Below, piece after piece: positions 1-38,177 of a DNA stretch of 38,177 bases. Source of the DNA: an uncultured Verrucomicrobiota bacterium (lineage in GTDB: Bacteria > Verrucomicrobiota > Verrucomicrobiia > Chthoniobacterales > JACTMZ01); contig CAIZMQ010000074.1 in NCBI GenBank assembly GCA_903934135.1, positions 1 to 38,177 on the forward strand, given 5' to 3'. The notes below the pieces were generated by a model. The model did not search any database. It was not told where the DNA came from and was given only the letters and a program-made list of their open reading frames with translations. The translations under genes were made by a program, and so were the position numbers. Positions within the stretch are counted from its first letter, which is position 1. Each line of letters starts with the position of its first letter.

Positions 1-769
1 ACTTGGAGTCGTTGCCCAGACGGGTCAGGAACATGAACATTTGTTCGGCGGTGGTGTTCTGCGCCTCGTCGAGGACGACAAAAGAATGGTTCAAGGTGCG
101 TCCGCGCATGTAAGCCAGCGGCGCGATTTCGATGATGCCGCGGTCCATGAATTTCTGGATCTCATCCGTCTCAAGCATGTCGTAAAGCGCATCGTAAAGG
201 GGCCGCAGATAGGGGAGGATTTTTTCCTCCAGCGCGCCGGGCAGGAAGCCGAGCGCTTCGCCGGCCTCCACGGCGGGGCGGGTCAGGACAATACGGCTGA
301 CCTGTTCCTTCTTCAAGGCGGCCACGGCCATGGCCATGGCGAGGTAAGTTTTGCCCGTCCCGGCCGGGCCGACGCCGAAGACGACATCATGCTCGCGGAT
401 GGCGCGGACGTAATCGCGCTGTCCCGGCGTCTTGGGAATGACCGGCGCCTTGCGCAGCGAGCAGACAATGCGTTCCGCAGCGAGCTCGGTGATGCTGCTA
501 TTGGGGACGCGGTCTTCGGCGGTTTGCAGGGCGAAGCGGAATTCCTGCTTGCCGATGGCTGCTCCGCTGCGGCGGGCTTCGTCGAGCTGGGTGAAAACTT
601 TGGCGGCGCGGTCGGCGTTGTCTTTTTCCCCGTCGATGCGGATCCACCCTTCGCGGGCGGCGACTTGCACACCGAGGCGCTGTTCCATCTCGCGGAGCAA
701 ACGCTCGTCGTTCTGGTACAGCGCGCCCGCCGCACGGGCATTGTCGAAATGGAGCGTGGTGCTCTCCAT
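1..769 (-). CDS. phoH: PhoH family ATPase, partial (3' end beyond left edge)
   Basis: About 256 residues are visible, starting at ATG 769-767; the C-terminus lies outside the window. A PhoH-type P-loop is clear: Walker A GPAGTGKT at residues 134-141, then VLTRPAVEAGEALGFLPG, and Walker B VVLDEAQN near residue 235 followed by TTAEQMFMFLTRLG. The N-terminal 100 residues contain a KH-like stretch (GVQVAAREGWIRIDG), as in PhoH/YbeZ proteins. Family knowledge: YbeZ-type PhoH is a cytoplasmic ATPase/RNA helicase-like protein that works with the YbeY endoribonuclease in rRNA processing; ybeY is often next to it, but that side is not visible here. The start lies 9 bases downstream of the stop of an exported protein gene, so the three minus-strand genes probably share one transcript. 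The call is firm; the precise role is inferred from the family. Confidence 0.95.
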   Translation of the reverse strand, partial: MESTTLHFDNARAAGALYQNDERLLREMEQRLGVQVAAREGWIRIDGEKDNADRAAKVFTQLDEARRSGAAIGKQEFRFALQTAEDRVPNSSITELAAERIVCSLRKAPVIPKTPGQRDYVRAIREHDVVFGVGPAGTGKTYLAMAMAVAALKKEQVSRIVLTRPAVEAGEALGFLPGALEEKILPYLRPLYDALYDMLETDEIQKFMDRGIIEIAPLAYMRGRTLNHSFVVLDEAQNTTAEQMFMFLTRLGNDSK

Positions 770-778
770 CTCAAGCGC

Positions 779-1228
779 TCATTTCCGCTGAAACCCGTAG
801 ACCAGCGCCCAGCCGGTGCGCTCTTCGGGAGAGGAGATGATTTCGACGATCGCGTAATAAGTTCCGGTCGACCGCGGCTTGATCTCGGCGTAGGCAAAAC
901 GTCCGCGCTGCCAGGATTTGCTTTCGGCGAGGTTGCCCTCCGCATCGTAAATATTGACGCGCAGGGCGGCGCCGTCGATGTCGGTGGCGAGGAAGAACAT
1001 GTAGCTGTTGCCGCGGAAAAGCTGGGCGGTGACCGCTTTTTTGTCGCCTTGGCCGAGGTCGCCGCCCCAAGCGTCTTCGCGGATGATCCAGCCGCGTTCG
1101 GCGTAGGGATTGGCCGCCTCGTAAGCAAAGGAAAGCGCATCGTCGACAAATGCGCGGCCGGCCGGCGCGGCGAGCAAGAGGGCGAGCAGCGCGGCGGGCC
1201 AACGGAATCGGGAAGCGGGACGGTTCAT
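779..1228 (-). CDS. Exported protein of unknown function, 149 aa
   Basis: I do not recognise a family. The protein begins MNRPASRFRW and continues with an alanine/leucine-rich hydrophobic stretch ending APAGRAF, a convincing Sec signal peptide with cleavage near residue 26. The mature part is about 120 residues, rich in aromatic residues and beta-type patterns (GWIIREDAWGGDLG, LFRGNSYMFFLATD, GTYYAIVEII), suggesting a small beta-sandwich domain, perhaps of the pre-peptidase C-terminal type; this is a guess from pattern only. It starts 2 bases after the stop of the upstream unknown gene and ends 9 bases before phoH, so it looks translationally linked. It probably acts in the periplasm or outer envelope. 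The ATG at 1228 was chosen because it gives the signal peptide directly. Confidence 0.75.
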   Translation of the reverse strand: MNRPASRFRWPAALLALLLAAPAGRAFVDDALSFAYEAANPYAERGWIIREDAWGGDLGQGDKKAVTAQLFRGNSYMFFLATDIDGAALRVNIYDAEGNLAESKSWQRGRFAYAEIKPRSTGTYYAIVEIISSPEERTGWALVYGFQRK

Positions 1229-1230
1229 GG

Positions 1231-2049
1231 TCAGCCGGCTTTGGCCCGAATGAGTTCCACCATCTGCGTGGCGAGGGCGTTGATTTCGGTCACGGTTTCC
1301 TCCGAAATTTCGCTGGGCCGCGACTTTTTGATCAGCGGCCCGATGCGCCCGAGGGACTTGCGGATCTCGCCGACGAGTTGCTGGCGGCGCAGGCGGGGGC
1401 TCATTTGGTCGAGTTGGCGATTGAAATAATCGACCAGCATGGGTTGGTAGAGAAGTTCGGCGCGATCGCGGGAATATTTGTCCTTCACAATGGAGGTGAG
1501 CACTTCGGTGCCACGCAGCCAGCCACCGAGGCTGACCAGTTGGGCGAGTTGCGCGTCGTTCAACTCGAGCATGGCTTGGTTGACATCTTGCAGGGCGCCG
1601 TCGAATTCCCGGCGCACCGCATTCCATTCGCGGGCATCGGCTTTCTCGATGATGCTGTTGCTGCGGGCCACGACGGATTTGCGGACGTTGATCGCCTCGG
1701 CCAGGGTGAGGACATTGCGGCCGATTTTCTTGACCCGCTCGCTGTCCTCGGCTTCCACCGCGACGAAGCCGTCGGCGATGACCGTGCCGAGGAGAAGGGC
1801 GACTTGGGTGCGGTTCGGGCTGGCCGGATAATTTTCTTCCGGCCCCAATTCTCCGCGCCAGTTCGGGTTGCCGAGTTTGTCGAGGACAGTAAAAATTTCG
1901 CTCGGCACCGGGATAACCACGTTGTCGACGGTTTCGGCCGGGAATTGGCCCAGATCGATGGTTTTGTCCGGTTTCTGCCCGAGGGCGGTGCCCAAGCAGA
2001 GGAACAGGACGAAAAGGAGGCGCAGAATCACGGTTCCTACAAATTTCAC
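1231..2049 (-). CDS. Exported helical protein of unknown function, about 272 aa
   Basis: I do not recognise a family. The best start is GTG 2049 (MKFVGTVILRLL) or GTG 2031 (MILRLLFVLFLCLG, with AGGA just upstream). Both give a short signal peptide ending near TALGQ. The mature protein is about 245 residues, mostly helical and charged, with a repeated heptad-like look (VEAEDSERVKKIGRNVL, ARSNSIIEKADAREWNAV, MSPRLRRQQLVGEIRKSLG), no cysteine and no visible catalytic motif. It is the first gene of a minus-strand group with another exported unknown and phoH, 2 bases from the next start. It is divergent from hldA, with fewer than 40 bases between the proposed starts, so both promoters must sit in or overlap coding sequence. 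Likely periplasmic; function unknown. Confidence 0.75.
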   Translation of the reverse strand: MKFVGTVILRLLFVLFLCLGTALGQKPDKTIDLGQFPAETVDNVVIPVPSEIFTVLDKLGNPNWRGELGPEENYPASPNRTQVALLLGTVIADGFVAVEAEDSERVKKIGRNVLTLAEAINVRKSVVARSNSIIEKADAREWNAVRREFDGALQDVNQAMLELNDAQLAQLVSLGGWLRGTEVLTSIVKDKYSRDRAELLYQPMLVDYFNRQLDQMSPRLRRQQLVGEIRKSLGRIGPLIKKSRPSEISEETVTEINALATQMVELIRAKAG

Positions 2050-2086
2050 TTGGGAACCCGGCAAGATAAAGCATAAAAAGCTCGTC

Positions 2087-3103
2087 GTGGAACAAGTGCC
2101 CAGCGCCGCGCGCGTGCAGGAAATCATCGGAAGGATGTCGGGTCGCCGTATTTTGACGGCGGGCGACCTCATGCTTGACGAGTTCATCTGGGGCACGGTG
2201 TCGCGCATTTCCCCGGAGGCGCCGGTTCCGGTGGTGGCGGTGGACCGCGAGACATCTTACCCCGGAGGCGCGGCCAATGTGGCGCGCAACCTACACGAAT
2301 TCACGGCCCGGACCTCGGTGTTCGGTTTGGCCGGTGAGGATGCCGCGGGCGCGCGTTTGCGGGATCTCCTCGCTGCGGGGGGGATCGGCATGGAAGGCGT
2401 GGTCATGCGGGAAGGACCAACCACGGTGAAGACCCGCATTATCGCCCGCACCCAGCAAGTGGTGCGCGTCGACCGCGAACTGGCCAAACCGGCCGGTCCG
2501 GCCCAGCGCAAGGCGCTGTTTGACGCGCTGGATGCGGCGCTACCGCAGGCCGATGGCGTCATCCTTGAAGACTACGGCAAAGGCTTTTTCGACGAAGAAA
2601 TGTCGGGCGAATTCATCCGCCGGGCACGGGCCGCCGGTTGCGTGGTGGCCGTCGATCCCAATCCGGGCAATCCTCTGCCCTGGCGCGGCGCGACGGTGAT
2701 CAAACCCAACCGGCACGAAGCTTTTGCCGCCGCCGGTCTTCCCTGGAGCGAACCTGCCTCGCACCCGCTCGAAGACAAACAACTGCTCGTGGCCGGGGAA
2801 ACGCTCCTCGCCAAGTGGGAGGCCGACCAACTGCTCATCACGCTGAGCGAACTGGGGATGCTTCTCCTGACTAAGGAGGGAGCCCGTCACCACACGCCGA
2901 CCCGCGCGCGTGAAGTTTTTGATGTCTCCGGCGCCGGCGACACGGCCATCGCGCTCTACACGCTGGCCCTCTGCGCGGGCGCCACCCCGGTCGAGGCTTC
3001 CGAAATCGCCAACCACGCCAGCGGTGTGGTGGTCGGCAAGCTCGGCACGGCCACGCTCACGCCGGACGAACTTTTCGCCAGTTTTGCAAACCATGCCCGC
3101 TGA
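2087..3103 (+). CDS. hldA: D-glycero-beta-D-manno-heptose-7-phosphate kinase (HldA/RfaE1-like)
   Basis: A PfkB/ribokinase-family sugar kinase that phosphorylates D-glycero-D-manno-heptose 7-phosphate at C1 on the way to ADP-heptose for the LPS inner core. Diagnostic motifs are GDLMLDEFIWGTVSRISPEA near the N-terminus (the RfaE N-domain signature), PGGAANVARNL, DPNPGNPLPW and the catalytic VSGAGDTAIA near residue 283, followed by GVVVGKLGTATLTP, also typical of RfaE. The protein ends after the kinase domain, so it is the single-domain HldA form; the adenylyltransferase HldC is not in the window. The start is uncertain: GTG 2087 gives about 338 aa, while ATG 2135 gives MSGRRILTAGD and is also possible. 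The 3' end overlaps gmhB by 11 bases, indicating an operon. Cytoplasmic. Confidence 0.92.
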   Translation: MEQVPSAARVQEIIGRMSGRRILTAGDLMLDEFIWGTVSRISPEAPVPVVAVDRETSYPGGAANVARNLHEFTARTSVFGLAGEDAAGARLRDLLAAGGIGMEGVVMREGPTTVKTRIIARTQQVVRVDRELAKPAGPAQRKALFDALDAALPQADGVILEDYGKGFFDEEMSGEFIRRARAAGCVVAVDPNPGNPLPWRGATVIKPNRHEAFAAAGLPWSEPASHPLEDKQLLVAGETLLAKWEADQLLITLSELGMLLLTKEGARHHTPTRAREVFDVSGAGDTAIALYTLALCAGATPVEASEIANHASGVVVGKLGTATLTPDELFASFANHAR

Positions 3104-3635
3104 GCGTCCCGCCGTGTTTTTCGATCGCGACGGCACCCTCATCCACGAGGCGCACTATTGCGCCAAGCCTTCGCAGGTTCGGGCCTTCGATGGTGCACCG
3201 GAGGCGCTGGTCAAGTTATCCGAAGCCGGTTTTGCTCTGGTCATCGTGACCAACCAGAGCGGCATCGGCCGCGGCTATTTCACCCTCGAAGATTATCGCC
3301 GGGTGCACGAAGAAGTGCTCGGGCAACTCCGGCCTGCGGAAATCACCGCTGCTTACCATGACGAAAGCACGCCTGACGCACCCAGCCCGCGCCGCAAACC
3401 GTCCGTAGCCATGTTGGAGGAAGCCGCCCGTGAGCACGGGTTGGACCTTTCGCGATCATGGATGGTCGGCGACAAAACCTCCGACATCGAGTGCGGCAAA
3501 AATGCCGGGATGCGCACCGTGTTGGTCGAGACCGGTCACGGCAAAGACCACCTGGCCTGCGGCGCTGACGCCATCGCGACCGGCCTGGTCGGCGCGGTGG
3601 ACTTCATCCTGAGGCAGTCATCATGTCGGAAGTAA
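3093..3635 (+). CDS. gmhB: HAD-IIIA phosphatase, probable D,D-heptose 1,7-bisphosphate phosphatase (GmhB-like)
   Basis: A 180-residue HAD-superfamily phosphatase. Motif I is FFDRDGT at residues 9-15 (nucleophile Asp11, acid Asp13). Motif II is VTNQSGIGRG and motif IV is MVGDKTSDIECGKNAG, all matching the HisB-N/GmhB subfamily. In context, directly between the heptose kinase and kdsB, the expected reaction is removal of the C7 phosphate from heptose 1,7-bisphosphate. It overlaps hldA by 11 bases and kdsB by 13, so translation is probably coupled. An oddity: the zinc-binding loop that in E. coli GmhB carries Cys-x-His and Cys-x-Cys is replaced by YHDESTPDAPSPRRKP, with no cysteine. The family call is strong; the substrate is inferred from the operon. 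Confidence 0.88.
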   Translation: MPAERPAVFFDRDGTLIHEAHYCAKPSQVRAFDGAPEALVKLSEAGFALVIVTNQSGIGRGYFTLEDYRRVHEEVLGQLRPAEITAAYHDESTPDAPSPRRKPSVAMLEEAAREHGLDLSRSWMVGDKTSDIECGKNAGMRTVLVETGHGKDHLACGADAIATGLVGAVDFILRQSSCRK

Positions 3636-4354
3636 CCGTTATCATTCCTGCCCGCTGGGCCTCGACCCGTTTTCCCGGCAAGCCACTGGTCGAATTGCGC
3701 GGTAAACCGCTTGTCCAGCACGTTTGGGAACGCGCCAACCGCGCCAAACGTGTGGGGCGGGTCATCGTCGCGACGGACGACATGCGCATCGCCGAAGCTG
3801 CTTTCGCTTTCGGGGCGGAAGTGGCGCTGACCTCACCCAAGCATCCGACCGGCACGGACCGGTTGGCCGAGGTTGCCGGAAAACTCAAATCTGCAGCAAT
3901 CATCCTCAATGTGCAGGGCGACGAACCTGACATCGCGCCGTCGACCATCGACCGTTTGGTCCGGGCGCTGCAAGACGACCCAGGGCTCGGCATGGTCACC
4001 GCGGCCAACCCGGTGACCAGTCCGGCCGATGTTCGAAATCCCCATGTGGTCAAGGTTGTCACCGACCTCGCCGGCCGGGCGCTTTACTTCTCCCGCAGTG
4101 TCATCCCGCATGACCGTGATGGACACCGCGGGATCCGGTATCTGCGCCACCAGGGCATTTACGGTTACCGCCGCAAGGTGCTCCTCGCTTTCGTGAAATG
4201 GAAACCGACGCCCCTCGAGCAAGCGGAGAAGCTCGAGCAACTGCGCGCCTTGGAGCATGGCATTGCCATTGGTGTTATCGTGGTGCGTCGCGAATCAGTC
4301 GGGGTCGATGTCCCCGGCGACGTGGCTAAAGCGGAACGCGCCCTGCGCAAATAA
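3623..4354 (+). CDS. kdsB: 3-deoxy-manno-octulosonate cytidylyltransferase (CMP-Kdo synthetase)
   Basis: Activates Kdo with CTP to form CMP-Kdo, the donor for the first sugars added to lipid A. The 243-residue protein shows the full KdsB signature: IIPARWASTRFPGKPL at the N-terminus (nucleotide-binding loop), RVIVATDD, HPTGTDRLAEV, LNVQGDEPDI, SRSVIPHDRDG and the C-terminal PLEQAEKLEQLRALEHG. Length matches the family (about 245-250). It overlaps the 3' end of gmhB, and its TAA stop is immediately followed by the ATG of pyrG, which makes the CTP that KdsB consumes. Cytoplasmic. No unusual residues seen. Confidence 0.97.
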   Translation: MSEVTVIIPARWASTRFPGKPLVELRGKPLVQHVWERANRAKRVGRVIVATDDMRIAEAAFAFGAEVALTSPKHPTGTDRLAEVAGKLKSAAIILNVQGDEPDIAPSTIDRLVRALQDDPGLGMVTAANPVTSPADVRNPHVVKVVTDLAGRALYFSRSVIPHDRDGHRGIRYLRHQGIYGYRRKVLLAFVKWKPTPLEQAEKLEQLRALEHGIAIGVIVVRRESVGVDVPGDVAKAERALRK

Positions 4355-5959
<1,605 letters not shown>

Positions 5960-5976
5960 GTGGGGAGATTTTTAAG

Positions 5977-6050
5977 AGAAGATAACGCACGAAACGAAGA
6001 GGATGCCCGGATTATTGCCGAATCTGGCTTCGTTTCTTTCGTTAATTTCT
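5977..6050. repeat. Palindromic intergenic repeat between pyrG and tal (copy 1)
   Basis: Two 23-base arms, 5977-5999 and 6028-6050, are inverted copies with 19 of 23 positions matching; the core is TAACGNANGAAACGAAG. A similar element lies on the other side of tal at 7031-7098. It could be transcribed as a stem-loop just upstream of the tal ribosome-binding region, or act as a REP-like element. Confidence 0.75.
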
Positions 6051-6064
6051 GTCAAACTCATTCC

Positions 6065-7021
6065 ATGAATCAACTCGACCAGCTCAAGCAATTCACCACT
6101 GTGGTCGCTGACACCGGCGACTTTGAAAGCATCCGGCAATTTTCCCCGCAGGACGCTACGACGAATCCTTCGCTCATCTTCAAGGCAGTCTCGCAGCCGG
6201 AATACGCGCCATTGCTCGACCAGGCGGTGGCCGAGCGCGAAGGGGCGAACTTGCCGCGCGCGGAATTGATCCGCGACATCATCGACGACTTGTTGACCAT
6301 TTTCGGCGAGAAAATTCTGCAGATCGTGCCGGGCCGGGTTTCGACCGAGGTGGATGCGCGGTTGTCCTTCGATACGCCGGCGACCATTGAGAAGGCTCGC
6401 AAGCTGATCGACTTGTACGAGAAACGCGGAGTTTCCAAAGAACGCGTGCTGATCAAGATCGCTTCCACTTGGGAAGGGATCCGCGCCGCGGAGGCGCTCC
6501 ATAAGGACGGGATCAACTGCAACCTGACGCTCCTCTTTTCGCTTCCGCAAGCCATCGCCTGTGCCGAGGCCAAGGTGCGGCTTATCTCGCCGTTTGTTGG
6601 TCGGATCTACGATTGGTATAAGGCCAAGACCGGCCAAGAATACACGGGGGCCAACGATCCCGGGGTGCAGTCGGTGCGGGTCATTTACAACTATTTCAAA
6701 AAATTCGGCTACGAGACGCAGGTCATGGGCGCGAGCTTCCGTAACACCTCGCAGATCCGTGAGTTGGCCGGTTGCGATCTGCTGACCATCAGTCCGGAGT
6801 TGCTCGCCGACTTGCAAGGCGCGGATGGTACGGTCGCGCGCCAACTTTCGGTCGAGGAAGCCAAGGCGTCGGATATCGCGAAGGTGATCATGGATGAGAA
6901 AACTTTCCGCTGGATGCTCAATGAAGATGCCATGGGCACGGAGAAGCTGGCCGAAGGGATCCGCAAGTTTACCGAGGATATCATCAAGCTTGAGGGCCTG
7001 ATCGCGAAGCGGTTGGCCTGA
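6065..7021 (+). CDS. tal: Transaldolase (class I, TalB type)
   Basis: Transfers a dihydroxyacetone unit between sedoheptulose 7-phosphate/glyceraldehyde 3-phosphate and fructose 6-phosphate/erythrose 4-phosphate in the pentose phosphate pathway. The 318-residue protein (from ATG 6065, [10 protein letters not shown]) has [21 protein letters not shown], the catalytic Schiff-base lysine in [22 protein letters not shown] and [12 protein letters not shown], all characteristic of the 315-320 aa TalB subfamily. An in-frame upstream extension to 5960 runs through the palindromic repeat and was rejected. It follows the heptose/Kdo/CTP operon after 105 bases. Its substrate sedoheptulose 7-phosphate is also the precursor of LPS heptose, so a functional link is plausible but not shown. 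Confidence 0.97.
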
Positions 7022-7030
7022 GATTTTTTT

Positions 7031-7098
7031 AACAAAAGGTAACGAAGGAAACGAAGGGGGATGGCCCCAGCTTCGCTTGGCCTTCGTTATCTTTGGTT
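7031..7098. repeat. Palindromic intergenic repeat between tal and msrA (copy 2), possible bidirectional terminator
   Basis: Arms 7031-7048 and 7081-7098 are inverted with 16 of 18 matches (core TAACGAAGG). It belongs to the same family as the element at 5977-6050 and shares the start GATTTTTT/AACNAA and the inner ACGAAGGGGGATG-type segment. The right arm covers the last codons and the stop of msrA. Its position between convergent genes, with a T-run at 7024-7030, would suit a terminator role. Confidence 0.75.
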
Positions 7099-7686
7099 CA
7101 ACTCCGTCGCTTTTTCGTCCAACTTCTTCAGCTTCGGCCGGATGACCGCCTGATTATAGGGGTGCATCGGGTTTTCGCGGTAAAAATCCTGATGGTAATC
7201 CTCCGCGGGGTAGAACTTGGTGAGCGGGACGATTTCGGTGACGATGGGGGATTTGCTTTTGGTCTGGGCGCGGGTCTTCGATTCGTTGGCTATCCGCATT
7301 TGGTCGTCATTTTCCGTCAGGATGATCGAGCGGTATTGCGGGCCAGTGTCGGCACCTTGACGATTGAGGGTGGTCGGGTCGTGCGCCTCCCAGAAAAGAT
7401 CGATGATCTTTTCGTAGGAAATCTTTGCCGGGTCGTACTCTATTTGCACCACCTCGGCATGGCCGGTTTTGCCGGTCCCGATTTCCTCGTAGGTCGGATT
7501 CTCGGTTTGCCCGCCGGCGTAGCCGGACACAACGGAGATGATGCCGGGGAGGCGTTCGTAAACGGCTTCGACGCACCAGAAGCATCCTCCGCCGAGGGTG
7601 GCTGTTTCGGTTTGCATGGGTTCGGGATCGGCCTGGAGGGTTACTGTGAGCACGGCACCAAGTGCCGCGGCCAAAGGTCCTCTCAT
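7087..7686 (-). CDS. msrA: Peptide-methionine (S)-S-oxide reductase, exported
   Basis: Reduces the S-epimer of methionine sulfoxide in proteins. The 199-residue protein has the MsrA catalytic motif [12 protein letters not shown] with Cys35 and Cys38, [24 protein letters not shown], and [10 protein letters not shown] near the C-terminus. There are no other cysteines, so any recycling disulfide must involve Cys38 or an external thiol. Residues 1-20 ([20 protein letters not shown]) form a signal peptide, placing the enzyme in the periplasm. Its ATG overlaps the TGA of msrB by 4 bases (ATGA), so the two are translationally coupled. The 3' end lies inside a palindromic repeat. Confidence 0.96.
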
Positions 7687-8210
7687 TCTTTTGCCTCCAG
7701 CACAAATTTGAGCGAGACGGAATTGACGCAGTAGCGCAGGCCGCTGGGCGGGGGGCCGTCGGGAAAAACGTGACCAAGGTGGGCGTCGCAGCGGGCGCAG
7801 AGGATTTCCTCGCGGGTCATGCCGTGGCTGCGGTCAACTTCGGTGACCACATTTTCCTTGGCCACCGGCTGGAAAAAACTCGGCCAACCCGTGCCGGAAT
7901 CGAATTTGGCATCGGAGCGGAAAAGCGGCAGATCGCAGCAGACACAATGGTAGACGCCGATCTGTTTGGTGTCATGAAAGGCGCCGCAGAAGGGGCGCTC
8001 GGTGCCCTTGCCGCGGGCGACTTCGTAAACCTCGCCATCCCCGAGCTGGGCGCGCCACTCGGCATCGGTCTTGATCACTTTTTTCACGGCTTGTAAGGGG
8101 AGATTGTTACCCATCTTGTCGAGCAAGACAACGTCCACGACGGGTGCGGCGGATTCCCGGGCCACGGCGGTGGTGAGCAGAAGCAGCGAGATGAGGAGGG
8201 ACCTGATCAT
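7683..8210 (-). CDS. msrB: Peptide-methionine (R)-S-oxide reductase, exported
   Basis: Reduces the R-epimer of methionine sulfoxide and complements the adjacent MsrA. The 175-residue protein starts with a clear signal peptide ([20 protein letters not shown]). It then has the MsrB fold: zinc ligands in CVCC and [29 protein letters not shown] and the catalytic cysteine in [11 protein letters not shown]. About 30 residues lie between the signal peptide and the start of the MsrB domain. First gene of an msrB-msrA pair with a 4-base overlap. Exported Msr enzymes need an electron supply from a periplasmic thioredoxin-like partner, and none is encoded nearby. Confidence 0.96.
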
Positions 8211-8275
8211 GAGGGACTGTTGAGCCGGGGAGGGGTAAAGTCAAAGGCCGAAGGCCGCCCCCGCCGGGGCAAGGG

Positions 8276-10372
8276 TCAGGCCTGCTCGGCGGCGCGGCGT
8301 TTGCGGCGCCGGGCGGCCTCGGCCAGAAATTCCTCCTGGGCGTCCCAGACCGGTTCGCCCGCCGGGACGGGGATGTAGGATCCGTCGGGTTGGAGGATGC
8401 GGGCTTTGACGTTGTCCTTGGCAAAGGTGTCGATGATGTCCTGCACATGTTCTTTCATTCCTTTGGTCTCCACGGGGAAGACGGCCTCGACGCGGTGGAA
8501 AGAGTTGCGCTCCATCCAGTCGGCGCTGGCAATGAAGTAACGCGGATCCCCCGCATTCTCGAAACGATAGATCCGGCTGTGCTCGAGGAAGCGGCCGACA
8601 ATGCTGCGCACTTCGATATTCTCGCTCACGCCGGGCAGGCCCGGTCGGAGGGCGCAGATGCCGCGGACGAGAAGTTGCACTTTGACCCCGGCGCGCGAGG
8701 CGCGGTAGAGAGCCTCGATGATTTCTTCCTGCACCAAAGCGTTGAGTTTGGCGTAAATACCGGCCGGCTTGCCGGCGCGGGCATTTTCGATTTCGCGGTC
8801 GATGAGCGAGAGGATTTCCTTGTGCAGATGCCATGGGGCGACGAGCAGGCGGTTGGGCGGCGGCAGCTGGGATACGCCGGTGACCGTGTTGAAAAGGTTG
8901 GCCACGTCCTCGGTGATTTCGGGGCGTGCGGTGAAGAAGCTGAGATCGGTGTAGAGGCGTGCGGTGGACGGGTGGTAGTTGCCGGTTCCGAGGTGGACGT
9001 AGCGGCGGATGCCGTCGTACTCCTTGCGCACCACCATGGCCATTTTCGCGTGGGTTTTGAGTCCGGCCACGCCGTAGACCACATCCACACCGGCCTCCCG
9101 AAGTTGGCGAGCCCACTTGATGTTGGCCGCCTCGTCGAAGCGCGCCTTCAATTCGATGGCCACGACGACCTGCTTGCCTTGCCGCGAGGCTTGGACGAGC
9201 AGCGGGATGAGCGGGGAGTCGGAGCTCGTGCGGTACAGGGTTTGCTTGATGGCCAGCACCTGCGGGTCCTCGGCGGCCTGACCGATGAAATCGAGCACGG
9301 TCTGAAAGCTGTCATAAGGATGATGCAGCAGGATGTCGCCCTTGCGGATGTGGAAGAAGATGTCGTGTTCTTCGCCGAGCCCGACCACCGTGACGGGGGT
9401 GAAGCGTTTGTATTTGAGGTCGGGCCGGTCGAGTTCGGTGGCGACCGGCATGAGACGCACGAGATTGAGAGGCCAGTCGACGCGGTAGACGTCCTCCTTG
9501 TCCAAGCTGAAGATGTCGCAAAGCCGTTTGGTCAGCTCTTCCGGGGCATCCTGCACCTCAAGGCGGACGGCGTTGCCGCGGTTGAGTTTGCGCAACTCAT
9601 CCTCGATGGCGCGGAGGAGGTTGCGGGCTTCTTCCTCGTCGACGTAAAGGTTGCTGTTGCGGGTGATGCGGAACATGTAGGCGCCGCGCACTTTGACCCC
9701 GTGGAAGAGGCGCCCGACATGCGCTTGGATGAGGTTGCCGAGGAAAATGAAGTCCTGACTGTCGCCGCTGGCGGTGGGGAAGGGAAGGAGGCGTGGAAGA
9801 ATACGCGGAATCTGCACGACGGCCAGATCGGTGCTGAGGTCCTCGCCTTCCAGTTCGACAATAAGGTTGAGGCTTTTGTTGAGAAGTTGCGGGAAGGGGT
9901 GCGCAGGATCGATGGCCAGCGGGGTGAGCACGGGGAAGACTTCGCGCTCGAAATAGTCGTCGAAGTGGGCGCGCACCGAGGGATCGACCTCGGGATAGTG
10001 GTGAAAGCGCACGCCTTTCTCCGCGAGCTGTGGTTTGATTTCTTCTCGCCAGCAATCGTACTGCGCAGCGACGAGTTTGCGCACGCGATGGAAGATGGCG
10101 GCCAGTTGCTGCGAGGCGGTGAGGCCGTCCGGCCCGGTGGCTTGCGAGCCGGCCTGGACGACTTGCTTGAGCCCGGCCACCCGCACCTCGAAGAATTCGT
10201 CGAGGTTGGAGGAGACGATGCAGAGGAACTTGAGGCGTTCGAGCAGGGGGACCGACGGGTCCTTCGCCTGGTCAAGCACGCGACCGTTGAATTCGAGCCA
10301 GCTGAGCTCGCGGTTGATGAAAAATTTGGGGTCTCCCAGGTCCATGGGTAATTGGCAAGTTTCCAGCCGCAT
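8276..10372 (-). CDS. ppk1: Polyphosphate kinase 1
   Basis: Reversibly makes inorganic polyphosphate from ATP. The 698-residue protein has the four-domain PPK1 layout: FINRELSWLEFNGRVLDQA at the N-terminus, CIVSSNLDEFFEVRVAGL, RKGDILLHHPYDSFQTV, YRTSSDSPLIPLL, and the phospholipase D-like catalytic part with GLKTHAKMAMVVRKE (the autophosphorylated histidine) and HLGTGNYHPSTARLYTD. The C-terminus ends in a basic RRRKRRAAEQA tail. The start may be the second Met (position 10345, MDLGDPKFFINREL), which fits the family better; neither Met has a strong ribosome-binding site. Divergent from the htrA-like gene, with under 70 bases between them. Cytoplasmic or membrane-associated. Confidence 0.97.
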   Translation of the reverse strand: MRLETCQLPMDLGDPKFFINRELSWLEFNGRVLDQAKDPSVPLLERLKFLCIVSSNLDEFFEVRVAGLKQVVQAGSQATGPDGLTASQQLAAIFHRVRKLVAAQYDCWREEIKPQLAEKGVRFHHYPEVDPSVRAHFDDYFEREVFPVLTPLAIDPAHPFPQLLNKSLNLIVELEGEDLSTDLAVVQIPRILPRLLPFPTASGDSQDFIFLGNLIQAHVGRLFHGVKVRGAYMFRITRNSNLYVDEEEARNLLRAIEDELRKLNRGNAVRLEVQDAPEELTKRLCDIFSLDKEDVYRVDWPLNLVRLMPVATELDRPDLKYKRFTPVTVVGLGEEHDIFFHIRKGDILLHHPYDSFQTVLDFIGQAAEDPQVLAIKQTLYRTSSDSPLIPLLVQASRQGKQVVVAIELKARFDEAANIKWARQLREAGVDVVYGVAGLKTHAKMAMVVRKEYDGIRRYVHLGTGNYHPSTARLYTDLSFFTARPEITEDVANLFNTVTGVSQLPPPNRLLVAPWHLHKEILSLIDREIENARAGKPAGIYAKLNALVQEEIIEALYRASRAGVKVQLLVRGICALRPGLPGVSENIEVRSIVGRFLEHSRIYRFENAGDPRYFIASADWMERNSFHRVEAVFPVETKGMKEHVQDIIDTFAKDNVKARILQPDGSYIPVPAGEPVWDAQEEFLAEAARRRKRRAAEQA

Positions 10373-10440
10373 CCCGGCAAAGACAAGAGAAAGGCGACAG
10401 GTCCGTTGCCGCCGGCGCCGGGTGTGGTAAGGTGCACGGC

Positions 10441-11853
10441 GTGAAGAGCGTAACGGTCATGGTTCTGGCGGTGCTTGGTCTGGTGGTCGGTGAGGTATCC
10501 GGCAACCCGGCGGCGCGCGCTCTCGGCAATGCCTTTGCTGACGTCTATGAAAAAGTGGCGCCCAGCGTGGTCGTGCTCGAGGTGACCAAACCGCCTGAAA
10601 CGGACGACAACTTCGACTGGCAATCCCTCTTCGGCGCGCCGGGTGGTCCGCGCCGTCCGCGCGCCCAGGAGAGCGAAGGGTCGGGCTTTGTCATCGGGGC
10701 CGAAGGCTACATTTTGACCAACGCACATGTCATCGAAGGCGCCGACTCGGAGAATGGTGTGGTCGCGCGCCGGCAGGATGGCACGCGTCTGCCGCTCAAG
10801 GTGGTGGGGGTGGATGAAAAGACGGACCTCGCCGTGCTCAAAGCCGATGTCTCGGACCTGCCGGCAATCGCGTGGGGTGACAGCGACAAGGTGCGCGTCG
10901 GGGAATTTGTCTGCGGTATCGGGGCCCCGTTCGAATTGGATTACACGCTCACCGCAGGGGTGATCAGCGCGAAGGGTCGGAGCAACCTGACCAGCACGGT
11001 TTATGAAGATTACCTGCAGACCGATGCGGCGATCAACCCGGGCAACAGCGGGGGTCCTTTGGTTGACCTTGACGGCAAAGTTGTCGGGGTCAACACCCTG
11101 ATCAACGGCCTGAATAGCAGCCTGGGTTTTGCCATCCCTGCGAAGCTCGCCCGGGCGGTGAGCAAGCAGTTGATCGCCGAGGGCCGTGTGGTGCGTCCAT
11201 GGTTGGGCATCCGTATCGAGACGCTCGCCGACCAACCTGCGCTGCAGAAAGTGCTCGGCTTGGACAACGGTGTGGTGGTGAGGGAAATTTTCGCCAACAC
11301 GCCGGCGGCGCGTAGCGAATTGCAACCGGCCGATGTGGTGGTCGATGTGGACGGTGATCCCGTGGCCAGCGCCCGCGATTTGCAACGATCCATCCTCAAC
11401 AAAGGCATCGGGGCGACGGTCAAACTCAAGGTCTGGCGGAGGCAGGAGGGTGATTACCGGACGGTCTCGGTCCAAGCCGAGGAGTTGCCGATGGCTCCCG
11501 AGACGAAGCAGGCGGCGGGTCGTCCGCAGCCGTTCCGTCCGCCCGCGCCCGGCAGCGACGGCTCGGAGGATCCCTTCGCCGTCTTCGGATTGCAGGTGCA
11601 AGATTTGCCCGACGAGGTTGCGGCGGAAATGTCACTCCCCGCGGGCGGTGTCATCGTGACGCACGTCGAGCCGGGTGGTCCGGCTGCGCTGGCCGGGTTG
11701 GAACGGCGCGATGTGATCACGGCCGTCGGTGAGGATGCAGTCCGGAACAACGAGGGGCTGGCCGTTGCGCTGGGCAAGCTGGCCGAGGGTGATGGCGCCG
11801 TGTTGCTCGTCGAGCGCCAAGGCAAGGAAACCTACGCTATCCTCAAAAAGTAG
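10441..11853 (+). CDS. HtrA/DegP-like serine protease with two PDZ domains
   Basis: A periplasmic trypsin-like protease/chaperone of the HtrA family, about 470 aa. The signal peptide covers residues 1-21 (MKSVTVMVLAVLGLVVGEVS). The catalytic triad is visible as His96 (ILTNAHVIEG), Asp129 (DEKTDLAVLKAD) and Ser203 (INPGNSGGPLVDL). The first PDZ follows from about residue 255 (RPWLGIRIETLADQ, NTPAARSELQPADVV); a Pro/Gln-rich linker near 355-375 leads to a second PDZ (VEPGGPAALAGLERRDVI). GTG 10441 was chosen because it begins the signal peptide cleanly and has AAGG about 10 bases upstream; GTG 10432 is the alternative. A roughly 25-residue Gly/Pro/Arg insert precedes the first conserved block (ESEGSGFVI). 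The 3' end overlaps the convergent acyltransferase-heptosyltransferase gene by 11 bases. Confidence 0.95.
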   Translation: MKSVTVMVLAVLGLVVGEVSGNPAARALGNAFADVYEKVAPSVVVLEVTKPPETDDNFDWQSLFGAPGGPRRPRAQESEGSGFVIGAEGYILTNAHVIEGADSENGVVARRQDGTRLPLKVVGVDEKTDLAVLKADVSDLPAIAWGDSDKVRVGEFVCGIGAPFELDYTLTAGVISAKGRSNLTSTVYEDYLQTDAAINPGNSGGPLVDLDGKVVGVNTLINGLNSSLGFAIPAKLARAVSKQLIAEGRVVRPWLGIRIETLADQPALQKVLGLDNGVVVREIFANTPAARSELQPADVVVDVDGDPVASARDLQRSILNKGIGATVKLKVWRRQEGDYRTVSVQAEELPMAPETKQAAGRPQPFRPPAPGSDGSEDPFAVFGLQVQDLPDEVAAEMSLPAGGVIVTHVEPGGPAALAGLERRDVITAVGEDAVRNNEGLAVALGKLAEGDGAVLLVERQGKETYAILKK

Positions 11854-13738
11854 CGTCGAGGATGCGGCGCAGGGCGGCGGCGGCCTCGGCCGGGGCGATG
11901 CGTGTCATACAACGGAGGTCGATCGGGCACTCGCGGCGGAAACACGGACTGCATTCCACTTTGTGACGCAGGATCTGGTGGAAGTCGCCGAGCGGTGCCG
12001 TGAGTTCCGGTTCGGTCGAGCCGAAAATGGCGACGGTCGGGACGCCGAGGAAGGCGGCCAGATGCATGGTGCCGGTATCGTTGGTCAGCAAGGCGTCGCA
12101 CGCGGCCAGCTCGTCCATGAGTTGATCGAGCGTGGTTTGTCCGATGCGGTTCGAGATGGTGCCGCTGCAAGCGTTGGCAATGGCATCCCCGGCCGCTTTG
12201 TCGCCGGGCACCCCGAAAAGAACCCAGGAGGCGGGTGAGTGCCCGTTGAATTCCTGTACGGCCGCGGCGAACCGTTCGGCCGGCCAACGCTTGGCCGGTC
12301 CGTATTCTGCGCCCGGGCACACACCGACTCGCGGGATCGTGCCGGCCGGTGTCCGTTGTGGCCCCCGCCGGAAGGTGGCGGCTTCGGGTTCGACCGGCGC
12401 GCCGCAGAAAGCAACCAGCTTCATATAACGATCGGCATGGTGTCCGCCGGACTCCGGAGCGAAGGGCGGGATGCGTTGGAGCAACCAGCGACGCCAGTGC
12501 CCGGGATAACCCACGATGGAGGGGATGCGGAGGGCGCGCGCCTCGAGGGCGGAGCGCAGTGAGTTGGGGAAAAGAAGGGCCGCGTCGAACTTTGCCCCGA
12601 CGCGCCGGGCCAAAGCACGTGGAGATTCCCCCGGTTGGATTTCGATCACCTCATCGACCGCGGGGACGCGCCGCCACAGGGCGGCCAATTTGGCCGGAGT
12701 CAGGATGGTGAGGTGGAGGTCGGGACGGCCCCGGCGGCAAGCTTCCACCGCGGGAATACTCATCACGGCATCGCCGAGCCAATTGCTCGAGCGGACAAGG
12801 AGCCGGAAGGGTTGCAGACCGGGGACGGCTTTCGCTGCGGGCGGATGGAATCCGCGCCGTGCGTTGCCGAGGAGAAAGGGCCCGGGGGTTTTCCAGCGGT
12901 TGTGGACCCAGAACCAATCCGGCGGCCCGGCCGAAATCTCGCGCTCGAGGGTGCGGTTGAGTTCGAGAGTGAGTTCTTCCACGGACCGGCCTTGCGGTTC
13001 GCAGGGTGGCTCGATAATGCAGCGCCACCGCGCGACTCCCGTGGTATGGATGGCCACTGAGACGAGTGGTGCGCCGGTGCGATCGGCAATGATGGCGGCC
13101 AGCGGGGAGGTCGAGGCAAATTTGCGGAAGAGGGGGGTCCAAAGCGCGCCGTCCCCGGCATGCTGGTCGACCAGAATGGCGAGGATCCCGCCTTTTTCCA
13201 CCAAATCAACCGCATCCAGGTAGCCTTTGCGCCGGTCGAAGGTCCGCAAGCCCAGCCGTGACCGGCTGCGTTCGATCAGGCGGTTGATATACTTGTTGCG
13301 CTGGGATTGGAAAATGGCCCCGACCGGAAATTCGCGAACGCGGCCGATGAGTTGCGCGTAAAGTTCCCAGTTGCCGATGTGGTTGATGGCCATGACCACG
13401 CCGCGGCCCGATTCGAGGGTGGCGCGGAGAGCGGGGAGACCGATCAGATCGACCCGGGCTTGCACCTTTGCCTCCGGCAAGCGGGCGAGGCGCGGCACGC
13501 TAAGCAGGTTAGCGCCCAGAGTGCGGAAGTGTTGCCGCACAGTGCGCCGGACTTCGCGGTCGCTCATTTGCCTGCCGAAAGCGATGGCCACGTTGCGTTG
13601 GGCCAGCCGGCGGTAACCGGGGAGCACGGCCCACGCCACCAGACCGAGCAGGCCGCCGAGCCGGAAGGCCAGCGTGAGTGGGAGCCGGCCGAGCACAGCG
13701 AGCAGCGCAAGGGCCAGCAGGTAAACCGCGTAATCCAT
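11843..13738 (-). CDS. Fusion of LpxL/HtrB-type lipid A acyltransferase and WaaF-type ADP-heptose:LPS heptosyltransferase
   Basis: A single uninterrupted 631-residue frame with two enzymes of LPS assembly. Residues 1-290 are a lysophospholipid acyltransferase of the LpxL/HtrB family: N-terminal membrane anchor (YAVYLLALALLAVLG), catalytic HX4E as NHIGNWE (His120, Glu125), IFQSQRNKYINRLI, LVDQHAG and PPDWFWVHNRWKT. Residues 312-631 are a glycosyltransferase family 9 enzyme of the WaaF type: LVRSSNWLGDAVMSIPA, GVCPGAEYGPAKRWP, LLTNDTGTMHLAAFLG, VAIFGSTEPELTAPLG and the Cys cluster CSPCFRRECPIDLRCM. The joint at about 290-311 has no stop or frameshift. It would add a secondary acyl chain to lipid A and a heptose to the inner core at the cytoplasmic face of the inner membrane. 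The product fits the nearby heptose/Kdo genes. Domain calls are strong; acceptor specificity is inferred. Confidence 0.93.
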   Translation of the reverse strand: MDYAVYLLALALLAVLGRLPLTLAFRLGGLLGLVAWAVLPGYRRLAQRNVAIAFGRQMSDREVRRTVRQHFRTLGANLLSVPRLARLPEAKVQARVDLIGLPALRATLESGRGVVMAINHIGNWELYAQLIGRVREFPVGAIFQSQRNKYINRLIERSRSRLGLRTFDRRKGYLDAVDLVEKGGILAILVDQHAGDGALWTPLFRKFASTSPLAAIIADRTGAPLVSVAIHTTGVARWRCIIEPPCEPQGRSVEELTLELNRTLEREISAGPPDWFWVHNRWKTPGPFLLGNARRGFHPPAAKAVPGLQPFRLLVRSSNWLGDAVMSIPAVEACRRGRPDLHLTILTPAKLAALWRRVPAVDEVIEIQPGESPRALARRVGAKFDAALLFPNSLRSALEARALRIPSIVGYPGHWRRWLLQRIPPFAPESGGHHADRYMKLVAFCGAPVEPEAATFRRGPQRTPAGTIPRVGVCPGAEYGPAKRWPAERFAAAVQEFNGHSPASWVLFGVPGDKAAGDAIANACSGTISNRIGQTTLDQLMDELAACDALLTNDTGTMHLAAFLGVPTVAIFGSTEPELTAPLGDFHQILRHKVECSPCFRRECPIDLRCMTRIAPAEAAAALRRILDATF

Positions 13739-13835
13739 GGGTAAACCGTGCGAGCGTATCGCGCGGCGCGCGGCGGCGGAAGGCTTTCGTCTCTTTGGGC
13801 GTGCCGGCTGCGTTCCTTGGAGCTAATTTCTCCCT

Positions 13836-14189
13836 ATGGCACCGCCGAAAGTTTATCGTGATCCTCAGCGTGACCGCATCCTCTGGACCGGTATCGTCAT
13901 TGCCGTTCTGGTTCTGGCCGCCATCGTGCTGGCCACCGTCTCGCTCAACCGCACGATGCAAGGGGCCGGCTCCTTCACCGGAAAAATCATCGCCAAGGAA
14001 TTCGCCCCCGCCCCGGCGCAGGAAATCACGGTGGGGGCTGGCGGGCTGCAGAGCACGCGCATCGACGGAGAGTATTTGTTGAAAGTGGAGACGCCGGACG
14101 GAAACCGCGTGTTCAATGTCTGGGTCGACCGCCGTGTTTACGAGGAGTACAAGGTGGGAGATTCCTACTACGTGATCCCGACCCCCTGA
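13836..14189 (+). CDS. Small membrane-anchored protein of unknown function, 117 aa
   Basis: I do not recognise a family. The N-terminus is short and charged (MAPPKVYRDPQRDRILW), followed by one strong transmembrane segment (TGIVIAVLVLAAIVLATVSL, residues 18-37). A soluble domain of about 80 residues follows, with beta-strand patterns (GSFTGKIIAKEF, STRIDGEYLLKVETPDG, NRVFNVWVDRRVYEEY, GDSYYVIP). The topology is probably N-in with the domain in the periplasm. It is divergent from the acyltransferase-heptosyltransferase fusion and precedes the Bat operon by about 100 bases on the same strand. GGAG lies 13 bases upstream of the ATG. The domain resembles small OB-like or beta-barrel modules, which is a weak impression only. 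Confidence 0.75.
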   Translation: MAPPKVYRDPQRDRILWTGIVIAVLVLAAIVLATVSLNRTMQGAGSFTGKIIAKEFAPAPAQEITVGAGGLQSTRIDGEYLLKVETPDGNRVFNVWVDRRVYEEYKVGDSYYVIPTP

Positions 14190-14290
14190 AATGGGGCCGG
14201 AAATCGAACGTCCGTCGGGTCAGGTTGTCTCTTTGATGAGGAAATAACCTGCGCCGGCTACCTGCCGGGAAAGAAACAGAAGAAAATTTT

Positions 14291-15280
14291 ATGAGTCAAT
14301 CAACGCACGAACTGAACGAACAGGTGCAGCGCGGCAGCCAATGGGTGCAGCCGCTCTTCTCCGAAGTGGGTAAAGTGGTGGTGGGGCAGAAGCTTCTTGT
14401 CGAGCGCCTGATCATGGGTCTTCTGACCAATGGTCACGTCCTCCTTGAGGGCGTGCCCGGGTTGGCCAAGACGCTGACCGTACGCACCCTCGCCTCGTGC
14501 CTGCATACCGGTTTCTCCCGTCTGCAATTCACCCCCGACCTTCTCCCGGCCGACTTGATCGGCACGCTGATTTACAACCCTCGTGACGGCGAATTTTCGA
14601 CCAAGCTGGGGCCTATTTTTTCCAATCTCATCCTCGCTGACGAAATCAACCGCGCCCCGGCCAAAGTGCAGAGCGCCCTGCTTGAAGCCATGCAGGAGCG
14701 CCAAGTCACCCTCGGGGACAAGACTTACAAATTGCCCGACCCGTTTCTCGTGCTCGCCACGATGAATCCTCTCGAGCAAGAGGGCACCTACCAGTTGCCC
14801 GAGGCGCAGCTCGACCGCTTCATGTTCAAGGTGCATGTCGGCTACCCCACGCGCACCGAGGAACGCGCCATCCTCGACGCCATGTCGACTTCCACGCCGC
14901 AGCTCGGGGTCAATACACTGGTCACCCCGGAGGACATCATCAGCTCGCGCGAAATCGTCAACCGTATCTACGTCGACGACCGGGTGAAGGACTACATTGT
15001 GGATATCGTCTGGGCCAGCCGCCAGCCGCAGTCCCACGGCCTCAAGCTTGACGGGATGATCCGCTACGGCGCCTCGCCCCGTGCCACCATCTATCTCACC
15101 CTCGCGGCCAAGGCCCACGCGTTCCTCAACGGCCGCGGCTACGTCACGCCGCAGGACGTCAAATCCGTCGGGCCCGACGTGCTGCGCCATCGCATCGCAG
15201 TGAGCTACGAAGCGGAAGCCGAGGAAATGACCAGCGAGATGATCATCGAGCAGATCTTCGCCGGACTTCCGGTGCCGTGA
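14291..15280 (+). CDS. MoxR family AAA+ ATPase (Bat operon)
   Basis: A 329-residue MoxR-type AAA+ ATPase, thought to act as a chaperone for maturation of partner complexes containing VWA proteins. Visible motifs are Walker A GVPGLAKT near residue 54, Walker B LILADEINRAPAKVQSALLE near 114, sensor-type VLATMNPLEQEGTYQLPEAQ, the arginine-finger region LDRFMFKVHVGYP, and sensor 2 GASPRATIYL. Length is typical (about 320-335). It is the first gene of an eight-gene plus-strand cluster with DUF58 and Bat proteins, the usual setting for the MRP/RavA-related MoxR branch. A purine-rich AGAAG stands in for a Shine-Dalgarno. Cytoplasmic. Confidence 0.96.
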   Translation: MSQSTHELNEQVQRGSQWVQPLFSEVGKVVVGQKLLVERLIMGLLTNGHVLLEGVPGLAKTLTVRTLASCLHTGFSRLQFTPDLLPADLIGTLIYNPRDGEFSTKLGPIFSNLILADEINRAPAKVQSALLEAMQERQVTLGDKTYKLPDPFLVLATMNPLEQEGTYQLPEAQLDRFMFKVHVGYPTRTEERAILDAMSTSTPQLGVNTLVTPEDIISSREIVNRIYVDDRVKDYIVDIVWASRQPQSHGLKLDGMIRYGASPRATIYLTLAAKAHAFLNGRGYVTPQDVKSVGPDVLRHRIAVSYEAEAEEMTSEMIIEQIFAGLPVP

Positions 15281-15288
15281 GGAGTTCT

Positions 15289-15371
15289 CAGTTTTCAGTG
15301 GCAGAGTGTTCAGTGGTTCACTGGCTCTGCGAGGTCATCGCCTCCGACTGAAAACTGAAGACTGAAAACTG
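15289..15371 (+). repeat. Nested inverted repeats between moxR and DUF58 genes
   Basis: The left outer arm CAGTTTTCAGT (15289-15299) can pair with either of two perfect copies of ACTGAAAACTG (15347-15357 or 15361-15371). Inside lie GCAGAG (15301-15306) with CTCTGC (15325-15330), and at the tip CAGTG-GTT-CACTG (15311-15323). The whole would fold as a layered stem-loop in the operon transcript. No T-run follows, so it is not a simple terminator. Confidence 0.7.
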
Positions 15372-15384
15372 GACACTTTCCACC

Positions 15385-16272
15385 ATGCAGGACACCCGCG
15401 AGATCCTCAAAAAGATCCGGCGCATTGAATTGCGCACCCGGCGTCTGGTCGACTCGATGTTTGCTGGGTCGTATCACAGCGTCTTCAAGGGGCGGGGGAT
15501 GAATTTCGAGGAGGTGCGCGAATACACGCCGGGTGACGAAATCCGGTCGATCGATTGGAACGTCACCGCGCGCATGAACACGCCATTTGTCAAAAAATTC
15601 ACTGAGGAGCGCGAACTGACCGTCATGCTCGTGGTCGATGTCAGCGCCTCGGGCAATTTCGGCAGCGTGAACACGAGCAAGCGCGAGTTGGCCGCCGAAG
15701 TCGCCTCGATCCTCGCCTTCAGCGCAATCCAGAATAACGACAAAGTCGGCCTCCTCCTTTTCAGCGACGAGGTCGAACTTTTCATTCATCCGAAAAAAGG
15801 CCGCCTGCACACCTTGAGGCTCATCCGCGAAATGCTCTTCTTCAAGCCGAAGCACCGCGGGACCAATCTGACCGCCGCGCTGGAATACCTGAACAAAGTG
15901 GTGACCCGCCGCGCGGTGGTCTTCCTTATTTCTGATTTCATGGATGAGGGTTATTCGCGTCCCCTCGCCATCGCCGCCCGCCGCCACGACCTCATTGCCA
16001 TCCCGGTGGTCGATCCGGGCGAGGAGGATTTGCCTGACGTCGGCATTGTCACGCTCGAGGATCCCGAGACGGGCGAGCAGATCGACATCAACACGTCGAA
16101 CCGCGCCCTGCGCGGCGCTTATCTCGCGCTCGAGGACCGGCGGAAGAAATCCGTCGAGCAGGAATTCCTCAAGGTCGGCATCGATATGATCCCGCTGCGC
16201 ACGAACGAAGATTACCTGCACGTCCTCCGCGCTTTTTTTGCCCGGCGCGAGAAACGACGCTTTTCCGCCTGA
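15385..16272 (+). CDS. DUF58 domain protein (Bat operon)
   Basis: A 295-residue DUF58 protein; these almost always accompany MoxR ATPases and VWA proteins. Motifs are RRLVDSMFAGSYHSVFKGRG, the highly conserved EYTPGDEIRSIDWNVTARM and a VWA-like metal site VVDVSASGNFGS around residue 85. The second half has a VWA-type fold pattern (VGLLLFSDEVELFIHPKKG, VVFLISDFMDEGY). It has no membrane segment, so it is cytoplasmic or peripheral. The role within the complex is unknown; it may be a client or adaptor of the MoxR ATPase. It is separated from moxR by a structured 104-base spacer, whereas all later genes in the operon are tightly packed. The ATG 15385 has no obvious Shine-Dalgarno, consistent with reinitiation or structural control. 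Confidence 0.95.
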   Translation: MQDTREILKKIRRIELRTRRLVDSMFAGSYHSVFKGRGMNFEEVREYTPGDEIRSIDWNVTARMNTPFVKKFTEERELTVMLVVDVSASGNFGSVNTSKRELAAEVASILAFSAIQNNDKVGLLLFSDEVELFIHPKKGRLHTLRLIREMLFFKPKHRGTNLTAALEYLNKVVTRRAVVFLISDFMDEGYSRPLAIAARRHDLIAIPVVDPGEEDLPDVGIVTLEDPETGEQIDINTSNRALRGAYLALEDRRKKSVEQEFLKVGIDMIPLRTNEDYLHVLRAFFARREKRRFSA

Positions 16273-16276
16273 ACCC

Positions 16277-16798
16277 ATGCCACCCGTCGATCCCAACGCC
16301 GACCTCCTGCCGCACGAGATTGCCGGACCGGTCTGGTATTTGCCCTATCCGTTGCCGGTCATGATTGCCGCGGCGCTCGTGCTCCTGCTCCTGGTCGCGG
16401 CCGCGGTCTGGGCCTTGGTGCGTTGGCGGCAGCGCAAAGCCCGCCGCATCCTGACCGCCCGCGAAAAAGCGCTGGCCGCCCTCGCGACGGCGCAGGTCCG
16501 TGCGGCGGAGGCGGCGCCTTACGAGTTCAGTATCGAGGTGTGCGACGTGCTTCGGACTTACCTCGGATCGGAACATCACCTGCCGGCCACGACGCAAACT
16601 TCCTACGAATTTCTGAAAACGGCACGGAGTAGTGCGGTTTTCAGCGCGGAGCGATTGGCGGGGTTGGCCCGTTTTCTCGACAAGGCCGACGCGATCAAGT
16701 TCGCCCGGGCCGAGGCGAGCGGTGCGGACAATGCCGAGTTGGCCGGTTTGGCCGGCGACTTGGTCAAAGAGGAGGTGCCCCATGCCGTGGCTGCCTGA
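16277..16798 (+). CDS. DUF4381 family membrane protein (Bat operon)
   Basis: A 173-residue protein with one transmembrane segment near residues 21-45 (LPVMIAAALVLLLLVAAAVWALV), followed by a basic cytoplasmic stretch (RWRQRKARRILTAREKALAAL) and a helical domain (PYEFSIEVCDVLRTYLG, TSYEFLKTAR, LARFLDKADAIKFARAEA). This pattern and the place between DUF58 and BatA genes match DUF4381, known only from Bat/MoxR clusters. It starts 4 bases after the DUF58 stop and overlaps the next gene by 17 bases. Possibly a scaffold that recruits MoxR or DUF58 to the membrane VWA proteins; this is inference. Confidence 0.85.
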   Translation: MPPVDPNADLLPHEIAGPVWYLPYPLPVMIAAALVLLLLVAAAVWALVRWRQRKARRILTAREKALAALATAQVRAAEAAPYEFSIEVCDVLRTYLGSEHHLPATTQTSYEFLKTARSSAVFSAERLAGLARFLDKADAIKFARAEASGADNAELAGLAGDLVKEEVPHAVAA

Positions 16799-17804
16799 TT
16801 TCTCCGCCCTCAGCTTCGTTTATCCGAAGCTCCTCTGGCTGCTTTTGCTTATTCCCGTGCTCGCGTGGTTGAAGGGCAAATTCGGGGGCACCCCGGGTGT
16901 GATGTTTTCCACCACGAAGACCTTGGCCAAGATCGGCGGACGCCGCCGTTCGCGTTCGGGGGATTTTCTCACCGGCCTACTCTATCTCGCGCTCGTCTTC
17001 CTCATTCTCGCGCTGGCCCGGCCGCAATTGGGCAAGACCATCACCCGCACCCAGGCCAGCGGCGTCGATATCATGCTGGTCATCGATGTCTCGCGTTCCA
17101 TGCTGGCCGAGGATTTCACCATCGGCGCACAGCGGGCCAACCGTCTCGAGGCGGTCAAACAAGTGACCGAAAAATTCATCGAAGGCCGTCCGAACGACCG
17201 CATCGGGATTGTCGCCTTTGCCGGGCGCCCGTATCTGGTCAGTCCGCTCACCCTCGACCACGACTGGCTGATCACCAACCTCGAGCGCATCCGGATCGGC
17301 TTGGTCGAAGACGGCACGGCCATCGGGTCGGCCCTCGCCGCGGCCTCCAACCGCCTCAAGGACAAAGAGGCCAAATCGAAAATCGTCGTGCTCCTGACCG
17401 ATGGCGACAACAACATGGGCCGGGTCACGCCCTTGACCGCGGCGGAAGCGGCCAAGGCCCTGGGGATCAAAGTCTATACCGTCGGTTCGGGCAGTCGCGG
17501 CAATGCGCCATTCCCTTTTGTTGATCCGTTCGGTCGAACGGTTTACCGCCAGATCCCGGTGGAGTTCGACGAGGAGAGCCTCAAAGCGATCGCGGCCATG
17601 ACCGGTGGCGAGTATTTCCGCGCGACGGACACGCAGTCGCTGCAACGCATCTTTTCCGAAATCGACAAGCTAGAAAAATCGGAAGTCGAAATCCAAAAAG
17701 TGGCGCAATACCGCGACATATTCCCGTGGTTCGTGCTCATCGGCACGGTTCTGCTCGCCGTGGAAACCCTGCTGGGACAAACCCTATGGAGACGTCTGCC
17801 CTGA
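16782..17804 (+). CDS. batA: BatA-like von Willebrand factor A membrane protein
   Basis: A 340-residue inner-membrane VWA protein. Two N-terminal hydrophobic segments (YPKLLWLLLLIPVLAWL; FLTGLLYLALVFLILALA) precede a VWA domain with MIDAS motif VIDVSRSM near residue 102, the conserved KFIEGRPNDRIGIVAFAGRPY, LTLDHDW, GTAIGSAL and VVLLTDGDNN. A C-terminal hydrophobic segment (FPWFVLIGTVLLAVETLL) anchors the other end. AGGAGGTG lies 5 bases before ATG 16782, a strong ribosome-binding site inside the end of the DUF4381 gene. The 3' end overlaps the start of the next VWA gene. Family role: part of the Bat complex linked to aerotolerance or envelope stress in Bacteroides and Leptospira; the mechanism is unresolved. 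Confidence 0.94.
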   Translation: MPWLPDFSALSFVYPKLLWLLLLIPVLAWLKGKFGGTPGVMFSTTKTLAKIGGRRRSRSGDFLTGLLYLALVFLILALARPQLGKTITRTQASGVDIMLVIDVSRSMLAEDFTIGAQRANRLEAVKQVTEKFIEGRPNDRIGIVAFAGRPYLVSPLTLDHDWLITNLERIRIGLVEDGTAIGSALAAASNRLKDKEAKSKIVVLLTDGDNNMGRVTPLTAAEAAKALGIKVYTVGSGSRGNAPFPFVDPFGRTVYRQIPVEFDEESLKAIAAMTGGEYFRATDTQSLQRIFSEIDKLEKSEVEIQKVAQYRDIFPWFVLIGTVLLAVETLLGQTLWRRLP

Positions 17805-20116
17805 CCTTCGCCCGCCCCGAGTGGCTCCATGCCTTGTGGCTTCTGCCCCTCGGCGCGGCGCTCTTTTGGTGGGCCGAGCAGCGGCGGCGTGTGCTCATTG
17901 CGTGCATCGTCGCACCCAAGCTGCGCAGCCTCTTGGCCGGCAACACCAGTCCCTTCCGGCGCTGGTTGCGCGCGGCCTGTGTTCTCGGAGCGCTCGGTTT
18001 GCTCGCGGCGACCCTGGCGGGCCCTCAGCTTGGCTATGACACTCTGGAGGTTCCCCACCGCGGGCGTGATGTTATCATCGCCATGGACGTCTCGCGTTCC
18101 ATGCTGGCCACCGATGTGGCGCCGACGCGCTTGCAGCGTGCCAAGCTGCTGGCGGAGGACCTGGTTGGCGAACTGGGGAGCGATCGCCTTGGTTTGGTCG
18201 CCTTTGCCGGGTCGGCCTTTTTGCAGGCGCCGCTCACCCTGGACCATGGTGCGGTGCTGGCTGCGGTGGACGAGCTCGACACGGACCTCATACCCAAGGG
18301 CGGAACCAACATTGCGGCCGCCATCCGTGCCTGTGAGGAAGCCTTCGGCAAAGCGGAGGGATTTTCGCGGGCGATTGTTATTATTTCGGACGGGGAAGAA
18401 CTTGATGCGGACGGCCTGGAGGCGGCGCGTCAAGCGGGTGCGGCCGGTATCCGCATCTTCACCGTGGGTGTGGGCTCGGAGGAGGGATCGGAGATTCCGC
18501 TCGGCCCGGGCGAATTCGTGCGCGATCAATCCGGCAAGGTGGTCCAATCGCGTCTCGACGCCGCCCGCATGCGGGAGATCGCGGGAGTGACCGGCGGCTT
18601 TTATGTCCCGCTCGACGAGGATGCCGCGCGGTTGTTGTCGACGGACGGCATCGGCCGGATGCAAGAAGTCGAGATGAGCGCCAGTGCTTCACGTCGTCCG
18701 ATCGAGCGCTACCAATGGCCTTTGGGTGCCGCCGTCGCGTTGCTCTGCTTGCAGGCCCTAATCGGCGAGCGCCGTCGCCGTCTGTTCGCCGCGGCAGCTC
18801 TCTGGTTGCTCTCGGCTTCGTCCGGGTGGTCGTCCGGCCTCGACGAATACAACGCCGGAAATTACGAGCAGGCCCGGCAGGAATTCGAGCAAAGGCTGCG
18901 CATGGAGCCCGAAGCGCCGGGGTTGCAACTCAACGCCGGCACGGCGGCTTACCGTCTGCAGGATTACGGCAAGGCCTCGGAATTTTTTTCGCGCGCGATG
19001 CTGGCCGACGATCCGCTTCTGCGTTCCTCCGCGGAATTCAACCTCGGCAATACGCTCTTTCGTCAGGGTGAAGGTCAGGAGGACAAGGAGAAGAAAGTCA
19101 CCGATTGGAAAGACGCCATCGCCAAATACGAAGCCGCGCTCAAGACGCGTCCCGACTACACGGAGGCCAAGGAAAACAAAGAGCGCGTCGAGGAGTTGCT
19201 CAAGCAACTCGAGCAGGAGCAGCCGGAAAAAGACGAGCAAAAGAAGGACCAGAAGCAAGATCAGCAAAAGGGCGATCAAGAGGACAAAAAAGACCAACAA
19301 CAAGGCGGGAAGCAGGATCAGAAGGATCAGCAACAGGGCGGCGAGCAGGACAAGAAGGACGAGGAACAACAGGGCGGCGAGCAGGATAAGCAGGACCAAC
19401 AGCAGGGCGGTGAGCAGGACAAAAAGGAGGAAGGAAAAGGCGACCAAAAACAGGACCAGCCCTCGGCGGATGGAGGCAAGGACGAGCAGGATAAGAAAGG
19501 CGACCAGCCGCAGGATCAGCAACAAGGTGGGGGCGGCAAAGAAGAGCAAAAAGACGAACCGGGCAGCGGCGGCCAGGACAAGCAGGAGGGTGAATCGGGC
19601 GACGAGAAGAAGGACGAAGGCAAGTCCGGCCAGCAACAGGACGAGCAACAACCGGGCGGTGGCGGCAAAGAGGAGCAGGATCAGCCGCAGGAAGGTAAGC
19701 AGGAGAAGAAAGACCAAGCGCAAGGTGGCCAAGGCGACCAGAAGGATGAAAAGCAGGAGGACGGCAAAGGTCGCGAGGGCGAACCTCAGAAGGAAGGCGA
19801 GGGCGGAGAATCCGAGGATTCAGGTCAGGGTGATTCCCCCGGCCGTCGCCCCGAACCCGGTCAATCCGGCGACCAATCCGCGCCCGTTCCGCAGCAGGGC
19901 GGGGAGAAAAAGGAGGGCGAATTGCGCGGCACGGCCGGCGAGGGCGCCGGCAAGGAAGAGGCCGCGGCGGTGGCTGAAGCGGAGGCGGAGGAAGAAGTTG
20001 AGGGCAAAATGAGCGCCTCCCAAGCGCGGGCTTTGTTGCGTTCTTTGCAGACGGAAGAAGAACAGGTCGATCTGCGCGAACGTCGGACCTTTCAGGATGT
20101 CTCAAGAGACTGGTAG
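17786..20116 (+). CDS. BatB-BatC fusion: VWA membrane protein with TPR domain and long polar repeat linker
   Basis: A 776-residue protein, much longer than BatB alone (about 330). Residues 1-345 are BatB-like: N-terminal membrane segments, MIDAS AMDVSRSM around residue 101, LGLVAFAGSAFLQAPLTLD, IVIISDGEELDADGLEAA and a later transmembrane region (LGAAVALLCLQALI, LFAAAALWLLSASSGW). From about 351 a TPR domain follows (GLDEYNAGNYEQARQEFEQR, YRLQDYGKASEFFSRAM, AEFNLGNTLFRQGEG), as in BatC. From about 478 to 670 the chain is almost purely Q, K, D, E and G with repeating QQGG units, continuing Gly/Glu/Pro-rich to about 725. It ends with a conserved-looking helix (MSASQARALLRSLQTEEEQV). It overlaps batA by 19 bases. 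The tail is probably a flexible periplasmic or cytoplasmic tether. Confidence 0.93.
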   Translation: METSALTFARPEWLHALWLLPLGAALFWWAEQRRRVLIACIVAPKLRSLLAGNTSPFRRWLRAACVLGALGLLAATLAGPQLGYDTLEVPHRGRDVIIAMDVSRSMLATDVAPTRLQRAKLLAEDLVGELGSDRLGLVAFAGSAFLQAPLTLDHGAVLAAVDELDTDLIPKGGTNIAAAIRACEEAFGKAEGFSRAIVIISDGEELDADGLEAARQAGAAGIRIFTVGVGSEEGSEIPLGPGEFVRDQSGKVVQSRLDAARMREIAGVTGGFYVPLDEDAARLLSTDGIGRMQEVEMSASASRRPIERYQWPLGAAVALLCLQALIGERRRRLFAAAALWLLSASSGWSSGLDEYNAGNYEQARQEFEQRLRMEPEAPGLQLNAGTAAYRLQDYGKASEFFSRAMLADDPLLRSSAEFNLGNTLFRQGEGQEDKEKKVTDWKDAIAKYEAALKTRPDYTEAKENKERVEELLKQLEQEQPEKDEQKKDQKQDQQKGDQEDKKDQQQGGKQDQKDQQQGGEQDKKDEEQQGGEQDKQDQQQGGEQDKKEEGKGDQKQDQPSADGGKDEQDKKGDQPQDQQQGGGGKEEQKDEPGSGGQDKQEGESGDEKKDEGKSGQQQDEQQPGGGGKEEQDQPQEGKQEKKDQAQGGQGDQKDEKQEDGKGREGEPQKEGEGGESEDSGQGDSPGRRPEPGQSGDQSAPVPQQGGEKKEGELRGTAGEGAGKEEAAAVAEAEAEEEVEGKMSASQARALLRSLQTEEEQVDLRERRTFQDVSRDW

Positions 20117-20117
20117 A

Positions 20118-22025
20118 ATGATCGCCCGCATGAATTCCGCCCCCCGCCTGCTCGCCTTTGCGGCCCTGTTCTTGCTCGCCGCCGGCCCGGTGCGTGCCCA
20201 GGTCGCAACGAGTCTGAGTTCGCAGACTGGCCAGGTTGGCGTTCCGCTGCAGCTCCAATACCAATTCAGCAACGTCGGCAAACCCGCGGACATGCCACGC
20301 TCGATCATGGTCGACGGCCTGGAAATCCGGCTCACCGGCACCTCACGCCGCGTGGAGATGGTCAACCTGCAGACCACCTCGATGTTCATCTTCGCTTACA
20401 CCGTCATGCCGAATCGTCCGGGCAATTTCACCGTTCCCGGTTTTGCCGTGCAGGTCGATGGACGTCAGGTCCGGACTCAAGCGGTGAGCCTGCGCGTGGC
20501 CGGTTCGGGCGGTAGCATGCCTCCGCCGCCGGGACCCGGCGTGCAGGGCCAGATTCCCGGGCCGCCGATGCCGCAACAGCAACCTTCGCAGCAACGCCCG
20601 CCGCGCCAAGTGGCGCCTTCCGGACAACCCTCCGCCCGCCCCGCGCCCCGCACCAGCAGCGGCGAACCCGCGCCTTATTACGGCGAGATTGTCATGGGCG
20701 AGAAAAAGAGCGCCTACGTCGGCGAAGTGGTGCCCGTCGAATTGCGCTTCTATTTCCGCGCCGACTGCCAGTTCGACAACTTGCAGCGTCCGACCTTCGG
20801 CGGCGACGGATTCACCGCTGCGCCATTGAGCGAACCCGAGCAGACCGAGCAATACCTCGATGACATCCCCTATAATATTGTGACCTTCCGCAGTGCGATC
20901 ACCCCGGCGAAGAGCGGACCGCTCGAGATTCCGCCCGCGCAGATGGAAGGACGCATGGTTGCGCCGGGCAGTCCGGCCGGGCTCGATCCGTTCTTCGATC
21001 AATTTTTCCAGAATTTCCCCATGCCCGGGATCGGCCGCGCGGAGAATATCCAGGCGACTACCAACGAACGCCAACTCGACGTCCAGCCGCTGCCCAAGGA
21101 AGACCGGCCGGAAAATTTCTCCGGTGCCGTCGGCCAATTCACCCTCAAAGCCTCCGCCGATCCGAAGCAAGCCGCCTCGGGCGATCCGGTCACTCTCACC
21201 CTCACGGTCGAGGGCCGGGGCAACTTCGATGCGATGGGACCGCCAACCCTGACCGGCGCTGACGGCTGGCGCTCTTACGCGCCGAAGGAATCTTTCGACG
21301 GCAACGATGCCATCGGTTTCGGCGGCACCAAGACCTTCGAGGTCAGCATGGTGGCGCGGGAAGACCGGACCGCCACGCCCGGCGCGGAGTTTTCCTATTT
21401 CGACCCGATCAAGAAAAAATACGTCACCCTCAAGACCGAGCCGGTCGCCGTCACGGCGGCGGGCTCCGCATCTGCGGCCGATAGCACCGCGGCGGCCGGA
21501 GCCGACGAAGATCTGCCGCCCACGGCCGGCGCCCCGAATGATATCGCCGCACCCGCTACGGTCCTTTCCTCGCGTGGTCCGGATTTTCGTCCGTGGATCA
21601 CTTCTGATTGGTTTCACTTGCTCAACTTTGCCGTCCTCGCCGCGCTGATCATTTCCATTCCCTACCTCATCTGGATGCGCCGCCGGGCGAAAAAGGATGC
21701 GCGGACCGTCGAACTCGAGTCCTCGGTCCGCACGGCCAAGGCGGCCTGGCAGAAGGCGACCGATCCGATGGAGTTCTATGCCGCCGCCGGGCAATTCATG
21801 GTCGCGCGGCTGGCCTTGTGGGATGACAAACCCGCGACTTTGGTCGATCCGGCCGAGGCCCTGACGCGGCGGATTGCCGATCCCGCCGAGCGGCGCCAAT
21901 TGCAATCCGTGTTGGCCAAACGCGATGAACTCCATTACGGACGGTCCAGCGGAGGTGCGCTTGACCCCGAAGAGCGGCGCCGTGTCACCGACCTGCTGGA
22001 AAAATTTGCCAAAAATCATGGTTAG
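20118..22025 (+). CDS. batD: BatD-like oxygen tolerance protein
   Basis: About 635 residues. A signal peptide (MNSAPRLLAFAALFLLAAGPVRAQ) leads to a BatD N-domain of beta-sandwich character (SSQTGQVGVPLQLQYQFSNV, RPGNFTVPGFAVQVDGRQV). A Pro/Gln-rich linker at about 140-185 precedes a second block (YYGEIVMGEKKSAYVGEVVP, PVTLTLTVEGRGNFDAMGPP). A transmembrane segment near residue 500 (LNFAVLAALIISIPYLIWM) is followed by a cytoplasmic helical tail. It fits BatD (PF13584). Three in-frame starts are close: 20097, 20118 and 20130. 20118 was taken because it sits just after the upstream stop, but 20130 gives the cleanest signal peptide. Ends 8 bases inside the next gene. Confidence 0.92.
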   Translation: MIARMNSAPRLLAFAALFLLAAGPVRAQVATSLSSQTGQVGVPLQLQYQFSNVGKPADMPRSIMVDGLEIRLTGTSRRVEMVNLQTTSMFIFAYTVMPNRPGNFTVPGFAVQVDGRQVRTQAVSLRVAGSGGSMPPPPGPGVQGQIPGPPMPQQQPSQQRPPRQVAPSGQPSARPAPRTSSGEPAPYYGEIVMGEKKSAYVGEVVPVELRFYFRADCQFDNLQRPTFGGDGFTAAPLSEPEQTEQYLDDIPYNIVTFRSAITPAKSGPLEIPPAQMEGRMVAPGSPAGLDPFFDQFFQNFPMPGIGRAENIQATTNERQLDVQPLPKEDRPENFSGAVGQFTLKASADPKQAASGDPVTLTLTVEGRGNFDAMGPPTLTGADGWRSYAPKESFDGNDAIGFGGTKTFEVSMVAREDRTATPGAEFSYFDPIKKKYVTLKTEPVAVTAAGSASAADSTAAAGADEDLPPTAGAPNDIAAPATVLSSRGPDFRPWITSDWFHLLNFAVLAALIISIPYLIWMRRRAKKDARTVELESSVRTAKAAWQKATDPMEFYAAAGQFMVARLALWDDKPATLVDPAEALTRRIADPAERRQLQSVLAKRDELHYGRSSGGALDPEERRRVTDLLEKFAKNHG

Positions 22026-22779
22026 AAAACTTCTCCTTCCACTCCTGCTCGCCGTCGCCACGGCCACGGCCCAACCGGCCGATGAAAACACGCTCTTCGA
22101 GCAGGGCAACCGGGCCTATGCCGAAGGCGACTACGCTGCGGCGCGCGAAGCTTACGAGCAACTGGTCAAGTCGGGCTCGCGTAATCCCGCGGTGTTTCTC
22201 AATCTCGGCCATGCCGACTACCGTCTGGGCCGCGAAGTGCCCGCCGCGATCAACTACCGCCGGGCCCTCGCGCTCGATCCGGCCAACACCGCGGCCCGCA
22301 GCAGTCTCGAGCACGTGCTCGGCGAGCTCGGCGTGCCTGCACCCGGACTTGGGGCGGCGGAAATTGTCGGGCAATACATCCGCTTCGATCTGCTTGCCTT
22401 GATCGGCAGTCTGCTTTTCTGGGCCGGAACCATTGCCTTTGTCTTCGCCATCTTCTCCGTGGTGCGACGTCCGGGTTTGATCGTCGCCGGTGTGCTTGCC
22501 GCGGTCGTCGGGGCCACCTTGGTCGCGCTCTCGTGGGCCGGCGACTCGCGCATCGCCTTGTCCAAGACCTCGATCATTGTGGGCGACGCAACCGACGCGC
22601 GCAGCACGCCGGCCGACAACGGGCAAAATTTGGCCGACCTGCCGGTTGGCACGCCGGTGCGGGTCATTGCCGCGCGCGACGATTGGTCGCTCGTCCGCCT
22701 TCCGGTCGGCGTCGACGGCTGGGTACGCAGCAGCGCGCTCGAACCGGTTTTCCCCGGTGCCCTGCCTGTCATCCCGTGA
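22018..22779 (+). CDS. BatE-like protein with TPR and SH3 domains
   Basis: A 253-residue exported or membrane protein. Signal peptide (MVRKLLLPLLLAVATATAQ), then two to three TPRs (FEQGNRAYAEGDYAAAREAY, NLGHADYRLGREVPAAINYR, ALALDPANTAARSSL). Two transmembrane segments follow at about 118-175 (LLALIGSLLFWAGTIAFVFA; LIVAGVLAAVVGATLVALSW). The C-terminal 70 residues are a bacterial SH3-like domain (DARSTPADNGQNLADLPVG, DDWSLVRLPVGVDGWV). This TPR-TM-TM-SH3 order is the usual BatE layout. It overlaps batD by 8 bases, and its TGA is overlapped by the GTG start of the DUF3108 gene. SH3 modules of this type often touch peptidoglycan, so a cell-wall contact is a reasonable inference. Confidence 0.9.
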   Translation: MVRKLLLPLLLAVATATAQPADENTLFEQGNRAYAEGDYAAAREAYEQLVKSGSRNPAVFLNLGHADYRLGREVPAAINYRRALALDPANTAARSSLEHVLGELGVPAPGLGAAEIVGQYIRFDLLALIGSLLFWAGTIAFVFAIFSVVRRPGLIVAGVLAAVVGATLVALSWAGDSRIALSKTSIIVGDATDARSTPADNGQNLADLPVGTPVRVIAARDDWSLVRLPVGVDGWVRSSALEPVFPGALPVIP

Positions 22780-23567
22780 TCCGGGCCTTTCTCTTTGCGG
22801 TCTTGGTTCTCTCCGTGGGGGAGGCCCGGGCCGATTGGCGGACCGAGGCCGCCGCGCTCCGGCCCGGTCCTTATCCGCCCCCGCCGGATAATCTCCGGGC
22901 GCGCTACGTTTTCGGTTGGGGCGGTTTCGAGGCGGCGGCCGCCGACGTGCGGCTCGAACGCGGGACCGGACGGACTTGGAATGCCACGGTGCGCGGCGGC
23001 ACGACCGGTGTGGTGCGCAAGTTGTGGAAGCTTGATGCGGACTACGATGCGGAAGTTTCTGAAGACGGCTGGCGGTCCATCCAGTTCACCCTGATCGAGA
23101 AATACAAACGTTACCGCGTGACCGAGACGACCGAGTTCCGTCCGGGGGGAGTGCGCTCGCGCCGGGTCAATTCGAAAGATGCAGGCTCGGACCCGAAGTG
23201 GCTCAACTTTTACGTCGGCGGTCTGCGCGACATGGCCGGTGCTTTACTCCTGGCCCGCAGTCAACCCTTGGCCACCGGCGACACGCTCAAGCTCGCCGTC
23301 TTTCCCGGGGAATGGATGTATCTCGTGCGGCTTAAAGTCATCGGTCGCGAGACCCTCCGCTGGCGGGGTGAGCAGCGCAAGGTCATCCGTTGTGCCATGG
23401 ACATCGATTGGATCGGCAAAGACTACTCCCTCCAGCCGCATAAAAAATTCCAACGCGGCACGGTCTGGGTGAGCGACGACGAAGTGCGCCTCCCCCTACG
23501 CGTCGAAGTCAAAGTCTTCATCGGCCACGTCTTCGCCGAATTGGCTGAAGTAAAAGCGGTGCTCTGA
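22776..23567 (+). CDS. DUF3108 domain exported protein
   Basis: A 263-residue protein with signal peptide (MIRAFLFAVLVLSVGEARAD), then a single beta-rich domain matching DUF3108: LRARYVFGWGGFEAAAADV, GGTTGVVRKLWKLDADYDAE, TLIEKYKRYRVTETTEF, GDTLKLAVFPGEWMYLVRLK, and a C-terminal VWVSDDEVRLPLRVEVKVFIG. Family proteins are periplasmic with unclear function. The start is a GTG at 22776 whose bases overlap the TGA of the BatE-like gene (GTGA), so its translation is probably coupled. It is the last gene of the Bat cluster. It could be an unrelated passenger or a client of the complex. Confidence 0.9.
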   Translation: MIRAFLFAVLVLSVGEARADWRTEAAALRPGPYPPPPDNLRARYVFGWGGFEAAAADVRLERGTGRTWNATVRGGTTGVVRKLWKLDADYDAEVSEDGWRSIQFTLIEKYKRYRVTETTEFRPGGVRSRRVNSKDAGSDPKWLNFYVGGLRDMAGALLLARSQPLATGDTLKLAVFPGEWMYLVRLKVIGRETLRWRGEQRKVIRCAMDIDWIGKDYSLQPHKKFQRGTVWVSDDEVRLPLRVEVKVFIGHVFAELAEVKAVL

Positions 23568-23710
23568 GTCCATTGCAGCGGGAGAATTTCTCCTGAGGCT
23601 AACTTGCCCGCTCAGTCTAGTATGAAGCAAAGGAGGAGGCTGTGCGCCGGAGTCATCCTGTATTGAGGATTTTCGCGCCGCGCGGACCCTTGTGCGGGGG
23701 TGTATTCGGG

Positions 23711-23736
23711 AAAGCGGCGTCAACCGCCGCACTCCA
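23711..23736. repeat. Dispersed intergenic repeat (copy 1), GCGGCG/CGCCGC hairpin plus CACTCCA
   Basis: AAAGCGGCGTCAACCGCCGC followed by ACTCCA matches 30802-30828 except for one substitution and a one-base length difference. It contains a 6-base perfect stem. It sits between the convergent ends of the Bat operon and the Cys-rich genes, just beyond the terminator. Confidence 0.65.
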
Positions 23737-23737
23737 G

Positions 23738-23770
23738 AAAAAAGACGCGCCCCGGTTTCCCGGGGCGCGT
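23738..23770 (-). terminator. Rho-independent terminator of the Cys-rich/antiporter transcript
   Basis: On the minus strand an 11-base perfect GC-rich stem (arms 23745-23755 and 23760-23770, loop of 4) is followed by a run of six T. It lies 24 bases after the stop of the 43-residue Cys-rich gene. The plus-strand side lacks a good T-run, so it mainly serves the minus strand. Confidence 0.9.
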
Positions 23771-23794
23771 GTGATTTCTGACTAGGCGGTCCGT

Positions 23795-23926
23795 TTAGCA
23801 GCAGCCGGCAGCGCAGTCGCAGGGGCAGCATTGGCCGCCGCAGTCGGTGCACTTGCAGGCTTCTTTCGCCGTGACCGTGAAGGACAGGGCGAGGACCGCC
23901 AGGATTGCGAAGAGGAATTTTTTCAT
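23795..23926 (-). CDS. Exported Cys-rich micro-protein, 43 aa
   Basis: A short gene with good support. The ribosome-binding site GGAG lies 11 bases before the ATG, the protein starts MKKFLFAILAVLALSFTVTA (a textbook signal peptide), and a strong terminator follows. The mature peptide is only about 23 residues, EACKCTDCGGQCCPCDCAAG plus a final Cys pair, so roughly ten of its residues are cysteine. CxC, CxxC and CC spacings suggest metal binding (metallothionein-like) or a disulfide-knotted envelope peptide. No family recognised. The upstream minus-strand gene is another exported Cys-rich protein, 76 bases away. Real but function unknown. Confidence 0.75.
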   Translation of the reverse strand: MKKFLFAILAVLALSFTVTAKEACKCTDCGGQCCPCDCAAGCC

Positions 23927-24002
23927 TTTGATATTCTCCGTTGAGGTTTCGTTCCAATATTCCTTCCGCCAACGAGGACGGAAGCCGACGCTGAGTGAGC
24001 CC

Positions 24003-24311
24003 TCAGGCTCGCGGCGGGGGAACGGGCGGACGTGAGGTCCGCACGACGTAGGAGTCGTTCTCGAGCTGCGCCGCCGGTGAGCAGCAGGGCGCAAAGACAA
24101 TAGCCGGGGCAACGGCGGGAAGAATGAAGATGGTGGCTCCGCTGGTCTGACAGGCGATGGGCGGGCACGGACAGGCCGCGGTCTCGCAGCAGTTTGGGTC
24201 GGTCTGACAGCACTCGGCGGCGCGGGCGGCCGTGCTTGAGCTGGTGGCTGCGGGTGCCAGAGGCGCGAGGGCCAAACTCAGCAGCAGCAGGGGAATTGCA
24301 GCCATCTTCAT
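24003..24311 (-). CDS. Exported Cys- and Pro-rich protein, about 102 aa
   Basis: I do not recognise a family. The signal peptide is MKMAAIPLLLLSLALAPLAPAAT. The mature region has clustered cysteines (ECCQTDPNCCETAACPCPPI, then a further Cys, later PCCSP) and a hydrophobic patch (SGATIFILPAVAPAIVFA) that might be a membrane or surface segment. It ends Pro-rich (RPPVPPPRA). Three CC pairs echo the CC pairs of the 43-residue downstream protein. ATG 24311 was chosen; an in-frame GTG lies 18 bases upstream. A TTGACA on this strand at 24345-24340 with a weak TACTTT 16 bases later would give a nearly leaderless transcript, a marginal promoter candidate. Probably sits in the envelope; metal handling is a guess. 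Confidence 0.65.
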   Translation of the reverse strand: MKMAAIPLLLLSLALAPLAPAATSSSTAARAAECCQTDPNCCETAACPCPPIACQTSGATIFILPAVAPAIVFAPCCSPAAQLENDSYVVRTSRPPVPPPRA

Positions 24312-24353
24312 GGTTAAAAAGTAAGCCACTTGGGGATGGTGTCAACCGTCCCC

Positions 24354-25637
24354 TTATCGGAGAAAGAGCCAGCCGACCACGGCAAGGATCGGCAGGAGAA
24401 CGGGCAGTGTGTAGCGGAGGATGTAGCCGAAAAAGGAGGGAGTTTTCACTTTGGCATGTTCGGCGATGGCTTTGACCATGAAGTTGGGGCCGTTGCCGAT
24501 GTAAGTGGCGGCGCCGAAGAAGACGGCACCGAGCGAGATGGCGACAAGGATCGGAACATGCGAAGCGGCAAAGGATGCGACATCGCTGGTCTTGCCCAGA
24601 TCCAGCCCTTCCTGTCCGAGCGCCGCAGCGAGGAAGGTCAGGTAAGTCGGTGCATTATCCAGCACCGCGGAGAGCACACCGGTGAAAGCGTAGAACTGCA
24701 ACGGCGTCTCCACGCCGAGCGTATCGGAGTGAAGTTGCATGTAGTCCAAGGCGGGAATCATCGTCCCGAAGATACCGAAAAAGAGCCAGGCCACTTCTTT
24801 GATCGGATGGAGATTGAAGTGGTTCATCTCGTGCACCTGCTTCGGCGTGGCATACCAGGAACCGAGCGCGGCCGCGCCCATGGCAAGTTCGCGCCACGGT
24901 GTTGGCAAGAAAACGGCACCGAGGATGATGCCGATGAAAACGAAGTTGCTTTTGCCGTCGATCCGGAACTCCTCGTATCCGGTTTCGAGTTCGCGCACCA
25001 CCTCGGGCGCGCGGCGGAAATTGATCGAATCAATGACGTAAAACGTGGCGAGCAGGGCGCCGACGACAACCAACCAAGGCAGCCAGAGGTGCGCGGTCGT
25101 CCAGAAGAACGGAACACCCTTGAGGTATCCGAGGAACAACGGCGGATCGCCGATCGGGGTCAGCGCACCGCCGGCATTGCTCACGACGAAAATGAAGAAG
25201 ACCACGTGGAACGCGGTGACGCGGTATTTGTTCATGCGGATCCACGGGCGGATCATGAGCATGGACGCGCCGGTCGTGCCGATGAAATTTGAAATGACCG
25301 CCCCGATCCCGAGAAATACGGTATTCCGTAGCGGGGTGGCTTCGCCGCGCACGCGGATGTGCACTCCGCCCGCCACAATGAAGAGTGATCCAATGAGTGC
25401 GATGAAGCTGATGTATTCATGGGCGACATCGAACAGGCGTCCGCGTTCGCCGAGCACGAAGAAGTAGTAGCCCGCGGTGAACAAACCGAGAACGAGGGCT
25501 ACCTTGGGGTAGTTCTTTTCCCACCAGTGCAGGTTGATGAAAGGCATCAATGCGATGGACAAAAGCATCGCACCGAAGGGAATCATCATCCACGGACTCG
25601 GCTCGATGGGCGCGGCTGAAATTGATGCGGCAAGCAT
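24354..25637 (-). CDS. NhaD/CitMHS-type sodium:proton antiporter-like membrane protein
   Basis: A 427-residue polytopic membrane protein of the ion transporter superfamily (CitMHS_2/NhaD group), with about 11-12 hydrophobic segments. Recognisable stretches are MPFINLHWWEKNYPKVAL near the N-terminus, GAVISNFIGTTGASMLMIRP, the first hairpin-like motif FVVSNAGGALTPIGDPPLFL, and in the second half VLSAVLDNAPTYLTFLAAAL and GAATYIGNGPNFMVKAIAEH, the paired re-entrant motifs seen in NhaD-like carriers. ATG 25637 was chosen because GGAGGG lies 5 bases upstream. It lies downstream of a CaCA antiporter on the same strand. Likely substrate Na+/H+; a dicarboxylate or citrate cannot be excluded from sequence alone. 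Confidence 0.88.
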   Translation of the reverse strand: MLAASISAAPIEPSPWMMIPFGAMLLSIALMPFINLHWWEKNYPKVALVLGLFTAGYYFFVLGERGRLFDVAHEYISFIALIGSLFIVAGGVHIRVRGEATPLRNTVFLGIGAVISNFIGTTGASMLMIRPWIRMNKYRVTAFHVVFFIFVVSNAGGALTPIGDPPLFLGYLKGVPFFWTTAHLWLPWLVVVGALLATFYVIDSINFRRAPEVVRELETGYEEFRIDGKSNFVFIGIILGAVFLPTPWRELAMGAAALGSWYATPKQVHEMNHFNLHPIKEVAWLFFGIFGTMIPALDYMQLHSDTLGVETPLQFYAFTGVLSAVLDNAPTYLTFLAAALGQEGLDLGKTSDVASFAASHVPILVAISLGAVFFGAATYIGNGPNFMVKAIAEHAKVKTPSFFGYILRYTLPVLLPILAVVGWLFLR

Positions 25638-25733
25638 AGGACCCTCCAAGATCAGCCCCTGGACTCCTCTGACTCAAGTCTATTTGGCGGTCGTTGAGTT
25701 CAAATTGGGTCAAGCCCCGACCTCCCTGCCGGA

Positions 25734-26684
25734 TCAGGTCGAGAGAACCAGCCAGGACACGTAGGCGGCGTAGCCGGCGAGAAGGATGGCGCCTTCGAGG
25801 CGTGTGATGCACTTTTGGTGGTAGGCCATGGGCCAGAGGACGAGGGCAAAGACCGCCATGACGGCATAGTCGACCAAGCTGATGCCCGACGCGGCGAGCG
25901 GAGTGGCCATGGCGGTGATGCCGAGGATGCCGAGGAGATTGAAAATGTTCGACCCGACGATGTTGCCCACCGCGATGTCCGCCTCTTTTTTCACCGCGGC
26001 AACCAGTGAAGTGGCCAATTCCGGCAGGCTCGTGCCGACCGCGATGACGGTCAGTCCGATGAGGGCTTCACTCCAACCGAAGGCCCGCGCGATGACCACG
26101 GCGCCGTCGACCAGAAAGCGCGCTCCGAAGATGAGAAGGACAAGGCCGCCCGCGACCATAAGAAGATCGATGAACAGTCCTCGCTTGGAAGCTTTCACCT
26201 CCGTGTCGAATTCGGCTCCGAGGGCGTCGGTCGGCTGGCGTCGGGCCAGATAGACGCTGAAAACAACGTAAGCGAGAAGCAAGGCGAAGAGGATGATTCC
26301 CTCGGCCAGTCCAAGGGTGCCGTCCCACAGGAGGAAAGTGGTGAATGCGGTGACGGCGATCATGATCGGAATATCGATCCGCACGATTTGCGAGGTGGTG
26401 GCGATGGGGGTGACGAGGGCGCAGATGCCGAGGATCAGTCCAATGTTGCAAATATTGGAACCGACCACGTTGCCCACGCTGATGTTGCCTTGGCCGGCCA
26501 GGCCGGCCTTGAGGCTGACGACCAGTTCCGGTGAGCTGGTGCCGAAGGCGACCACGGTGAGACCGATGACCAGCGGGGAGAGTCCAAGACGCAGGGCCAG
26601 CGACGAACTGCCGCGCACGAGCGCTTCCGCGCCGTAGTAGAGAAGGACGAGTCCGAGGGCCAGATAGAGGATGGCAATGGTCAT
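25734..26684 (-). CDS. Calcium/sodium antiporter of the CaCA family (YrbG-like)
   Basis: A 316-residue membrane protein with ten predicted hydrophobic segments and the two diagnostic alpha repeats: GLTVVAFGTSSPELVVSLKA with GNVVGSNICNIGLILG in the first half, and GLTVIAVGTSLPELATSLVA with GNIVGSNIFNLLGILG in the second. Length and layout match bacterial YrbG-type exchangers. It probably exports Ca2+ in exchange for Na+ or H+ at the inner membrane. It precedes the NhaD-like gene by 96 bases; the pair may act together on sodium balance, since one exchanger would bring in Na+ that the other removes. This coupling is inference. Confidence 0.96.
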   Translation of the reverse strand: MTIAILYLALGLVLLYYGAEALVRGSSSLALRLGLSPLVIGLTVVAFGTSSPELVVSLKAGLAGQGNISVGNVVGSNICNIGLILGICALVTPIATTSQIVRIDIPIMIAVTAFTTFLLWDGTLGLAEGIILFALLLAYVVFSVYLARRQPTDALGAEFDTEVKASKRGLFIDLLMVAGGLVLLIFGARFLVDGAVVIARAFGWSEALIGLTVIAVGTSLPELATSLVAAVKKEADIAVGNIVGSNIFNLLGILGITAMATPLAASGISLVDYAVMAVFALVLWPMAYHQKCITRLEGAILLAGYAAYVSWLVLST

Positions 26685-26744
26685 GGCAAGCGGGGAGATT
26701 TAGCGGTTGTCGGGCAGGAGATAAAGGAGAAGTGGAAGGACAAA

Positions 26745-26773
26745 GGCTGAGACTTGAGTTTGAGGCCTGAGTG
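26745..26773. repeat. Intergenic repeat module A, copy 1
   Basis: A 29-base unit beginning GGCTGAGACTTGAGTTTGA and ending GCCTGAGTG. It differs from the copy at 30060-30088 at only one position (G versus A after TTTGA). Confidence 0.85.
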
Positions 26774-26793
26774 GAGGGGGAGGGAAAAGAAAA

Positions 26794-26855
26794 GAGGGAT
26801 GAGGGCGGAGGGAGTTTTAAGTTTTAAGTGGGTGGCGCGGCAGACTGGCGGGTGT
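26794..26855. repeat. Intergenic repeat module B, copy 1
   Basis: Begins GAGGGATGAGGG, contains GGAGGGAGTTTTAAGTTTTA and ends near ACTGGCGGGTGT. The same order of blocks recurs at 28769-28842, with a second partial TTTTAAG unit inserted there. Confidence 0.75.
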
Positions 26856-26984
26856 GTGCTGGGAGTAACTGGGGGGATCACCCTCATTCAGGGCGCGCGG
26901 CGGGTCCGGAGGCCCCGCCCTACCACAAGAGAGGTGGCCATATTTGGGTTCCGGCTGTTGTGAGCTGGCGCTACAAATGCGGGG

Positions 26985-27830
26985 ATGAAGGCTCCTTTTG
27001 CTCCGAAGACGGATGCCGCGCTTTTGATCCTGGCGCATGGATCGAGTGTCAATGCGACGTCGAGCCGGCCGACTCGGGAATTGACGGAGCGGCTACGGGA
27101 CTCGGGGTTGTTCGGTGAGGTGGCTTGCGGGTTTTGGAAGGAGAAGCCGGGGCTGCGGGAAGCTTTGGATGCGTTGACCAAGCCGGAGGTTTTCGTGGTG
27201 CCGAATTTTACGGTGGAGGGATATTTCGTGCGCAATGTGATTCCGAAGGAACTCGGGCTGACCGGACCGGTGACCAAAAATGACAAGGGACAGGTTCTGC
27301 GGTTGTGTTTGCCGGTCGGAGGGCATCCGCGCATGACCGAAGTGTTGCTCCATCGCGCGCGGGAAGTGGCCCCGGGGGTCGATTATGCGCAGGCGGCTTT
27401 GCTCGTGCTCGGCCACGGCACGCCGCTCGATACGCGGAGTTCGGAAGCGGTCGAGGCGCAGGTGGAGGCCATCCGGGCGCGTGGTATTTTTGCCGAGGTG
27501 CACGGGGCGTTCATGGAAACGCCGCCGAAGATCGAGGACTGGCGCACGATCACGCCGTGCCGGGAGGTGATTGCCGTGCCGTTTTTCATCGCGGACGGTT
27601 TGCACAGCGACGAGGACATCCCGGGTTTGCTCGGCATCACGGGCGGTGGCGATGCCGGTGAGCGGGAGCGGAAGAATCCGCATCTGCTCGACGGGCGGCG
27701 GCTTTTTTATTCGCGGGCGGTCGGCACGGATCCGGGGATGGGGGAGGTCATCCTCGATCAGGTGCATTCTTGGGAGCTGTGTGCCAAGGGCATTCCGCGA
27801 AACGGGGAGACAGCGGGCGCTGCAGTGTGA
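26985..27830 (+). CDS. CbiX/SirB-like chelatase with two tandem domains
   Basis: A 281-residue protein of the CbiX family (sirohydrochlorin cobalto- or ferrochelatase) with an internal duplication. Half one starts ALLILAHGSSVNATSSRPT and contains VFVVPNFTVEGYFVRNVIP. Half two starts ALLVLGHGTPLDTRSSEAV and contains VIAVPFFIADGLHSDEDIP. Both keep the first metal-binding histidine (AHGS, GHGT), but only the second keeps the other histidine (DGLHSDEDIP), so the second half is probably the catalytic one. No other tetrapyrrole gene lies nearby. The start ATG 26985 directly follows repeat module C. Metal inserted (Fe or Co) cannot be told from sequence. Cytoplasmic. Confidence 0.88.
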   Translation: MKAPFAPKTDAALLILAHGSSVNATSSRPTRELTERLRDSGLFGEVACGFWKEKPGLREALDALTKPEVFVVPNFTVEGYFVRNVIPKELGLTGPVTKNDKGQVLRLCLPVGGHPRMTEVLLHRAREVAPGVDYAQAALLVLGHGTPLDTRSSEAVEAQVEAIRARGIFAEVHGAFMETPPKIEDWRTITPCREVIAVPFFIADGLHSDEDIPGLLGITGGGDAGERERKNPHLLDGRRLFYSRAVGTDPGMGEVILDQVHSWELCAKGIPRNGETAGAAV

Positions 27831-27842
27831 TAGGCATAACGC

Positions 27843-28223
27843 ATGGTCACGAAGTTGCTCCACACCCGTTACCGGGTGAACGACCTCGAAAAGACGGTCA
27901 ATTTTTACAAGGACGTGCTCGGTTTGGAGGAAATACGTCGTCACAAGTCCCCGCGCGGATCCGAGTTGGTCTTCCTCAAGACGCCGGGTAGCGAGGAACT
28001 GGTCGAGATTTGTGCCTATCCGTCGAGCGGTCCGGTCGTGGTCGGCCCCGACCTGACCCATCTGGCTTTCGAGGTGGAGGATTTGGAGAAATTCGCCCAA
28101 GAGGCGGCGGCCAAGGGGTATCCGCTTTCCGATGGTCCGACCACCTCATCGACCGGAACGGTTTTCGCCTTCATCGACGCGCCCGAGGGCTACGAGATCG
28201 AGTTGATCCAGGCGCCGGAATAG
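27843..28223 (+). CDS. Glyoxalase/VOC family protein (lactoylglutathione lyase-like)
   Basis: A 126-residue vicinal-oxygen-chelate protein. The two beta-alpha-beta-beta-beta halves are visible: LLHTRYRVNDLEKTVNFYKD with GSEELVEICAYP, and LTHLAFEVEDLEKFAQEAAA with DAPEGYEIELIQAP. His7, the Glu in LVEIC, the His in LTHLAF and the Glu in YEIELIQ are the four metal ligands expected for glyoxalase I. It starts 12 bases after the chelatase stop and is followed after 10 bases by the toxin-like gene, so it is likely cotranscribed. It probably detoxifies methylglyoxal; other VOC activities are possible given how widespread the fold is. Confidence 0.9.
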   Translation: MVTKLLHTRYRVNDLEKTVNFYKDVLGLEEIRRHKSPRGSELVFLKTPGSEELVEICAYPSSGPVVVGPDLTHLAFEVEDLEKFAQEAAAKGYPLSDGPTTSSTGTVFAFIDAPEGYEIELIQAPE

Positions 28224-28233
28224 GCGCAATTTT

Positions 28234-28500
28234 ATGGAATTCGACTGGCTCGAGGCATCATTCGACCTCAAGGCGCTGACTCCGCGGGCGATCGAAGAAT
28301 CGTTCGAAGATCCGTTCAGTCTGCGTCTGCTGCCCGACTATGACCACGGTGAGGCGCGCTATTTCAACCTCGGACGCTCGGTCGAGGGGCGGGGAATTTT
28401 CAGCGTGTTCTGGACGGATGGCAAAACGGTGCGGGTAGTGGCGGCGCGGCCGATGACCAAGGACGAGGAAAACTTTTTCGAAAGGAAGAATGCCGAATAG
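28234..28500 (+). CDS. BrnT-like toxin of a type II toxin-antitoxin pair
   Basis: An 88-residue protein. FDWLEASFDLKALTPRAIEE, SFEDPFSLRLLPDYDHGEAR, YFNLGRSVEGRGIFSVFWTD and VRVVAARPMTKDEENFFER follow the BrnT pattern (a RelE-fold ribonuclease; core features are the DP box, D-x-x-HGE-x-R, I/L-GRS-x-x-GR and the R-x-A/S-x-R-x-x-x-x-E end). The first catalytic-like residues are present (D, H, R, and the final AARPMTKDE). The N-terminal W-x-x-x-K-x-x-x-N segment of classical BrnT is altered, lacking the KHGV stretch. It overlaps the next gene by 11 bases in the toxin-first order typical of brnTA. Cytoplasmic; expected to cut RNA under stress. Confidence 0.8.
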   Translation: MEFDWLEASFDLKALTPRAIEESFEDPFSLRLLPDYDHGEARYFNLGRSVEGRGIFSVFWTDGKTVRVVAARPMTKDEENFFERKNAE

Positions 28501-28777
28501 CGAAGCGAACGAGTTGCGCATGGTGCGTGCGTGGTCGGAGGTGCCCGCCTTCGATGATGAGGCGGCCGAGGCGGCATTCTGGTTGCGGCACAGTCTCGAC
28601 CCGAAGCTGATGAATGCGTCGATCCCGAAGAGTGACGCGCGCGAGTCGGCCACGGTGACCTTGCGGTTCGATCCGCGGATGCTGGCGCGGATCAAACGCG
28701 TGGCCCGCTCGCGGTATTTGAATTACCAGAGCATGATCAAGCAGTGGTTGGCGGAGAGGCTGGAGAAAGAGGGATGA
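28490..28777 (+). CDS. BrnA/CopG-like antitoxin
   Basis: A 95-residue protein overlapping the BrnT-like gene by 11 bases. The C-terminal half is a ribbon-helix-helix type segment: SATVTLRFDPRMLARIKRVA followed by YLNYQSMIKQWLAERLEKE, as in BrnA/CopG antitoxins (PF12441/PF14384). The N-terminal half (MVRAWSEVPAFDDEAAEAAF) would bind the toxin. Family knowledge: BrnA represses its own operon as a DNA-binding protein. Here the pair sits downstream of a VOC gene with no separate promoter visible. The stop codon lies inside repeat module B. Confidence 0.82.
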   Translation: MPNSEANELRMVRAWSEVPAFDDEAAEAAFWLRHSLDPKLMNASIPKSDARESATVTLRFDPRMLARIKRVARSRYLNYQSMIKQWLAERLEKEG

Positions 28778-28842
28778 GGGGGAGGGAGTTTTAAGTTTTA
28801 GGGTTGTAAGTTTTAAGTGGCGGGAGTCGCGTTGGCGGGTGT
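28769..28842. repeat. Intergenic repeat module B, copy 2
   Basis: Starts GAGGGATGAGGG inside the last codons of the BrnA-like gene (its TGA is part of the repeat), then GGAGGGAGTTTTAAGTTTTA, an extra TTTTAAGTGG, and ends GTTGGCGGGTGT. Matches 26794-26855. Confidence 0.75.
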
Positions 28843-28949
28843 TGAAAAAATTGATGAGGGGAGCTTTGGTATCGGCTCCTGCCGATGAGCTTGGCTGCGA
28901 CGGGCGTGGACTGGCGCTACAAGTGGGGGTATAAGGAGTTATTCCCCTT

Positions 28950-30056
28950 ATGAAAATTGGAGTCCCCCGGGAGATTAAAAAGCAGGAGCATCGGGTCGCG
29001 CTGTTGCCGGCCACGGCCTATCAGCTGAAGAAGCGCGGACACGAGGTGCTGGTCGAACGCGGGGCGGGGGCCGGGTGCGGCTACCCCGATGCCGACTACG
29101 AGGCGGCCGGCGCGACGATGGTGGACACGCACGAGGCGGTGTTTGATGCGGATTTGATCGTCAAGGTGAAGGAACCGCAACCGGACGAGATTCCGCTGCT
29201 GCGCAAAGGCCAGATTCTTTTCACCTACTTGCACCTCGCAGCGGATAAAATACTGACTGAGTCGCTGATGAAAAGCGGGGTGACGGGGTTGGCTTACGAG
29301 ACGATCGAGATCAATCGACGCCTGCCGCTGCTCGAGCCGATGAGCGAGATTGCCGGCCGGATGTCGGTGGTGGTGGGAGCCAACTGTCTGGCCAAGCACC
29401 ATGGCGGCAATGGCGTGCTGCTCGGCGGCGTACCCGGGGTGCTGCCGGGGAAAGTGGTGGTGATCGGCGGAGGGACGTCGGGAATCAATGCAGCGCGCAT
29501 GGCGCAGGGGTTGGGGGCGGATGTGACCATTCTGGAAGTTGATCTCGAGCGGATGCGTTTCTTGGATATCACGCTGCACACCGCGCATACGCTTTACTCG
29601 AACGAGGCGCACTTGCAGGAAGTGTTGCCGCAGGTGGACCTTCTGATCGGCGCGGTGCTGGTGCCGGGCGCGCGCGCGCCGCGGTTGATCACGCGGGAGA
29701 TGTTGCGGTGTATGAAGCCGGGGAGCGTGTTTGTCGATATCGCGATCGACCAGGGTGGTTGTGCGGAGACATCGCGTCCGACAACTCATGAAAATCCGAC
29801 CTTTGTGGAAGAGGGGGTGATCCACTATTGCGTGGCCAACATGCCCGGCGCGTATGCCCGCACGGCGACGCAGGCCTTGACCAATGTGACGGCGCGCTAC
29901 GTCGAAATGATTGCGGATCTCGGGTTGGCGGGCGCGTGTGAGAAGGTGCCGGCCCTGCGGGGAGGGATCAATGTGCACGAGGGGAAGCTGACCTGTCCGA
30001 TGGTGGCCGAGGCGTTTGGGATGAGTGCCGCGCCGCTGGAACTGGGCGGCGCTTAA
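28950..30056 (+). CDS. ald: Alanine dehydrogenase
   Basis: Reversible NAD-dependent deamination of L-alanine to pyruvate and ammonia. The 368-residue protein has MKIGVPREIKKQEHRVALLP, the substrate lysine in VKVKEPQPDE, the catalytic His in FTYLHLAADK, AYETIE, and the Rossmann motif VVVIGGGTSGINAARMAQGL with acidic strand end EVD. DIAIDQGGCAETSRPTTHE and MPGAYARTATQALTN are also diagnostic. Length is normal (about 370). AAGGAG about 10 bases before the ATG supports the start; repeat module C lies just upstream at 28911-28929. It feeds or drains ammonia, which fits with amtB-glnK further along. Cytoplasmic hexamer by family. Confidence 0.97.
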   Translation: MKIGVPREIKKQEHRVALLPATAYQLKKRGHEVLVERGAGAGCGYPDADYEAAGATMVDTHEAVFDADLIVKVKEPQPDEIPLLRKGQILFTYLHLAADKILTESLMKSGVTGLAYETIEINRRLPLLEPMSEIAGRMSVVVGANCLAKHHGGNGVLLGGVPGVLPGKVVVIGGGTSGINAARMAQGLGADVTILEVDLERMRFLDITLHTAHTLYSNEAHLQEVLPQVDLLIGAVLVPGARAPRLITREMLRCMKPGSVFVDIAIDQGGCAETSRPTTHENPTFVEEGVIHYCVANMPGAYARTATQALTNVTARYVEMIADLGLAGACEKVPALRGGINVHEGKLTCPMVAEAFGMSAAPLELGGA

Positions 30057-30059
30057 TAA

Positions 30060-30088
30060 GGCTGAGACTTGAGTTTGAAGCCTGAGTG
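30060..30088. repeat. Intergenic repeat module A, copy 2
   Basis: Starts GGCTGAGACTTGAGTTTGA three bases after the ald stop codon. 28 of 29 bases match 26745-26773. Confidence 0.85.
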
Positions 30089-30091
30089 AGG

Positions 30092-30150
30092 TGTAGCGGC
30101 GGTTTGCCTGCGGGCCGTCTCGCCATGGCTCGGCTGTGACCGCCGCTACA
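30092..30150. repeat. Palindromic element between ald and the transglutaminase-like gene
   Basis: Perfect 12-base arms TGTAGCGGCGGT (30092-30103) and ACCGCCGCTACA (30139-30150) enclose 35 bases that contain smaller inverted GC-rich parts. AGTTTTT follows on the plus strand, so it could end the ald transcript. The CGCTACAA end resembles module C at 26965 and 28911. Confidence 0.75.
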
Positions 30151-30163
30151 AGTTTTTGGATTT

Positions 30164-30787
30164 TCAAGTCCGTGGATCGTCCTTCGACCACTCGCGGGTG
30201 TTGACCACGCGGCGCTCGAAGGGGGTGGCGCGGCGGATAAGGGGTTTGTTTTTCTTGGGGACGAATTGGTAGTGGGGGATGGCGTTGAGTTTGTCGTCGA
30301 TTTCCCAAAGGTCTTCGTGCGTGGTGATCCAGTAGTCGCCCATGGTGCGGAGGTCGAAGGGGCGAGAGTAAGAGGCGAGGGTTTTCAGTCCGTCGTCACG
30401 GAAATATTCGTGGTAATAAGACAGGGCCAGTTCGCGGATGGTTTTATAGATCGGGTCGCGGTAGCGGACGACGGCATGGTTGGTTTTGGAAATGGCACCC
30501 CAGCGGCCGTGTTCTTTGAAGAGCGCCACGACGTGCTCGTCGTCGAATTCGATGGTCTTCAGGTCGAGGAGTAACGGCGGTTTACCGTGCAACCATAATG
30601 CGGCGGCGGCGACGAGGGCGCCTTCGACGCAGTGGGCTTTGCGTTCGCGCAGGACGCGGCGCGGCGACATGTGGGTGTCGCCGTGTTTTTCGAAATTGAT
30701 CGGGATCCGGTCGAGGAAGTCCTGAATTTTGCGCGGGGTGGAGAGCCGGCGCAGGGTGGCGGTTTCGCAGGGGGTGAGGCCGAACAT
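30164..30787 (-). CDS. Transglutaminase-like protein, 207 aa
   Basis: A 207-residue protein from ATG 30787 (MFGLTPCETATLRRLSTPRK). A cysteine-protease/transglutaminase-like triad is suggested: Cys in ERKAHCVEGALVAAAALWLH, His in FDDEHVVALFKEHGRWGAIS, and Asp in NHAVVRYRDPIYKTIRELAL. Other conserved-looking parts are FDRIPINFEKHGDTHMSPRR-type text near residue 30 and YYHEYFRDDGLKTLASYSRP. No signal peptide is present, so it is cytoplasmic. The family assignment comes from motif spacing only. The upstream extension to 30964 crosses the tmRNA promoter and a dispersed repeat, and was rejected. No Shine-Dalgarno is visible. It is divergent from the tmRNA gene. Confidence 0.8.
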   Translation of the reverse strand: MFGLTPCETATLRRLSTPRKIQDFLDRIPINFEKHGDTHMSPRRVLRERKAHCVEGALVAAAALWLHGKPPLLLDLKTIEFDDEHVVALFKEHGRWGAISKTNHAVVRYRDPIYKTIRELALSYYHEYFRDDGLKTLASYSRPFDLRTMGDYWITTHEDLWEIDDKLNAIPHYQFVPKKNKPLIRRATPFERRVVNTREWSKDDPRT

Positions 30788-30801
30788 GGGGGGAGGATAG
30801 C

Positions 30802-30828
30802 AAAGCGGCGCCAAGCCGCCGCACTCCA
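30802..30828. repeat. Dispersed intergenic repeat (copy 2), GCGGCG/CGCCGC hairpin plus CACTCCA
   Basis: AAAGCGGCGCCAAGCCGCCG followed by CACTCCA. Matches 23711-23736 apart from one substitution and one extra base. Lies in the spacer between the transglutaminase-like gene and the tmRNA promoter. Confidence 0.65.
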
Positions 30829-30878
30829 AAATGGACGGGGAGCCGCCGCGCCAATGGCCGGCGGCCTCCAACGGCCGT

Positions 30879-30907
30879 TTGACAGGTGCGCTGCGTGCGT
30901 TTAAAGT
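30879..30907 (+). promoter_or_regulatory. Sigma-70 type promoter of the tmRNA gene
   Basis: Perfect -35 TTGACA at 30879-30884, 17-base spacer, -10 TAAAGT at 30902-30907. The predicted start is about 30914, a few bases before the mature tmRNA 5' end at 30919. Confidence 0.75.
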
Positions 30908-30918
30908 TCTTTTCGTAA

Positions 30919-31271
30919 GGGGGCGTATATGGTTTCGACTTATGGTGCGAAGCGACGTCTGCATGCCGAGGATGATTCGTTGGCCTCGTTAAAAATCGGA
31001 TCAAAAAAATAACAGCAGAGAACGAAGATCTCGCTCTCGCGGCTTAAACGCCCGCGACGGCTTCCAGTTGACGCCTGCTAGGCGGGAAGCCGACGACAGC
31101 AGGCAACTCGGCGGCGGGATCGACCGCTGCCGCCGGGGATCTTCTCGCGGACGATAGGACGAAGGTAGCGCGCTGCCGAGCAGCCCGAGTCCGAATACTC
31201 ACCGGTAGCTAAGCATGTAGTAGGCGGCGTTCAGCGGCATGAGGACAGGGGTTCGACTCCCCTCGCCTCCA
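30919..31271 (+). ncRNA. ssrA: Transfer-messenger RNA (tmRNA), tag AENEDLALAA
   Basis: Rescues stalled ribosomes by acting first as alanyl-tRNA and then as a short mRNA. The 5' GGGGGCG (30919-30925) pairs with CGCCTCC (31264-31270), giving a 7-base acceptor stem with discriminator A. The tRNA-like ends show TGGTTTCGAC near the 5' end, TAAGCATGTAGTA near the 3' end and the T-arm GGACAGGGGTTCGACTCCCC. The reading frame for the tag starts at GCA 31015 and ends at TAA 31045-31047, giving AENEDLALAA, with the usual LALAA-type degradation end. CCA is not encoded (ATT follows), so it must be added. Length 353, single-piece form. A sigma-70 promoter lies just upstream. Confidence 0.96.
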
Positions 31272-31415
31272 TTCTTGTTACGTCCGCGCAGCCAGAGCGG
31301 CGGCGGACGACTCGTTCGATCGCGCCAAGCGGCAAGAACACTGGTTGCGCCGCACGGAAGGTTGGCTTGCCCAGGAGAACCGGCTGGCAATGCGGATGCG
31401 CCGCCGGGCCCCGAG

Positions 31416-31814
31416 CTACTGCAGGAGCCGGATGGTGGCGGGGTAGCGATATTCTTCGCCGTTGCCCGTTTTGACTGCGGCGATAACCATGAAGACGATC
31501 CAGAGAATAAAAATGACAGGCAGGATAAGGAGACCGATGAGGACGAAGCAGAGGGCACCGGCGATGGCGGCGTAAATTGTGTAGCTGATCTGGAAGTTGA
31601 TCACTTCCTTGCCGGTGCGGTCGAGAAGGGGGCTGTCAGCGCGCTTGACCAGCCAGAGAACGAGCGGGGCGACGATGTTGCCGAATGGGAAGACAAAGCC
31701 GGCGAAGCCGAGTAGTTGCAGGAGCACGGCGAGGGAGTTGTCGGTGGTCGGGGTCGGCGGGATGGCCGGGGGCTGGTCCGAGGGTGAGGAAATGGGCGGT
31801 GGCGAGTTTTCCAT
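31416..31814 (-). CDS. DUF4870 family membrane protein, 132 aa
   Basis: Starts at ATG 31814 (MENSPPPISSPSDQPPAIPP), with a Pro/Ser-rich cytoplasmic N-terminus of about 30 residues. The DUF4870 pattern follows: LAVLLQLLGFAGFVFPFGNI, VAPLVLWLVKRADSPLLDRT, GKEVINFQISYTIYAAIAGA and a long hydrophobic LCFVLIGLLILPVIFILWIV segment. Three to four transmembrane segments are visible. Function is unknown for the family; it is often located next to Tic20-like or lipid-related genes. It stands alone here, convergent with nothing close, 145 bases downstream of the tmRNA on the other strand. An upstream extension to 32018 has no support. Confidence 0.9.
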   Translation of the reverse strand: MENSPPPISSPSDQPPAIPPTPTTDNSLAVLLQLLGFAGFVFPFGNIVAPLVLWLVKRADSPLLDRTGKEVINFQISYTIYAAIAGALCFVLIGLLILPVIFILWIVFMVIAAVKTGNGEEYRYPATIRLLQ

Positions 31815-32072
31815 GGGGTCTGGATGATCTGCGCGCGGCTCGGAGTCAATGCGGAAGCGAAGGACGACTGCGGAGGGTGTGCTGGTTCTCCGGGGCAAAG
31901 CGCCGATCCGAGGCCCCCGCGTGCCGAGGTGCTCGCAGACCGCCGCCATGGTGGCATGACGCGTGAGCACTTTGCCTCTGCGGGGCACGAGCAGAAGACC
32001 CCAGGGCATAAGACCCAATATCGCTGGGGAACGTGCGCCCTAACTTACGTGCTTTGGCAAAAACACATCATC

Positions 32073-33266
32073 ATGAAAACACACACACCTTCCTTGGGCG
32101 CACCCGTTGCCGCCCGCACATCGAGCATAGCCTTCTCCGAATCGACTTCCGCGCACGATGCACTGCCGCCGCAACCCTCCCCGCAGGACACCCGGACACC
32201 GGGGAAACACTTCCTCGGGATGCCAATTTTGTCCGGTCATTCTCATGGGCGGAGGGGCGAACCCCAGACTAGGAGCCCGAAGGCTGCGCGCCTGGCCGAA
32301 TTCCTGCTCAGCCGCTCAATTTTTCTTCAGGTTTTCTGTCTTTGCCCTTGGACGACCGCCCTTCTGGTTGCCTTCACCCTGACCGTCAGTCCCGCGCAAG
32401 CCGACACCTTCGGGAAGAGCACGAATCAGTTCGCGATTGGTTTTGTACCGATCAACCAAGCGGGCAATGCGGCCGACTCTTCCGGCTACGGGGCAGTGCC
32501 TTATCAATACCGCATGAGCACCTACGAAATTTCGCAGGACGACATCACCAGGGCAACGGCCAGCGGGATGGCCGGCGTGACGGCGGGGGCATGGAAAGCC
32601 GATCAACCGGCGGCGGACATCAGTTGGTATGAGGCGGCCGCGTTCGTCAATTGGATGAACACGAGCACGGGCAAGCAAGCGGCTTACAATCTGACCTTCG
32701 ACGGGCGTGCTTGGGGCATGAAGCTTTGGAGCTGCCAGGAGGCTTGGACTGCGGGAGGGATCAACCTTTTTCGGAACAAAGACGCCACCTATTTTCTGCC
32801 GAGCGAAAACGAATGGTATAAGGCGGCCTATTACCGCGCGGCGGGAGCGAACTATTTTCTTTATCCGACGGAAAGCAGCACAGCGCCCGTTGCAGTGGAC
32901 GGCGGGACCCGGCCGAACACGGCGGTTTACAACAAAGAGTCCGATGTTCCGGCGGGTGTGGACGTGGCCGGCGCCTTGAGCGCCTACGGCACGATGGGTC
33001 AGGGCGGCAATGTGTGGGAGTGGACCGAGACGGCGGCCAGCGGCGCGAACAATGCACCGTCGGAGCGCCGCGTGGTCCGCGGTGGCGGCTGGGACAGCAC
33101 GGAGGATGTCTTGCGGTCCTCCTTCCGTGCTTATGAAAAGCCGTCGTCAGACAGAAACGAGTACGGCTTTCGTGTCGCGAGCATTCCCGAACCCTCGACG
33201 TTCGCGCTGTTGTTGTTGGGAGCGTCCGCAATCTATCTGCACGCTTGGCTGAAGCGTGCCCGGTGA
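32073..33266 (+). CDS. PEP-CTERM protein with formylglycine-generating-enzyme-like domain
   Basis: About 397 residues from ATG 32073, but the true start is unclear. A signal-peptide-like segment (ALLVAFTLTVSPAQADTFGK) does not appear until about residue 95, preceded by a polar, non-conserved-looking N-terminus; ATG 32220 is an alternative. The domain is of the SUMF1/FGE-sulfatase type: YRMSTYEISQDDITRATASG, ISWYEAAAFVNWMNTSTGKQ, LPSENEWYKAAYYRAAG, GQGGNVWEWTETAASG, RRVVRGGGWDSTEDVLRSSF, NEYGFRVASIPEPSTFALLL. The two cysteines of true FGE enzymes near the RGG block are absent, so enzyme activity of that kind is unlikely. The C-terminus is a PEP-CTERM anchor: PEPSTF, hydrophobic stretch, then KRAR. 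It is probably exported, cut by an exosortase (not in the window) and anchored or released at the surface. Confidence 0.85.
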   Translation: MKTHTPSLGAPVAARTSSIAFSESTSAHDALPPQPSPQDTRTPGKHFLGMPILSGHSHGRRGEPQTRSPKAARLAEFLLSRSIFLQVFCLCPWTTALLVAFTLTVSPAQADTFGKSTNQFAIGFVPINQAGNAADSSGYGAVPYQYRMSTYEISQDDITRATASGMAGVTAGAWKADQPAADISWYEAAAFVNWMNTSTGKQAAYNLTFDGRAWGMKLWSCQEAWTAGGINLFRNKDATYFLPSENEWYKAAYYRAAGANYFLYPTESSTAPVAVDGGTRPNTAVYNKESDVPAGVDVAGALSAYGTMGQGGNVWEWTETAASGANNAPSERRVVRGGGWDSTEDVLRSSFRAYEKPSSDRNEYGFRVASIPEPSTFALLLLGASAIYLHAWLKRAR

Positions 33267-33376
33267 TTTGCGCGGCGGCCGGCTGCCGTCGACGACAAGG
33301 TCTGTTGCGCCGCTCAGCCAGCGGGCTTTGCCGGCCAGCGGTTCCTTCGCTCCGCTGGGGCAGGGTGCCGGGCCCC

Positions 33377-35122
33377 CTAGGATTCGTTGAGGAGTCCGGT
33401 GCCGGCGCAGAGCCGGGCGTAGAGGCCGCCTTTTTGCAGGAGTTCCTCGTGTTTGCCCTGTTCGACGATGCGGCCTTGGTCGAGGACGAGAATCTGGTCG
33501 GCGTGGCGGACAGTCGAAAGACGGTGGGCTATAACAAAGCTGGTCCGTTTTTGGAGAAGGCGATCGAGGGCCTGCTGGATGAGTTTTTCGGTAGTGTTGT
33601 CGACGCTGGCGGTGGCTTCGTCGAGGAGCAGGACGGGCGGATCCTTGAGCAGGGCGCGGGCGATGGAGATGCGCTGTTTTTCGCCCACGCTCAGGCGCAC
33701 TCCGCGTTCGCCGACTTCGGTGTCGAGCTGTTGGGGGAGTTTCTCGACGAACGATGCGGCGTTGGCGGCTCGGAGGGCGGTCCAGAGTTCCTCGTCGGTG
33801 GCGTCCGGTTTGCCGAAGCGGAGGTTGTCGGCCACGGTGCCGTTGAAGAGGAAACTTTCCTGGGAGACGAGTCCGACCACGCGGCGGAGATCTTTTTTGG
33901 CGAAGTTGCGGATGTCCTGACCGTCGAGCGTGATCTGGCCGCCGGTTGACTCGTAGAAGCGCATGAGGAGTCCGACGAGCGATGATTTGCCCGCGCCGGT
34001 GGGTCCGACCAGGGCGACAGTCTCCCCCGGTTTGGCCGTGAGGTTGATCTCGTGGAGGACGTCGGGTCCGTCGCCGTAAGCGAAGCGGATGTTCTCGAAT
34101 TTTAATTCGCCGCGGAGCGGGGACGGGACCGGGGTGTGGCCGGCGTCGGGTTCTGGTGTGGCGTCGAGAATATCAAAGACCCGTTTGCCGGCGGCGCGGC
34201 CGGCTTGGATGATTTGGTTGAGTTGGTGGAGGCGTCCGACCGGTTCGTAAAGGAAGCGGACAAGGACGAGAAAGGCGACGAGAACGCCGAGGTCGAGTTT
34301 GCCCTGAAGGGCGGCCCAGCCGCCGTAGCCGAGGACGACAAGGCTGCCCAGGGAGGAAAAGAAATTCATCCCCGGGTTGTAGAAAGCCCAGGCGCGCATC
34401 ACGACGAGGGTGGCTTGGCGGAGCTTTTCGCTCGTGGTGTTGAAGCGTTCATGTTCGGCGGTCTCCCGGGCATAGCCTTTGATCTGCCGGATGCCATCGA
34501 GATTATCATGGAGGAGGGAGTTGAGGTCGGAAGCGGCGCGGCGTTGCGCGCCGTAGCGTTGGCCGGCGGTGAGGGTGTAAGCGAGGGCGCCGGCGATAAG
34601 GAAGGGCACGGGGGTGAGTGCGCAGAGGGCGAGGGCGGGACTCCACCAGAGCATGAGACCGAGGACGACGGCGATCTGCAGGATGGCGACGGCCCCTTGT
34701 TCAATGCCGTCGATGAGGACACGTTCGACACTGCCCACGTCCTCGACCACGCGGGTCATGATGTCGCCGGTGGCGCGGTGGTCGAACCATGTGAGAGGCA
34801 GGGATTGGAGGCGGCCGTAAAGATCGCTACGCAGATCGTAGAGGACGCGTTGCTCGAAGCTGTTGTTGAGGAGGATGCGGAGCGTGTTGAGTCCGTCCTG
34901 GGCGAAGAAGCCGAAGGCTGCGAGAGCGATCATCGGCCAGAGGGCCTCGGCTTTGCCGCCGCGCAGCACATCGTCAATGATGCGCTGGGTGACCACCGGG
35001 AAGATGATGACCATGACGGAGGCGCCAAGCGCGCAGAGCAAGGTGGCCGCGGCGAGCAGCGGGTAGCGGCGGAGATAGGCAAAGACTCGGGCGAGGATAC
35101 GCGGGGATTGGTCGGACGACAT
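33377..35122 (-). CDS. ABC transporter, fused permease and ATPase (MsbA-like exporter)
   Basis: A 581-residue type IV ABC half-transporter. Six transmembrane segments cover residues 1-315 (YPLLAAATLLCALGASVMVI, AVAILQIAVVLGLMLWWSPA, LVVLGYGGWAALQGKLDLGV and others). The ATPase domain has Walker A VALVGPTGAGKSSLVGLLMR, Q-loop VGLVSQESFLFNGTVADNLR, signature LSVGEKQRISIARALLKDPP (LSGGQ changed to LSVGE), Walker B VLLLDEATASVD and H-loop VIAHRLSTVRHADQIL. Length and closest pattern match MsbA/lipid or drug exporters. Given the LPS genes in the window, lipid A-core flipping is possible, but drug export is equally consistent. It works as a homodimer by family. A 7-base GC-rich hairpin (33335-33358) lies downstream. 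Confidence 0.94.
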   Translation of the reverse strand: MSSDQSPRILARVFAYLRRYPLLAAATLLCALGASVMVIIFPVVTQRIIDDVLRGGKAEALWPMIALAAFGFFAQDGLNTLRILLNNSFEQRVLYDLRSDLYGRLQSLPLTWFDHRATGDIMTRVVEDVGSVERVLIDGIEQGAVAILQIAVVLGLMLWWSPALALCALTPVPFLIAGALAYTLTAGQRYGAQRRAASDLNSLLHDNLDGIRQIKGYARETAEHERFNTTSEKLRQATLVVMRAWAFYNPGMNFFSSLGSLVVLGYGGWAALQGKLDLGVLVAFLVLVRFLYEPVGRLHQLNQIIQAGRAAGKRVFDILDATPEPDAGHTPVPSPLRGELKFENIRFAYGDGPDVLHEINLTAKPGETVALVGPTGAGKSSLVGLLMRFYESTGGQITLDGQDIRNFAKKDLRRVVGLVSQESFLFNGTVADNLRFGKPDATDEELWTALRAANAASFVEKLPQQLDTEVGERGVRLSVGEKQRISIARALLKDPPVLLLDEATASVDNTTEKLIQQALDRLLQKRTSFVIAHRLSTVRHADQILVLDQGRIVEQGKHEELLQKGGLYARLCAGTGLLNES

Positions 35123-35225
35123 TGGGAGGGAGATAATAAAGGGTCTCGCGCGGCCGGGCGAGATGTCCCTCGCGTGACGGGACCGGGGAAAGTGCTTTGG
35201 GTTTGTCTAAATATCGCCAGTCTCT

Positions 35226-35287
35226 GCCCCGGTGTGGGTGGCGGGAATTATCCACCCGCAGGCCGGATAATTCTCCGACACTGGGGC
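35226..35287 (+). promoter_or_regulatory. Nested dyad upstream of the amtB sigma-54 promoter, possible activator site
   Basis: Inner perfect inverted repeat GAATTATCC (35245-35253) and GGATAATTC (35265-35273) with an 11-base spacer, flanked by GCCCCGGTGT (35226-35235) and ACACTGGGGC (35278-35287), 9 of 10 matching. The inner dyad centre is about 39 bases upstream of the -24 GG. It does not match the NtrC consensus TGCACC-N5-GGTGCA; another enhancer-binding protein is possible. Confidence 0.6.
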
Positions 35288-35295
35288 GGGAGGAC

Positions 35296-35313
35296 TTGGC
35301 ACGGGGGTTGCTT
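35296..35313 (+). promoter_or_regulatory. Sigma-54 (RpoN) -24/-12 promoter of amtB-glnK
   Basis: TTGGCACGGGGGTTGCTT: the -24 GG (35298-35299) and -12 GC (35310-35311) are separated by exactly 10 bases, matching TGGCAC-N5-TTGCT. Start of transcription expected near 35323, leaving a leader of about 86 bases. The site lies before the ammonium transporter, a classical RpoN target. Confidence 0.9.
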
Positions 35314-35408
35314 TATACCCCTTACCGGTATCTTGCTCCTCTGCGCTTCGGCCCGCTTCACGGCGGGTCTCGCGGGGTCGCAGGCGGCTGGTCCAAAAAC
35401 CACAATTC

Positions 35409-36932
35409 ATGAACATGATCAAAAGAACACGATGGGGATTCTTGTCGCTCACTCTGGCGGTGTCGCTTTTCGCGATACTTCCGCTGCAGGCGCAGGAGTC
35501 CATAACCGCCGTCACCGAAGCCGTGGCGGTCACAACCGATGATGGCACTTTTACCGAAGCCGTGACCGTTGCGGTCGAAGAGGCTGCTCCGTCCGGAGAA
35601 CCGTCGCTCGAGGACCGGGTCGCCGACATCGAGGCTTATTTTCACAACGTGGACCGTCCATCCGGTGACGCGTCGAAGATCAAAGTTCCAGGTCCCGGCC
35701 ACAATGCCTGGCAGATGATGAGCACGGCTCTCGTGCTGTTCATGACGTTGCCAGGTTTGGCGTTGTTCTACGGTGGTCTGGTTCGCTCGAAGAATGTGCT
35801 CTCCATCCTTGCCATGTGTCTGGGCATCGCAGGCCTTGTCACCATTCTGTGGTGGGCTGTCGGCTACAGCCTAACCTTTTCCGGCGGCAACGCCTTCATC
35901 GGCGACACTGCGCAGCGGTTCTTCACCGGCATGGCTCCGGGCAATGTCGGAGCGGGCTACTACTGGATTTCCGACTACATGTGGGCCATGTTCCAGTTGT
36001 CCTTCGCGATCATCACTCCGGCGCTCATTTTCGGAGCGACCGCGGAGCGGATGAAGTTCTCGGCCGTTCTGCTCTTCACGGCCATCTGGATGTTCGTCGT
36101 CTATTTTCCTTTGGCCCACATGGTCTGGGCGGTCAACGGCTTTATGTGCGGCCCGCTCAACGCGGATGCCGGCATCAAGGCCATCGACTTCGCGGGCGGC
36201 ACTGTCGTCCATATGTCCTCCGGTTGGAGCGCCCTTATTCTCTGCATGATTCTCGGACCACGTTTAGGCTTCGGCAAAGTTCCGATGCCGCCGCACTCGT
36301 TGGTTCTCGTCATGATCGGCACCGGCATGCTCTTTGTCGGTTGGTTCGGCTTCAACGCGGGCTCCGCGCTCGGTTCGGACGCCCTGGCATCGAACGCCTT
36401 CACCACCACCGTTCTCGCAGCCGCCACGGCCGGTTTCGTCTGGGGCATGCTCGAGTGGGTTGTCCGCGGTAAACCCAGCGTGTTGGGTTTTTGTTCCGGC
36501 ATCGTTGCCGGTTTGGTCACGATCACTCCGGGTGCCGGCTTCGTCACGCCGACCAGCGCTGTCATCATCGGTGTGCTCGGTGGCATCGGTCCGTTCTTCG
36601 CCGTTGTTTATTTGAAAAAGGCGCTCGGCTATGACGATGCACTGGACACCTTCGGCATCCACGCCGTGGGCGGCACTATGGGGGCTATCCTCACCGGGGT
36701 GTTTGCTGACCCGGCGGTGAACGGGGTCCTCTCCTCAATGAACCTGATGGACGGTCTCGTCGTGAACCAGCTCAAGGCATGTGCGCTGACCATTGTTCTT
36801 TCGGTGGTTGCCACCGCGATCATCGCCTTCGCGGTTAAATTCACCATCGGCTTGCGTCCGACGCAGGATGAGGAGAGAGAAGGTCTCGACACCGTGGATC
36901 ACGGTGAAGAAGGCTACATCTTTGATAAATAA
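35409..36932 (+). CDS. amtB: Ammonium transporter with N-terminal extension
   Basis: A 507-residue Amt/Rh channel for ammonium uptake. A signal peptide (MNMIKRTRWGFLSLTLAVSLF then AILPLQAQE) and an unusual acidic/Thr-rich segment of about 60 residues precede the 11-helix core. Core motifs are ALFYGGLVRSKNVLSILAMC, GYYWISDYMWAMFQLSFAII, ITPALIFGATAERMKFSAVL, GTVVHMSSGWSALILCMILG (first pore His), GWFGFNAGSALGSD and DTFGIHAVGGTMGAILTGVF (second pore His). The C-terminus ends with the short cytoplasmic tail used for PII contact (PTQDEEREGLDTVDHGEEGY). It is followed 28 bases later by glnK, so order is amtB-glnK rather than the more common glnK-amtB. Controlled by a sigma-54 promoter. Confidence 0.97.
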   Translation: MNMIKRTRWGFLSLTLAVSLFAILPLQAQESITAVTEAVAVTTDDGTFTEAVTVAVEEAAPSGEPSLEDRVADIEAYFHNVDRPSGDASKIKVPGPGHNAWQMMSTALVLFMTLPGLALFYGGLVRSKNVLSILAMCLGIAGLVTILWWAVGYSLTFSGGNAFIGDTAQRFFTGMAPGNVGAGYYWISDYMWAMFQLSFAIITPALIFGATAERMKFSAVLLFTAIWMFVVYFPLAHMVWAVNGFMCGPLNADAGIKAIDFAGGTVVHMSSGWSALILCMILGPRLGFGKVPMPPHSLVLVMIGTGMLFVGWFGFNAGSALGSDALASNAFTTTVLAAATAGFVWGMLEWVVRGKPSVLGFCSGIVAGLVTITPGAGFVTPTSAVIIGVLGGIGPFFAVVYLKKALGYDDALDTFGIHAVGGTMGAILTGVFADPAVNGVLSSMNLMDGLVVNQLKACALTIVLSVVATAIIAFAVKFTIGLRPTQDEEREGLDTVDHGEEGYIFDK

Positions 36933-37298
<366 letters not shown>

Positions 37299-37344
37299 AA
37301 AATGGTGCCCCGTGTGGGGCCTGATTGGGTTGACATAGCACGAG

Positions 37345-37380
37345 GCGGTGGGGGCGCAGGTCCCCGCCGCTTTCGTCTTT
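37345..37380 (+). terminator. Likely Rho-independent terminator after amtB-glnK
   Basis: A 9-base stem GCGGTGGGG (37345-37353) with CCCCGCCGC (37362-37370), one T-G pair, 8-base loop, followed by TTTCGTCTTT. A smaller GCCCC-GTGT-GGGGC hairpin at 37307-37320 lies before it. Confidence 0.7.
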
Positions 37381-37412
37381 ATGTCGGGCCGGTTGTGGTG
37401 CATGATGTCTGG

Positions 37413-37883
37413 ATGAAGAACGTCCTGATCCTCTTTCTCGGTGTGGCCTTGTGCGGTTGCGCCACGACCCGCGTCCCGCAACTCGAGCAACCGGGTTACA
37501 TGAAGGTGTTGGCGGCGAAGGAGATCGCGCCGGTGACCTATGCGCGTATCGCACACGGCCGCGTCCTCGGGTATGACGACATCAGGAACCTTGCCACGAA
37601 GGGCATCCCGGGCAATATGATCGTGCCGTATTTGAAGGCGACCAAGACGCCTTACGACTTTTCGAGCCAGCAGATCAACGGGTTGGTCGATGCGGGAGCG
37701 GATAGCACGCTGGTCAATTATCTGGGCAAAGCGAAGGGAATCTATCTCGAGGATGCCGGCAACATTCCGTCCTCCACCGCGGGTCTGCATCCTTATTGGT
37801 CCGATCCGGGTTATGCCGGGATGGCGCCGTTCGGCTTCGGCTACCCCGATGCCTGGGCCGGGGACTTCATCGGGCTCTACTGA
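37413..37883 (+). CDS. Small lipoprotein of unknown function, 156 aa
   Basis: Starts MKNVLILFLGVALCGCATTR: a lipoprotein signal with lipobox LCGC, so lipidation at Cys16. The mature protein is about 140 residues with a repeat-like helical part: IAHGRVLGYDDIRNLATKGI, PGNMIVPYLKATKTPYDFSS, QQINGLVDAGADSTLVNYLG. The last 40 residues are Gly/Pro/Tyr-rich (STAGLHPYWSDPGYAGMAPF, GFGYPDAW). I do not recognise a named family. Residue after the lipid Cys is Ala, which would direct it to the outer membrane under E. coli rules. The ATG lies just beyond the glnK terminator. No strong Shine-Dalgarno is visible. The helical unit resembles short SHOCT/heat-repeat-like text, which is only a loose impression. 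Confidence 0.8.
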   Translation: MKNVLILFLGVALCGCATTRVPQLEQPGYMKVLAAKEIAPVTYARIAHGRVLGYDDIRNLATKGIPGNMIVPYLKATKTPYDFSSQQINGLVDAGADSTLVNYLGKAKGIYLEDAGNIPSSTAGLHPYWSDPGYAGMAPFGFGYPDAWAGDFIGLY

Positions 37884-37901
37884 GCACGACTGCGCGGGGT
37901 T

Positions 37902-38177
37902 ATGGGGGATTGGACCTTCCAGTCCTACGGACCGCACGCGTGGTTGGTGCGGTTCGGGCGGGATTTGTCGGAGGAGACGATGCGCCGGGCGCTGGCCGTG
38001 TCGCGCGATTTGGAGGAGCATCGGCCGGAAGGATTGCGGGAATTCACCATGGGATACGGGTCGGTGCTGCTCGAGTTTGAGCGTGCGCGGAAAACAGCCG
38101 GCCGAGGGGATGCCCCTGCGGCGAGGGTGGAGGAGCTTGTCGAGCGCCTCAGAAGGTTGCCGGCGCATGTTCACGGG
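37902..38177 (+). CDS. pxpB: 5-oxoprolinase subunit B (PxpB/KipI family), partial at right edge
   Basis: 92 codons are visible from ATG 37902 to the window end with no stop. WTFQSYGPHAWLVRFGRDLS followed by EETMRRALAVSRDLEEHRPE, GLREFTMGYGSVLLEFE and VEELVERLRRLP fits the N-terminal domain of PxpB/KipI (allophanate hydrolase subunit 1 fold), where an initial strand YGD-x-A-x-LVEFG and later REVVP-x-Y-x-S-LLV-x-Y are typical. PxpB works with PxpA and PxpC to open 5-oxoproline to glutamate with ATP; the partners would be expected further right. Starts 18 bases after the lipoprotein stop. Call from partial sequence only. Confidence 0.75.
   Translation, partial: MGDWTFQSYGPHAWLVRFGRDLSEETMRRALAVSRDLEEHRPEGLREFTMGYGSVLLEFERARKTAGRGDAPAARVEELVERLRRLPAHVHG

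Follow-up and report, generated by a model that had tools for sequence, protein, structure and literature searches.

In a few tested cases, an exported protein is known to sense the metal of the envelope while it is still being made. The leader CutF of Rhodobacter capsulatus, whose output is a multicopper oxidase, carries one CxxxC motif, and 45 residues have been discussed between this Cys motif and the C-terminal proline-rich motif (PMC9973294). The same work surveyed CutF-like leaders and sorted the genes that follow them by Pfam domain (PMC9973294), and a survey of this kind would miss micropeptides without a name. CruR of Bordetella pertussis is a DUF2946 protein with a RAPP motif; relief of its arrest controls a TonB-dependent transporter, and a 162-nt intergenic region follows it (PMC9426467). 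RAPP/RGPP arrest peptides (PMC12992588, PMC10951233) are small, often exported leaders with a C-terminal Arg/Pro motif, located 5′ of metal, redox or Sec genes.

The window, the whole stretch of 38,177 nt analysed here, is one entire contig of the 2.27 Mb draft genome of a freshwater bacterium of the Chthoniobacterales type (Verrucomicrobiota). Its minus strand carries, in this order, a promoter, ORF2, a 76-nt gap with a hairpin and a ribosome-binding site, ORF1, and a terminator. We consider it probable that ORF2 is a CutF-like nascent-chain metal sensor (an arrest-peptide leader) whose output, ORF1, is an exported metallothionein-like peptide. The features are as follows.

24318..24345, minus strand: promoter TTGACA-N16-TACTTT, from the sequence; same layout in 7 of 7 genus members
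24003..24311, minus strand: ORF2, exported leader of 102 aa that bears Cys, a proposed nascent-chain metal sensor (translation, profiles, dN/dS)
24003..24032, minus strand: RPPVPPPRA and stop codons, proposed arrest motif (genus invariance, order-wide conservation, codon skew)
23963..23984, minus strand: intergenic hairpin CTTCCG...CGGAAG (stem letters vary among relatives, hairpin recurs)
23936..23939, minus strand: ORF1 Shine-Dalgarno GGAG, from the sequence, 9 nt 5′ of the ATG
23795..23926, minus strand: ORF1, 43-aa exported Cys-rich micropeptide with a 23-aa mature part containing 9 Cys (translation, conservation)
23735..23770, minus strand: intrinsic terminator, 11-bp stem at 23745-23770 with a T-rich tail

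Because the −10 box of the ORF2 promoter ends 6 nt 5′ of the start codon, the ORF2 transcript is probably leaderless, with its 5′ end at or beside that codon; the spacing was 5-8 nt in all seven genus members carrying the unit. Promoters with at least 8 of 12 matches were found in 18 of 35 modules versus 1.1 expected from shuffles, and a generic promoter scan of fixed form requiring 9/12 did not list the ORF2 promoter. A GC-rich stem-loop lay 3′ of ORF1 in nearly all modules read. The ORF2-ORF1 pair would thus be transcribed as a unit of its own, about 580 nt long and holding both genes. Beyond the ORF1 terminator, we observed a second inverted repeat (AAAGCGGCGTCAACCGCCGCACTCC) at 23711-23736. 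It is possibly a dispersed repeat, with related sites at five further genomic positions; one of these, at 30802, lies just ahead of the tmRNA gene (RF00023, 30919-31274), the only Rfam match over the window.

The ORF1 protein (43 aa) consists of MKKFLFAILAVLALSFTVTA and, after a cleavage site placed by eye, KEACKCTDCGGQCCPCDCAAGCC; Cys makes up 9 of the 23 mature residues (39%). ORF2 (102 aa) opens with a signal-type N-terminus, MKMAAIPLLLLSLALAPLAPA, also judged by eye, carries CC pairs and CPCPP in two Cys clusters, and ends in RTSRPPVPPPRA, with a PP motif within the last 15 residues. Both frames were present in the same 7 of 11 same-genus genomes (own included), and the unit was absent from the other four, some of which are incomplete. 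Across the seven, every Cys of ORF1 and the PPVPPPRA C-terminus of ORF2 were invariant, and ORF1 started 69-84 nt 3′ of ORF2 (76 nt in the window). This C-terminus is the most conserved part of ORF2, the middle of which diverges across the genus (mean column identity 59%). Among genus members, dN was below dS (NG86) in all 21 pairs for ORF2 and in almost all pairs for ORF1. These results bear out the preliminary description, which had called both frames real genes for exported Cys-rich proteins with signal peptides, had noted a good ribosome-binding site and a strong terminator for the shorter one, and had asked for conservation in relatives, here seen in the genus and as pairs in other families of the order. 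It had missed the order ORF2 then ORF1, the conserved ORF2 C-terminus, the promoter belonging to ORF2 and the recurring intergenic hairpin.

Synonymous divergence of ORF1 (23798-23926) was unusually low, with dS of 0-0.74 versus 0.37-2.0 for the adjoining ORF2 in the same genomes; in the closest relative, ORF1 was identical, yet the first half of ORF2 differed. RNA-level constraint or recombination is a possible cause.

No Pfam or NCBIfam family fitted ORF1, in keeping with the earlier statement that it has no named family, and no metallothionein model matched it. Membership in a lipoprotein, metallothionein or defence family was rejected, with no match above the curated cut-off, and a search for a solved structural relative found none. 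ORF1 resembles bacterial metallothioneins in being small and extremely Cys-rich, but differs from them in its cleavable-type signal peptide, its mature length of about 23 aa and the lack of a Pfam/NCBIfam match. ORF1 is probably a metallothionein-like exported metal ligand with a presumed effector role.

We then examined the spacing within ORF2. A Cys stands 44 residues before PPP in the window, and 34 of 35 modules have one 43-46 residues ahead of PPP; about 11 would do so if their Cys, in the same number, were placed uniformly, the relatives not being independent. The first Cys cluster was placed more loosely, 64-76 residues before PPP, and the stretch between Cys cluster and C-terminus was variable in sequence and fixed in length. 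The ORF2 of the window did not match the DUF2946 profile (PF11162), and weak matches occurred in only 3 of 16 relatives (best E 0.0011); ORF2 was therefore not filed in PF11162.

An unbiased motif scan for the codons of RPPVPPPRA followed by a stop across 84,980 species genomes gave 27 matches, 17 of which were in MAGs of Verrucomicrobia, Spartobacteria or Chthoniobacterales. At all 17, an exported Cys-bearing ORF ends at the motif and a Cys micropeptide, in one case cut by the locus end, starts 63-78 nt downstream. The remaining ten (Actinomycetota, Pseudomonadota and Clostridia among others), five of which end in TGG instead of a stop, had no such gene pair and look like chance matches. Searching with an ORF2 profile brought up homologues from further families within the order, and nearly all of those examined were followed by a short exported Cys-rich peptide, commonly of the form MKYLLMI..ALIGTATATS..DCCGGG.CC....CCAK. 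With their differing Cys patterns, these ORF1 types are akin in position and build, and common descent is only a possibility. A comparison of the A1 and A4 profiles was set aside as circular, since A1 members are included in A4. A loosely defined DNA pattern applied across the class was uninformative, matching 299 of 384 genomes.

Within the class, leaders with related endings were also found before other genes. RPPVPPPRLA precedes an HMA-domain protein (below cut-off) and SCO1/SenC in genome G046, TPPTPPPRA precedes a TonB plug protein in G039, and RPPTPPPRA and RPPLPPPRA precede outer-membrane efflux proteins (OEP) in G594 and G618; several modules have HMBD proteins nearby, or else a cation-efflux protein together with an ABC-3 permease. 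These neighbours point to metal, most often copper, a pattern that does not prove the metal of the window's unit. Of the themes offered in the preliminary description, metal in the envelope is the best. No Cu-specific gene adjoins the unit in the window. As separate observations, five loci from Verrucomicrobiae (L182, L186, L187, L194 and L197) carry another leader class with a CPLCK-type motif and the C-terminus PPVPPPR or PPLLPPR, preceding long exported proteins that open with CxxC motifs (CDLCACDLP, CACGCGIF). At L014 in genome G015, a 9-Cys exported micropeptide related to ORF1 is preceded by an ORF ending in SHAPPTCF; this ending, a different arrest-like C-terminus, resembles the RAPP-like class.

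ORF2 shares with CutF-like leaders (PMC9973294) a length below 150 aa, a Sec-type signal peptide, a Cys motif separated by about 45 residues from a proline-rich motif at the C-terminus, a next same-strand gene within about 100 nt, and metal contexts that include OEP efflux proteins. It falls within the published CutF-like filters testable here and probably works like such a leader. The two differ in output, a multicopper oxidase for CutF and a 43-aa exported Cys-rich micropeptide for ORF2, and in the sensor, where ORF2 has two Cys clusters and the motif RPPVPPPRA. Unlike CutF, ORF2 has no reliable DUF2946 match, no clear shielding of the Shine-Dalgarno in its genus, a leaderless-type promoter, and a place in Verrucomicrobiota. 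CruR is likewise a small leader with a Cys motif and a C-terminal arrest-type motif at the head of an operon, but RPPVPPPRA and a gap of about 70 nt stand at ORF2 in place of RAPP and 162 nt. ORF2 also resembles the RAPP/RGPP arrest peptides in type and setting, with the difference that it contains the polyproline PPVPPP and neither RAPP nor RGPP. The main text of the CutF paper (PMC9973294) mentions neither Verrucomicrobia nor metallothioneins, and our open-access literature search returned no account of such a two-gene unit. Control of this general kind has been described for copper in other bacteria, whereas the output gene, arrest motif and lineage are new as far as the literature was searched. 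If the proposed reading is true, it would extend the mechanism to Verrucomicrobiota through a compact two-gene circuit with a new polyproline motif, and its effector, a metallothionein-like peptide that is exported, would be of a type without a described example in the literature searched. It would also hint at a function for dozens of micropeptides that lack annotation, and the unit is small enough for testing in E. coli.

In the proposed mechanism, the signal peptide of ORF2 would carry the nascent chain to the Sec translocon. By the time the RPPVPPPRA codons are being translated, the second Cys cluster, which lies 44-45 residues further back in the chain, would only just have arrived at the periplasmic opening of the translocon. 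If metal were bound by this cluster, with Cu or another thiophilic ion the likeliest, the polyproline motif would stop the ribosome where ORF2 ends. A ribosome arrested there would alter folding of the intergenic mRNA at the hairpin, and in some relatives also the pairing between the PPV codons and the ORF1 ribosome-binding site, so that ORF1 is translated. The ORF1 product would be exported and lose its signal peptide, leaving a 23-residue mature peptide with nine Cys to chelate metal in the envelope. Stalling, metal binding, metal identity, induction over repression, the mRNA switch and the effector function are the steps that we infer.

At the RNA level, the Val codon of the motif was GTT in 26 of 31 cases, against a usage of 11% in the genus and 18% in family f9. 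CCG was avoided at the second Pro (5/30) and favoured at Pro 4 and 5 (27/31 and 25/31). Such position-specific bias suggests selection on RNA or on decoding. The PPV codons CCNCCNGTT and the sequence AACAGGAGG, which is the ribosome-binding site conserved in f9, are complementary. Overall, motif/Shine-Dalgarno duplex energies beat synonymous recoding (Fisher p ~1e-5, relatives not being independent), and shuffling partners among loci gave a duplex p of 0.039; in the window's genus, complementarity was no better than synonymous recoding (p ~0.6-0.8 for most members). For 14 of 33 modules, the site became easier to open by over 1 kcal/mol once the motif codons were masked; in the window's genus the ORF1 site costs 1.1-2.6 kcal/mol to open, with relief from a stalled ribosome of at most 0.8. 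Strict shielding in this genus is unsupported by these duplex and opening-cost figures; some relatives show stronger shielding of the ORF1 ribosome-binding site. Uncovering of the ORF1 start site by a stalled ribosome would be plausible across the order and is unproved in this genus. The hairpin between the ORF2 stop and the ORF1 Shine-Dalgarno recurs with changing stem sequence among relatives; an RNAalifold consensus of the intergenic region gave no structure, with the hairpin arms misaligned by MAFFT. We tentatively raise, as a rather doubtful generalization, a verrucomicrobial leader class in which the PPV codons of the arrest motif (CCNCCNGTT) double as the anti-Shine-Dalgarno of the next gene (AACAGGAGG), so that a ribosome stalled on its own motif uncovers the start of an exported metallothionein-like micropeptide. 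If true, arrest peptide, sensor read-out and RNA switch would overlap in the same nine bases.

CruR works with the reverse sign of control; for the unit here we favour induction by metal because the ORF1 product looks like a sink. Under the reverse sign, the ribosome would arrest on ORF2 without metal and ORF1 would be made; metal would free the arrest and turn ORF1 off, for example by Rho-dependent termination, and ORF1 would serve metal capture or delivery and not detoxification. The related leader CruR, with RAPP at its C-terminus, behaves in this way (PMC9426467), a leader found in the same order stands ahead of a TonB plug protein, an arrangement shared with cruR, and termination needs no shielding of the ribosome-binding site, which is weakly shielded in this genus. 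However, the gap of about 70 nt, compared with 162 nt for cruR, leaves little room for a Rho site, ORF2 has no RAPP motif, and the micropeptide has the look of a metal sink, so we regard this sign as unlikely.

We give still less weight to ORF2 being a stable exported metal- or thiol-binding partner of ORF1, with its C-terminus conserved for protein function and not as an arrest motif, a reading we judge improbable. It corresponds to the secreted pair of the preliminary description, of which one part stands: both proteins are exported, carry Cys and always occur together. That they are equivalent partners is mostly unsupported, since ORF2 has the hallmarks of an arrest leader. The conserved part of ORF2 is the C-terminal polyproline with its skewed codons, the stretch before it keeps length and not sequence, and unrelated output genes follow similar leaders that share this C-terminus. 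With its signal peptide, Cys at a fixed distance from the C-terminal polyproline and position directly 5′ of a metal-type gene, ORF2 is most likely a cis-acting sensor, which would leave ORF1 as the only effector.

Sensing of thiol oxidation or Sec state, with a disulfide in nascent ORF2 setting the arrest and ORF1 acting as a thiol buffer or disulfide-linked envelope peptide, would suit Cys pairs in an oxidising compartment, and arrest leaders 5′ of thioredoxin/DsbA-type genes have been reported (PMC12992588). It is very unlikely, given that related leaders and modules adjoin metal genes and that ORF1 of the genus has an odd number of Cys (nine). The disulfide-knotted surface peptide suggested earlier is conceivable for ORF1 but found no positive support. 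That the ORFs are spurious, as their very short length and lack of a family model match might suggest, can practically be dismissed in view of conservation across families, purifying selection, and the pattern of promoter, ribosome-binding site and terminator.

The preliminary description had also placed the genes downstream of cation antiporters, a context that proved incidental. Genomes G008 and G010 carry the unit with no homologue of the adjacent antiporter found, and G007 and G009 carry the antiporter with other genes downstream and no unit; a functional tie to the neighbouring antiporters was rejected on this basis. Elsewhere in the window, genes for a BatD protein, a TPR/SH3 protein and a DUF3108 protein lie in a row on the plus strand at 20097-23567, as a Bat-type operon, and two short overlapping ORFs at 28234-28777 resemble, by eye, a putative BrnT/BrnA toxin-antitoxin pair.
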